Shown here one piece after another: positions 1 through 38,077 of a DNA stretch of 38,077 bases. This DNA comes from Synergistaceae bacterium. GTDB lineage: Bacteria > Synergistota > Synergistia > Synergistales > Synergistaceae. Location of the stretch: positions 1-38,077 of the forward strand of contig JAJFTP010000064.1 of NCBI GenBank assembly GCA_021372895.1, read 5' to 3'. The position numbers were made by a program, and so were the translations under genes. The notes beneath the pieces are model-generated. The model was not told where the DNA came from and made no database searches. It worked only from the letters and a program-made list of their open reading frames with translations. Numbering within the stretch: position 1 is the first letter of the stretch; every line of letters starts with the position of its first letter.

Positions 1-201
1 TAAAACAAATCTGCTGTTTGAGGCACTATAGGCAGTGATATGCTGACATATTACTTTCAACATTAAATTTATCACAATGTTTCATGCCGCTTTTTACACA
101 ACTTTATTCCCTTGTTTAAATTAAAATTCCTTTTGTTGTAATGAGCAGCGCGCTGTTTATTATTATCTGATTTTTCTGCTATAATTAGCCTCTACGGGGA
201 G
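1..201. other. Upstream non-coding region
   Basis: AT-rich stretch before the first gene. No convincing gene or gene end is visible. Its last 25 bases hold the promoter described separately. Confidence 0.5.
178..185 (+). promoter_or_regulatory. Extended -10 promoter for the YjiH-family gene
   Basis: TATAAT at 180-185 is preceded by TG plus one base, giving a perfect extended -10 (TGCTATAAT). No good -35 is seen, as is usual for extended -10 promoters. The predicted transcript would start about 10 bases before the GTG at 202, so its leader would be very short. Confidence 0.5.
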
Positions 202-1557
202 GTGGATACATTACTGCATTCTGTTAAAAATATTACTCTCTTCCTGATACCGTCACTCATGGGGATTTTTGCGTTTATGCTCCCCTTCCCTTTGCACGGA
301 AAGATCAACACTCTAATCGGACATACAAAAGAATCCCTTCTTATACGGTTCAATGACGACCTTGGAATAATTATCGTTATGCTCTGCTTTTTCATCGTCA
401 CTCTGAACGTTATAGCTGTGTCCCTGCGCCCGCAATGGATATTAAGCAACCCGCTTTTCAGCGAAAACCTGCTTCACGGCCCACTTTCGTTTACATCTCG
501 TTTCTGCAGCCTGCCGATTGCCATGCTCGTAGTCTGGGGCACACCGGAAATGTTTGGCGTCTTTATAAAGTATGCGGAGATTACTGTCATAAACCTTGCG
601 CCGCGGCTTTTTATACTGACGCTTGTCATCTCGATAACAGCCCCGCTGCTTCTCGATTTTGGCTTCGTCCAGTTCGTCGCTGTCTATGCGAGCCCTGTGA
701 TGAGGCCTCTGTTTAAAGTACCGGGACGCACGGCAGTAGATTGTATCGCCTCGTGTATAGGGAGCAGCTCTATATCAGTTATCATCAGTGCAAAAATGCA
801 TCATAGCGGCTATTACACAGACAGAGAGGCTGCCATAATGGTCACCTGCTTCTCTGTGACTGGTATATATAATATTTACGCAGTCACTGAACTGCTCGGC
901 ATGAGCTATGCATTTACACAAGTGCTCTTCTCCGTTTATTTGACGATATTTCTTCTTGCTGCCATCCTCCCAAGACTGTGGCCTCTGAAAAATATACCAG
1001 ACTCTTATCACAATGGCATGGACAACTACAACCCTCCGCAGGGAGATTCCCGTCACGGCCACACATTGTTTGAATGGGCTCTTATCCGCGGGATCAGCAA
1101 GGCAAGACACATGAATGCCAAAATATATCTGCATGAATCTCTCTCTATTGCAATACCGCTGATCTTCGGCACGATTCCGCTGATGATAACCTTTGGCACA
1201 TTACTCATTGTAATAGCTGAATTGACACCGGTTATGAAAATAATTGCGGCACCTCTCTCATGGATACTTACATCAGCCGGCATTGCAGAAGCAGTGGTGA
1301 TAGGGAACTCTGCAGTATTCGCCTTCATAGACCAGTACCTGGCCGTTGCCTACGCACAGGAGCTCGTTACTGAAACTGCAAGATTCCTCTGTATCTGCCT
1401 CACAATAGTTGGCCTAATCAACTTAACCGAGATAGGAATACATATCTGGCATTCAACGATGCAGATTCATTTCTGGCAATTGGCTGTCATTTATGTTATG
1501 AGGGTCGTACTCTCCCTATTTATACTGATCCCTGTCACATACGTCTTTTTCCCTTAG
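202..1557 (+). CDS. YjiH-family membrane protein with nucleoside-recognition (Gate) domains
   Basis: A polytopic inner-membrane protein of 451 residues, the usual length of long YjiH-family proteins. Hydrophobic segments span most of the chain. The family-typical stretch lies at residues 180-230: a small-residue-rich CIGSSS segment, then GYYTDREAA and a following membrane helix. A second similar half occupies about residues 310-400. Members carry the Gate / nucleoside-recognition fold, but their substrate is not established and I do not assign one. The start is uncertain: the GTG at 202 overlaps the ribosome binding site (GGGGAGG, 196-202), and a CTG at 214 would be better spaced. A terminator-like hairpin follows at 1670-1709. 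Confidence 0.75.
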   Translation: MDTLLHSVKNITLFLIPSLMGIFAFMLPFPLHGKINTLIGHTKESLLIRFNDDLGIIIVMLCFFIVTLNVIAVSLRPQWILSNPLFSENLLHGPLSFTSRFCSLPIAMLVVWGTPEMFGVFIKYAEITVINLAPRLFILTLVISITAPLLLDFGFVQFVAVYASPVMRPLFKVPGRTAVDCIASCIGSSSISVIISAKMHHSGYYTDREAAIMVTCFSVTGIYNIYAVTELLGMSYAFTQVLFSVYLTIFLLAAILPRLWPLKNIPDSYHNGMDNYNPPQGDSRHGHTLFEWALIRGISKARHMNAKIYLHESLSIAIPLIFGTIPLMITFGTLLIVIAELTPVMKIIAAPLSWILTSAGIAEAVVIGNSAVFAFIDQYLAVAYAQELVTETARFLCICLTIVGLINLTEIGIHIWHSTMQIHFWQLAVIYVMRVVLSLFILIPVTYVFFP

Positions 1558-1620
1558 TGCCGGCTCTTCCTAATATTTCGAGCATGAAATAGACTGAATA
1601 CCTTTGTAATTATGTTTTGC

Positions 1621-1629
1621 TGTTATAAT
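1621..1629 (+). promoter_or_regulatory. Extended -10 promoter upstream of the decarboxylase beta gene
   Basis: TGTTATAAT is a perfect extended -10. It lies upstream of, not downstream of, the hairpin at 1670-1709. A transcript starting near 1636 would therefore have to pass that hairpin to reach the gene at 1772. Confidence 0.55.
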
Positions 1630-1669
1630 TGTTCAGGAATGGTTAACGTGTTTTTACAGCTGATACGAT

Positions 1670-1716
1670 AAACAATGCTTATTAAGTCGCCCCATTAAGA
1701 GCATTGTTTTATGTTT
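1670..1716 (+). terminator. Rho-independent terminator or leader attenuator
   Basis: Ten-base perfect arms AAACAATGCT (1670-1679) and AGCATTGTTT (1700-1709) are followed by a T-rich tail (TTTTATGTTTTTT). It ends the YjiH-family transcript. Because a promoter lies just upstream at 1621-1629, it may also act as a conditional terminator for the next gene. Confidence 0.7.
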
Positions 1717-1771
1717 TTTGACTTATAGTTGTTTTATATGCGATCATGAAAACACAGGGAGGAAATGACAA

Positions 1772-2902
1772 GTGGATCTGTTCACACAAATTTTAGAAAA
1801 CATTACATGGCAGAACATGGTGATGATGGGGGTGGGAGCACTCCTTATATATCTGGCGATCGAAAAGAATTTCGAGCCGAACCTGCTTCTGCCGATGGGC
1901 TTCGGCACCCTTCTGGTCAACCTGCCTCTTTCATCCGCACTTGACCAGGTCGCAGGCACCAAGGTCGTCGAAGGAGCATTGTCAATGCTGTTCCGCATGG
2001 GGATAGCCACAGAGATACTGCCTCTGCTGATACTTATAGGAATAGGTGCGATGTGTGACTTCGGACCGCTGCTTGCAAACCCAAAGGTATTCCTTTTCGG
2101 GCTGACGGCACAGGCTGGAATATTCCTTACTATGGGGCTTGCGCTGCTGATCGGATTTAACGTTTATGAGGCAGCTTCGATCGGCATCATCGGTGCCGCC
2201 GATGGCCCGACTTCCATTTATGTTTCAACACGTTTTGCACCTCATTTATTGGGACCGATATCCGTGGCGGCATATACATACATGGCCCTTGTACCGCTCA
2301 TACAGCCTCCCGTTATAATGGCGCTCACTACGAAGAAGGAACGCATGATGAAGATGCCGCCCCCGACCAAAATCGTGACAAGAAGAGCGCGTTTTCTCTT
2401 CCCGATAGCGGTAACTCTTGTCGGCGGCATCATAGCTCCAGCTTCTGTTTCGTTGCTCGGGTTCGTCATGTTCGGCAATCTGCTGCGCGAGAGCGGCGTC
2501 ACGGAGAGACTCTCACAGGCAGCACAGAACGAACTGGCAAATATCGTCACTATACTGCTGGGCTTCTCCATTGCCGCTACGATGACCGGCGATAAGTTCG
2601 TCAACGTGAAAACCCTGATAATCATATGTATGGGGCTGGTTGCATTCGTACTGGACACTGCGGGTGGAGTATTGACGGCAAAGCTGCTCAACCTGGTACT
2701 GCCTGAGGGGAAAAAGATCAATCCCATGGTCGGCGCAGCCGGCATCTCCGCTTTCCCGATGTCCGCCAGGACTATCCAGAAGATGGGGCAGAAGGCGGAC
2801 CCATCAAACCACCTGCTGATGCACGCAGTTGGAGCCAACGTCGCAGGGCAGATCGGCTCCGTACTCGCAGGAGGGCTGCTTCTGGCATATCTGGGAGGCT
2901 AG
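1772..2902 (+). CDS. Na+-translocating decarboxylase, beta subunit (OadB/GcdB/MmdB family)
   Basis: Membrane subunit that couples decarboxylation of a carboxy-biotin carrier to Na+ export in oxaloacetate, methylmalonyl-CoA and glutaconyl-CoA decarboxylases. The 376-residue length and many hydrophobic segments fit the family. The conserved functional sites are present: the Asp of GAADGPTS (Asp144), and Asn317, Ser326 and Arg333 in the C-terminal motif NPMVGAAGISAFPMSAR. The start is GTG at 1772 with GGGAGG eight bases upstream. No alpha, gamma or biotin-carrier gene is nearby, so the substrate cannot be told from context. The unit is monocistronic: hairpins lie on both sides (1670-1709 and 2963-3001). 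Confidence 0.92.
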   Translation: MDLFTQILENITWQNMVMMGVGALLIYLAIEKNFEPNLLLPMGFGTLLVNLPLSSALDQVAGTKVVEGALSMLFRMGIATEILPLLILIGIGAMCDFGPLLANPKVFLFGLTAQAGIFLTMGLALLIGFNVYEAASIGIIGAADGPTSIYVSTRFAPHLLGPISVAAYTYMALVPLIQPPVIMALTTKKERMMKMPPPTKIVTRRARFLFPIAVTLVGGIIAPASVSLLGFVMFGNLLRESGVTERLSQAAQNELANIVTILLGFSIAATMTGDKFVNVKTLIIICMGLVAFVLDTAGGVLTAKLLNLVLPEGKKINPMVGAAGISAFPMSARTIQKMGQKADPSNHLLMHAVGANVAGQIGSVLAGGLLLAYLGG

Positions 2903-2962
2903 GCCCAGAAACCGGGACTAAAAAATATCTTTTCTGACACAATTTACAATGATCAAATCTGA

Positions 2963-3008
2963 CGCCTTTGGCTCACGGGTGCTCCCCGTAGTCCAAAGGC
3001 GATTTTTT
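2963..3008 (+). terminator. Rho-independent terminator after the decarboxylase beta gene
   Basis: Arms CGCCTTTGG (2963-2971) and CCAAAGGCG (2993-3001) are perfect. An inner ACGGG/CCCGT pairing strengthens the hairpin, and ATTTTTTG follows. Its position shows that the next gene cannot start at the in-frame ATG at 2949. Confidence 0.9.
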
Positions 3009-3098
3009 GCCGCTCAGTCCTGCGATATCATACAATTATCGGACAGCGCTCTCCATGCAGATAGTGTACAATATATCAGTTCGATAAGAGGTGATATT

Positions 3099-4031
3099 AT
3101 GCCGCTGTGGGGTTTCATTCTGAGCTTTGCGACCGCAACTTTATGGGCGGCCTCGCCGATTATGGTGGGGCGCGGGTTTGCCTTGTCAAAGTGCACATCC
3201 AATGAGATCAATCCCATACGATCGATCTCGTTCTTCTTCGCATCATTGATTATCGCTCTGATATATACAGGTGGGCACATAACTGTAGTCACTTCTGCAA
3301 AAGCACTGTTTTTAATAATGGGCAACGTCCTCTTCGGGTATATCATAGGAGATATCCTCTATTTCATAGCAATCAGGGAAATCGGGATAGGACTCGCAGT
3401 GCCTGTCTCGAATTCATATCCTATACTGGTGACGCTTACTTCATGGCTGCTGCTCGGCGAACCTGTGACGATAACTGTGCTTTTTGGCGTAACAGTCGTA
3501 GTCGGCGGACTCTTTTTCCTGCGCTTCGGCGGCAGGAAGCAGGAACCGGCGCCTGATATATCAGTTGGCAAATTAGGAATGTCGCGGCTCATGAGGGGCT
3601 TCCTTCTGGCGATCTGCGCCGGGGGAGCCTGGGCACTCGGCGCTCCGCTGACAAAGCTTGCAATGATAGAATCAGGGTTAGGTGCGGTCGAGATCACTTT
3701 TTACCGTGCGGCTGCTCTTGTCCTGCTTGCCTGGGGCTATCGTTTTGCACTGCATATATTCTCGCCCAAATCTATCATGCCTCTTAAAGATGTGCCAAAG
3801 GCAGGCTGGATATACTTCCTTAGCGCGGCGGTCATTGGTCTGTGCTTGGGTTCTATTATGTATTCATCATGCATAAGGGTCATGCCTGTGGCTATCGTAA
3901 CAGCGATAACTTCCACAAGCCCTTTTATGGCGGCCCTCTTCGCACATTTTGTGCTCAAGGAGCGCCTCCGCCCTCTCCAGTGGTGCGGAGTGATCCTGAT
4001 AATCGCAGGCTCCGTAACAGTGAGCCTCTAA
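3099..4031 (+). CDS. EamA-family (DMT) transporter
   Basis: A 310-residue protein with about ten hydrophobic helices in two repeated EamA halves, split near residue 145 by a charged loop. This is the normal drug/metabolite transporter architecture, and members usually export amino acids or other small metabolites. I chose the ATG at 3099 because AGAGGTG lies seven bases upstream, the protein then starts directly with a helix, and a longer in-frame start at 2949 would begin inside a terminator. It is first of three transporter genes; the next starts nine bases after its stop. The substrate cannot be read from sequence. Confidence 0.88.
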   Translation: MPLWGFILSFATATLWAASPIMVGRGFALSKCTSNEINPIRSISFFFASLIIALIYTGGHITVVTSAKALFLIMGNVLFGYIIGDILYFIAIREIGIGLAVPVSNSYPILVTLTSWLLLGEPVTITVLFGVTVVVGGLFFLRFGGRKQEPAPDISVGKLGMSRLMRGFLLAICAGGAWALGAPLTKLAMIESGLGAVEITFYRAAALVLLAWGYRFALHIFSPKSIMPLKDVPKAGWIYFLSAAVIGLCLGSIMYSSCIRVMPVAIVTAITSTSPFMAALFAHFVLKERLRPLQWCGVILIIAGSVTVSL

Positions 4032-4040
4032 AGGGCCATC

Positions 4041-5300
4041 ATGAACTTCACTATCCCGCATGCCTTACGTGCGCTTCGCAGCAGAAACTACCGCATATTT
4101 TTCACAGCCCAGACAATATCGCTGACCGGACTGTGGATGCACCGCGTCGCAATGGGATGGCTTATTTACCGGCTCACGGGATCAAACAGCGCTCTCGGTA
4201 TAATGGATTTCGCCGCATCTATTCCTATATTTTTTTTCACTGCTTTTGCAGGCGCGCTCATCGAACGCTGGGATCTGCGCAGGACCCTTTTTTTCTGCCA
4301 GGCGGGATGCATGATCATCGCCATGATACTTGCCTTTCTCACGTTCACCGACCTTGTTACGTTCCATATAGTAGTCTTTATGAGCTTCATGCTTGGCCTG
4401 ATAGATTCGTTTGAACTCCCCTGCCGCTATTCGCTCGTATCCTATATGGTCGACCGAAAGGAGGACGTCTCAAACGCAGTCGCATTGAACTCAGCTGTTT
4501 TCAACGCGGCGCGGCTTGTCGGCCCTACCATCGGAGGCTTTGTTATTCACGCCGTCGGAGAGAGCGTCTGTTTTCTTATCAATGGGTTTGCATATTCTAC
4601 AACGATGATAGCTGTAAAGATGATGAAGATGAAACGTCCTCCTATAGGCAGGACCGGAGGTAAAAACACCCCTATAGCCGACACTCTCGAGGGATTGAGG
4701 ATCGTGAATGATTTCGCGCCAAGCCGTTATTTATTGATCCTGATCGCGATAACGGGTTTTTTTTCGTTTCCCAGCATCGTCCTCATGCCTGCGATGGCAA
4801 AGAGCGTCCTTGGAGGTACTTCTATGACCCTCGGCCTGCTGCTTATGGGAGTGGCAATAGGCGCGCTTGCCGGTTCGCTTCTTCTGGCGTCTCTCAAATC
4901 AACCGCAAAACTCGCATGGCTGTGTACGAGAATGTGCATCGGTTTCGGCCTCTCCGTGCTTTTGTTTTCTTTGTCCCGCAATATATTCTTTGGAATTATA
5001 CTCGCGGCTCCGGTTGGATTCTGCATGGTCACAAGTACAATAGCATGCAACACACTTATCCAGTCAATGTTTCCGGACGAAAGCAGAAGCCGCGTCATGG
5101 CACTGTATACTTTTGCTATAATCGGGATCCCTCCGTTTGGCAGCCTGCTTTCCGGTAAAATCGGCGACCTGCTGGGTACTGACTGGTCGCTTTTCATCTG
5201 CGGCACGTGCTGTTCAGTAATAGCTTTTTACTTTATGAAAAAGATTGACAGGCTGGATAACAGCATACAGATCGCGCTGAAAAATCAGGGGGTCGTTTAA
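4041..5300 (+). CDS. MFS transporter (EntS/MFS_3-like)
   Basis: A 419-residue protein with roughly twelve membrane segments in two halves. The loop after helix 2 carries a motif A variant (GALIERWDLRRTL), and the central cytoplasmic loop is near residues 195-225. The overall pattern resembles the EntS-type efflux branch of the major facilitator superfamily, which exports siderophores or drugs. It sits between two EamA transporters, with a nine-base gap before and a one-base stop/start overlap (TAATG) after, so the three are almost surely co-transcribed and probably co-translated. The substrate is unknown. Confidence 0.85.
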   Translation: MNFTIPHALRALRSRNYRIFFTAQTISLTGLWMHRVAMGWLIYRLTGSNSALGIMDFAASIPIFFFTAFAGALIERWDLRRTLFFCQAGCMIIAMILAFLTFTDLVTFHIVVFMSFMLGLIDSFELPCRYSLVSYMVDRKEDVSNAVALNSAVFNAARLVGPTIGGFVIHAVGESVCFLINGFAYSTTMIAVKMMKMKRPPIGRTGGKNTPIADTLEGLRIVNDFAPSRYLLILIAITGFFSFPSIVLMPAMAKSVLGGTSMTLGLLLMGVAIGALAGSLLLASLKSTAKLAWLCTRMCIGFGLSVLLFSLSRNIFFGIILAAPVGFCMVTSTIACNTLIQSMFPDESRSRVMALYTFAIIGIPPFGSLLSGKIGDLLGTDWSLFICGTCCSVIAFYFMKKIDRLDNSIQIALKNQGVV

Positions 5301-6208
5301 TGATCGATAGCATGGAAACTTACACAAACAGACAGATACTTACAGCAGATATGATGCTCGTCCTAGTTGCCTTCATATGGGGCGCAGGGATACCTATGAG
5401 CGCTCTGCTGGCTCGCGAGATAACGCCGCTATGGGCTGTCGCATTGCGAATGTTGCTCAGTTCATTCTTCCTGATAATCATGTTCCCCAAAAAAATAATC
5501 TCTGCGACGAAAAAGGACTGGGTAACGTCGTCCCTTCTCACTGCCGTGCTTACAGGCACATTCATCTCACTTACGTTTGGTCTGTTTTACAGCACGGCAA
5601 GCAAACAGGCCTTTATCGGAGGACTGAACGTCATTATGGTTCCGCTCCTGGTATGGGCAATTTATAAAAAGAAGCCCAGCAGCTGGATATTCGCCGGTGC
5701 AGTCGTAACAACGACAGGGCTTCTCGTAATGGGCTTCACCCCGGGCATGGGATTCAACTTTGGAGACTTTCTCTCTTTCATCATGGCTATTTTTTACGCA
5801 TTACAGGTACTCGCAGCAGGCTTCTGCGCAAGACGCGTCGAACCTATCCGACTCGTGGCTCTTCACATAATAATGCTCGCTCTTGTGATGACAGCAATAG
5901 CGCTCATTTTCGAACCGATACCCGACATAGCATCATTCTCCGTGAAAATATGGACAACACTGCTCTTTGTATCACTCGGCAACACTATACTCTGCTTCAT
6001 TATCCAGCTGAAAGCACAGCGCATCACACATGAGACACATGTCGCCGTTATCTTCTCGCTTGAAGGATTCTTCGGCTACCTTGTAGCTGTCATAAGCGGG
6101 CAGGATCCGTTCCATCTCCAGGGTGCATTCGGCGGTCTGCTGATAATCGCAGGGATGATAATAACTGAGATGGAGGGATTCATTAAAACCAGATACAGCA
6201 ACAAATGA
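5300..6208 (+). CDS. EamA-family (DMT) transporter
   Basis: A 302-residue protein with two EamA halves and about ten helices, closing with a Lys/Arg-rich tail. Its ATG shares one base with the MFS stop (5298-5300), and CAGGGGG just upstream acts as binding site. An ATG at 5312 is an alternative start. It is clearly divergent from the EamA protein two genes upstream rather than a recent duplicate. The gene ends 31 bases from the convergent racemase, and no terminator is visible in the gap. Export of a small metabolite is inferred from family only. Confidence 0.87.
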   Translation: MIDSMETYTNRQILTADMMLVLVAFIWGAGIPMSALLAREITPLWAVALRMLLSSFFLIIMFPKKIISATKKDWVTSSLLTAVLTGTFISLTFGLFYSTASKQAFIGGLNVIMVPLLVWAIYKKKPSSWIFAGAVVTTTGLLVMGFTPGMGFNFGDFLSFIMAIFYALQVLAAGFCARRVEPIRLVALHIIMLALVMTAIALIFEPIPDIASFSVKIWTTLLFVSLGNTILCFIIQLKAQRITHETHVAVIFSLEGFFGYLVAVISGQDPFHLQGAFGGLLIIAGMIITEMEGFIKTRYSNK

Positions 6209-6239
6209 CATCATAAGTTTCACGATCAGTCAGCGATTA

Positions 6240-6989
6240 TTACATATGATACTGATTGCCGACATACCTCGTCGGGTCCAGGGCTGATTCCATATGCCTT
6301 ATCATAGTGATGAAATCAAATACAGGCAGGCCCGTATGTTCGTGGACAGCGGCGGCAAACGGGGGGAGATCGCTGCACTCAAGCTCTATAGCAGCAACTT
6401 CTGGGTGATCCTTAAGCATCTGGTCACAGACTTCAAGAATTTCTTTTTCTATTACATCCGTGTCCATGGTGCCCTTTTCCTCAAGTACGGATGAGCGGAA
6501 CTCATACTTGTCCTCCATGCCGTAAAGAACAATCGGGATGTCTGCCGTGATACCGACGTTACGCAGATGCTGCTCTGTCATTACGGAGGCGTTGGCGGAA
6601 ATTATTCCGACTTTCTGTCCCCTTTTCAGCGTGCGTGCGATGAACGGGACCTGAAGCATACTTGACATAAAGACAGGGATATCTACCGCATCGGCTATCT
6701 CCTGCTGGAAGAGCGCCATGAAACCGCATGCTCCCGTGATGGCGCGTACCCCTTCTGCTTCCAGCTTGCGAGCTCCGTCCAGAAACGGTTCAAGGAGTGA
6801 AGGGTCACATTGATTGAGCAGCCTTTCTATAGATGCGCCTCTGACCTCATGGTAGCGCACCGGAAATGGGTAGGTGGTCGCATTGCCTACGTTTCCGGGT
6901 ACACACGGGTATGCCGCGTCAAGGATAAGTATCCCTATCGGCTCCCCATCCCATGAACGTGTCCTGTTTTTGATCTTGTAAAATGGCAT
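6240..6989 (-). CDS. Aspartate/glutamate racemase-family protein
   Basis: A 249-residue cytoplasmic enzyme of the cofactor-independent Asp/Glu/hydantoin racemase superfamily. The paired catalytic cysteines of the fold are visible: Cys88 in TGACGFM and Cys205 in LECSDLPPF. The two-lobed repeat is also clear (GIISANAS near residue 128). The true substrate could be Asp, Glu, hydantoin or another acid. I start at the ATG at 6989, because a strong GGGAGGGG lies just upstream; an earlier in-frame TTG at 7004 would place that binding site inside the protein. It is transcribed alone, divergent from tlpA. Confidence 0.82.
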   Translation of the reverse strand: MPFYKIKNRTRSWDGEPIGILILDAAYPCVPGNVGNATTYPFPVRYHEVRGASIERLLNQCDPSLLEPFLDGARKLEAEGVRAITGACGFMALFQQEIADAVDIPVFMSSMLQVPFIARTLKRGQKVGIISANASVMTEQHLRNVGITADIPIVLYGMEDKYEFRSSVLEEKGTMDTDVIEKEILEVCDQMLKDHPEVAAIELECSDLPPFAAAVHEHTGLPVFDFITMIRHMESALDPTRYVGNQYHM

Positions 6990-7026
6990 AAAAACCCCTC
7001 CCAATAAATTATAAATAACGCTAAAT

Positions 7027-7056
7027 AAAATAGCAGTTTATGCAACGTATTGTCAA
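7027..7056 (-). promoter_or_regulatory. Candidate promoter of the racemase gene
   Basis: On the minus strand a consensus -35 TTGACA (7051-7056) is followed after 18 bases by TATTTT (7027-7032). The -10 is weak (4 of 6). Confidence 0.45.
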
Positions 7057-7157
7057 GGTACAGTCCAAATTACATAATTATTTCAGCAGATTTAAAAATA
7101 AGTGGTATCGCTTATTACATCGTGTCATTTATCTTATAGAATCACATAATATATTAC

Positions 7158-7317
7158 TAACTCAAACTTTCCCACCTCTTGCTGCTAGTGGATCCAAAAC
7201 CTCTGTTTTTCGTCTTCTCTGTATGTTATTCAGCGGAGAACCAGTGGCTCTAAAATATTGAAGTTCCTGGATCCCCGCTCAAAAGCATGCGGGAAAGACG
7301 GTGGGAAAGTTGAGTTA
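7158..7317. repeat. 160-bp non-coding element with 18-19 bp terminal inverted repeats (MITE-like)
   Basis: The left end TAACTCAAACTTTCCCACC (7158-7176) and right end GGTGGGAAAGTTGAGTTA (7300-7317) are inverted copies that differ by one inserted A. The inside carries no supported reading frame. Two GGATCCA copies in opposite orientation lie inside (near 7190 and 7269). The design matches a small non-autonomous mobile element or its remnant. No clear target duplication is seen. It lies 30 bases before the tlpA start, in its likely promoter or leader. Confidence 0.6.
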
Positions 7318-7347
7318 CTAAATTTTAAGCGATATGAGGTGACAGCG

Positions 7348-7851
7348 ATGAAAAAGAAATATGTCGTATTTCTGATAATGGTCATTGCCCTGCTCGGCTT
7401 TGCCGCAGCAGTTCCCGCTCTTGAGAACAACGCAAAGGCGAAAAATTTTACGCTCATGGATCTCGATGGCAAATCCGTCTCCCTTGATAATTACAAGGGA
7501 AAGGTCGTAGTCCTTAATTTCTGGGCATCGTGGTGTCCGCCGTGCAAAGCCGAAATGCCTGAATTCAACGATATGGACAAAGAATTCAAGAAGTCCGGCG
7601 AAGTTGTGCTGCTGGCGGTCAACATGACGGACGGCAGACGGGAGACAAAGAAAACTGCGACAGGATTTATTAAGGAGAATAAGTATGGCATGAAGGTCCT
7701 GTTTGATGAAAAAGGTACGGCAGCAGGGATTTACTCAATTCAGTACCTTCCTACGACCTATGTCATCGACGCAAAAGGCTTCGTACGCGGACAGATAATA
7801 GGCGGAACGACAAAAGAAGCCGTAATGAAGCTAGTGCGGGAGGCACAATAA
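7348..7851 (+). CDS. TlpA/ResA-like extracytoplasmic thioredoxin
   Basis: A 167-residue secreted or membrane-anchored thiol-disulfide oxidoreductase. Residues 1-24 form a signal sequence (basic MKKK, then a long hydrophobic core). The AhpC/TSA-thioredoxin fold follows, with active site WCPPC at residues 62-66 and the cis-Pro region (YLPTTYV) later. The start is ATG at 7348 with GAGGT upstream; an in-frame ATG at 7258 would add a charged tail before the signal and lies inside the inverted-repeat element. It is followed two bases later by ccdA, the usual electron donor for such proteins. Confidence 0.92.
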   Translation: MKKKYVVFLIMVIALLGFAAAVPALENNAKAKNFTLMDLDGKSVSLDNYKGKVVVLNFWASWCPPCKAEMPEFNDMDKEFKKSGEVVLLAVNMTDGRRETKKTATGFIKENKYGMKVLFDEKGTAAGIYSIQYLPTTYVIDAKGFVRGQIIGGTTKEAVMKLVREAQ

Positions 7852-7853
7852 AC

Positions 7854-8525
7854 TTGACGGCGGATATCCCCTTTCTCTTTCTGGAGGGGCTGCTTGCTTT
7901 CATATCACCCTGTATGCTCCCCATGCTGCCGATATACCTTATGTACCTTGCGGCAGAGACAGAGAACGGACGCCGCGCAAGCATTGTCAACACTATAGGC
8001 TTTGTCTGCGGCTTCACTCTGATATTTATGGCACTCGGAGCTACGGCTACCGCAATAGGTTCCTTGATGAGCGCACACAGGTTCCTGCTCCAGAGGCTGA
8101 GCGGCCTTGTAATATTTATATTCGGGCTGCACTTTCTCGGTGTTTTTACGATAGATTTCCTTGATATTGAAAAAAAACTCGACATCAAGGTCCAGCGCAG
8201 GGGATTCTTCGGCGCGATACTGTTCGGCTCCGCTTTCTCTCTGGGCTGGACCCCATGTCTTGGTCCATTCCTCGGATCAGCATTAATGCTTGCCGGCAAT
8301 GGCAAAACTATGTTCCAAGGTATTTTCTATCTCTTCGTTTTCTCCATGGGGCTGGGCATTCCTTACGTTGTTGCTGCGATCTTCTTTACAAACATCAAAG
8401 GAGTTTTCCAATGGCTCAAAAAACATGGAAAACAAATAAAGTTTATCTCGGGCATAATACTCGTCATCGCAGGCCTGCTTATAATGTCTGATTCATTCGG
8501 CTATTGGGCCTCTCTTTTTGATTGA
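7854..8525 (+). CDS. ccdA: CcdA-type thiol:disulfide transporter
   Basis: Integral membrane protein of 223 residues with six predicted helices that passes electrons from cytoplasmic thioredoxin to extracytoplasmic thiol proteins. The two redox cysteines are in their family positions: Cys20 in FISPCMLPMLP (helix 1) and Cys135 in LGWTPCLGP (helix 4). The start is TTG at 7854, with GGGAGG inside the end of tlpA upstream. It is paired with the TlpA-like gene, so it most likely keeps that protein reduced, for cytochrome c maturation or general disulfide repair. Confidence 0.93.
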   Translation: MTADIPFLFLEGLLAFISPCMLPMLPIYLMYLAAETENGRRASIVNTIGFVCGFTLIFMALGATATAIGSLMSAHRFLLQRLSGLVIFIFGLHFLGVFTIDFLDIEKKLDIKVQRRGFFGAILFGSAFSLGWTPCLGPFLGSALMLAGNGKTMFQGIFYLFVFSMGLGIPYVVAAIFFTNIKGVFQWLKKHGKQIKFISGIILVIAGLLIMSDSFGYWASLFD

Positions 8526-8590
8526 GACTAAGGAGAGGAATTTTTCCACTTCGTCCGCCTGCATCTGCTGTATTTGAGCTGATTGCAAAT

Positions 8591-8640
8591 CATAAGGGCA
8601 GGACCTGACGATCAAGCCGGTCCTGCCCTTATGGAGTTTT
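8591..8640. terminator. Strong terminator between convergent ccdA and hdeD
   Basis: Perfect 15-base arms CATAAGGGCAGGACC (8591-8605) and GGTCCTGCCCTTATG (8619-8633), a 13-base loop and a short T run on the plus strand. It sits between convergent genes and may serve both directions. Confidence 0.85.
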
Positions 8641-8655
8641 ATCAGGTATGAAAAA

Positions 8656-9219
8656 TTATAACTCGCAGTTTTTGGATGCTTCCGAACAACCCCTGCCAAG
8701 CAGTATCAAGCTTATTCCGCTGAAAATAAGGTCAATTCCTAAAATTATCCCAATTATCGAGGCTCCGGTAAAAAAGTTTTTCCACATCATGAACGCCAGG
8801 ACTATACCAAGTATACCTGAGATAAGGATCCAGACTGAGCCTCTGATCTGACGAAGTCTGAAATATTCGATCACCTTCGTTATCCCGTCAACCATAAAGT
8901 AGGCCGAAAGCAGGATACTCAGCGTCATTACTCCGGCCAGAGGATGAAGCAGGAATATCAGTCCGGCAGCAAATGATATAACTGCCATGAACAACTGCTG
9001 CCATGGATTATCACCGTCCCGAAAACATCTGAACGCGCTCCAGCCCTCGCCTATACCGACAGCAAGAAGCAGCCAGCCCACAAGCGCTTCGACCGCAAAG
9101 GAAGCAAGCAACGGCATCGAGAGCGAAAAGAAACCAATTACCAGCATAATTGCACCGGTCCAGTAAAATCTTTTCTTGCTTTTTACAAGGTCATCCCTTG
9201 AAATTTTCCTCATAAACAT
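8656..9219 (-). CDS. HdeD-family membrane protein (DUF308)
   Basis: A 187-residue inner-membrane protein with six hydrophobic helices in three hairpins, the HdeD architecture (acid-resistance membrane protein in E. coli; role elsewhere unclear). The family feature SAYFMVDGITKVIEYFRLRQI lies in the middle, and the chain ends with a Cys-containing polar tail (GCSEASKNCEL). Three in-frame ATGs open the frame (9225, 9219, 9213). GGGAGG is too close to the first, so I chose the second. It begins 15 bases after the stop of the small TGA-containing ORF, which implies co-transcription. Confidence 0.83.
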   Translation of the reverse strand: MFMRKISRDDLVKSKKRFYWTGAIMLVIGFFSLSMPLLASFAVEALVGWLLLAVGIGEGWSAFRCFRDGDNPWQQLFMAVISFAAGLIFLLHPLAGVMTLSILLSAYFMVDGITKVIEYFRLRQIRGSVWILISGILGIVLAFMMWKNFFTGASIIGIILGIDLIFSGISLILLGRGCSEASKNCEL

Positions 9220-9234
9220 AGACATTCCCTCCCT

Positions 9235-9363
9235 TCATCTTTTAAAACGTTCGGATATTTTTTTAATTTGGAATACAATCCAAGGTATAGTTGCGGCAAC
9301 TGCCACAAACGGAAGTATAAGCAGTCAGGGCGGACAAAATCCGGGTCTCTTTCTGAATCTCAT
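9235..9363 (-). CDS. Candidate 42-residue selenoprotein with one membrane helix (in-frame TGA)
   Basis: The minus-strand frame starts at ATG 9363, eight bases after a GGGGGG binding site (9372-9377). It reads MRFRKRPGFCPP, then TGA (9325-9327), then continues open for 29 codons. The continuation is clearly protein-like: a hydrophobic helix (residues 14-33, LLILPFVAVAATIPWIVFQI) and a basic tail KKISERFKR, ending just before the hdeD binding site. Without readthrough the second part has no good start or binding site. A stem-loop after the TGA fits a bacterial SECIS. Read as Sec, residue 13 gives a CPPU redox motif. Alternatives are a decayed gene, a sequencing error or a short leader ORF. No homologue is recognised. 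Confidence 0.5.
9291..9308 (-). promoter_or_regulatory. Candidate SECIS stem-loop downstream of the in-frame TGA
   Basis: On the minus strand TTGTGGC pairs with GCCGCAA (seven pairs, one G-U) around the loop AGTT. The loop begins 23 bases after the TGA and has G as its second base. Bacterial SECIS elements are described as a stem with a small loop carrying G in the first two positions, about 16-37 bases after UGA. The fit is suggestive only, since such hairpins are common. Confidence 0.4.
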
Positions 9364-9383
9364 TGAAAACGCCCCCCTTTTGT

Positions 9384-9389
9384 ATTATA
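9384..9389 (-). promoter_or_regulatory. Possible -10 element for the small ORF and hdeD
   Basis: A perfect TATAAT on the minus strand ends 20 bases before the ATG at 9363. No -35 is recognisable, and the implied start would fall at the G run of the binding site. Readthrough from ptb-buk is an alternative source of transcript. Confidence 0.3.
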
Positions 9390-9516
9390 TGTTCATATCA
9401 TAAGTCATGCGGTACAGTGACGGGACAGTAATATCAATGAAACCAAAATTTATAAATGTACCGTGGTTATAAAACCTGACTCGGCATACCGTATCGTAGC
9501 ATCGCTGTAGTTTGAC

Positions 9517-10593
9517 CTAAACATATTTTCCATCAGGATAGCTGCGCGGCCGCTCTTCCCCTTTAAGGACCCGCAGCGCACCCATTGCCAGAGCCGCAAG
9601 TTCATCTTCTCCGGGGACGATCTCTATAGGGGCAAGGAATTTTATTTTTTTCAGCAGCATTTCCATGAGACGTTCCGAATGTGCCATGCCTCCGGTGATG
9701 ATTATCGCATCAATGTCGCCATCCAGCACAGTACAGAACTCCCCGATACCTTTGGCCACCTGATAGACAAACGCTTCAAGTACTATCTCCGCTTTTTTGT
9801 CGGTCTCGGCCATTTTAAATATCTCACGCAGGTCACGTGTCCCCAGATATGCGACAAACCCCCAGCCAGAGAGGAGTTTCTTCTTAAGTTCATCTTCTGT
9901 ATAGCGACCGCTGAAGCAGAGGTCGATAACCCCTTCGACAGGAAGTCCGCCGGCACGCTCCGGTGAAAAGGGCCCTTCAGCCTTAGCTCCGCTGACATCT
10001 ATAATACGTCCGTTACAGTGCACTCCCAGAGTCACCCCGGTACCAAGGTGAGCAACTACAAAACGGCAGTCCTCATATTTCTTACCGAGCTTAGCCGCGA
10101 CCTTGCGCGCCACCGCTTTATGGTTCAGCGCATGGACAAGGCTTGTGCGCTCCATCTCAGGCGCACCTGATATCCTGGCCACGTCAGAGAGTTCATCTAC
10201 CGAAACAGGGTCGACTATGTACGCCGGACAACCGGACAACCTGGCGAATTTACGGGCAAGAAGCGCCCCAAGGTTCGACGCGTGTTCGCCGCGCGGGGCT
10301 TTTTTGAGATAGCTCACCATGCTGTCTCCGACGACGTATGTACCACTCGGGACCGGTGCGATTAGCCCTCCGCGTCCTACTACGGCGTCAAACCTGCCAT
10401 CCGTAAAACCGGCTGCGCCAAGTGCCTCCGAAATAAGTTCAAACCGTCGGTCAAGCTGATCAAGAACAGATGGGAAGGAGGCGCGCTCCTTGTCACTTAA
10501 CGGGATGTTCTTTTCAAAGATAAGCTCCTCGTCATTGAAACAGGCTATTTTCGTAGATGTGGAGCCCGGGTTTATCGAAAGTATGCTGAACAT
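9517..10593 (-). CDS. buk: Butyrate kinase
   Basis: Acetokinase-family enzyme, 358 residues (family about 355-360), that converts butyryl-phosphate (or a branched acyl-phosphate) and ADP into the acid and ATP. The N-terminal phosphate-binding motif SINPGSTSTKIA (residues 5-16), the HLGTGVTLGVH motif in the middle and a following GPFSPERAGGLP segment match butyrate kinases rather than acetate kinases. ATG at 10593 lies three bases after the ptb stop. The pair yields ATP by substrate-level phosphorylation. With branched-chain amino acids as feed, isobutyrate or isovalerate kinase activity is also possible. No convincing terminator follows. Confidence 0.93.
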   Translation of the reverse strand: MFSILSINPGSTSTKIACFNDEELIFEKNIPLSDKERASFPSVLDQLDRRFELISEALGAAGFTDGRFDAVVGRGGLIAPVPSGTYVVGDSMVSYLKKAPRGEHASNLGALLARKFARLSGCPAYIVDPVSVDELSDVARISGAPEMERTSLVHALNHKAVARKVAAKLGKKYEDCRFVVAHLGTGVTLGVHCNGRIIDVSGAKAEGPFSPERAGGLPVEGVIDLCFSGRYTEDELKKKLLSGWGFVAYLGTRDLREIFKMAETDKKAEIVLEAFVYQVAKGIGEFCTVLDGDIDAIIITGGMAHSERLMEMLLKKIKFLAPIEIVPGEDELAALAMGALRVLKGEERPRSYPDGKYV

Positions 10594-10596
10594 GAT

Positions 10597-11511
10597 CTAT
10601 TTCATCCCTCCAGAGATTATGCAAGAGACTGCCATACTGAGAAACTTCGTCTCAGCAGGATCCGAGCGTGATACAAGTATGATCGGGACCATAGCGCCAA
10701 GCACTATGCCGGCCATATCAGCGTGGCAGTAGTGTACGAGCGTTTTGCAGTGGACGTTGCCGCATTCGATGTTCGGTACGATCGTAAGATCCACTTTTCC
10801 TGCTATCTCACTCCTTATGCCCTTGTGTTCCGCGGCCTTTTTCGATGCAACTACATCTATGGCCATAGGGCCCTCGACTGTGCATGTGCACGGAAGGTCG
10901 TCAAACTCACCGTTACGCCAAGCTTCAACGAGCCCCGCCGCATCTACTGTCGCAGGAACGTGCGGATCTACTTTCTCATTGGCGGCAAGGCATGCAACAT
11001 TTACATGCTCGTAACCAAGAGCGTGGATAGCCTCAAGCGCATTGCGCAGTATCTGTTTTTTCTGTTCAAGGTTCGGTGCTACATTGAAGCCTCCATCCGA
11101 GCAGAATGAAAGATGGTTCTCTCCTGGAATCTCCATGATTGCAAGATGACTCAAAAGGCGTCCTGTCCTCAGCCCGGATTCCTTGTTGAGCACCTCGTGA
11201 AGAAAGTCCGAAGTGTTAACAAGGCCTTTTAGCAGAACATCGCCACTCCCTTCGCGAACGCACCTCACCGCTTTTGCCGCCGCTTCCGCCGGCGTGGCCG
11301 CATGGATGACATCAACCTTATCCTCAATCCCATCTTTTTTTACTGCCGGAACGATGACGTTTTCATCGCCGACAAGCGTCGCATGCCCAAGGCCGCGCAC
11401 CACTGCGAGACGAACGGCTTCAACGCTTTCGCTGTCTGCCGCTGCCACCACGATTCTGCTGCCGGCAAGACAGCCGCAACTGTCCATGATTTCTATGAAT
11501 CTTTTATACAT
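10597..11511 (-). CDS. ptb: Phosphate butyryltransferase
   Basis: A 304-residue phosphotransacetylase-family enzyme that swaps CoA of butyryl-CoA (or similar acyl-CoA) for phosphate. The order of blocks is typical: an N-terminal Rossmann-like segment with AAADSESVEAVRLA, DVLLKGLVNTSDFLHEVLN, FCSDGGFNVAPNLEQK near the middle, and ADMAGIVLGAMVPIILVSRSD at the C-terminus. It starts at ATG 11511 after a G-rich site (GGGTAGGGGGG). The immediate downstream buk completes the pathway. It is divergent from the TolC operon across a 460-base region. Confidence 0.93.
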   Translation of the reverse strand: MYKRFIEIMDSCGCLAGSRIVVAAADSESVEAVRLAVVRGLGHATLVGDENVIVPAVKKDGIEDKVDVIHAATPAEAAAKAVRCVREGSGDVLLKGLVNTSDFLHEVLNKESGLRTGRLLSHLAIMEIPGENHLSFCSDGGFNVAPNLEQKKQILRNALEAIHALGYEHVNVACLAANEKVDPHVPATVDAAGLVEAWRNGEFDDLPCTCTVEGPMAIDVVASKKAAEHKGIRSEIAGKVDLTIVPNIECGNVHCKTLVHYCHADMAGIVLGAMVPIILVSRSDPAETKFLSMAVSCIISGGMK

Positions 11512-11971
11512 ACCATATACCCCCCTACCCTATAAAATAATATGCTGAGCTGAGATGACCGTTTCATATCTCATTAAATCAACAAAAAAGGAGAACCTCT
11601 TCCATAGGAAAAACGGAGAAACTTTCATTATTATATTATAACTCAAACATGTCCGATATAGATTTTTATAAGTGGCTATTCAAGTAGTTATAGCAACATA
11701 AATTAGCTCAAATATCATATTGGCAACATGATTTTAATTTTATCCGATATTCCATTGAAAAACTTTTCTATAACCGGATCTTATTTTTTAGATTTTTGCT
11801 ATTTTGGACAGCAGTGAATTTAGCCGGGAAATTATGATATAATGTAAACAGTTTGAAGTTTAACTTTTGTTTTTCAGTCCGTGATTCTATATATATTCTT
11901 CAAGGTCCGGGCTTCTTTTATATATGGGGGATTTCTGTCAGCAATGTTATTTTATGAAGAGAAGGTGTCCA
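11512..11971. other. Divergent AT-rich region, ptb / TolC operon
   Basis: A 460-base gap with no supported gene. It contains the extended -10 promoter for the plus-strand exporter operon (11835-11843). A lone TATAAT on the minus strand (11635-11640) might serve ptb, but no matching -35 was found. A possible 16-residue N-terminal extension of the TolC gene (from 11924) is judged not to be translated. Confidence 0.6.
11835..11843 (+). promoter_or_regulatory. Extended -10 promoter of the TolC-HlyD-RbbA-YhhJ operon
   Basis: TGATATAAT is a perfect extended -10. The start would be near 11850, giving a leader of about 120 bases before the ATG at 11972. Confidence 0.55.
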
Positions 11972-13303
11972 ATGAAGTTAAATAACCTGTTCACCAAATC
12001 ATATTTCACGGTTGTCTGCATCGCGGTATTCACTATAGGACTTATAGCCACTGGGGCCGATTGCGCTGAAACACTTACTCTCGAGAAACTATTGGTTCTT
12101 TCACGGAAAGCCAATCCTCTCATTCTTGCCGCTGATACTCGCGTACGTCAACAAGAGGGACGCCTGATACAGGCAAGATCAAACCAGATGCCTCAACTCT
12201 ACGGATCGTTTGGGTATAAAAAACTGAACGAAACGCCTTCTGCTTACGCCTTTGCTCCTGATGGTAAAACCAGGATCGGCATTGTACCCATGGGATATGA
12301 AGAAACCTACAGTGCCGCGCTGAACCTGACCCAGGTCCTTTATAGCGGCGGGACCCTCTCTGCGCGCACGCAAACAGAAAAACTGCTTGTGACCGCCAGA
12401 AAAACAGAGCTGGACCGTACTGTCCAGCAGGTTGAGAACGGAGTCCGCATCGCCTTTTACGAACTGCAGAAATCGGTTTCCAGCGCTCAGGTTGCAGCAG
12501 AGGCCCTTAATCTTGCCAAGGAACATCTCCGGCAGGTAGAAATTTTTTATCGCACAGGCGTCGTTGCCAAGAACGAGGTCCTGAGGGTCCAGGTCTCGGT
12601 TTCCTCGGCCCGGCTGGAGTTAATTCGGGCAGAAAGCAACGTCAAGGTGGCTTGGAAACAGCTCGAGAGAATAACGGGACAGACACTGGAGGGAAATTAC
12701 AATGTTACGGCCGGAGATTTCAACCTTGAGGAATTCCCTGTTCCAGAAGACCCTCTGGGAAGGGCTTTGGAGCTGAGACCCGAACTGAAAGGTCTCGAGG
12801 CATCCAGAAAAGCCGCACTCCAGACCGTAAAGGCTGTCAAAGGACAGGTCATGCCGCAGGTTGAGCTTTCTGCACAGGCCCGTGTTACCGATGATAATAT
12901 ATTCCCTTCAGAAGAGGACGAATTGAGTATAGGGATCGCTGCCGAACTCAGGCTGTTCGATTCAGGGAAAGTCCACGGACAGGTCGTGGAGGCACAGGGA
13001 GCGGCTGAAGAATTATTATATCGCATTGAAGATTTGAAGCGCGAGATAGGGCTGGAGGTATCCAGGGCGAGTGTAACCCTTGATTCAGCCATCCAGAGGG
13101 TCAAAGTTGCGGAAGATTCTGTGGTCCAGGCCGAGGAGGATTACCGCATGGCCATGAAGCGTTATCAGAATCAGATGGGCACTAACATCGACGTGCTGGA
13201 TGCACGTCTTGCCATGACCGACACGAGAAACGCAAGGACAAATGCGGTTGCAGAAGCCAGAACTGCCTATGCCGACCTGCTTTATGCCATGGGTGAATTT
13301 TAA
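11972..13303 (+). CDS. TolC-family outer-membrane efflux protein
   Basis: Outer-membrane channel component of a tripartite exporter, 443 residues. Residues 1-30 form a signal sequence ending around TGADCAE. Two OEP repeats follow, with long amphipathic helices (about 30-210 and 250-440) and repeated Ala/Glu/Arg heptads. The start is ATG 11972, because AGAAGG lies a few bases upstream and the signal sequence then has normal length; ATGs at 11954 and 11924 are poorer. It is first in a four-gene operon, 44 bases before the HlyD adaptor, so it is probably the dedicated channel for that pump. It also shows that the cell has an outer membrane. Confidence 0.9.
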   Translation: MKLNNLFTKSYFTVVCIAVFTIGLIATGADCAETLTLEKLLVLSRKANPLILAADTRVRQQEGRLIQARSNQMPQLYGSFGYKKLNETPSAYAFAPDGKTRIGIVPMGYEETYSAALNLTQVLYSGGTLSARTQTEKLLVTARKTELDRTVQQVENGVRIAFYELQKSVSSAQVAAEALNLAKEHLRQVEIFYRTGVVAKNEVLRVQVSVSSARLELIRAESNVKVAWKQLERITGQTLEGNYNVTAGDFNLEEFPVPEDPLGRALELRPELKGLEASRKAALQTVKAVKGQVMPQVELSAQARVTDDNIFPSEEDELSIGIAAELRLFDSGKVHGQVVEAQGAAEELLYRIEDLKREIGLEVSRASVTLDSAIQRVKVAEDSVVQAEEDYRMAMKRYQNQMGTNIDVLDARLAMTDTRNARTNAVAEARTAYADLLYAMGEF

Positions 13304-13347
13304 GAGTGCTTTTGAAAGTTTTCTGCTGAAAGGGGAACAGCTTATAA

Positions 13348-14451
13348 ATGTCTAAGCCTGAAATACTAAACGCTGTAACGCCAAAAAGAAAAAGAAAAAT
13401 TTTTATCTGGGCCGCCGTGGCAGCTGTTGCCGTGGCAGCAGCGGCAGCGGGGTGGATGATCCTGAGGCCCTCAAACGATCATGCGGGCCTTGTCAGTGGC
13501 AACGGCCGCATCGAGGCGACCGAGATAAATATTGCGACAAAACTGGGAGGACGAGTGGTTGAGATAATGGCAGACGAAGGAGATTTCGTAAAAGCCGGTC
13601 AACTGTTATCAAAGATGCAGGTCGAAGTGCTAGAGGCACAGCGCAATGAAGCTCTGGCCAAAAAGGAGCAGGCTGTCTCTGCGGTTGCCGAAGCCAAAGC
13701 TCAGGTCGCCGTGCGAAAAGGCGACGTTGCTACGGCGGAGGCAGTTGTTAAACAGCGCGAAAGCGAACTCTACGGAGTCCAAACACGCTATGTGCGTTCT
13801 AAAGCTCTGATGGAGGAACATGTAATATCTGTTCAGGAATTCGATAATATGACCTCGGAATTCGACGGCAAAAAGGCTCAGCTTGTTTCTGCACAGTCCC
13901 AGGTCATAGCTGCTAAAGCAGCTGTAAATGCAGCCGAGGCCCAGGTCGTCAACTCCATATCCGGTGTGGCTGCCGCCCAAGCCACTGTTGCCCGCATAGA
14001 GGCTGATATAGAAGACAGCCATCTGAAGGCCCCGCGTAACGGCCGCATACAATATCGCATTGCAGAACCCGGAGAGGTCCTGCCGGCAGGAGGAACAGTC
14101 CTCAGCCTGGTCGATCTCAGTGATGTATATATGACCTTTTTCCTTCCTGAGACAATAGCAGGTCAGGTCGCGCTCGGAAGCGACGTTCGAATAATACTCG
14201 ATGCAGCGCCTGACAGTGTCATCCCGGCAAAGGTCTCTTTTGTCGCCAGCGTTGCGCAGTTCACACCAAAAACTGTTGAGACCGCCAGTGAAAGGCAAAA
14301 ACTGATGTTCAAAGTCAAGGCAAAAATTTCCCCGGAACTTCTGGAGAAACACATAAAAATGGTCAAGACAGGGCTTCCCGGCGTGGCATGGATCAAATTG
14401 AATCCCGAAGATAAATGGCCGGCAGATATGGAAATCACGGTGAAAAAATGA
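13348..14451 (+). CDS. HlyD-family periplasmic adaptor (YhiI-like)
   Basis: Membrane-fusion protein, 367 residues. It has a basic N-terminus and one membrane helix (about residues 17-40), a biotinyl/lipoyl-like beta segment starting at [10 protein letters not shown], a long Ala/Glu/Gln-rich coiled-coil hairpin (about 95-225), then the second lipoyl half ([18 protein letters not shown]) and a beta-barrel domain. The adaptor bridges the ABC permeases and TolC. Its stop overlaps the RbbA start by four bases (ATGA at 14448-14451), showing translational coupling. The order adaptor / RbbA / permease is the same as E. coli yhiI-rbbA-yhhJ. Confidence 0.9.
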
Positions 14452-17213
14452 GCCCCGACCAGAAGATCTCAGCCCCTGTTGCCAGCATGACTGAAGTTTC
14501 ATTGCATTATGGCAAAACACTTGCACTGGACAATGTTTCACTAAAAATTCCTGCAGGCTGCATGGTTGGACTGATCGGACCGGACGGGGTCGGCAAATCC
14601 ACTATGCTGTCTCTTTTTTCAGGCGCAAGGGCGATCCAACAGGGACAGATAATGGTGCTGGGCGGTGATATGGCCAGCAAACACCATCGCGATGATGTCT
14701 GCAACCGTATCTCGTACATGCCCCAGGGTCTCGGAAGAAATCTTGCTCCAACACTATCTGTAGAGGAGAACCTCCAGTTTTTCGGCAGGCTGTTCGGCCA
14801 AGACGCGGATGAACGTCGGAGCCGCATAGACGAGCTATGCCGAAGCACGAACCTGACAAACTTTATGGATCGCCCCGCAGGCAAATTGTCCGGCGGAATG
14901 AAGCAGAAACTTGGACTGTGCTGCGCGCTGATACATGATCCCGACTTTCTTATTCTGGATGAGCCGACTACTGGCGTGGACCCCCTTGCACGTTCGCAGT
15001 TCTGGGACCTCATAAACCGCATACGGAGCGAACGTTCCGGAATGAGCGTGATTGTTGCAACTGCATATATGGACGAGGCTCAGCGCTTCGACTGGCTCAT
15101 CGCTATGGATTCCGGGAAGGTCCTGGCTACCGGAACACCTGATGAACTGCTTGAGCGTACAAAATCCAGTTCTCTGGACACAGCTTTCATTGCCCTGCTG
15201 CCCGAAGAAAAACGCAAGGATCACCGCGAGGTTGTCATTCCGCCTCTTGTTATGGACGAAAATACCGAAAATGCCATTGATGCAATAGGCCTCACCATGC
15301 GCTTCGGTAAATTCGTTGCCGTTGACCACGTAAGTCTGAAGATTGCCCGCGGAGAAGTGTTCGGCTTCCTGGGCTCAAATGGATGCGGCAAAACCACCAC
15401 CATGAAAATGCTGACCGGGTTGCTGCAGCCTTCAGAAGGCCAGGCCTCTCTTTTCGGGCGCAAGGTCAGTGCGAAAAACATTGACACTCGCCGCCGTGTG
15501 GGCTACATGTCCCAGCTTTTTTCCCTCTATACGGAACTATCCGTTTATCAGAACCTCGTGCTGCACGCACGGCTCTTCAAAGTACCCGAAGAGGAAATTC
15601 CCGGGCGGATCGACGAAATGGTTAAACGTTTTGGACTTGGAGAAGTCCTATCCGCGATGCCGAATAATCTGCCTCTTGGGGTTCGCCAGCGCCTTTCACT
15701 CGCTGTGGCAATGGTGCATAAACCCGAACTTCTCATTCTTGACGAACCGACCTCAGGAGTGGATCCAATTGCACGTGATACTATGTGGCAATTGATGATA
15801 GACCTTTCACGCAACGACCATGTCACGATATTTGTCTCCACTCATTTTATGAATGAAGCGGAACGCTGTGACCGCATCTCCCTTATGCACGCGGGAAAAG
15901 TCCTTGTTACCGACGTGCCTGCTGATCTGGTCAGTAAAAGCGGCGCCGCAACTCTGGAAGAAGCTTTCATTCATTACCTTAAAGAGGCGATCTCAGATGA
16001 TGAGGCCGTTCCTTCTGCTTCTCCTGTTAAGAGAGAGCGCGCAGAAGTTCCTAACCAGAAAGACAGCCCCCCAGGCTATAAACGTTGGTTTAACTGGAAG
16101 CGGGCGTGGAGCTACTGTCTGCACGAATCACTGGAAATAACGCGTGACCCTGCTCGCGGGATAATGGCGCTGTTTGGCACGCTGATCCTCATGTTTGTCG
16201 TTGGTTATGGTATAAGCCTGGATGTCGAGGACTTGTCCTACGCAGTGCTTGATCGTGACCAGACAGTACTGAGCCAGAATTATGCGCTGAACCTTTCCGG
16301 CTCACGATACTTCACAGAAAATCCGCCGATCACAAATTATGCGGAACTGGAACGGCGCATGGTCTCCGGTGAACTCACTATGGCCATAGAAATACCGCCA
16401 AATTTTTCCCGCGATGTGAAACACGGGAAAAATGTACAGATAGGAGCCTGGGCGGATGGAGCTATGCCTATGCGCGCAGAGACAGTGCGTGGTTACGTAC
16501 AGGGCATGCACCGGAATTGGCTTGAAGATATGGCAAGGAGACAGCCCGGACAGACAGCCGCGGCCAGTACGGCCGCAATTGAAACCCGGTTCCGATACAA
16601 TCCGGATGTAAAGAGCCTTCCCGCAATGGTGCCGGCAGTCTTTCCATTACTGCTTCTTATGATCCCGGCAATGCTCACTGCGCTGTCGGTCGTACGAGAG
16701 AAAGAGATGGGCTCTATTGTCAACCTCTATGTCACACCGGTCAGCCGCGCCGAATTCCTTATAGGCAAACAGCTGCCGTATATAGCCATAGCAATGCTGA
16801 ATTTCGCAATGATGACTCTCCTGGCAGTCACGGTATTTGACGTGCCGATAAAAGGCAGCCTGCTGACGATGACTATAGGAACGCTGCTCTTTGTCATATT
16901 TTCCACAGGCATTGGCTTGTTTTCTTCAACGTTAACAGAAAGCCAGATAGCAGCTATGTTCATGTCAATAATAATTACCATGATCCCGACAATCCAGTAT
17001 GCCGGGATCATAAACCCTATTTCCTCCCTTGAGGGAATAGGACTTTATATCGGGCAAATTTATCCGGCGACCTATTACCTTAACATCTGCCGGGGAGTGT
17101 TCAATAAAGCTCTGGGCTTTTCCAGCCTTTGCCCGTATTTGTGGCCCATTTTGCTCGCAGTGCCGGTTATAATGACCATTTCGATATTGCTTCTTAAAAA
17201 ACAGGAGTCCTGA
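14448..17213 (+). CDS. rbbA: RbbA-type ABC transporter: two ATPase domains fused to a permease
   Basis: A 921-residue fusion (E. coli RbbA is about 911). ABC domain 1 has Walker [10 protein letters not shown] (44-52), signature LSGGMKQ (148-154) and Walker B LILDEPT. ABC domain 2 (about 275-505) has Walker [10 protein letters not shown] and Walker [10 protein letters not shown], but its signature is degenerate (LPLGVRQ). An ABC2-type permease with a large extracytoplasmic loop fills residues 570-921. Domain 1 lacks the H-loop His (ATAYMDE), while domain 2 has it (STHFMNE). ATG 14448 overlaps the adaptor stop. The E. coli protein was reported as a ribosome-associated ATPase; the operon here argues mainly for export. 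The substrate is unknown. Confidence 0.92.
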
Positions 17214-17215
17214 AA

Positions 17216-18340
17216 ATGCCAAGTGTAAAAAATATTTATCGTCTGGGAATTAAAGAACTCTGGAGCCTCGCACGGGATCCGATGATGCTGTTTCTGATCA
17301 TCTACATGTTCACCGGTCAGATATATATTGCAGCGACTGCGATGCCTGAAACACTGCACAATGTTCCTATAGCCATAGTAGACGAGGATGATTCCGCCCT
17401 CTCAAACCGCATCATCTCCATCTTCTATCATCCGCAATTTAAATCTCCTGTGTTGATCCCCTTTTCAGAGGTAGATCCAGGCTTGGACGACGGTAAATAC
17501 ACATTCGCACTGGATATCCCGCCTGATTTCCAGAGCGACTTGATTGCAGGGAAATCGCCGGCGATCCAGCTTAACGTGGATGCCACCCGCATGACTCAGG
17601 CATTTACAGGAAGCGGTTATATCCAGCAGATGGTCGCAGACGAAATCAGTGAGTTCGTTCGGGGCTACAGGATAAATGCAGAACCAAAGGTGAGCCTTGC
17701 GCTTCGCATGCGTTTCAATCCCAATCTTGAGCAGCGCTGGTTCGGAGCATTAGCAGAAATTATAAACGGACTTACCATGCTCTCAATCATACTTGCAGGA
17801 GCAGCCCTGATACGCGAACGTGAGCACGGCACAATTGAACATCTGCTGGTAATGCCGGTCACACCGACAGAAATAATGCTTTCCAAGATCTGGTCCATGG
17901 GGCTGGTCGTTATAATCAGCGCAGGATTATCGCTGAAGATCGTTGTACAGGGATTCTTAAATGTTCCGGTCCATGGTTCTGTATTACTTTTTCTTTGTGC
18001 AGCAGCTCTGTGCATTGTCGCAACAACTTCAATGGGAATTTTTATGGCCACTATAGCACGTTCAATGCCTCAGTTCGGAATGCTTGCATTGCTGATCCTG
18101 CTCCCGATGCAGATGCTTTCGGGAGGCCTGACCCCACGCGAAAGCATGCCGGTGTTTGTACAGAAAGTGATGTTGGCCGCGCCAAGCACTCACTTCGTTA
18201 CTGTCGGGCAGGGTATTCTTTTCCGTGGTGCCGGTATTGAGGACGTGTGGCCAAATTTTCTTGCGATGGCGGTGATAGCGGCCGTAATTTTCGGAATTGC
18301 GCTGAATAGATTCCGTAAAACCATCAGCCTGATGGCTTAG
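17216..18340 (+). CDS. ABC-2 type permease (YhhJ-like)
   Basis: A 374-residue permease with an N-terminal membrane helix (about 25-45), a large periplasmic domain (about 50-180) and a C-terminal bundle of five or six helices, as in the ABC2_membrane_3 family. It closes the exporter operon two bases after rbbA; its binding site AGGAG lies inside the rbbA end. With the permease half of RbbA it would form the two membrane halves of one exporter. It shows the same layout as the RbbA C-terminus (residues 570 onward), consistent with an old duplication. A terminator at 18598-18632 may end the operon or belong to the next leader. Confidence 0.9.
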   Translation: MPSVKNIYRLGIKELWSLARDPMMLFLIIYMFTGQIYIAATAMPETLHNVPIAIVDEDDSALSNRIISIFYHPQFKSPVLIPFSEVDPGLDDGKYTFALDIPPDFQSDLIAGKSPAIQLNVDATRMTQAFTGSGYIQQMVADEISEFVRGYRINAEPKVSLALRMRFNPNLEQRWFGALAEIINGLTMLSIILAGAALIREREHGTIEHLLVMPVTPTEIMLSKIWSMGLVVIISAGLSLKIVVQGFLNVPVHGSVLLFLCAAALCIVATTSMGIFMATIARSMPQFGMLALLILLPMQMLSGGLTPRESMPVFVQKVMLAAPSTHFVTVGQGILFRGAGIEDVWPNFLAMAVIAAVIFGIALNRFRKTISLMA

Positions 18341-18445
18341 TGGGATAGTAAAACATATCAGCGCCCAAATTTGACCGGCATGGATTCTCTATGTGCCAAA
18401 GCTTTGTCAAAGTTATCATAAGTTAAAGAGGGAGCTGCTGTAACC

Positions 18446-18473
18446 TTGACATTATTGCATTTCATGGTATAAA
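18446..18473 (+). promoter_or_regulatory. Promoter of the ior leader
   Basis: Consensus TTGACA (18446-18451), a 16-base spacer and TATAAA (18468-18473). It is about 290 bases upstream of iorA, with a terminator in between. Confidence 0.65.
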
Positions 18474-18553
18474 GAGTTGCGGAAGGAAGAGGGCAGCCTT
18501 TTCCGCAAAAAAGAAGAGTTCAGGACAGAATATAGAATAGATCAGGAACATTT

Positions 18554-18595
18554 GTGAGCAGAGATTATTTGCGCATTGCATTGTTGCACACATAG
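18554..18595 (+). CDS. Possible leader peptide (13 residues) before the ior terminator
   Basis: GTG at 18554 follows CAGGA by six bases and opens a 13-residue frame MSRDYLRIALLHT that stops at TAG, two bases before the terminator stem. It has three Leu, one Ile and one Tyr codon. The position is that of an attenuator peptide, but codon bias is modest and no clear antiterminator was found, so this is tentative. Confidence 0.25.
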   Translation: MSRDYLRIALLHT

Positions 18596-18597
18596 GG

Positions 18598-18632
18598 GCC
18601 CCTGTCTTTTATATATGAGACAGGGCTCTTTT
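18598..18632 (+). terminator. Rho-independent terminator upstream of iorA
   Basis: CCCTGTCT pairs with AGACAGGG across a ten-base AT-rich loop, followed by CTCTTTTTT. It could end the YhhJ operon, end a small RNA from the promoter at 18446, or act as an attenuator for ior. Confidence 0.75.
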
Positions 18633-18765
18633 TTAAGGGGATCCCTTTTAATGCATAGGCCCTGGACCGGGCGCGCGGCGCAGGCATAATATGGTTCTAC
18701 CGTTATTTCTTGTATGTGTGATCATTCAGCGTTTCTTTAAGAGTTATCAGAAGGGGGATTCCGAA

Positions 18766-20559
18766 ATGGCGAACAGAGTCTGCATGGGCAACGAAGCAAT
18801 AGCCCTCGGCGCGATAAAAGCCGGAGTAAGGGTTGTTTCAGGCTATCCGGGCACACCTTCGACGGAGATAATAGAAACTCTCATCAACGAAAAGGACCCA
18901 AACATCAATGTGCAGTGGTCAACGAACGAAAAGGTCGCCCTTGAAGTTGCCGCGGGCGCAGCATACGCCGGCGCACGCTCAATGGTGACGATGAAACAGG
19001 TCGGCCTTAATGTGGCAACGGACCCTCTCATGAGCCTCGCCTACATAGGAATAAACGGAGGCATGGTGGTCGCGGTGGCCGACGATCCGGGACCGTGGTC
19101 CTCACAGACCGAGCAGGATACAAGGCATTTCGCTAAGCATGCAAACCTCCCTGTCTTTGACCCATCCTCACCTGAGGAAGCTTATGAGATGGTACAGGCG
19201 GCGTTTGACCTTTCGGAAGAATTTCAAATCCCTGTTATCCTGCGCCCTACCACAAGGGTATGTCATGCAAGCGCGACCGTTATGCTGGGAGAAGTTCCGG
19301 CATTAAAACCCGTATCGGGCTTTGAAAAGAGACCTGAATGGACGATATTTCCTGCTTTATCATATAAAAAACACGGAGAGCTCGAGGCCAAACAGAGGAT
19401 GATGTCGGATAAATTCAGCGATCTTAAATTCAACAGATTATTTTCGGGCGGCACAAAAGGAGTCGCAGTCTCAGGCGTATCGTACCTATACGCAAAGGAG
19501 GTCATAGGCGAATTCGGCCTTGACGTGACTCTCCTTAAGGTGGGGACTCCCTATCCGATGCCGGAGAAAATCACAGAAGAATTTCTCTCTGTTGTAGAAT
19601 CTGTCCTTGTGCTTGAAGAGCTGGATCCGGTAGTTGAGGAACAGCTGCTTATACAATCCGCGGGGCGTGTACCCATACTAGGCAAACGTACGGGGCTCCT
19701 TCCGTGGAACGGGGAATATTGTTTTGAGTCAGTCAAGTCAGCTCTTTTCTCATACCTCGGAATAAAAGCTGAGGAAGAAGCGGCTTCGGTGCTCCCCGAG
19801 TTCCCGAAACGGCCGCCTGTGCTCTGCGCAGGCTGTCCGCACCGCGCGTCTTTTTACGAGGTCAAGGTTGCGACAAAAGACGTCAAAAAAGCCATCTACT
19901 GCGGAGATATCGGCTGCTACACACTTGGCAACGCAGCTCCCCTCAATATGGTCGACACATGCCTGTGCATGGGAGCAGGCATCACGGTAGCACAGGGGCT
20001 CGCACTGGCTGAGCCTGGATCAAAGTGCATAGCCTTTGCCGGCGATTCCACATTCTTCCACACAGGGATCCCGGGGATAATAAACGCCGTCTACCAGAAT
20101 ACTGACATCACCCTTGTTGTGCTTGACAACCACACGACAGCGATGACAGGACATCAGCCCCACCCGGGAACAGGCAGGACTGCGATGGGCAAACCCGCAA
20201 AAGCGCTCAGCATAGAGACAATACTCCGGGCATGCGGAGTAGAACATATAGCGACTGTCGACCCGTTCGACTACGAAACCGCGGTTGCTGCTTTCAGGGA
20301 GGCCGTCGATTTCTGCGGCCCTTCCGCGGTAATCACAAAAGCGCCATGTATATTCCAGATGAAAAGACCTGAAACAGTCCACAGGGTCAACAGTTCCTGC
20401 ATAGGCTGCCTTAAATGCATAAAACAGCTCGGCTGTCCCGCAATGACACCTGATGAAAATGGCAAGGTCGTTATCAATGGATCGCTCTGCACAGACTGCT
20501 CTCTATGTTCGAATGTCTGCCCTGTGGGAGCCATAAAGAGAGGCGACCGCAATGTTTAA
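18766..20559 (+). CDS. iorA: Indolepyruvate ferredoxin oxidoreductase, alpha subunit
   Basis: Catalytic TPP and iron-sulfur subunit, 597 residues, of the enzyme that oxidatively decarboxylates aryl pyruvates (from Trp, Phe, Tyr) to aryl-acetyl-CoA while reducing ferredoxin. The N-terminal pyrimidine-binding domain starts with MGNEAIALGAIKAG and SGYPGTPSTEI. A TPP-binding domain follows (FAGDSTFFHTGIPG). The C-terminal di-cluster ferredoxin domain has CIGCLKCIKQLGC and CTDCSLCSNVCP. The start is ATG 18766 with AGGGGG upstream; an in-frame ATG at 18691 would add a hydrophobic extension not seen in the family. It overlaps iorB by eight bases. Confidence 0.95.
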   Translation: MANRVCMGNEAIALGAIKAGVRVVSGYPGTPSTEIIETLINEKDPNINVQWSTNEKVALEVAAGAAYAGARSMVTMKQVGLNVATDPLMSLAYIGINGGMVVAVADDPGPWSSQTEQDTRHFAKHANLPVFDPSSPEEAYEMVQAAFDLSEEFQIPVILRPTTRVCHASATVMLGEVPALKPVSGFEKRPEWTIFPALSYKKHGELEAKQRMMSDKFSDLKFNRLFSGGTKGVAVSGVSYLYAKEVIGEFGLDVTLLKVGTPYPMPEKITEEFLSVVESVLVLEELDPVVEEQLLIQSAGRVPILGKRTGLLPWNGEYCFESVKSALFSYLGIKAEEEAASVLPEFPKRPPVLCAGCPHRASFYEVKVATKDVKKAIYCGDIGCYTLGNAAPLNMVDTCLCMGAGITVAQGLALAEPGSKCIAFAGDSTFFHTGIPGIINAVYQNTDITLVVLDNHTTAMTGHQPHPGTGRTAMGKPAKALSIETILRACGVEHIATVDPFDYETAVAAFREAVDFCGPSAVITKAPCIFQMKRPETVHRVNSSCIGCLKCIKQLGCPAMTPDENGKVVINGSLCTDCSLCSNVCPVGAIKRGDRNV

Positions 20560-21151
20560 GAGCATAATAATAGCCGGAGTCGGCGGTCAGGGGACACTGC
20601 TAGCTTCAAAGATACTCTCCGAAGCTGCGGGGAAAAAGGGGCTCTTTGTGCGCACATCCGAAACCATCGGCATGGCCCAGCGCGGAGGCGCCGTATCCAG
20701 CCACCTGCGCATCGGCGCAGAGGACGTCTCTCCTGTCATTCCGCTCCGCCACGCAGACATCCTGCTCGGCTTCGAGCCTGCCGAGGCAGCGCGTCAGATT
20801 CCCAGACTCGCTGCAAATGCAGCCGGTGTGATCAACATGGACTGCATTATTCCGACCAACGTCGCGCTGAAGCAGGGTAAATACCTCTGCGACGAATATC
20901 TCGCGATACTTAAGGAAAACATCCCCAACGGAGTTTTTCTCAACGGAGCTCAGCTTGCACTGGAAGCGGGAGACTCAAGGGCTCTGAATCTTGTGATCCT
21001 GGGAGCCGGCATAGGCTCCAAAATCCTTCCGTTCAGCGAGGCGGAGATACGGGAGGTTATGAAGGAGTGCATCCGCCCTAAGCTGCTAGGGATAAACGAG
21101 CGCGCATTCGAACTTGGGATAAAAGAAGCAAAACGATGGTGCAACTGCTGA
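20552..21151 (+). CDS. iorB: Indolepyruvate ferredoxin oxidoreductase, beta subunit
   Basis: The 199-residue gamma-type (POR_N/KFOR) subunit of IorAB. The start GVGGQGTLLASKILSEAA and the motif SETIGMAQRGGAVSSHLRIG (residues 32-51) are diagnostic. It begins inside the end of iorA (eight-base overlap), so the two subunits are translationally coupled. The family pairs one IorA with one IorB. Downstream, after 137 bases, lies a phenylacetate-CoA ligase that handles the product class of this enzyme. Confidence 0.95.
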   Translation: MFKSIIIAGVGGQGTLLASKILSEAAGKKGLFVRTSETIGMAQRGGAVSSHLRIGAEDVSPVIPLRHADILLGFEPAEAARQIPRLAANAAGVINMDCIIPTNVALKQGKYLCDEYLAILKENIPNGVFLNGAQLALEAGDSRALNLVILGAGIGSKILPFSEAEIREVMKECIRPKLLGINERAFELGIKEAKRWCNC

Positions 21152-21288
21152 TTGATCCGGTTTCTGCACATCCGGAGTGACAGGATTTGATTTCTCGCCC
21201 AACATGCAGAGCTGCAAGACGGAGACAACAAGTCGGGAATGTAATAAGAAAAGGCAAGAGATAGAACAGAAGAGCGGAGTTGAGAAGC

Positions 21289-22518
21289 ATGAATGAATTA
21301 ACGATCATAAATCAGTGTTTCGCCCAGGTGAGAAGAGCGGCAAAGGCAAGCCCGATGTACCGGATGAAATACGACGGGCTTCCTGTCGACACGATGATGA
21401 CAAAGGAACAATTTGAAACCCTGCCGTTCACGACAAAGCAGGACCTGCGTGATGCATACCCGATGGGGATGCTCTGCGTGCCCAATGACCAGATAATCCG
21501 CGTCCACTCCTCGTCGGGCACGACAGGAGTTCCGGTTATCCTGCCGTACAGCAGACAGGATATTGAAGACTGGGCCGTAATGATGGAGCGCTGCTACCAG
21601 TTTGCCGGAGTCACACGTGAAGATCGGGTGCAGATAACGCCGGGCTTCGGACTTTGGACCGCAGGGCTTGGTTTTCAGGCCGGGGCGGAACGTCTCGGCG
21701 CAATGGTGGTGCCGACTGGAAGCGGCAACACGGACAGACAGCTCCAGCTCATGCGCGACCTCAAAACAAGCGTACTCGTGGGAACATCATCGTATGGCCT
21801 GCTGATTGCCGAAGAGGTCGACCGGCGCGGTATGCGCAGCGATATACATCTCATAAAAGGCATCTTCGGCTCCGAACGCTGGGGCGAAAAGATCCGAGAG
21901 CGTATATATCAGACATTGGGCATCGAATTTTTCGACATATACGGGCTGACCGAGATATATGGCCCAGGCATAGCCATAGACTGTGCGGAACATTGCGGTA
22001 TGCACTACTTCAGCGATTACATATACTGCGAGATAATAGACCCTGCCACAGGCAAAGTCCTGCCTGAAGGGGAACAGGGAGAGATAGTCATAACGGCTTT
22101 CCGCAAGGAAGCGGCACCTCTGATACGCTACCGCACTCGTGATATCTCGCGGATGATCCCGGGAGAATGCCCGTGCGGCTCGCCGTTCCCGCGGCTAGAC
22201 CGGATCGTCGGCAGAAGCGACGACATGATCAAGGTGAAGGGCACAAACATATATCCGGCACAGGTAGAGGACATCCTGCGCAGCATCGAAGGTTTTTCGA
22301 GTGAATACCGCATCATTCTTGAGAACGAAGACCTCCGCGACCGCATGATAATCCAGGCTGAGGCAAACGACGGGACAAACCGCGATGAGCTGGCAAAAGA
22401 GCTCGAGCGTGCCTGCAAATCAGGGCTTGGCATCAGGGTCATACCTGAAGTCAAGGCTCTCGGCGAACTGCCGAGAAGCGAAAAGAAGACAAAGCGCGTA
22501 ATAGACAACAGGGATTGA
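21289..22518 (+). CDS. paaK: Phenylacetate-CoA ligase (aryl-acetate CoA ligase)
   Basis: An AMP-forming acyl-adenylate enzyme of the PaaK branch, 409 residues (PaaK is about 430), cytoplasmic. The adenylate motif SSSGTTGVPV is at about residues 69-78, and YGLTEIYGPG lies in the middle. The C-terminal domain opens with GRSDDMIKVKGTNIYPAQVE. I start at ATG 21289, with CGGAG upstream; TTG 21280 is in frame but lacks spacing. Next to iorAB it probably activates phenylacetate or indoleacetate, or runs toward the acid to conserve energy. The direction is not visible in sequence. Confidence 0.93.
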   Translation: MNELTIINQCFAQVRRAAKASPMYRMKYDGLPVDTMMTKEQFETLPFTTKQDLRDAYPMGMLCVPNDQIIRVHSSSGTTGVPVILPYSRQDIEDWAVMMERCYQFAGVTREDRVQITPGFGLWTAGLGFQAGAERLGAMVVPTGSGNTDRQLQLMRDLKTSVLVGTSSYGLLIAEEVDRRGMRSDIHLIKGIFGSERWGEKIRERIYQTLGIEFFDIYGLTEIYGPGIAIDCAEHCGMHYFSDYIYCEIIDPATGKVLPEGEQGEIVITAFRKEAAPLIRYRTRDISRMIPGECPCGSPFPRLDRIVGRSDDMIKVKGTNIYPAQVEDILRSIEGFSSEYRIILENEDLRDRMIIQAEANDGTNRDELAKELERACKSGLGIRVIPEVKALGELPRSEKKTKRVIDNRD

Positions 22519-22534
22519 ATAAAAGGACGGAAAT

Positions 22535-22578
22535 CAAGACAGGGAGCAGGATGTCTCATCATTTTGCTCCCTGTCTTG
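22535..22578. terminator. Bidirectional terminator between paaK and ilvE
   Basis: Perfect 14-base arms CAAGACAGGGAGCA (22535-22548) and TGCTCCCTGTCTTG (22565-22578) lie between convergent genes. T-runs are short on both sides. It ends both the ior-paaK and the ilv-leu transcripts. Confidence 0.85.
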
Positions 22579-22592
22579 CCGTTTGACAGCCC

Positions 22593-23465
22593 TCAGTAGT
22601 TGATGGGATAACCTTCCTCGCGGACAAGTTTGATATATCGGTCCCTGATTTCCGCAGTTATAGGACCTATTCCGCCCTCTCCTACTTCACGCCCGTCGAT
22701 TTTTGCAACCGGCACGACTTCAGCCGCAGTTCCCGAGATAAAAATCTCATCAGCCGAGTAAAGGTCAAAACGGTTCATAAACGTCTCCTGGACAGGCAGA
22801 CCCATCTTCTCGGCTATTTCTATAACCGCCCTGCGCGTGATCCCCAGAAGGATCCCGATACCGGGATGCGGGGTCTTGACTATCCCGTCCTTGACAACGA
22901 ATACATTGTCTCCGGTGCACTCGGCCACGTAGCCCTCGCGCGACATGCAGATGGCCTCGACCGCCCCCGCGTTATGGGCCTCAAGACGAGCCATTATGCT
23001 CGGAAGATAATTAAGGCTCTTGATCTGCGGGGCAAGCACTTCTCCATAGTTGCGCCTGGTAGGCGGAACTATGACCGTTATCCCCTTGCGGACCTCTTCC
23101 TCGGGATATAGTGCGATCTGGCAGGCAATGCATATTATCGTGGGATTCTTCTTAGTAACCGGGTTAAGTCCCATATCTCCACAGCCCCGTGTCGCGATGA
23201 GTCGGATGTATGCATCCTTCATATTGTTCCTGCCGCATGTGTCGGCGACAATTTTGCACATCTCCTGCTTAGTCTCCTTGAGCTTGAGCGCGATCGCTTT
23301 GGCAGAGTCGTAAAAACGGTTTATATGTTCCTCAAGGCGGAAAACGCGCCCGTTGTAGGCACGGATCCCCTCAAAGATACCATCACCGTAAAGGAGCCCT
23401 GAGTCAAATACCGATATCTTTGCCTCGTCCTCATTATAGAATTTACCGTCAAGATATATCTGCAT
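22593..23465 (-). CDS. ilvE: Branched-chain amino-acid aminotransferase
   Basis: Class IV PLP aminotransferase, 290 residues, doing the last step of Val, Ile and Leu synthesis (or the first catabolic step). The PLP Lys is Lys149 in QIKSLNYLPSIMA. The early FEGIRAYNGRVFRLEEH segment and the C-terminal EIFISGTAAEVVPV phosphate-binding loop fit IlvE. A D-amino-acid aminotransferase is a lesser alternative. It is the last gene of the ilv-leu operon, 86 bases after ilvD, and ends at the bidirectional terminator. Confidence 0.92.
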   Translation of the reverse strand: MQIYLDGKFYNEDEAKISVFDSGLLYGDGIFEGIRAYNGRVFRLEEHINRFYDSAKAIALKLKETKQEMCKIVADTCGRNNMKDAYIRLIATRGCGDMGLNPVTKKNPTIICIACQIALYPEEEVRKGITVIVPPTRRNYGEVLAPQIKSLNYLPSIMARLEAHNAGAVEAICMSREGYVAECTGDNVFVVKDGIVKTPHPGIGILLGITRRAVIEIAEKMGLPVQETFMNRFDLYSADEIFISGTAAEVVPVAKIDGREVGEGGIGPITAEIRDRYIKLVREEGYPINY

Positions 23466-23551
23466 CCTGCATCACTCCTATTTTTATTATGTGCTTTATA
23501 AAATATTATTATTTATGGCCTGAAAAAATTCGTGAACTTCCGGCTTGCCTT

Positions 23552-25234
23552 TTAGGCCTTGCCCTCGCTCAAACTGTTTTTGAGTACCGCGCCCTCAACT
23601 CCGGAGGTCACAAATGCCCTGTAGCGTTCCAGGAACGGGCTGTCCGTGGGCTGCAGCCGCGGGACGAAATGCTTTCTGCGCTCCTCGAGGACTTCTTCGC
23701 CTACCATCAGATCAAGCCTTTTTCCCGGGATATCGATGGAGATCATATCGCCCTCCTCAACAAGTCCTATTGGCCCTCCATCTGCAGCCTCAGGCGAGAC
23801 ATGGCCGATTGAAGCGCCCCGCGTCGCACCGGAGAAACGCCCATCGGTGATGAGAGCGACTGAGTTGCCCTTGCCTTGCCCCATTATGGCCGAAGTCGGA
23901 GTAAGCATCTCTCTCATGCCGGGGCCTCCTTTCGGACCTTCGCAGCGAATAACGACGACATCCCCCTCCCTTATTTCATTGTTCAGGATGGCTTTGCTGG
24001 CGTCCTCCTCACATTCAAATACGCGCGCGGGGCCTTTGTGGACAAGCATTTCAGGGGCCACCGCAGACTGTTTTACTATTGCCCCAAGAGGCGCAAGCGT
24101 CCCTTTTATAAAAGCGAGACCTCCCTCTTTGTGATAGGGTCTGTCAACGGGACGGATCACCTCGTCATTTACGACTTCGGCGTTTTTAAGGTTTTCCCGC
24201 ACAGTCCGGGTAGTTACGGTTATGGCCTCTCCGCTGATAAGCCGCTTTTCAAGGAGCCTTGCCATCAGTCCCTGGATCCCGCCTGCCGCCCATAGGTCCT
24301 CTATATGGTGCTGACCGCCGGGACTCATAGAACACAGGTGCGGAACCCTTGAACCAATTTCGTTGAAAGTATCCAACGATAGCTTGAGGCCGGCCGCCCA
24401 TGCTATCGCCGGAAGGTGGAGAGATGTGTTTGTCGAGCCGCCAAGCGCCAGATCAACTGCTTCCGCGTTGTCGACAGCCTCTTTAGTGAGGATGTCGCGC
24501 GGCCTGATGTTCTTTTCGATCAGGGCCATTATTGCGCGGCCGGCATCCTTAGCGAGACGGATCCGCCCTGCGTGGACCGCCGGTATAGTCCCGTTGCCCG
24601 GAAGACCGAGACCGAGCGCCTCCATCATGCAGTTCATAGTATTTGCCGTAAACATGCCGGAGCAGGAACCACAGCCTGGACATGCGTTGTCCTCTATCTC
24701 GTGCAGTCCCTCATCAGTGATCATGCCTGCGGCTTTCATGCCGACGCCCTCAAAGACACTGTTCAAGTCAAGTGTTTTGCCGTTGAGCTTACCTGCCATC
24801 ATCGGACCGCCGGATATCACTACGGCAGGAAGGTTAAGCCTTGCGGCGGCCATAGCCATGCCTGGGATTATCTTGTCACAGTTAGGCACCATCACAAGAC
24901 CGTCAAAGGCATGCGCACGCACCATTACTTCAATGGAGTCCATTATCAGTTCCCTGCTTGGAAGGGAGAACTTCATCCCTTCGTGGTTCATCGCTATGCC
25001 GTCGCAAACCCCGATCACAGGAAACTCTATAGGGAGGCCTCCTGCCGCATATATGCCGGCTTTTACAGCTTCGGTGATCGTCCTGAGATGGACGTGCCCC
25101 GGAATTATCGCGTTATACGAATTCGCCACCCCGACCCACGGACGTTCTATCTCCCAGTCCGTATATCCTGATGCTTTCATCAGTGCACGATGAGGGCTTC
25201 TTTGGTAGCCTTTCTTGGTTTTGTCGCTGTTCAT
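23552..25234 (-). CDS. ilvD: Dihydroxy-acid dehydratase
   Basis: Iron-sulfur dehydratase, 560 residues, third common step of Val/Ile synthesis. Cluster-ligand regions are Cys119 in NCDKIIPGM and Cys185/188/191 in [18 protein letters not shown]. The product-side loop [14 protein letters not shown] lies near residue 466. The early Cys of the PCN motif seen in many [2Fe-2S]-type enzymes is not present ([11 protein letters not shown]), which suggests the other, E. coli-like cluster class. It starts 12 bases after the ilvB stop with AGGGGG as binding site. Confidence 0.95.
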
Positions 25235-25246
25235 TTCTGATGCCCC

Positions 25247-26929
25247 CTAATTTAAAATCATTTTGTCTATTGCTCCGCCGGGCGGGACCATGGGAAGAAC
25301 AAGCGCGTCCTGCGGTATCCTGAAATCGACAAGTGCCGGCCCCGGCACCTCGAGAGCGGCCTCTATCGTACTTCTGATCTCATCGGGCTGCGTCGCAGAG
25401 AACCCTTTTACTCCCATGCCCTCCGCTATCTTTACGAAATCAGGATCACGGCTATAGATCGTGTTTGAATAACGGTGGTCATAGAAGAGCTGCTGCCACT
25501 GGCGCACCATGCCAAGGCATGAGTTGTTCAGTATGAACACCTTTACAGGAATATTGTGGCGTGCGCATGTATCAAGCTCCTGTATGTTCATCATAAAGCT
25601 TCCGTCACCTGCGATGCAGCAGATATGCTGTTTCGGGCAGGCAAGCGCCGCGCCTATCGCGGCAGGAAAACCAAAGCCCATGGTGCCGAGGCCTCCCGAG
25701 GTAACAAAACGCCGCGGCTCCTCCACCCTGTAGTGCTGTGCCGTCCACATCTGGTGCTGCCCGACTTCCGTCGTGACTATCGCCTTGCCGCCCGTAACTT
25801 CGCGCAGGGTTTCGATGACCTGCCACGGGGCTATTGCCCCCTCGATCTCGTCTCTCGGGAGCGGTTCCTTCTTTCTCATCTGGTCTATGTCTTCGGACCA
25901 GATTTTGCGGTCGTAATTTTTCTTCTTCATAGATTTGAAGAAAATATCAAGAATATACCCGGCATCACCGATAAGCCACACATCTGTGCCAATGGTCTTG
26001 TCTATCTCAGCCTGGTCCAGATCAATGTGGATTATTTTTGCGTCGGCTCCAAAACGCGCCCTGTTTCCGGTGCTCCTGTCGCTGAAACGTGAACCGATCG
26101 CGAGGATTACATCCGCACCCATGAGAGCCCGGTTTGCGACCGGATGCCCGTGCATGCCGGCCATCCCGAGAGAAAGTCCGAGCGGATGTGACTCAGGAAA
26201 CGCTCCCTTTCCCAGCAGGGAGGTAACGACCGGGATTTCGAGTTTTTCAGCGAAGTTCGTGAGTTTTGCCGCTGCCCCGGAACGGATGACACCTCCGCCG
26301 GCAAATATAACCGGGCGCTGTGCACGTTCAAGTATAGACACAGCTTCGTCAAGACGACTGATATCAAGCGCGGTTTCCGGATGATACCCCTTAAAATCAA
26401 CTTTATCAGGATATACGAATTCACCGCAATTCTTCTGCACATCCGCTGGTATATCAATAAGAACCGGACCCTGCCTGCCTGTCGATGCAAGATAGAACGC
26501 CTTCTTTATAGCCGGCGCTATCTGCTCGGGTGTACGGACCTGCATGCTGTGTTTTACGACAGGGAGGGTTATTCCCATGATATCCGCTTCCTGGAACGCA
26601 TCGGTGCCTATAACATTTGTAGCGACCTGCCCCGTGATTGCAATCATCGGGACGGAGTCCAGATTTGCAGTAGCTATGCCGGTCACCAGGTTCGTTGCGC
26701 CCGGACCGGAAGTAGCGATACATACACCGGGACGTCCGCTGACTCTGGCATAACCATCCGCAGCATGTGCCGCAGCCTGCTCATGGCGCATCAAGATGTG
26801 ATTTATCTTCGAACCGTAGATCGCATCATAGAGATGGATAACCGTGCCTCCCGGAAGCCCGAACACCGTATCGACTCCCTCTGCCTCGAGAGATCTCACC
26901 ACCATCTCCGCACCGCACATTTTGGACAT
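25247..26929 (-). CDS. ilvB: Acetolactate synthase, large (catalytic) subunit
   Basis: TPP/FAD enzyme, 560 residues, first common step of branched-chain synthesis: two pyruvate to acetolactate, or pyruvate plus 2-oxobutyrate to acetohydroxybutyrate. The catalytic Glu is in RHEQAAAHAADGYAR (near residue 45). The FAD/central domain spans about 190-330. The TPP motif GDGSFMMNIQEL is near residue 441. It is preceded by GGGGAG. Its regulatory partner ilvH is the first gene of the operon, about 5.8 kb upstream with six other genes between, which is an unusual separation. A 96-base gap before it holds no clear internal promoter. Confidence 0.95.
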   Translation of the reverse strand: MSKMCGAEMVVRSLEAEGVDTVFGLPGGTVIHLYDAIYGSKINHILMRHEQAAAHAADGYARVSGRPGVCIATSGPGATNLVTGIATANLDSVPMIAITGQVATNVIGTDAFQEADIMGITLPVVKHSMQVRTPEQIAPAIKKAFYLASTGRQGPVLIDIPADVQKNCGEFVYPDKVDFKGYHPETALDISRLDEAVSILERAQRPVIFAGGGVIRSGAAAKLTNFAEKLEIPVVTSLLGKGAFPESHPLGLSLGMAGMHGHPVANRALMGADVILAIGSRFSDRSTGNRARFGADAKIIHIDLDQAEIDKTIGTDVWLIGDAGYILDIFFKSMKKKNYDRKIWSEDIDQMRKKEPLPRDEIEGAIAPWQVIETLREVTGGKAIVTTEVGQHQMWTAQHYRVEEPRRFVTSGGLGTMGFGFPAAIGAALACPKQHICCIAGDGSFMMNIQELDTCARHNIPVKVFILNNSCLGMVRQWQQLFYDHRYSNTIYSRDPDFVKIAEGMGVKGFSATQPDEIRSTIEAALEVPGPALVDFRIPQDALVLPMVPPGGAIDKMILN

Positions 26930-27025
26930 TGTCTCTCAACTCCCCTGTGTGCTGAAATAACCTGATAATGCTATCCCCGCACATATTTTTTATCCAGCTT
27001 CTTCAGTATGGGAAAGCAACGCTGA

Positions 27026-28153
27026 TCAAAACAGACTGATTATGCTCTTTCCCACATCTTCGAATGTTGCCTTCCCGCCGAATTCGAAAGGAAGTTCCTC
27101 TATTCCCGCATGTTCCAGAAAATATGAGACAGAGTTCTCAACCGCAGCCGAGGCTCCAGTCTCTCCAAGATGCTGGAGCAAAAGAGCCCCGGACAGTATA
27201 GCCGCCACCGGATTTGCCCTTCCCGTACCGGCAATGTCAGGCGCCGATCCGTGTACCGGCTCGAACATGGATAATCCGTCTCCTATATTCCCGCCTGCTG
27301 CAGTACCAAGGCCGCCTGCAAGCCCTGCCTGGAGATCGCTGATGATATCCCCGAATAGGTTCGGGCAGAGCAACACCCCATAGGCAGTAGGGTCCCTCAC
27401 AAGGTGATAGCACAGAGCATCGACGTTGACCATGGCATAGCTGAGCTCAGGGTATTCCTCCGCCATGACCCGCTTTGCCGTATCCTCAAAAAATCCGTAG
27501 AGGGCCGAAACTGCGTTTGACTTAGATACGATGGTAACTGTTTCCTCGCCGCGTTTTTTTGCCAGCCGGCACGCGTAGCGTGTGATTCTCTCTGCCCCCG
27601 GTCTGCTGTTTACCGCGACCTGCGCCGCAAACGGAAATGCGGGGTCTGTTTTGAGAGAGAGATTACCGACGAGTTTATAGCTCCCGCGTTCCACATTTAC
27701 AGGCATGTCCAGTTTTCCGTTTTCAGTCACAGAACCAATGCCCATGTAAAGGTCCTCCGTGTTCTCCCTGACGACGACCGAGTCTATCCGTTTACCGCCT
27801 AGCGGGACAGGAGTCGAGACTCGCGGAAGTGACAACGCGGGGCGCAGGTTCACATATTGATCGAAGCGGAAGCGCAACTCCAGCAGTATACCGCGTTCCA
27901 ATATACCGGGCCTGACCTTTGGGTCACCGATCGCGCCGAGCAACATTACATCACACTTTGACATCTCCTCTATCATATCTTCCGGCATTATCTCTCCGGT
28001 CGCAAGGTAGTGGCGCGCACCGCAGGGAAACTCCCTCCAGTCAAACAAAAATCCAAATTTTCCGCCGACCCTGTCAAGCACTTTACGCGCTTCGCCTATG
28101 ACCTCGGGGCCTATTCCGTCTCCGGCTATGACTGCAACTTTATATTTTTTCAT
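27026..28153 (-). CDS. leuB: 3-isopropylmalate dehydrogenase
   Basis: NAD-dependent decarboxylating dehydrogenase, 375 residues, third leucine step. The start VAVIAGDGIGPEV, the substrate-binding Arg run LLELRFRFDQYVNLRP (about 91-106), VVRENTEDLYMG and the metal site LFGDIISDLQAGLAGGLG are all present. Related enzymes (tartrate or homoisocitrate dehydrogenase) share these, but its place between leuD and ilvB makes LeuB much the best call. It begins 17 bases after leuD with a weak binding site (GAGAG). Confidence 0.93.
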   Translation of the reverse strand: MKKYKVAVIAGDGIGPEVIGEARKVLDRVGGKFGFLFDWREFPCGARHYLATGEIMPEDMIEEMSKCDVMLLGAIGDPKVRPGILERGILLELRFRFDQYVNLRPALSLPRVSTPVPLGGKRIDSVVVRENTEDLYMGIGSVTENGKLDMPVNVERGSYKLVGNLSLKTDPAFPFAAQVAVNSRPGAERITRYACRLAKKRGEETVTIVSKSNAVSALYGFFEDTAKRVMAEEYPELSYAMVNVDALCYHLVRDPTAYGVLLCPNLFGDIISDLQAGLAGGLGTAAGGNIGDGLSMFEPVHGSAPDIAGTGRANPVAAILSGALLLQHLGETGASAAVENSVSYFLEHAGIEELPFEFGGKATFEDVGKSIISLF

Positions 28154-28170
28154 AGTCTCTCACATCCGCA

Positions 28171-28668
28171 CTATTTGCCGAGCCTGGCACGGACATACGG
28201 AACGAGCCCGCCAAGCCCGATGAGGTTCTGCAGGAATTCAGGGAATGGCTTTGCCTGATAGGTTTCGCCCTTCGTGATGTTGGTGATAATCCCCTTTGAA
28301 AGATCCGCCTCTATTTCGTCGCCTTTTGATATGCGGCCGGCTTCTGCGCACTCAAGTATAGGGAGCCCGATGTTTATCGCGTTGCGGTAAAAGATCCTTG
28401 CAAACGACGGCGCTATGACGCATGAAATCCCTGCGCCCTTTATGGCGAGCGGTGCGTGCTCACGGCTCGAACCGCAGCCAAAATTGCTGCCCGCCGCTAT
28501 CATGTCTCCTGCTTTCACCCCGCTCGCAAAAGTACTGTCTATGTCCTCCATGCAGTGCTGCGCAAGCACTTTTTGATCGCTCGTTACGAGATATCTCGCC
28601 GGGATTATGACGTCGGTGTCTACGTTATCTCCGTATACCCATGCCCTGCCTTTGAGTTTTGTCTCCAT
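28171..28668 (-). CDS. leuD: 3-isopropylmalate dehydratase, small subunit
   Basis: A 165-residue swivel subunit of the compact type found in archaea and many anaerobes. It opens with [21 protein letters not shown] and has the phosphate-loop [11 protein letters not shown] near residue 65. It pairs with the 422-residue LeuC encoded just before it (three-base gap). Its binding site GGGAGG lies inside the leuC end. Homoaconitase small subunits look similar, but the operon decides. Confidence 0.94.
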
Positions 28669-28671
28669 GCG

Positions 28672-29940
28672 CTACGCCTCCCGTACCGTGATATCTCTTG
28701 GATCGCAGATACAGCCCGTAACTGCCGCTGCCGCTGCGACAAGCGGCCCGGCAAGCACGACTTCGCTCTTCGGCGAACCCATTCTGCCGATGAAATTCCT
28801 GTTGCTCGTCGACACACAGCGTTCGCCGGCCGCCAGAATGCCAAGGTGTCCGCCGAGGCACGGCCCGCAGCTCGGTGTGCAAATGGAGGCTCCCGCATCG
28901 ATAAAGATATCGAATAGCCCCTCTTTCATCGCTGCACGGTACACTTCGTATGATGCGGGAATGACCATCAAGCGGACATTGGGATGGACCTTGTGTCCCC
29001 TGAGTATCTTTGCTGCCTGCTGCAGGTCGCGAAGACGCCCGTTCGTGCATGAGCCTATAAACACCTGATCGACCGGCGTCCCGGCTGCCTCGGATACGGG
29101 CCTGACGTTCTCCGGAAGATGCGGCATTGCGACCTGAGGCTCCATGGAAGAGGTATCTATATTGACCGTCTTCGAGTAAACGGCGTCACTGTCCGCATAG
29201 ACGGGTTCAAATTGGCGCGCCGCGCGTGCTTTGGCATAAGCGAGAAGCTTCTCGTCAGGGTTGATGAGCCCTGTCTTAGCCCCTGCCTCAACTGCCATAT
29301 TGGAGATGGTGAACCTGTCGTCAAGCGAAAGATGCCGCATCGCTTCACCGTGAAATTCAAGCGCCATGTAGCGTGCGCCTTCGACTCCGATCCTGCCGAT
29401 TAGGGCTAAAATCATGTCCTTGCCGCACAGCCACTCCGACGGCTTGCCGTCGTAAACGACCTTCATGGTCTCGGGAACGCGGAGCCAGGTCTCGCCAAGA
29501 GCCCATGCCGCAGCCAGGTCGGTCGAGCCGACGCCGGTCGCAAGCGCGCCCATAGCGCCGTGAGTGCAGGTGTGGCTGTCTGCGCCCAGGACTATCTCTC
29601 CCGGAAGCACAAGTCCGTTCTCCGGCAGGAATGCGTGTTCAACACCCACACGCCCGACCTCCCAGAAAAGCATACCCTGTTCCTTTGCAAATTCACGACA
29701 GGCCTTAACCTGTTCGGCGGAAGCAATATCTTTCGCCGGCGTGAAGTGATCCGGCAGAACGGCGCAGCGTTTCGCGTCAAAGACCTTCTCCGCACCCATA
29801 TTTTTGAATTCTTTTATCGCCGGCGGGCCGGTGATGTCGTTTGCAAAGGCGAAGTCAACGTTGACTCGGCAGATGGCCCCTGCCTCAACGTGATCCTTTG
29901 TATGCCCGGCGATAATAGCCTCAGCTAGCGTCATCGCCAT
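28672..29940 (-). CDS. leuC: 3-isopropylmalate dehydratase, large subunit
   Basis: Aconitase-family [4Fe-4S] subunit, 422 residues (the shorter, archaeal-like class). Cluster cysteines are in FIGSCTNGRLRDLQ and in PSCGPCLGGHLG. The DSHTCTHGAMGALATGVGSTD block is near residue 122. It isomerises 2- to 3-isopropylmalate with LeuD. Its ATG at 29940 overlaps the leuA end by 20 bases, and the strong site AAAGGAGGT lies inside leuA, so the two are coupled. Confidence 0.95.
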   Translation of the reverse strand: MAMTLAEAIIAGHTKDHVEAGAICRVNVDFAFANDITGPPAIKEFKNMGAEKVFDAKRCAVLPDHFTPAKDIASAEQVKACREFAKEQGMLFWEVGRVGVEHAFLPENGLVLPGEIVLGADSHTCTHGAMGALATGVGSTDLAAAWALGETWLRVPETMKVVYDGKPSEWLCGKDMILALIGRIGVEGARYMALEFHGEAMRHLSLDDRFTISNMAVEAGAKTGLINPDEKLLAYAKARAARQFEPVYADSDAVYSKTVNIDTSSMEPQVAMPHLPENVRPVSEAAGTPVDQVFIGSCTNGRLRDLQQAAKILRGHKVHPNVRLMVIPASYEVYRAAMKEGLFDIFIDAGASICTPSCGPCLGGHLGILAAGERCVSTSNRNFIGRMGSPKSEVVLAGPLVAAAAAVTGCICDPRDITVREA

Positions 29941-31474
29941 TCAGTCTGACCTCCTTTGCCGCCGCCGCAGCGTAGAGCCTGTTTGCAGCGTCAATGTAGG
30001 CCCTGAGAGAGGCTTCTATGATGTCTGTGCTGGTGCCGCGTCCCTGTGCCTGTACATCTTTATAGTGCAGTATCACGCGGGTCTCGCCCTGGGCATCAGA
30101 ACGCTCGCTCGTGGCCCCTATGCGGAAACCCTTGAGCTGAGGGTTGAACCCAAGTATCTTTCTTACCGCGTTATAGACGGCGTCGACCGGACCGTTTCCG
30201 GTAGCCGCTTCTGTGTAATCGACATCGCCTGACGTGAGGGTAACGCTCGCTGTCGGTTTACATCCCGTACCGACCTGCACAGCGAAATCCCTGAGCGTGA
30301 AGCGGCGTTCCGGTACAAAGGACAGGACTCTGTCCAGGATAAGGGCTTCGATGTCGCCGTCCGAGACATCTTTCTTTTTGTCACAAAGTTCCTTGAAATA
30401 GTTGAAGGCAACTTCCATATCATCATCACAGAGCTGGTAGCCAAGGCTCTCCACCCTGTCTCTGAAAGCATGGCGGCCTGAATGTTTTCCCAGTACGAGG
30501 TCGGATGCAGGCGCCCCTACCGTCTCCGGCGTCATTATCTCGTAAGTTGCGCGGTTGCAGAGCATCCCGTGCTGGTGTATCCCTGCCTCGTGAGCAAACG
30601 CGTTAAGACCTACAACTGCCTTGTTAGGCTGGACCATCACGCCGGTAAGATGGGAGACCAGCTTGCTGGTGCTGTAAAGTTTTGTAGTGTCTATGTTTGT
30701 CTTTGCGGAATAGTGGTCAGTTCGGGTATTGAGCGCCATGACGACCTCTTCCATAGAGGCGTTGCCTGCCCTCTCTCCGAGGCCGTTGACCGTGCACTCA
30801 ACCTGACGCACACCCGCCCTTACCGCAGCCAGTGAGTTCGCGACCGCAAGCCCGAGGTCGTTATGGCAGTGGACCGACCAGATAATATTTTCAGGCGGAT
30901 TGACTTCGGTCATTATATTACTTACAAAGTCAAAAAATTCCTCAGGCTGCGCATAACCGACAGTATCGGGTATGTTAAGCGTTGTTGCTCCGCATTCTAT
31001 AGCAGTCTTGAAAACTTCAATCAGGAAAGACAGCTCGGAGCGGCTGGCGTCCTCGGCGGAGAACTCTACGTCCTCCACAAGCGAACGGGCCAGCGTGACA
31101 CCGCTGCGGACTTCGGCAAGGACTCCTTCTTTGTCCATCTTGAGCTTATACTCCATGTGTATCGGACTTGTAGCGATAAATACATGTATACAGGGATGTT
31201 CGGCATCCTTTACGGCCTCTCCGGCCCTGCGTATGTCTTCCGCGCGCGTCCTTGCGAGTCCGGCGATGACAGGCCCCTTTATCTCGCGCGCAATTGCCTG
31301 CACCGACTCAAAATCTCCGGGCGATGCAGCCGGGAATCCGGCCTCTATGACATCAACTCCAAGCCTCGCAAGCTGGCGTGCTATCTGAAGTTTTTCACCC
31401 TTATTCAGATTTATATGCGCAGCCTGTTCGCCATCCCTCAGTGTCGTGTCAAAAATTCGTAAATGGTCTGTCAT
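29921..31474 (-). CDS. leuA: 2-isopropylmalate synthase
   Basis: First committed enzyme of leucine synthesis, 517 residues: acetyl-CoA plus 2-oxoisovalerate. The N-terminal DRE-TIM barrel carries DTTLRDGEQAAHINL and the metal site HCHNDLGLAVANS. The C-terminal regulatory domain (about 390-510), which mediates leucine feedback, is complete. Citramalate synthases share the barrel, but the neighbouring leuCDB and normal length favour LeuA. A GGAG site precedes ATG 31474. A 107-base gap before it contains an inverted repeat. Confidence 0.94.
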   Translation of the reverse strand: MTDHLRIFDTTLRDGEQAAHINLNKGEKLQIARQLARLGVDVIEAGFPAASPGDFESVQAIAREIKGPVIAGLARTRAEDIRRAGEAVKDAEHPCIHVFIATSPIHMEYKLKMDKEGVLAEVRSGVTLARSLVEDVEFSAEDASRSELSFLIEVFKTAIECGATTLNIPDTVGYAQPEEFFDFVSNIMTEVNPPENIIWSVHCHNDLGLAVANSLAAVRAGVRQVECTVNGLGERAGNASMEEVVMALNTRTDHYSAKTNIDTTKLYSTSKLVSHLTGVMVQPNKAVVGLNAFAHEAGIHQHGMLCNRATYEIMTPETVGAPASDLVLGKHSGRHAFRDRVESLGYQLCDDDMEVAFNYFKELCDKKKDVSDGDIEALILDRVLSFVPERRFTLRDFAVQVGTGCKPTASVTLTSGDVDYTEAATGNGPVDAVYNAVRKILGFNPQLKGFRIGATSERSDAQGETRVILHYKDVQAQGRGTSTDIIEASLRAYIDAANRLYAAAAAKEVRLNGDDAS

Positions 31475-31518
31475 GTCGTTATCTCCTTCCCTGTCAACCG
31501 GTCATTACCTTTAAACAT

Positions 31519-31570
31519 CCGGATGGTGTTCGTTCTCCGGCAGCAAAACGACCGCCGTACCGCCATCCGG
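31519..31570 (-). repeat. Inverted repeat between ilvC and leuA
   Basis: CCGGATGG (31519-31526) and CCATCCGG (31563-31570) can fold a stem with a 36-base loop in the mRNA between ilvC and leuA. There is no T-run, so it is more likely an RNA processing or stability element than a terminator. Confidence 0.35.
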
Positions 31571-31581
31571 ACGCAGTTCAT

Positions 31582-32592
31582 CTAGAACTTCGGTATCTCC
31601 TTGGATTCCATCCATGGCATCATCTTGCGAAGTTCTTTGCCTACCTTTTCGCACTCTGCCTCCTGTGCGTTCTTGGCCCACTTTTTCATGCGCGGACGGC
31701 CTGTCTGGTTTTCAAGTATCCAGTCACGGGCAAAAGTTCCGTCCTGGATCTCATTCAGAAGCTGCTTCATTGCCTTGCGTGATTCTTCGCCGATGACGCG
31801 CGGTCCCGCAATCATGTCACCATACTTGGCAGTATCGCTGACTGAGTAACGCATCCAGCTCAGACCGCCTTCGAAGATCATATCTACGATGAGCTTCATC
31901 TCATTGATACACTCAAAATAAGCCATCTCCGGCTGATATCCGGCATCTACAAGGGTCTGGAACCCAGCCTGCATAAGTTCGCTTACGCCGCCGCACAACA
32001 CGGCCTGTTCTCCGAAAAGGTCTGTCTCTGTCTCCTCACGGAAGCTGGTTTCGATAATTCCCGCTCTGCCTCCGCCGATCGCCGAGGCATAGGCAAGCGC
32101 GAAATCCTTGGCCTTGCCGGATGCATCCTGATATACCGCGATCAGACAGGGAACTCCCTTGCCCTCCTTGTACATGCGGCGGACGATGTGTCCGGGCCCC
32201 TTGGGTGCAACCATAAATACATCATGGTCCGGACCGGGGACTATCTGTTCGAAGTGGACCGCAAAACCGTGGGCAAACGCGAGCTTGGTATCCTTTTTAA
32301 TGTTCGGAAGGACTTCGTTCTTGTAGATCTGGGCCTGAAGGTGGTCCGGGATGAGGAACATCACGGCATCAGCCTTCGCTGCCGCCTCGGCTACCGTATA
32401 GACCTCAAAACCGTCTTTCTCGGCGACCGCCTTTGACTTGCTTGTCGAGTGAAGTCCGATGATGACCTTCGCTCCGCTGTCGCGCAGGTTCTGTGCATGA
32501 GCATGACCCTGGCTGCCGTAACCGAATATCGCTATCGTCTTTCCATCAAGAAAACTAAGGTCTGCATCGCGGTCGTAATATACTTTTGCCAT
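31582..32592 (-). CDS. ilvC: Ketol-acid reductoisomerase (NADP+)
   Basis: Class I KARI, 336 residues, second common step of Val/Ile synthesis. The Rossmann motif [13 protein letters not shown] is at residues 24-36. The acid and His residues of the metal site are in the C-terminal knotted domain ([25 protein letters not shown]). Cofactor preference is not certain from the loop. It starts 96 bases after ilvH with GAAGGAG as its site. A small GGCCTC/GAGGCC hairpin lies in the gap. Confidence 0.95.
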
Positions 32593-32688
32593 AACAAAAA
32601 CACTCCTTCTCCCTTTCGGGTCTGTGAAATTTTGATATATTTATGCACGGGCCTCCTGATGAGGCCTAGACATAACAAATAAATCGAT

Positions 32689-33198
32689 TCATGCCATCTC
32701 TTCGGAATTCTCCGGCAGAAAACCTGAACGGGAGAGGGCGACCTGCCCCGATCCGGCAGTCTCGATAATGCCGTAAGGTTTGAGCGCCTCCATACAAGCG
32801 ATAAGCTTCCCTCTGTCACCGGTAACTTCGAGGGTGATCGCCTCTGCTCCGAGGTCGACGACACGACAGCGGAATATCTCCGCCGTCTGCAGCACGTGCG
32901 GACGCCTGTCGAGGGGAGCCCGTACCTTTACAAGGGCGAGCCAGCGCTCAACGAACGGTCCTTCCTGCGTAAGGTTGGTTACATCTATTACCTCTATGAG
33001 TTTAAGCAGCTGTTTGCGTATCTGCTCATAGACTCCTTCCTCACCTTCGATGACAACCGTGAAGCGCGACACTCCCGGAGTGTTTGTACTCCCTACGCTG
33101 AGGCTCTCGATATTGTAGCCTCTCCTGTAAATCAGGCCTGCGATACGCATAAGGACGCCCGGATTATCTTCCGACAGAATGCTGAAAGTATTCCTCAT
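32689..33198 (-). CDS. ilvH: Acetolactate synthase, small (regulatory) subunit
   Basis: A 169-residue regulatory subunit with an N-terminal ACT domain (SILSEDNPGVLMRIAGLIYR, then GYNIESLSVG) that binds valine, and the C-terminal ALS_ss domain (about 80-160). It is the first structural gene after the attenuator, and its ATG lies 32 bases beyond the poly-T end. It is separated from its catalytic partner ilvB by six genes. Confidence 0.94.
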   Translation of the reverse strand: MRNTFSILSEDNPGVLMRIAGLIYRRGYNIESLSVGSTNTPGVSRFTVVIEGEEGVYEQIRKQLLKLIEVIDVTNLTQEGPFVERWLALVKVRAPLDRRPHVLQTAEIFRCRVVDLGAEAITLEVTGDRGKLIACMEALKPYGIIETAGSGQVALSRSGFLPENSEEMA

Positions 33199-33229
33199 TA
33201 TGTGATCCCTCTCTCCGATAAACGTAATG

Positions 33230-33264
33230 AAAAAAAAAACCGGGACCCCTGAGAGGGTCCCGGT
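33230..33264 (-). terminator. Attenuator terminator of the ilv-leu operon
   Basis: Minus-strand ACCGGGACCC pairs perfectly with GGGTCCCGGT (arms 33255-33264 and 33239-33248, six-base loop), followed by about ten T. It lies after the leader peptide stop and before ilvH. Its 5' arm (GGGACCC, 33255-33261) can instead pair seven bases with GGGTCCC (33303-33309) within the leader ORF, giving an antiterminator. Confidence 0.93.
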
Positions 33265-33282
33265 CCGAAAGTAACACGACGT

Positions 33283-33384
33283 CTAAGCGTCGGCCACCTC
33301 GGGGGACCCGCCGCTAATAAGAAGTACCAGTACGAGAACGAGACTAAATACATCGGGTATAAAACTTGTTCTTCTCACAGCCAT
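33283..33384 (-). CDS. ilvL: ilv leader peptide (33 residues)
   Basis: A short minus-strand ORF starting at ATG 33384. The run SLVLVLVLLIS (residues 14-24) contains nine consecutive Leu, Val or Ile codons (CTC GTT CTC GTA CTG GTA CTT CTT ATT), an excess that only makes sense as a sensor of the charged tRNAs for the operon's products. The stop TAG (33283-33285) is within a small CGACG/CGTCG hairpin, followed by the terminator. AAGGTGG is the binding site; GTG 33378 (codon 3) is better spaced and may be the true start. The function matches E. coli ilvGMEDA and ilvBN leaders. The sequence itself is not one I recognise. Confidence 0.92.
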   Translation of the reverse strand: MAVRRTSFIPDVFSLVLVLVLLISGGSPEVADA

Positions 33385-33444
33385 CCCACCTTTTTGTGAC
33401 CTAAGCCAAAATATTCCCCACGGGGGTTTTGTATATTGCAGGAC

Positions 33445-33473
33445 ATAATAAGGCACCTTTTCCTTATTGTCAA
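33445..33473 (-). promoter_or_regulatory. Promoter of the ilv-leu operon
   Basis: Minus strand TTGACA (33468-33473), a 17-base spacer and TATTAT (33445-33450). Transcription would begin near 33438, giving a leader of about 240 bases to ilvH. TGTCAA also occurs at 33522-33527 and 33541-33546 upstream, which might be regulator sites. Confidence 0.85.
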
Positions 33474-33586
33474 CTTAATTTGCCGGAATTCCTTTAAAAT
33501 CCAAGCCGCGGAACAATAGTCTGTCAATTCCATAATAACGTGTCAACTCCCGAAAGATTTTCGGCATCATGTCATGCGCAATCAAG

Positions 33587-33615
33587 TTGCATTTTTGTGG
33601 AATTTATCGGATAAT
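33587..33615 (+). promoter_or_regulatory. Candidate promoter of the Fur-family gene
   Basis: TTGCAT (33587-33592), 17 bases, GATAAT (33610-33615). The -35 is weak. A CCGAAA/TTTCGG palindrome (33550-33564) lies just upstream and could be an operator. Confidence 0.4.
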
Positions 33616-33657
33616 CGAAATGATGTAATCAGGCAATCATCAGGAAGGGTGACAGAC

Positions 33658-34092
33658 ATGCAGGTAGAAAAAATTTTAAGCAGCGCCGGGCTTCGCATGA
33701 CGCGACAGCGGAAGGTCGTCCTCGAACTGCTGCTTGAAAACGGCTCTCCCCTCTCTCACAGTGAAATCTCGTCCATGCTGGATGAACCGCTGGACAAGGT
33801 GACCCTTTACAGGACTCTCCAGACGCTTCGATCCGCCGCGATCGTCCATCAGGTTCAGGGACTTGACGGGGTATGGCGTTTCTGCGCACACGATCCTGAT
33901 ACCAAGGGATGCCCCGGAGACCATCCGCACTTTCTCTGTCTTTACTGCGGAAAGATGTTCTGTCTGACTGATCAGCACCTGCCCAGGATAGAGGTGCCTG
34001 AAGGCATGAAAGTTGAGGGGAAGCAGCTCGTGGTTTACGGCTGCTGCCCTGAATGCGCACCAAAAAAGAAGGACGGAGAGGAGCAGCAATAG
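33658..34092 (+). CDS. Fur-family metal-responsive repressor
   Basis: A DNA-binding regulator, 144 residues. An N-terminal winged helix (AGLRMTRQRKVVLELL, then DKVTLYRTLQTL as recognition helix near 40-51) is followed by a dimerisation domain with HPHFLCLYCGKMFCL and a second Cys pair CCPEC, the structural zinc site. Zur, Fur and PerR subtypes cannot be separated with confidence. The start is ATG 33658, with GGAAGGG upstream; an in-frame ATG at 33574 is poorer. Its stop touches the start of the molybdopterin-binding gene, so the regulator, that gene and xdhC probably form one unit. Confidence 0.88.
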   Translation: MQVEKILSSAGLRMTRQRKVVLELLLENGSPLSHSEISSMLDEPLDKVTLYRTLQTLRSAAIVHQVQGLDGVWRFCAHDPDTKGCPGDHPHFLCLYCGKMFCLTDQHLPRIEVPEGMKVEGKQLVVYGCCPECAPKKKDGEEQQ

Positions 34093-35139
34093 ATGAAAAT
34101 AACAATGATCCCACTTGAGGAAGCCGTGGGCAGACCGCTCGCCCATGATCTGACGCAGATCGACGCCGTAAACCATAAAAAATCAGCGCGTTTCAAAAAA
34201 GGACAGATCATAACAGAGGCCGACATCCCGACGCTCAGGGATATGGGCAGGGAAAACCTCTCTGTCATGGAGATGTCTCCGGGAGATGTCCACGAGGACG
34301 ATGCCGCGCTGCAGCTTGCCGAAGTCCTCTGCGGTGATAACCTGCGCATAACAGGCCCGGATGAGGGGCGCTGCAACCTCGTGGCGGAACGATCCGGCAT
34401 ACTCTGGTATATAGCCGAGACAGTAAACCGCGTCAATCAGGATCCGGACTGGGTGCTCTCGGCGCTTGCCCCTCACCGCCCGGTGCTTGAAGGGCAGACG
34501 GTAGCCGGATTCCGCATACGCCCGCTCGTTATGGAGGATTATCGCGTAGAACGGGCCGTGGCTGCCGTCCGAGGGAGCAAGCCCTTCTCTATCCTGCCGT
34601 TTCGCCCGCTCAAAACCGGGCTTGTCACTACAGGCAAAGAAATAATCGACCACAGGGTAGAGGATGCATTTAAACCCAAACTGCATGAAAAGCTTGAAAA
34701 ACTGAACGGCACACTGATCGGCCAGCGCTTCTCATCCGATTCACTCGAGCAGATAGCAGCAGCGATAAGCGCTTTCCTCAAGGAAGGCGCCAAGGTGATA
34801 ATATGCACCGGAGGCATGAGCGTCGACGCGGATGACAGGACCCCTGGAGCGATACGCTCCGTCTGCCGCAAGATATCATTCCAGGGAACGCCGGCGCTTC
34901 CCGGTGCGATGCTGATGCTCGGTTGGGCAAAATCACCCGTTGACGGCGAGGATGTCGCTGTCATAGGAGCACCTGCGTGCGTGGCATTCGACGATAGGAC
35001 CGCACTCGATAAGCTGCTGCCATTCATCTTTGCCGGAGTCGAACCCGGAGACCTGGTGAGGCGCTGGGGCGTCGGAGGGCTGTGCGAGCATTGTCCCATC
35101 TGTCACTATCCAAGCTGTTCCTTCGCGGCAGGAAGTTAA
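34093..35139 (+). CDS. Molybdopterin-binding protein (MoaB/MogA-like domain)
   Basis: A 348-residue protein whose C-terminal half (about 175-330) is a MoCF_biosynth domain: LVTTGKEI, then CTGGMSVDADDRTPGAIR, the typical pterin-phosphate-binding loop. The N-terminal half resembles the SAF-like MoeA entry domain (EEAVGRPLAHDLTQI, RFKKGQII). The C-terminus holds a cysteine cluster (CEHCPICHYPSC) that may bind metal. It probably acts in late maturation of the molybdenum cofactor for a xanthine-dehydrogenase-type hydroxylase, in keeping with xdhC next to it. Its ATG directly follows the Fur-family stop. No hydroxylase gene is in the window. Confidence 0.85.
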   Translation: MKITMIPLEEAVGRPLAHDLTQIDAVNHKKSARFKKGQIITEADIPTLRDMGRENLSVMEMSPGDVHEDDAALQLAEVLCGDNLRITGPDEGRCNLVAERSGILWYIAETVNRVNQDPDWVLSALAPHRPVLEGQTVAGFRIRPLVMEDYRVERAVAAVRGSKPFSILPFRPLKTGLVTTGKEIIDHRVEDAFKPKLHEKLEKLNGTLIGQRFSSDSLEQIAAAISAFLKEGAKVIICTGGMSVDADDRTPGAIRSVCRKISFQGTPALPGAMLMLGWAKSPVDGEDVAVIGAPACVAFDDRTALDKLLPFIFAGVEPGDLVRRWGVGGLCEHCPICHYPSCSFAAGS

Positions 35140-35146
35140 ACAACTT

Positions 35147-35174
35147 CGGCTGTTCAGAAACAAATGAACAGCCG
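35147..35174 (+). repeat. Perfect 10-bp hairpin between the molybdopterin gene and xdhC
   Basis: CGGCTGTTCA and TGAACAGCCG with an eight-base loop. No T-run follows, so it may be a partial terminator or an mRNA-stability element that lowers xdhC expression. Confidence 0.5.
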
Positions 35175-35200
35175 CATGACAAAAGGACTGGAGGTCTTCC

Positions 35201-35998
35201 ATGAACAAAGAATTACTGAAACTCATCAACTCAGAGGTTGAGTCCGGACTGTACGGCGTGCTCTGTACAGTCACGGAGGAAACGGGGTCAACCCCGCGGA
35301 GCCGCGGAGCTTCAATGTGGGTTCGCCCTGACGGAAGCATAAGCGGGACGATCGGCGGCGGGCTTGTCGAATATGAAGCGATACAGTATGCGCTCGGATT
35401 GCTGAAGAGCGGGGAAACATCCGCTTTATGGAGAAAGGATCTGACAGAAAAAGAGGGAATGGCATGCGGCGGCTCGGCCTCAGTATTCATGGAAGTAATA
35501 GGCCGTGAAGACGAACTGGTAATATTCGGGGCCGGCCATGTCGGCAAGGCGGTTGCCCAGGTCGGAGCCTTTGCAGGTTTCCGCGTCACCGTATGGGATG
35601 AGCGTGAGGAATTTGCAAACACAGAGAACATACCATGTGCAAGAACGATAGCCTGTCCGCTTGAGAAAATCTACGAAAATGGCATATATCTGCATGACAG
35701 AAGCTACGTCGTAATCGTCACAAGAGGTCACACTCTAGATGCCGCAACTGTTGCAATAACAGACAAAAAACCCGGGGCATACTACGGAATGATAGGTTCG
35801 CGCAGCAAAATCGCCACAGTGCGCAAAATACTTCTCGAACAGGGAGTGACAGAGGCACACTTGAACCGCCTGCACCAGCCGATAGGGATCCCTATCAAGG
35901 CCGAGACACCGGAGGAGATAGCTGTCTCCATCGTTGCCGAAATAATAGCCGTCAAACGCGGAGGCGATGTAAACGGGTTGAGAGGCATAATGAATTAG
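35201..35998 (+). CDS. XdhC/CoxI-family maturation factor
   Basis: A 265-residue factor that loads and sulfurates the molybdenum cofactor of xanthine-dehydrogenase-type enzymes. The N-terminal CoxI domain (TEETGSTPRSRGASM, then DGSISGTIGGGLVE) and the C-terminal Rossmann domain (VIFGAGHVGKAVAQ near residues 107-120, VIVTRGHTLD) are both present, so this is a full-length single-gene form. GGAGG precedes ATG 35201. It is third in the Fur/molybdopterin/XdhC set; some members of this set serve selenium-dependent hydroxylases, but that is not shown here. Confidence 0.9.
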   Translation: MNKELLKLINSEVESGLYGVLCTVTEETGSTPRSRGASMWVRPDGSISGTIGGGLVEYEAIQYALGLLKSGETSALWRKDLTEKEGMACGGSASVFMEVIGREDELVIFGAGHVGKAVAQVGAFAGFRVTVWDEREEFANTENIPCARTIACPLEKIYENGIYLHDRSYVVIVTRGHTLDAATVAITDKKPGAYYGMIGSRSKIATVRKILLEQGVTEAHLNRLHQPIGIPIKAETPEEIAVSIVAEIIAVKRGGDVNGLRGIMN

Positions 35999-36017
35999 CA
36001 AAAGATACTGTACGAAA

Positions 36018-36099
36018 AGTGACGACTTGTCCCCTTTTCCAAATCCGGCTCTCAACAGGCTATAGGAGATGGGATAAAAAGGGGACTTTCGGCGTCACT
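36018..36099. repeat. Imperfect long inverted repeat (about 80 bp)
   Basis: The left arm AGTGACG.....TCCCCTTTT (36018-36038) is mirrored by AAAAGGGGA.....CGTCACT (36077-36099), with an unpaired stretch inside each arm. It looks like a REP/MITE-type palindromic unit. It lies in the 280-base gap between xdhC and the exported protein, where no gene is seen. Confidence 0.5.
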
Positions 36100-36278
36100 A
36101 TACCTTTTGTGACAATGGCCCCGGCGGCGGCATATCCCTTCCGGACGCGCACTCCTTCAAAGATGACAGCGTTCTCTACCACCAATACATTATCTTCAAC
36201 TCTATGCTATGCTGATCTTGCCACTTGAAAAACACGCAGTATGATGACCTGATCATCCTAAGGGAGGCTTCATAATAA

Positions 36279-36893
36279 GTGAAAAAACCTTGCATCGTTT
36301 TTTTGACCCTGATAATTCTCTCCTCAATATCATATGGCACAGCATCCTTCGCGACCGGCAAATCATCGCCAAATATTATTGAGACAAGTCCGGAGAAAAA
36401 AGTTATAAGTGTTTTTTTGATCATTCCTGACACATATAAGGATAAAGAGACTATCAGCAGCATGGTACATGAAAAACTTGGGAAAATATTTCCTGAAGAC
36501 AAGTTTGCGGTATTGCCGATAGATGAATGCACACAGGCAATGGAAACACTCATGGATGATAAGAGCCGCAGAGGCAGGAAGTTTGATAATACCGACGTAC
36601 AGGTCCTGTCTCAGCAAATGGGTGCCGATTATGCACTTTGGATAGATATCTCAAACGGCCAGCCGCAAATGGAGGTCAATTTGCTTAAAAGCACTTATAA
36701 AGCTACTGTGACCTGTGATATAAAATTGCTTGATGCAAAATACGGCAAACTCATTGCAGGAGAACTGATCAACGCAAAAGGTGAGACCACAGGCCATACT
36801 CTAACTCTAAGTAAACCTTCTTTTGACAGTACTTATAACGAAGCTTTGAAAAAGGCGCTTGACAGGCTGTCGATAGATACAACAAAACTGTAA
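36279..36893 (+). CDS. Exported protein of unknown function
   Basis: A 204-residue protein that I do not recognise. The start is GTG 36279, eleven bases after GGGAGG. Residues 1-26 form a signal sequence (MKKPCIVFLTLIILSSISYG), and the Cys at position 5 is too early for a lipobox. The mature part is mixed alpha/beta with no cysteine except one in IDECTQ and one in VTCDIKLL. The segment LSQQMGADYALWIDIS followed by beta strands resembles periplasmic TolB-N/FlgO/CsgG-like folds, which is only an impression. It stands between the palindromic repeat and a threonine synthase and is probably monocistronic. Confidence 0.7.
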   Translation: MKKPCIVFLTLIILSSISYGTASFATGKSSPNIIETSPEKKVISVFLIIPDTYKDKETISSMVHEKLGKIFPEDKFAVLPIDECTQAMETLMDDKSRRGRKFDNTDVQVLSQQMGADYALWIDISNGQPQMEVNLLKSTYKATVTCDIKLLDAKYGKLIAGELINAKGETTGHTLTLSKPSFDSTYNEALKKALDRLSIDTTKL

Positions 36894-36948
36894 AAACGTT
36901 GCTTATCACACCACATAGCTTAAAATACGAAGATATATGACAACGTTT
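36894..36948. promoter_or_regulatory. Inverted repeat around a candidate promoter for the PLP enzyme
   Basis: AAACGTTG (36894-36901) and CAACGTTT (36941-36948) flank TTGCTT and, 16 bases on, TAAAAT. The -35 is weak. The symmetric sites might bind a regulator or fold the RNA. Confidence 0.3.
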
Positions 36949-36981
36949 GATTGGCATTGAAACTGTTGCGGAGGTGGAAAT

Positions 36982-38076
36982 ATGAATTTTATCTGCACTA
37001 AATGCGGAAGGATCGAAAGCACGCATACCAGAAAGCATAAATGTGACTGCGGAGAGCTATGGAAGCTGGATTTTAAGGCGCCTGCTTTTGATGAAGCCTT
37101 GATCGACAGAAGCGTATGGGGGATGTTCCGCTACAGGGCCTTCATGGCTTTGGAAGGAGAGGCATGGCGCGACGTCTCCTTGGGCGAGGGCATGTCTCCT
37201 ATCATTATGTTTGACGAGGATGTTTTGCTTAAAATGGACTATTTTATGCCCACTCTCTCCTTTAAAGACAGGGGCGCTGCCGTCCTGATCGCCCACTGCA
37301 AGACAATAGGGGTCGGCTCCGTTGTGCAGGACAGCAGCGGCAATGCAGGAAACAGCGTTGCAGCATATTGCGGAAGGTGCGGGATCGAATGCGAAATTTT
37401 TGTTCCCGAGGGTACCTCACCCAAGAAAATCGACATGATCCGCGCACACGGCGCCCACGTAAATATAGTCCCCGGTTCCAGGGACAATTGCGCCGACGTC
37501 TGCAGGGCGAAGGTTGAATCCGAAGGAAAGTATTACGCTAGCCATGTCTATAACCCTTTCTTTTACGAGGGCACTAAGACCTATATTTACGAAGTATATG
37601 AACAACTTGGTCGAATTCCCGCTAATATATTCATACCGCTTGGAAACGGGACATTATTCATCGGGGCCGTGAAGGGCCTGGAAGAACTACTCGGCAGCGG
37701 TGCCATAAATAGTATGCCGCACTTAGTGGCAATTCAGAGTGAAAACTGCGACCCTTTTGTCAAAGCGGTTACGAGAGGTGAAAAACATCCAGCAAAAGTC
37801 ACCCCGAAACCTACCCTTGCCGAGGGCATTGCAATAGGCGTGCCTATACGCGGAGAGGAAATCCTGGAATATATTTATAAATACAATGTGGAACTGATAA
37901 CTGCACCGGAAGACCGCATCCTTGAAGCCAGAGCAAAGCTTGCCAGGAGCGGAATTTACTGTGAACACACAACTGCCGCCAATTACGCCGCTTATATGAA
38001 ATACTGCGAGCTGCACGGAAAAACGCCCGACAGCCTGCTAACTATGTGCGGGGCAGGCCTTAAATCTGATCACTGA
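36982..38076 (+). CDS. Threonine synthase-like PLP-dependent enzyme
   Basis: A fold-type II PLP enzyme, 364 residues, complete just before the window end. The N-terminus has a zinc-ribbon-like cysteine set (Cys5, 8, 21, 23), as in class II threonine synthases. The PLP Lys is Lys95 in TLSFKDRGAA. The phosphate-binding DSSGNAGNS and a C-terminal LTMCGAGLKS segment match ThrC (O-phosphohomoserine to threonine). Other members of the family (threonine or diaminopropionate ammonia-lyase) are possible. GGAGGTG precedes ATG 36982. No homoserine genes are adjacent, so the physiological role is inferred from family alone. Confidence 0.82.
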   Translation: MNFICTKCGRIESTHTRKHKCDCGELWKLDFKAPAFDEALIDRSVWGMFRYRAFMALEGEAWRDVSLGEGMSPIIMFDEDVLLKMDYFMPTLSFKDRGAAVLIAHCKTIGVGSVVQDSSGNAGNSVAAYCGRCGIECEIFVPEGTSPKKIDMIRAHGAHVNIVPGSRDNCADVCRAKVESEGKYYASHVYNPFFYEGTKTYIYEVYEQLGRIPANIFIPLGNGTLFIGAVKGLEELLGSGAINSMPHLVAIQSENCDPFVKAVTRGEKHPAKVTPKPTLAEGIAIGVPIRGEEILEYIYKYNVELITAPEDRILEARAKLARSGIYCEHTTAANYAAYMKYCELHGKTPDSLLTMCGAGLKSDH

Positions 38077-38077
38077 C

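What the first reader, a model, noticed from the sequence alone, without database searches (positions are those of the whole stretch)
9235..9363. Tiny membrane ORF with one in-frame TGA: candidate new selenoprotein with a CPPU motif
Seen: on the minus strand a well-placed start (GGGGGG, 8 bases, ATG) opens MRFRKRPGFCPP, then TGA, then 29 more open codons that form a clean membrane helix and basic tail ending at the hdeD binding site. The part after TGA has no start of its own. A seven-pair hairpin with loop AGTT begins within the distance known for bacterial SECIS elements. Known: bacterial selenoproteins often use CxxU redox motifs, and many amino-acid-fermenting anaerobes use Sec. Inference: a 42-residue one-helix selenoprotein co-expressed with HdeD. 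I recognise no described family of this shape. Decay or a single-base error remain real alternatives.
Basis: partly seen in the sequence, partly recalled or inferred. Interest (0 to 1): 0.75.

Follow-up and report, generated by a model that had tools for sequence, protein, structure and literature searches.

The report
Tiny new membrane selenoprotein family
The in-frame TGA really does look like a selenocysteine codon: the same 34-49 amino acid one-helix protein, with the same Cys-Pro-Pro-Sec motif and an RNA hairpin behind the TGA, is conserved in 25 Synergistota genomes, matches no catalogued selenoprotein family, and no cysteine version of it was found.

Summary
The 42-codon minus-strand ORF (window 9363-9235) with one in-frame TGA is a conserved selenoprotein gene, not decay or a sequencing error. 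Profile searches found the gene in 25 Synergistota genomes from three families of one order. All 25 have TGA at that codon, in the frame CPP-TGA, followed by one predicted membrane helix; none has TAA, TAG or a sense codon there. A hairpin with a 4-base loop sits at one fixed distance after the TGA in 22 distinct sequences. Its pairs co-vary, and it is kept beyond what the protein explains (128 of 132 pairs; 101.3 +/- 3.2 expected). The own genome has SelA, SelB, tRNA-Sec and three GrdB genes with the standard Sec TGA; SelD is missing from the assembly but present in relatives. No Pfam or NCBIfam model matches, nor any family in a 2026 list of 119 prokaryotic selenoprotein families. I found no Cys version. 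In the window's family the gene always precedes hdeD; in a second family it mostly stands alone beside arsM/arsR/ArsP-like genes. Function is inferred: most likely a thiol/selenol redox or metalloid-handling partner at the membrane face.

The parts
9235..9363 (-). Gene of the 42-residue one-helix selenoprotein, MRFRKRPGFCPPULLILPFVAVAATIPWIVFQIKKISERFKR, including its stop codon
   Evidence: conserved in 25 genomes
9325..9327 (-). In-frame UGA read as selenocysteine (residue 13, CPPU motif)
   Evidence: always TGA, never TAA, TAG or a sense codon, in 25 genomes
9291..9308 (-). SECIS hairpin: 7 pairs, loop AGUU at 9301-9298, 23 nt between UGA and loop
9372..9377 (-). GGGGGG ribosome binding site, 8 bases before the ATG
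   Evidence: f3 homologues have AGGGGGTG at a similar place
9384..9389 (-). TATAAT, candidate -10 box just upstream of the ribosome site (no good -35)
   Evidence: exact TATAAT in 10 of 24 homologue loci, most clearly in f3; the automatic promoter scan did not list it
8656..9225 (-). hdeD-like gene (DUF308 membrane protein), next gene in the same direction
   Evidence: PF03729 3e-21; directly downstream in all 13 f1 genomes with the gene
9517..10593 (-). Butyrate kinase-like gene upstream (context)
   Evidence: conserved neighbour by blastp; name by resemblance
7854..8525 (+). CcdA/DsbD-type membrane thiol reductase gene, convergent with hdeD (context)
   Evidence: PF02683 DsbD_TM 3e-16
7258..7851 (+). 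TlpA/ResA-like thiol-disulfide oxidoreductase with a WCPPC active site (context)
   Evidence: ResA 4.4e-33, PF00578 2.5e-29

Best explanation
The ORF is a real selenoprotein gene, a member of a so far undescribed family of 34-49 residue proteins of Synergistota. SelB binds the hairpin after the UGA and inserts Sec at residue 13, giving Cys10-Pro-Pro-Sec13 at the start of a single membrane helix, where the helix end should favour the selenolate (shown: gene, UGA, hairpin, Sec machinery; inferred: actual insertion). The Cys-Sec pair most likely forms a reversible selenenylsulfide, or a soft-metalloid binding site, at the membrane face. It would act as a small redox or metalloid-handling partner of a neighbouring membrane protein: HdeD in the window's family, and probably the ArsP-like permease/ArsM system in the other (inferred from gene order only). 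Selenoprotein: about 0.95. Redox or metalloid partner function: about 0.45.
For: UGA at one position in 25 genomes of three families of one order, E-values to 1e-22 with the family profile. Codon changes around it are mainly synonymous on both sides of the UGA (pN/pS 0.06-0.47 within families, against 1.0-1.4 in the two other frames). Hairpin at a constant distance in 22 sequences: 97% of cells paired, 3 pairs with changes on both sides, 0 of 500 shuffles as high, slid registers far lower. Against a synonymous-codon control that keeps each protein: 128 of 132 paired against 101.3 +/- 3.2; one sequence per genus 59 of 60 against 46.8 +/- 2.1; 0 of 2000 simulations reach either. Meets the four published bSECIS constraints (PMC13188914). 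Own genome: SelA, SelB, tRNA-Sec with anticodon TCA, three GrdB genes with LT(S/A)T-TGA-GTCTRCG. 23 of 25 genomes with the gene have SelB; the two without are 65-66% complete and both have a TGA-containing SelD. In G066 the tRNA-Sec gene lies about 0.8 kb upstream on the same strand. AlphaFold2 with the family alignment: one helix, residues 13-41, starting at the Sec.
Against: No protein or selenium data. SelD was not found in the own assembly (best hits 77 and 70 bits, below the 125-bit cut-off), which I take as an assembly gap because relatives have it. No Cys homologue was found, unlike almost all known selenoproteins. The hairpin of the window alone is no more stable than shuffles (z -0.79). 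[quoted passage not shown] The function rests on neighbours that differ between families.
Confidence: 0.93

Rival explanations
1. A 12-residue leader peptide: UGA is a true stop, and the region behind it is regulatory RNA for hdeD (for example a selenium-sensing attenuator).
For: In f1 the gene always precedes hdeD; a hairpin follows the UGA.
Against: The frame after the UGA is under protein-level selection and matches a common profile through the UGA. In f3 the gene is not upstream of hdeD; it mostly has its own promoter-like box and a terminator-like hairpin right after the stop of the read-through ORF.
Confidence: 0.03
2. UGA is read through by near-cognate Trp or other misreading, giving CPPW or another residue, without Sec.
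For: Some UGA read-through happens in most bacteria (general knowledge).
Against: The position never becomes TGG or any other codon in 25 genomes; SECIS hairpin at fixed distance with pair covariation; the genes occur with Sec machinery; CxxU is a usual Sec motif.
Confidence: 0.02
3. Decayed gene or single-base error.
For: Would be usual for a lone in-frame stop.
Against: The same TGA in 25 genomes; frame intact elsewhere; purifying selection.
Confidence: 0.01
4. A selenoprotein whose role is specific to arsenic or organometal handling (soft-metalloid capture by Cys-Sec for ArsP-like export), the HdeD linkage being a side branch. This is a rival about function only, not about the gene being a selenoprotein.
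For: 8 of 9 f3 genes (not counting G111 and G090) lie next to arsM, arsR and/or a two-part ArsP_1-like permease and an RND pump; several known selenoproteins act on arsenic or organometals (PMC13188914).
Against: No arsenic gene seen beside it in f1, f6, G111 or G090; the permease halves score just below the ArsP_1 cut-off (30 and 31 of 32.3 bits).
Confidence: 0.3

Closest known systems
Thioredoxin-like CxxC/CxxU oxidoreductases (TlpA/ResA WCPPC)
   Same: CPP(C/U) motif at the start of a helix; a TlpA/ResA gene with WCPPC lies about 1.5 kb away in the window
   Different: No thioredoxin fold (42 residues, one helix), no sequence match to any Pfam or NCBIfam model beyond chance level
Selenoproteins of arsenic and organometal loci (ArsM, SaoB/C/L/P/T/X; MerT-like C/SxxU membrane protein)
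   Same: Sec near Cys; f3 genes lie beside arsM/arsR/ArsP-like genes; MerT is also a small membrane protein (general knowledge)
   Different: No sequence match to NCBIfam models; they are other families in the review table
Other small selenoproteins (KCU-star/DUF466 NF033934, dual CXXC motif small protein NF041197, CC/Se motif family NF041239)
   Same: Small, Sec near Cys
   Different: No match of any of 23 family members to NCBIfam at E 0.1
HdeD (DUF308) membrane protein
   Same: Always the next gene in f1
   Different: A separate multi-helix protein; occurs without the tiny gene in other genomes

Membership tests
Bacterial selenoproteins | In-frame UGA conserved across species with coding sequence on both sides | tested here: met
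   25 genomes; pN/pS
Bacterial selenoproteins | Host has SelA, SelB and tRNA-Sec | tested here: met
Bacterial selenoproteins | Host has SelD | tested here: inconclusive
   Not over cut-off in the own assembly; present, mostly with its own Sec TGA, in 32 of 53 family members
Bacterial selenoproteins | bSECIS: loop 3-9 nt, stem 4-16 bp, G in first two loop positions, 16-37 nt from UGA, MFE at most -7.5 (PMC13188914) | tested here: met
   Window: loop AGUU, 7 bp, 23 nt, -9.7. Exception among homologues: G090 loop CCUUGU
Bacterial selenoproteins | Cys-containing homologues (usual, not strictly defining) | tested here: not met
   None in 188 Synergistota genomes; none by a strict Sec-or-Cys DNA pattern in one genome for each of 84,980 species. 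GrdA was long thought to be an exception (PMC12013277)
Bacterial selenoproteins | Sec shown in the protein | not testable with these tools
   Needs 75Se labelling or mass spectrometry
Thioredoxin-fold oxidoreductases | Thioredoxin fold around CxxC/U | tested here: not met
   One helix only; no family match
Sao / organometal selenoproteins | Match to the NCBIfam models of these families | tested here: not met

The most novel reading that the evidence does not exclude
A Sec-only protein family, without any cysteine counterpart, in which a 34-49 residue protein with one membrane helix carries a CPPU pair at the helix end and serves as a membrane-bound selenol partner for different membrane proteins (HdeD, ArsP-like permease).
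Probability: 0.35. Interest if true: 0.85.

Novelty: new variant of a known kind. Interest (0 to 1): 0.76.

Why it matters
It adds a family to the about 119 catalogued prokaryotic selenoprotein families, of a shape that routine annotation can hardly see: a gene caller stops at the UGA and ignores the 12-residue remnant. A method paper states that all known selenoproteins now seem to have Cys homologues and that its pipeline may filter out families that lack them (PMC12013277). One genome in that paper's test set, Aminobacterium sp. MB27-C1, has the same length (2,427,830) as the contig of G111, which carries this gene, and was reported with no new selenoprotein. So this may be a Sec-only family and a reason to search for others. 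It also gives a lead on partners of HdeD/DUF308, whose function is poorly known, and on Sec in arsenic loci.

Tried and rejected
Leader peptide, read-through to Trp, decay and sequencing error were considered and rejected (see rivals). A single-sequence fold test was uninformative (z -0.79). Viral contigs gave only chance pattern hits. Nine non-Synergistota hits of the genome-wide pattern look like chance: no open frame of the family's kind around them. Weak hits without a conserved TGA in the relatives (L016-L031, L054-L057, L059, L060) are unrelated. I looked upstream of hdeD in genomes of the same family that lack the gene, for a Cys or decayed copy; none was seen. PDB profile search: no match. 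The Haft and Gwadz paper on Sao families is not held, so that comparison rests on NCBIfam models and on the review table.

Full report
Observation. The minus-strand ORF at 9363-9235 is present as described. It has a good ribosome site, MRFRKRPGFCPP, TGA, 29 more codons and a stop just before the hdeD ribosome site. The only correction is that one in-frame GTG (Val20) exists after the TGA, without a ribosome site.

Homologues. A protein search with U read as C in 100 relatives gave 14 genomes (the own one included), all with one TGA inside the match. Reading the loci showed the same frame in each: (R/K)R(P/R)GGCPP-TGA-(I/L)LLLP(I/F)VAVAA...W in most of them, and the TGA aligned exactly. A profile of 13 of them, used on 188 Synergistota genomes, added nine genomes of another family (f3), of the type GF(V/A)CPP-TGA-(I/L)L...AA(V/G)(V/I)A.(I/L)S, and a more distant one, G111. 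A profile of all 23 raised G111 to 3.9e-12 and added G090 at 5.7e-7 (sequence). In total 25 genomes of families f1 (13), f3 (11) and f6 (1) carry it. In every one the codon is TGA. No genome in the phylum was found with a sense codon there.

Range. A DNA pattern allowing TGA, TGC or TGT at the Sec codon was run over one genome for each of 84,980 species. It gave 25 stretches, 16 of them Synergistota MAGs, all with TGA. The nine others lie in unrelated frames. So the family appears restricted to Synergistota, and I found no Cys form. The pattern is strict in the helix, so a divergent Cys form elsewhere is not excluded.

Selection on protein. Synonymous sites are much changed (pS about 0.5-0.9) while nonsynonymous change is lower: within families pN/pS is 0.06-0.10 for the five codons before the UGA and 0.36-0.47 after it. 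The two other frames give 1.0-1.4.

Hairpin. In 22 distinct sequences the same six pairs (positions 20-25 with 30-35, counted from the U of UGA as 0) enclose a 4-base loop AGUU, GGUC, GGGC, AGGU or AGGC at a constant distance. The outermost of these pairs joins two codon third positions and occurs as C-G (16), U-A (3), A-U (1) and G-C (1), with one failure; another pair of third positions occurs as G-C, A-U and G-U. Overall 97% of cells pair, no shuffle of 500 reaches any of the five measures, and slid registers reach 18-77%. Since the Ala-Val-rich protein itself favours such a hairpin, I redrew synonymous codons with each genome's own usage: 128 of 132 pairs observed, 101.3 +/- 3.2 expected; one sequence per genus 59 of 60 against 46.8 +/- 2.1; none of 2000 simulations reached either. 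The simulations treat sequences as independent, hence the one-per-genus check. The window hairpin meets the published bSECIS limits quoted in PMC13188914. G111 has an eight-pair stem with loop CGUUGU; G090 has a seven-pair stem with loop CCUUGU, which breaks one rule.

Sec machinery. The own genome has SelA (3.4e-139), SelB next to it (1e-107), and a tRNA-Sec of 74.6 bits with anticodon TCA. It has three GrdB genes, each with LT(S/A)T-TGA-GTCTRCG, so Sec is in use. SelD passed the cut-off in 32 of 53 family members, mostly with its own Sec TGA, but not in this 97-contig assembly. Of the 25 genomes with the tiny gene, 23 have SelB; G046 and G009, without it, are 65-66% complete and have a TGA-bearing SelD. 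SelB is present in 129 of all 188 genomes.

Neighbourhood. In f1 the gene is followed by hdeD in all 13 genomes, starting about 110-130 bases after the Cys codon, even where the other flanks differ (G004, G009, G023). Mostly the cluster is ptb-buk, tiny gene, hdeD, with convergent ccdA-tlpA (ptb and buk named by resemblance). In most f3 genomes it is a separate gene, with TATAAT, AGGGGGTG, the ORF and usually a terminator-like hairpin. It lies next to arsM, arsR, a two-part ArsP_1-like permease and/or an RND pump in eight of nine f3 genomes, not counting G111 and G090. In G111 and G090 it follows an ArgZ-like gene. In G066 the tRNA-Sec gene is about 0.8 kb upstream.

Structure. AlphaFold2 with the 13-row family alignment gives a single helix from residue 13 to 41, beginning at the Sec (mean pLDDT 76). 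Which side of the membrane the CPPU lies on is not settled: both ends are basic in the window's protein.

Mechanism. Shown: gene, conserved UGA, constrained hairpin, machinery. Inferred: Sec insertion; a Cys-Sec pair that forms a selenenylsulfide, or binds soft metalloids, at the end of a membrane helix; partnership with HdeD in f1 and perhaps with arsenic efflux in f3. The shared idea is a small selenol/thiol partner of a larger membrane protein, which I hold at about 0.45; a purely arsenic or organometal role at about 0.3.

Novelty. None of 23 members matches NCBIfam at E 0.1, and Pfam shows only two single chance-level hits. No family of this shape is among 87 (PMC9312934) or 119 (PMC13188914) listed prokaryotic selenoprotein families, and no held paper has 'CPPU' together with selenoprotein. 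The deep-Sep paper (PMC12013277) tested a genome with the length of G111's contig and reported no new selenoprotein; its authors note that families without Cys homologues may be filtered out.

Noticed in passing
L113:7220-7317 (tRNA-Sec) and the tiny gene at about L113:8060-8180 (G066): The tRNA-Sec gene lies about 0.8 kb upstream of the tiny selenoprotein gene on the same strand; not seen in the other genomes.
   Followed up: partly
L157 and L159 (G014, G029), upstream of a second hdeD: Another tiny one-helix ORF, about MRTLTVIIILGLSAALWAAALRFKEMSEWVNQ, lies in front of hdeD paralogues; it has no Cys or Sec.
   Followed up: no
L097 and L098 (G000:C50 and C78): Two AIR-synthase-like proteins score 77 and 70 bits to SelD, below the cut-off but above their HypE and ThiL scores; a true SelD is missing from the assembly.
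   Followed up: partly
L128, L129, L130: Three GrdB paralogues in the own genome, each with an in-frame Sec TGA, which suggests an organism that reduces glycine or related compounds.
   Followed up: partly
L045, L047-L053: Most f3 tiny genes share an upstream block of the type TATAATACCCCCAGGGGGTGA: a -10 box, then a short palindrome that covers the ribosome site, possibly regulatory.
   Followed up: no

Follow-up and report, generated by a model that had tools for sequence, protein, structure and literature searches.

The ilv-leu operon and its leader

The window (the whole stretch of DNA analysed, 38,077 nucleotides from a Synergistaceae bacterium) carries on its minus strand a promoter, a short open reading frame (ORF) and a terminator, followed by the genes ilvN-ilvC-leuA-leuC-leuD-leuB-ilvB-ilvD-ilvE in that order (Table 1). 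The preliminary description of this DNA, made from the sequence alone, had compared the host with the Firmicutes; it belongs to the Synergistota, and its nearest named relatives in one scan of public genomes are Synergistaceae MAGs such as UBA6101. The promoter is of the sigma-70 type, with 11 of 12 consensus matches, and lies where it had been placed. The window holds a single instance of a looser pattern, TTGACA-N16-18-TATNAT, and 5 of 100 shuffled sequences contain one. Upstream of the promoter lies a divergent gene (33574-34092, plus strand) for a Fur-family regulator, its best match falling under the curated cut-off.

Table 1. Features of the leader and of the operon, with positions in the window
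Feature	Positions	Strand	Remarks
Promoter, sigma-70 type	33445-33473	-	TTGACA 33473-33468, 17-base spacer, TATTAT 33450-33445
Leader peptide ORF	33283-33384	-	stop TAG 33285-33283; homologous starts in relatives
Sensing run	33316-33342	-	nine codons, Leu-Val-Leu-Val-Leu-Val-Leu-Leu-Ile; A-site -11 to -3
S2	33303-33309	-	GGGTCCC within the ORF; foot of the antiterminator 5' arm, imitating the terminator 3' arm
Antiterminator hairpin	33255-33309	-	about 22 pairs; -33.8 kcal/mol with S4 absent
S3	33255-33263	-	terminator 5' arm, common to antiterminator and terminator
S4	33240-33248	-	terminator 3' arm
T tract	33230-33239	-	of the intrinsic terminator
ilvN	32689-33198	-	acetolactate synthase small subunit; first gene of the operon
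ilvC	31582-32592	-	
leuA	29921-31474	-	
leuC	28672-29940	-	
leuD	28171-28668	-	
leuB-type dehydrogenase	27026-28153	-	from operon position; best matches under curated cut-offs
ilvB	25247-26929	-	large subunit
ilvD	23552-25234	-	
ilvE-type aminotransferase	22593-23465	-	last operon gene tested

The leader ORF can begin at an ATG (33384), giving 33 codons, or at a GTG (33378), giving 31. Because the Shine-Dalgarno sequence AGGTGGG (33391-33385) abuts the ATG, and because the starts of relatives align with the GTG, the GTG is more likely the true start. The nine-codon Leu/Val/Ile run noted earlier stands, while the 33-codon length given with it probably does not. The peptide reads MAVRRTSFIPDVFS-LVLVLVLLI-SGGSPEVADA, followed by the stop, and the run is encoded by CTC GTT CTC GTA CTG GTA CTT CTT ATT (33342-33316); its positions are numbered by the ribosomal A-site relative to the first antiterminator codon. 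LVLVLVLLI is the sole run of at least eight Leu/Val/Ile residues in the six frames of the window, and runs of at least nine arise once per 100 dinucleotide shuffles of the window. The Ile codon ATT makes up 69% of Ile codons in leaders and 15% in the genes of the window's operon, a reference of one genome.

Two hairpins that share an arm

The terminator (33263-33240) consists of nine Watson-Crick pairs and a tenth pair to which the first tail T contributes, with a predicted folding energy of -23.9 kcal/mol. Its earlier description as ten perfect pairs with a ten-T tail identified the right structure and counted the first tail T twice. The alternative pairing of GGGTCCC (33309-33303) with GGGACCC (33261-33255) is likewise present, and it is just the foot of a much longer structure, the 22-pair antiterminator. 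The apical loop of this hairpin (33287-33282) contains the TAG stop codon of the leader, and its 5' arm is formed by the final third of the ORF. Because S3 is common to both hairpins, antiterminator and terminator are mutually exclusive. A search of the window against Rfam gave no family at threshold; the T-box (RF00230) was not matched, and the sub-threshold matches over the leader belong to unrelated families, the T-box not among them. This agrees with the earlier remark that no T-box sequence is visible here.

Conservation and covariation upstream of ilvN

IlvN was matched in 134 of 185 Synergistota genomes, and upstream DNA was taken for 90 of the matches. One locus (L107) was left out for too weak a match, leaving 89, among them one (L004) with just 41 upstream bases; 18 loci (L031-L048) were left out as repeats of genomes already in the set. 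At least six Leu/Val/Ile residues within nine codons are found at 81 of the 89 loci, and a terminator as well at 78. In 76 of these 78 leaders S2 and S3 form a helix of at least six pairs; in the other two the predicted helix is absent. At three loci with a run the script found no T tract, and in three genomes (G123, G136 and G137) the S2 of the leader is unlike that of the others. At several of the leaderless loci ilvN lies after ilvB, as it does at all four checked in genus g37, where ilvN matches are weak and DNA was taken for part of them.

Of 74 distinct leaders, 61 could be placed in one alignment (A1), the other 13 being set aside for ragged terminator boundaries, an insertion or a different S2. 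In this alignment 97.5% of cells in the S2:S3 helix are paired, with changes on both sides in four of six pairs; for the terminator the figures are 96.9% and five of nine pairs. The covariation score of each helix was matched by none of 500 shuffles, and shifting the partner by one column lowers pairing to about 80% or less in both. The antiterminator fold has a median z of -3.29 among 69 distinct leaders, and 94 of 6900 shuffles are equally stable. In each of two clades the long hairpin also shows compensatory changes, at 6 of 20 pairs in one and 6 of 22 in the other, some of them adjoining the stop codon. The alignment of relatives, proposed earlier as a check, thus finds the ORF, its Leu/Val/Ile codons, the terminator and the alternative pairing kept phylum-wide, with both helices covarying.

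A few loci look different. Three in genus g21 (L089, L091 and L092) have long Leu/Val-rich ORFs, a strong hairpin and a weak T tract. In G136 and G137 (L069 and L070) ilvN is present in two tandem copies, the leader ORF stops directly after the run (VLVIVVVIILAGLLG, then stop) and the downstream structure is another one.

The run ends where stalling would cease to free the antiterminator

Equilibrium folding of the finished transcript was discarded as a test of the switch, as it gives the terminator nearly everywhere. With S4 included the terminator is the winning fold in most leaders at every A-site position, and the finished RNA forms the terminator plus a stop-codon hairpin in 60-67 of 73 leaders with A-sites from -14 to -4. 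In most leaders the finished transcript therefore folds as the terminator whatever the ribosome does, so the choice would have to be made during transcription, as a kinetic switch. The switch in known attenuators is also assumed to be kinetic. Such a model needs, and would depend on, the order of transcription and the rates of strand exchange.

We therefore folded nascent RNA instead, namely the RNA that has emerged when S3 is made and S4 is not yet. The A-site was set at each leader codon in turn and RNA was taken as free from 13 bases past the first base of the A-site; 68 leaders were folded, five without a clean stem being left out. For A-sites from -14 to -3 the antiterminator is the best nascent fold in 94-99% of the 68 leaders. 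The share falls to 37% at -2 and 16% at -1 to +1, and from +4 onwards there is none. Leu, Val or Ile occupies position -3 in 70 of 73 leaders and position -2 in 7 of 73. Since the nascent antiterminator is free to -3 and the Leu/Val/Ile residues end there, the run thus appears to end at the position past which stalling would no longer help. A stall "early in the run" had been proposed to free GGGTCCC; nascent folding agrees with the freeing, and any A-site from about -14 to -3 would serve. A separate protector arm, the 1:2 hairpin of trp and his attenuators, was considered and rejected as a general part: with no ribosome present, the predicted nascent fold is the antiterminator in 59 of the 68 leaders and a protector in 8. 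The window's own leader likewise gives the antiterminator.

The element in the window combines an ORF with a ribosome-binding site, a run of cognate codons, an intrinsic terminator and a covarying, mutually exclusive antiterminator, and in the nascent-RNA models of 68 leaders a stalled ribosome frees the antiterminator and a finishing one blocks it. We conclude with high confidence that it is a ribosome-mediated transcription attenuator of the kind represented by E. coli ilvL. A ribosome would halt in the run, at any codon up to -3, whenever the tRNA for Leu or Val (or Ile) is uncharged, and S2 would then be free to pair with S3 once S3 emerges; RNA polymerase would clear the T tract before S4 regains S3, and the nine-gene operon would be transcribed. 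With charged tRNAs the ribosome would reach the stop codon and cover the 5' arm of the antiterminator, S3 would pair with S4, and the transcript would end near 33230. The switch very probably turns on the Leu/Val/Ile genes in amino acid shortage, and relatives seem to reuse its chassis, carrying different run codons, ahead of genes for methionine, threonine and aromatic amino acids.

Run codons and the presence of leu genes

Leu codons are present at -11 to -3 in all 49 genomes whose operon includes leu genes. Where the operon has none, Leu codons are missing in 13 of 21 genomes and kept in 8. The association across the 70 scored genomes is strong when relatedness is ignored (Fisher p 4e-9). 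A tree of IlvN and IlvC yields six independent contrasts, two in the expected direction, none in the opposite and four without change (sign test p 0.5). Codon content thus appears to track operon content, with just two independent losses and not significantly so in phylogenetic terms.

A true LeuA is also missing from one clade without Leu codons, which suggests leucine auxotrophy; among 26 genomes searched for LeuA, 12 have only distant matches (about 35% identity or less) and 14 have a match of at least 60% identity. Where leuA lies elsewhere in the genome it mostly has a leader of its own there, containing Leu with few Val or Ile, for example SLCLLLGCRFPPGTPAA and SLLALALTSRGSHPGSIGV, each followed by a stop. 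In two genomes (G134 and G135; L209 and L216) a T-box precedes a gene about 30% identical to LeuA, and the ilv leader has no Leu codons.

One chassis before genes of several pathways

A covariance model (R1) was built from S2 to the T tract, beginning two codons before S2 and including no codon of the run. It matches 118 of 185 Synergistota genomes at E≤0.01, at many places away from ilvN. Ninety-nine matches were listed and, after nine without a locus were left out, 90 were read in 17 genomes. At 74 of the 90 an ORF in one fixed frame has a start, a Shine-Dalgarno sequence and a stop inside the match, although one of the 74 may be an assembly duplicate (in G120 the same leader occurs twice, L287 and L305, 240 bases apart amid unknown bases). 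Counted by frame relative to S2, 74 ORFs lie in frame 0 and 11 and 3 in the others.

Each next gene, classed with Pfam and NCBIfam, was set against the nine codons that precede S2; the rows are not independent, some being orthologues. Before methionine genes (12 rows; NlpA/MetQ lipoprotein, MetN with a NIL domain, MetY-type enzyme and MetX, one MetQ row being assigned by position or recognisable first residues) 3-7 of the nine residues are Met or Cys, with a mean of 5.08 against 0.45 in other rows. Homoserine dehydrogenase or aspartokinase genes (6 rows) are preceded by 2-7 Thr, mean 3.83 against 0.13 elsewhere. For ilv/leu genes (24 rows, most of them assigned by position or first residues) the mean is 6.96 Leu/Val/Ile, against 3.64 elsewhere. 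The remaining 32 compared rows have other or unassigned next genes. Among other matches, a Phe run precedes the gene for a family 3 solute-binding protein; panB follows a Val run; a sodium symporter and phenylacetate-CoA ligase-like genes follow Tyr/Phe/Trp runs; and Leu/Val/Ile runs precede TRAP and SNF transporters. Of these other kinds of leader 27 have a clean stem, and in 26 of them S2 and S3 form at least five pairs (median z -3.1); the S2:S3 core lies within the covariance model and the rest of the antiterminator hairpin outside it.

With a limit of E≤0.001, a mixed model (R2) built from 51 sequences has matches in 136 of 185 Synergistota genomes and in 57 of 62 genera. Under the looser limit of E≤0.01, G120 has 18 matches, of which a few are partial or overlap, and G032 has 10. 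A second set of 29 further R2 matches was read, mostly top-ranked and including one locus already seen (L387); 24 of the 29 have an ORF and 20 are annotated. Of these 20, 12 have at least four Met or Cys residues; 11 of the 12 lie before methionine genes and one is unassigned, and none of the 8 others lies before such a gene. Annotated leaders of the CAMTM type all precede aspartokinase (3 of 3), and one AILALALTL run precedes LeuA.

These patterns point to a single homologous family of leader attenuators in the Synergistota, which has probably multiplied within genomes and been re-targeted by swapping the roughly nine sensing codons. The kinds of run seen are Leu/Val/Ile, Leu, Val, Met/Cys, Thr/Met, Phe and Tyr/Phe/Trp, and the richest genome seen, G120, has about a dozen family leaders. 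The window's own genome (G000) holds a second one (L349, contig C78:44580-44669, minus strand; EMMSMIMCGKGGSSPGTAGV, then stop), whose run EMMSMIMCG precedes the gene for a NlpA/MetQ-type lipoprotein.

Several R1 loci without a frame-0 ORF are leaders whose register is shifted; examples of such runs are MMMCMM and, from the second set, FAFTYYYA. In eight matches (L401, L403, L405, L331, L308, L298, L363 and L323) the register is shifted by one base and VGPP or EGP replaces CGSPP. The runs of the shifted matches are mostly aromatic, several lying before phenylacetate-CoA ligase-like genes, and these matches possibly form a second subfamily. Leu/Val/Ile leaders are also found before hydratase-like, FAD oxidoreductase and lactate-permease-like genes and SNF symporters (L284, L282, L311, L312, L340, L336, L320, L339 and L357). 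Judged by such neighbours, the regulated set may include catabolism and transport besides synthesis.

Alternative explanations

The ORF before ilvN might instead encode a small hydrophobic membrane peptide with a function of its own, ahead of an ordinary terminator and with no translation-based regulation. A nine-residue Leu/Val/Ile stretch does look membrane-like, and one clade retains within its run an Arg (VVVVRII) for which a leader has no need. Yet the C-terminal part of the peptide varies while the RNA pairing stays, the run ends at a set distance from the RNA hairpin, and similar leaders carry Met, Thr or Tyr/Phe runs, which would not yield a single kind of membrane peptide; we consider this reading very improbable. 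It also seems most unlikely that stalling results from an effector or from the nascent peptide inside the exit tunnel, and not from uncharged tRNA at the run. Leader peptides responding to drugs or metabolites do in some cases act in this way, and hydrophobic repeats could retard translation, but the order of residues within the run varies across the phylum and the run residue tracks the pathway of the next gene (Met+Cys 5.08 against 0.45; Thr 3.83 against 0.13), an expectation that held in 11 of 12 cases in the second set. T-boxes are common in these bacteria: at E≤0.001, 133 of 185 Synergistota genomes have a match, and the window's genome has three. Control of the operon by a T-box or a small-molecule riboswitch was nevertheless dropped, and we give it hardly any weight, as no Rfam family reaches threshold in the window and the conserved RNA consists of two competing hairpins and an ORF.

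How the chassis came to be shared between pathways is less settled. Convergence on GC-rich S2, S3 and S4, in place of duplication with codon exchange, is a possibility that we take seriously without favouring it. S2 has to mimic S4, a strong terminator needs a high GC content, E. coli ilvL shows this topology too, and an aromatic subset is offset from the register of the model. The leaders nevertheless have stretches in common beyond the S2:S3 core, such as CCTCCTGGAG and the encoded GSPPG, and most of them lie in one reading frame relative to S2 (74, against 11 and 3). Duplication is thus the likely source of the chassis copies.

Relation to known attenuators

Leader-peptide attenuation is a textbook mechanism, mostly described operon by operon in Proteobacteria, Actinobacteria and a few Firmicutes. 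The closest parallel considered here is ilvL of E. coli K-12, the leader of ilvXGMEDA. It has a Val/Ile/Leu run in a leader of 32 codons, S2 in the ORF immediately behind the run, and a long antiterminator with the stop codon in its loop; folded by a like script, it gives 11 pairs between the ORF and the terminator 5' arm. The logic of enterobacterial ilv attenuation, invoked in the preliminary description, is therefore supported, E. coli ilvL folding with the same topology. The two differ in phylum and in terminator and peptide sequence, and the window's operon also includes leuACDB. The likeness seen is one of topology, between sequences that are short, those of the window matching no Rfam family. 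E. coli ivbL, leuL and thrL likewise combine a leader peptide containing product codons with a terminator, and thrL is the functional counterpart of the Synergistota Thr/Met leaders before homoserine dehydrogenase. No common sequence chassis was seen among the E. coli leaders compared, whereas the Synergistota leaders of different pathways have one.

Translation-dependent attenuation with a terminator and an antiterminator is also described for the branched-chain operon ilvBNC of Corynebacterium glutamicum, an actinobacterium, where the 15-residue leader adjoins the transcription start and a three-hairpin model applies (PMC11857589; PMC10272879). The ilv-leu operon of Staphylococcus aureus is preceded by a leader peptide attenuator and not by a T-box; it differs in belonging to the Firmicutes and in being Leu-responsive and combined with CodY, and there is reporter evidence for the Leu response of the Leu-rich leader (PMC5794164). 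Histidine leaders of Firmicutes, predicted by comparison, are a further case outside Proteobacteria and Actinobacteria; they concern one pathway in few lineages, with no reuse across pathways in the available portions of the reports (PMC9413887, PMC2965389). For histidine genes of Synergistetes a DNA-binding regulator, HisR, is reported (PMC9413887). In 2010 Proteobacteria and Actinobacteria were named as the groups with known leader-peptide systems, and bacilli were added to them (PMC2965389); a structured-RNA survey that included a Synergistetes genome names no leader attenuator in its accessible part (PMC6429828). A literature search that covered few subscription papers found no description of leader attenuators in Synergistetes, of Met-run leaders or of such a family, in keeping with the earlier impression that attenuation is little described in this phylum. 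What is new is the modular, phylum-wide family, one chassis with exchanged sensing codons, Met runs included; the mechanism, of the E. coli ilvL type, is already known.

In the Synergistota, whose members ferment amino acids, leader-peptide attenuation seems to work phylum-wide as a general-purpose system. Its sensing part amounts to about nine codons adjoining an RNA part that stays the same, so that changes of specificity are directly visible in the sequence: leaders are Leu-less in a clade that has no true LeuA, and split leu operons have Leu leaders. If the family reading is true, its attenuators would include some that sense methionine and serve import and fermentation genes besides biosynthesis, and the family yields testable regulatory predictions for many genes of little-studied bacteria.

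The T-box regulons of Firmicutes offer a comparison, as they too place one RNA chassis before many amino acid operons, with a few nucleotides setting the specificity. T-boxes bind uncharged tRNA directly, whereas in the Synergistota leaders the ribosome reads the codons. The family, if real, would do by way of the ribosome what the T-box regulon does, and would have been retained alongside T-boxes. Since T-boxes and leader attenuators are found in one genome, both tRNA-sensing systems coexist in the Synergistota. The T-box matches exceed the family cut-off in 47 of the 133 genomes that have them. In the window's genome (C11:16879-17125 and C76:2123-2354), argG follows one T-box match, and another is found upstream of genes for ECF transporter ATPases.
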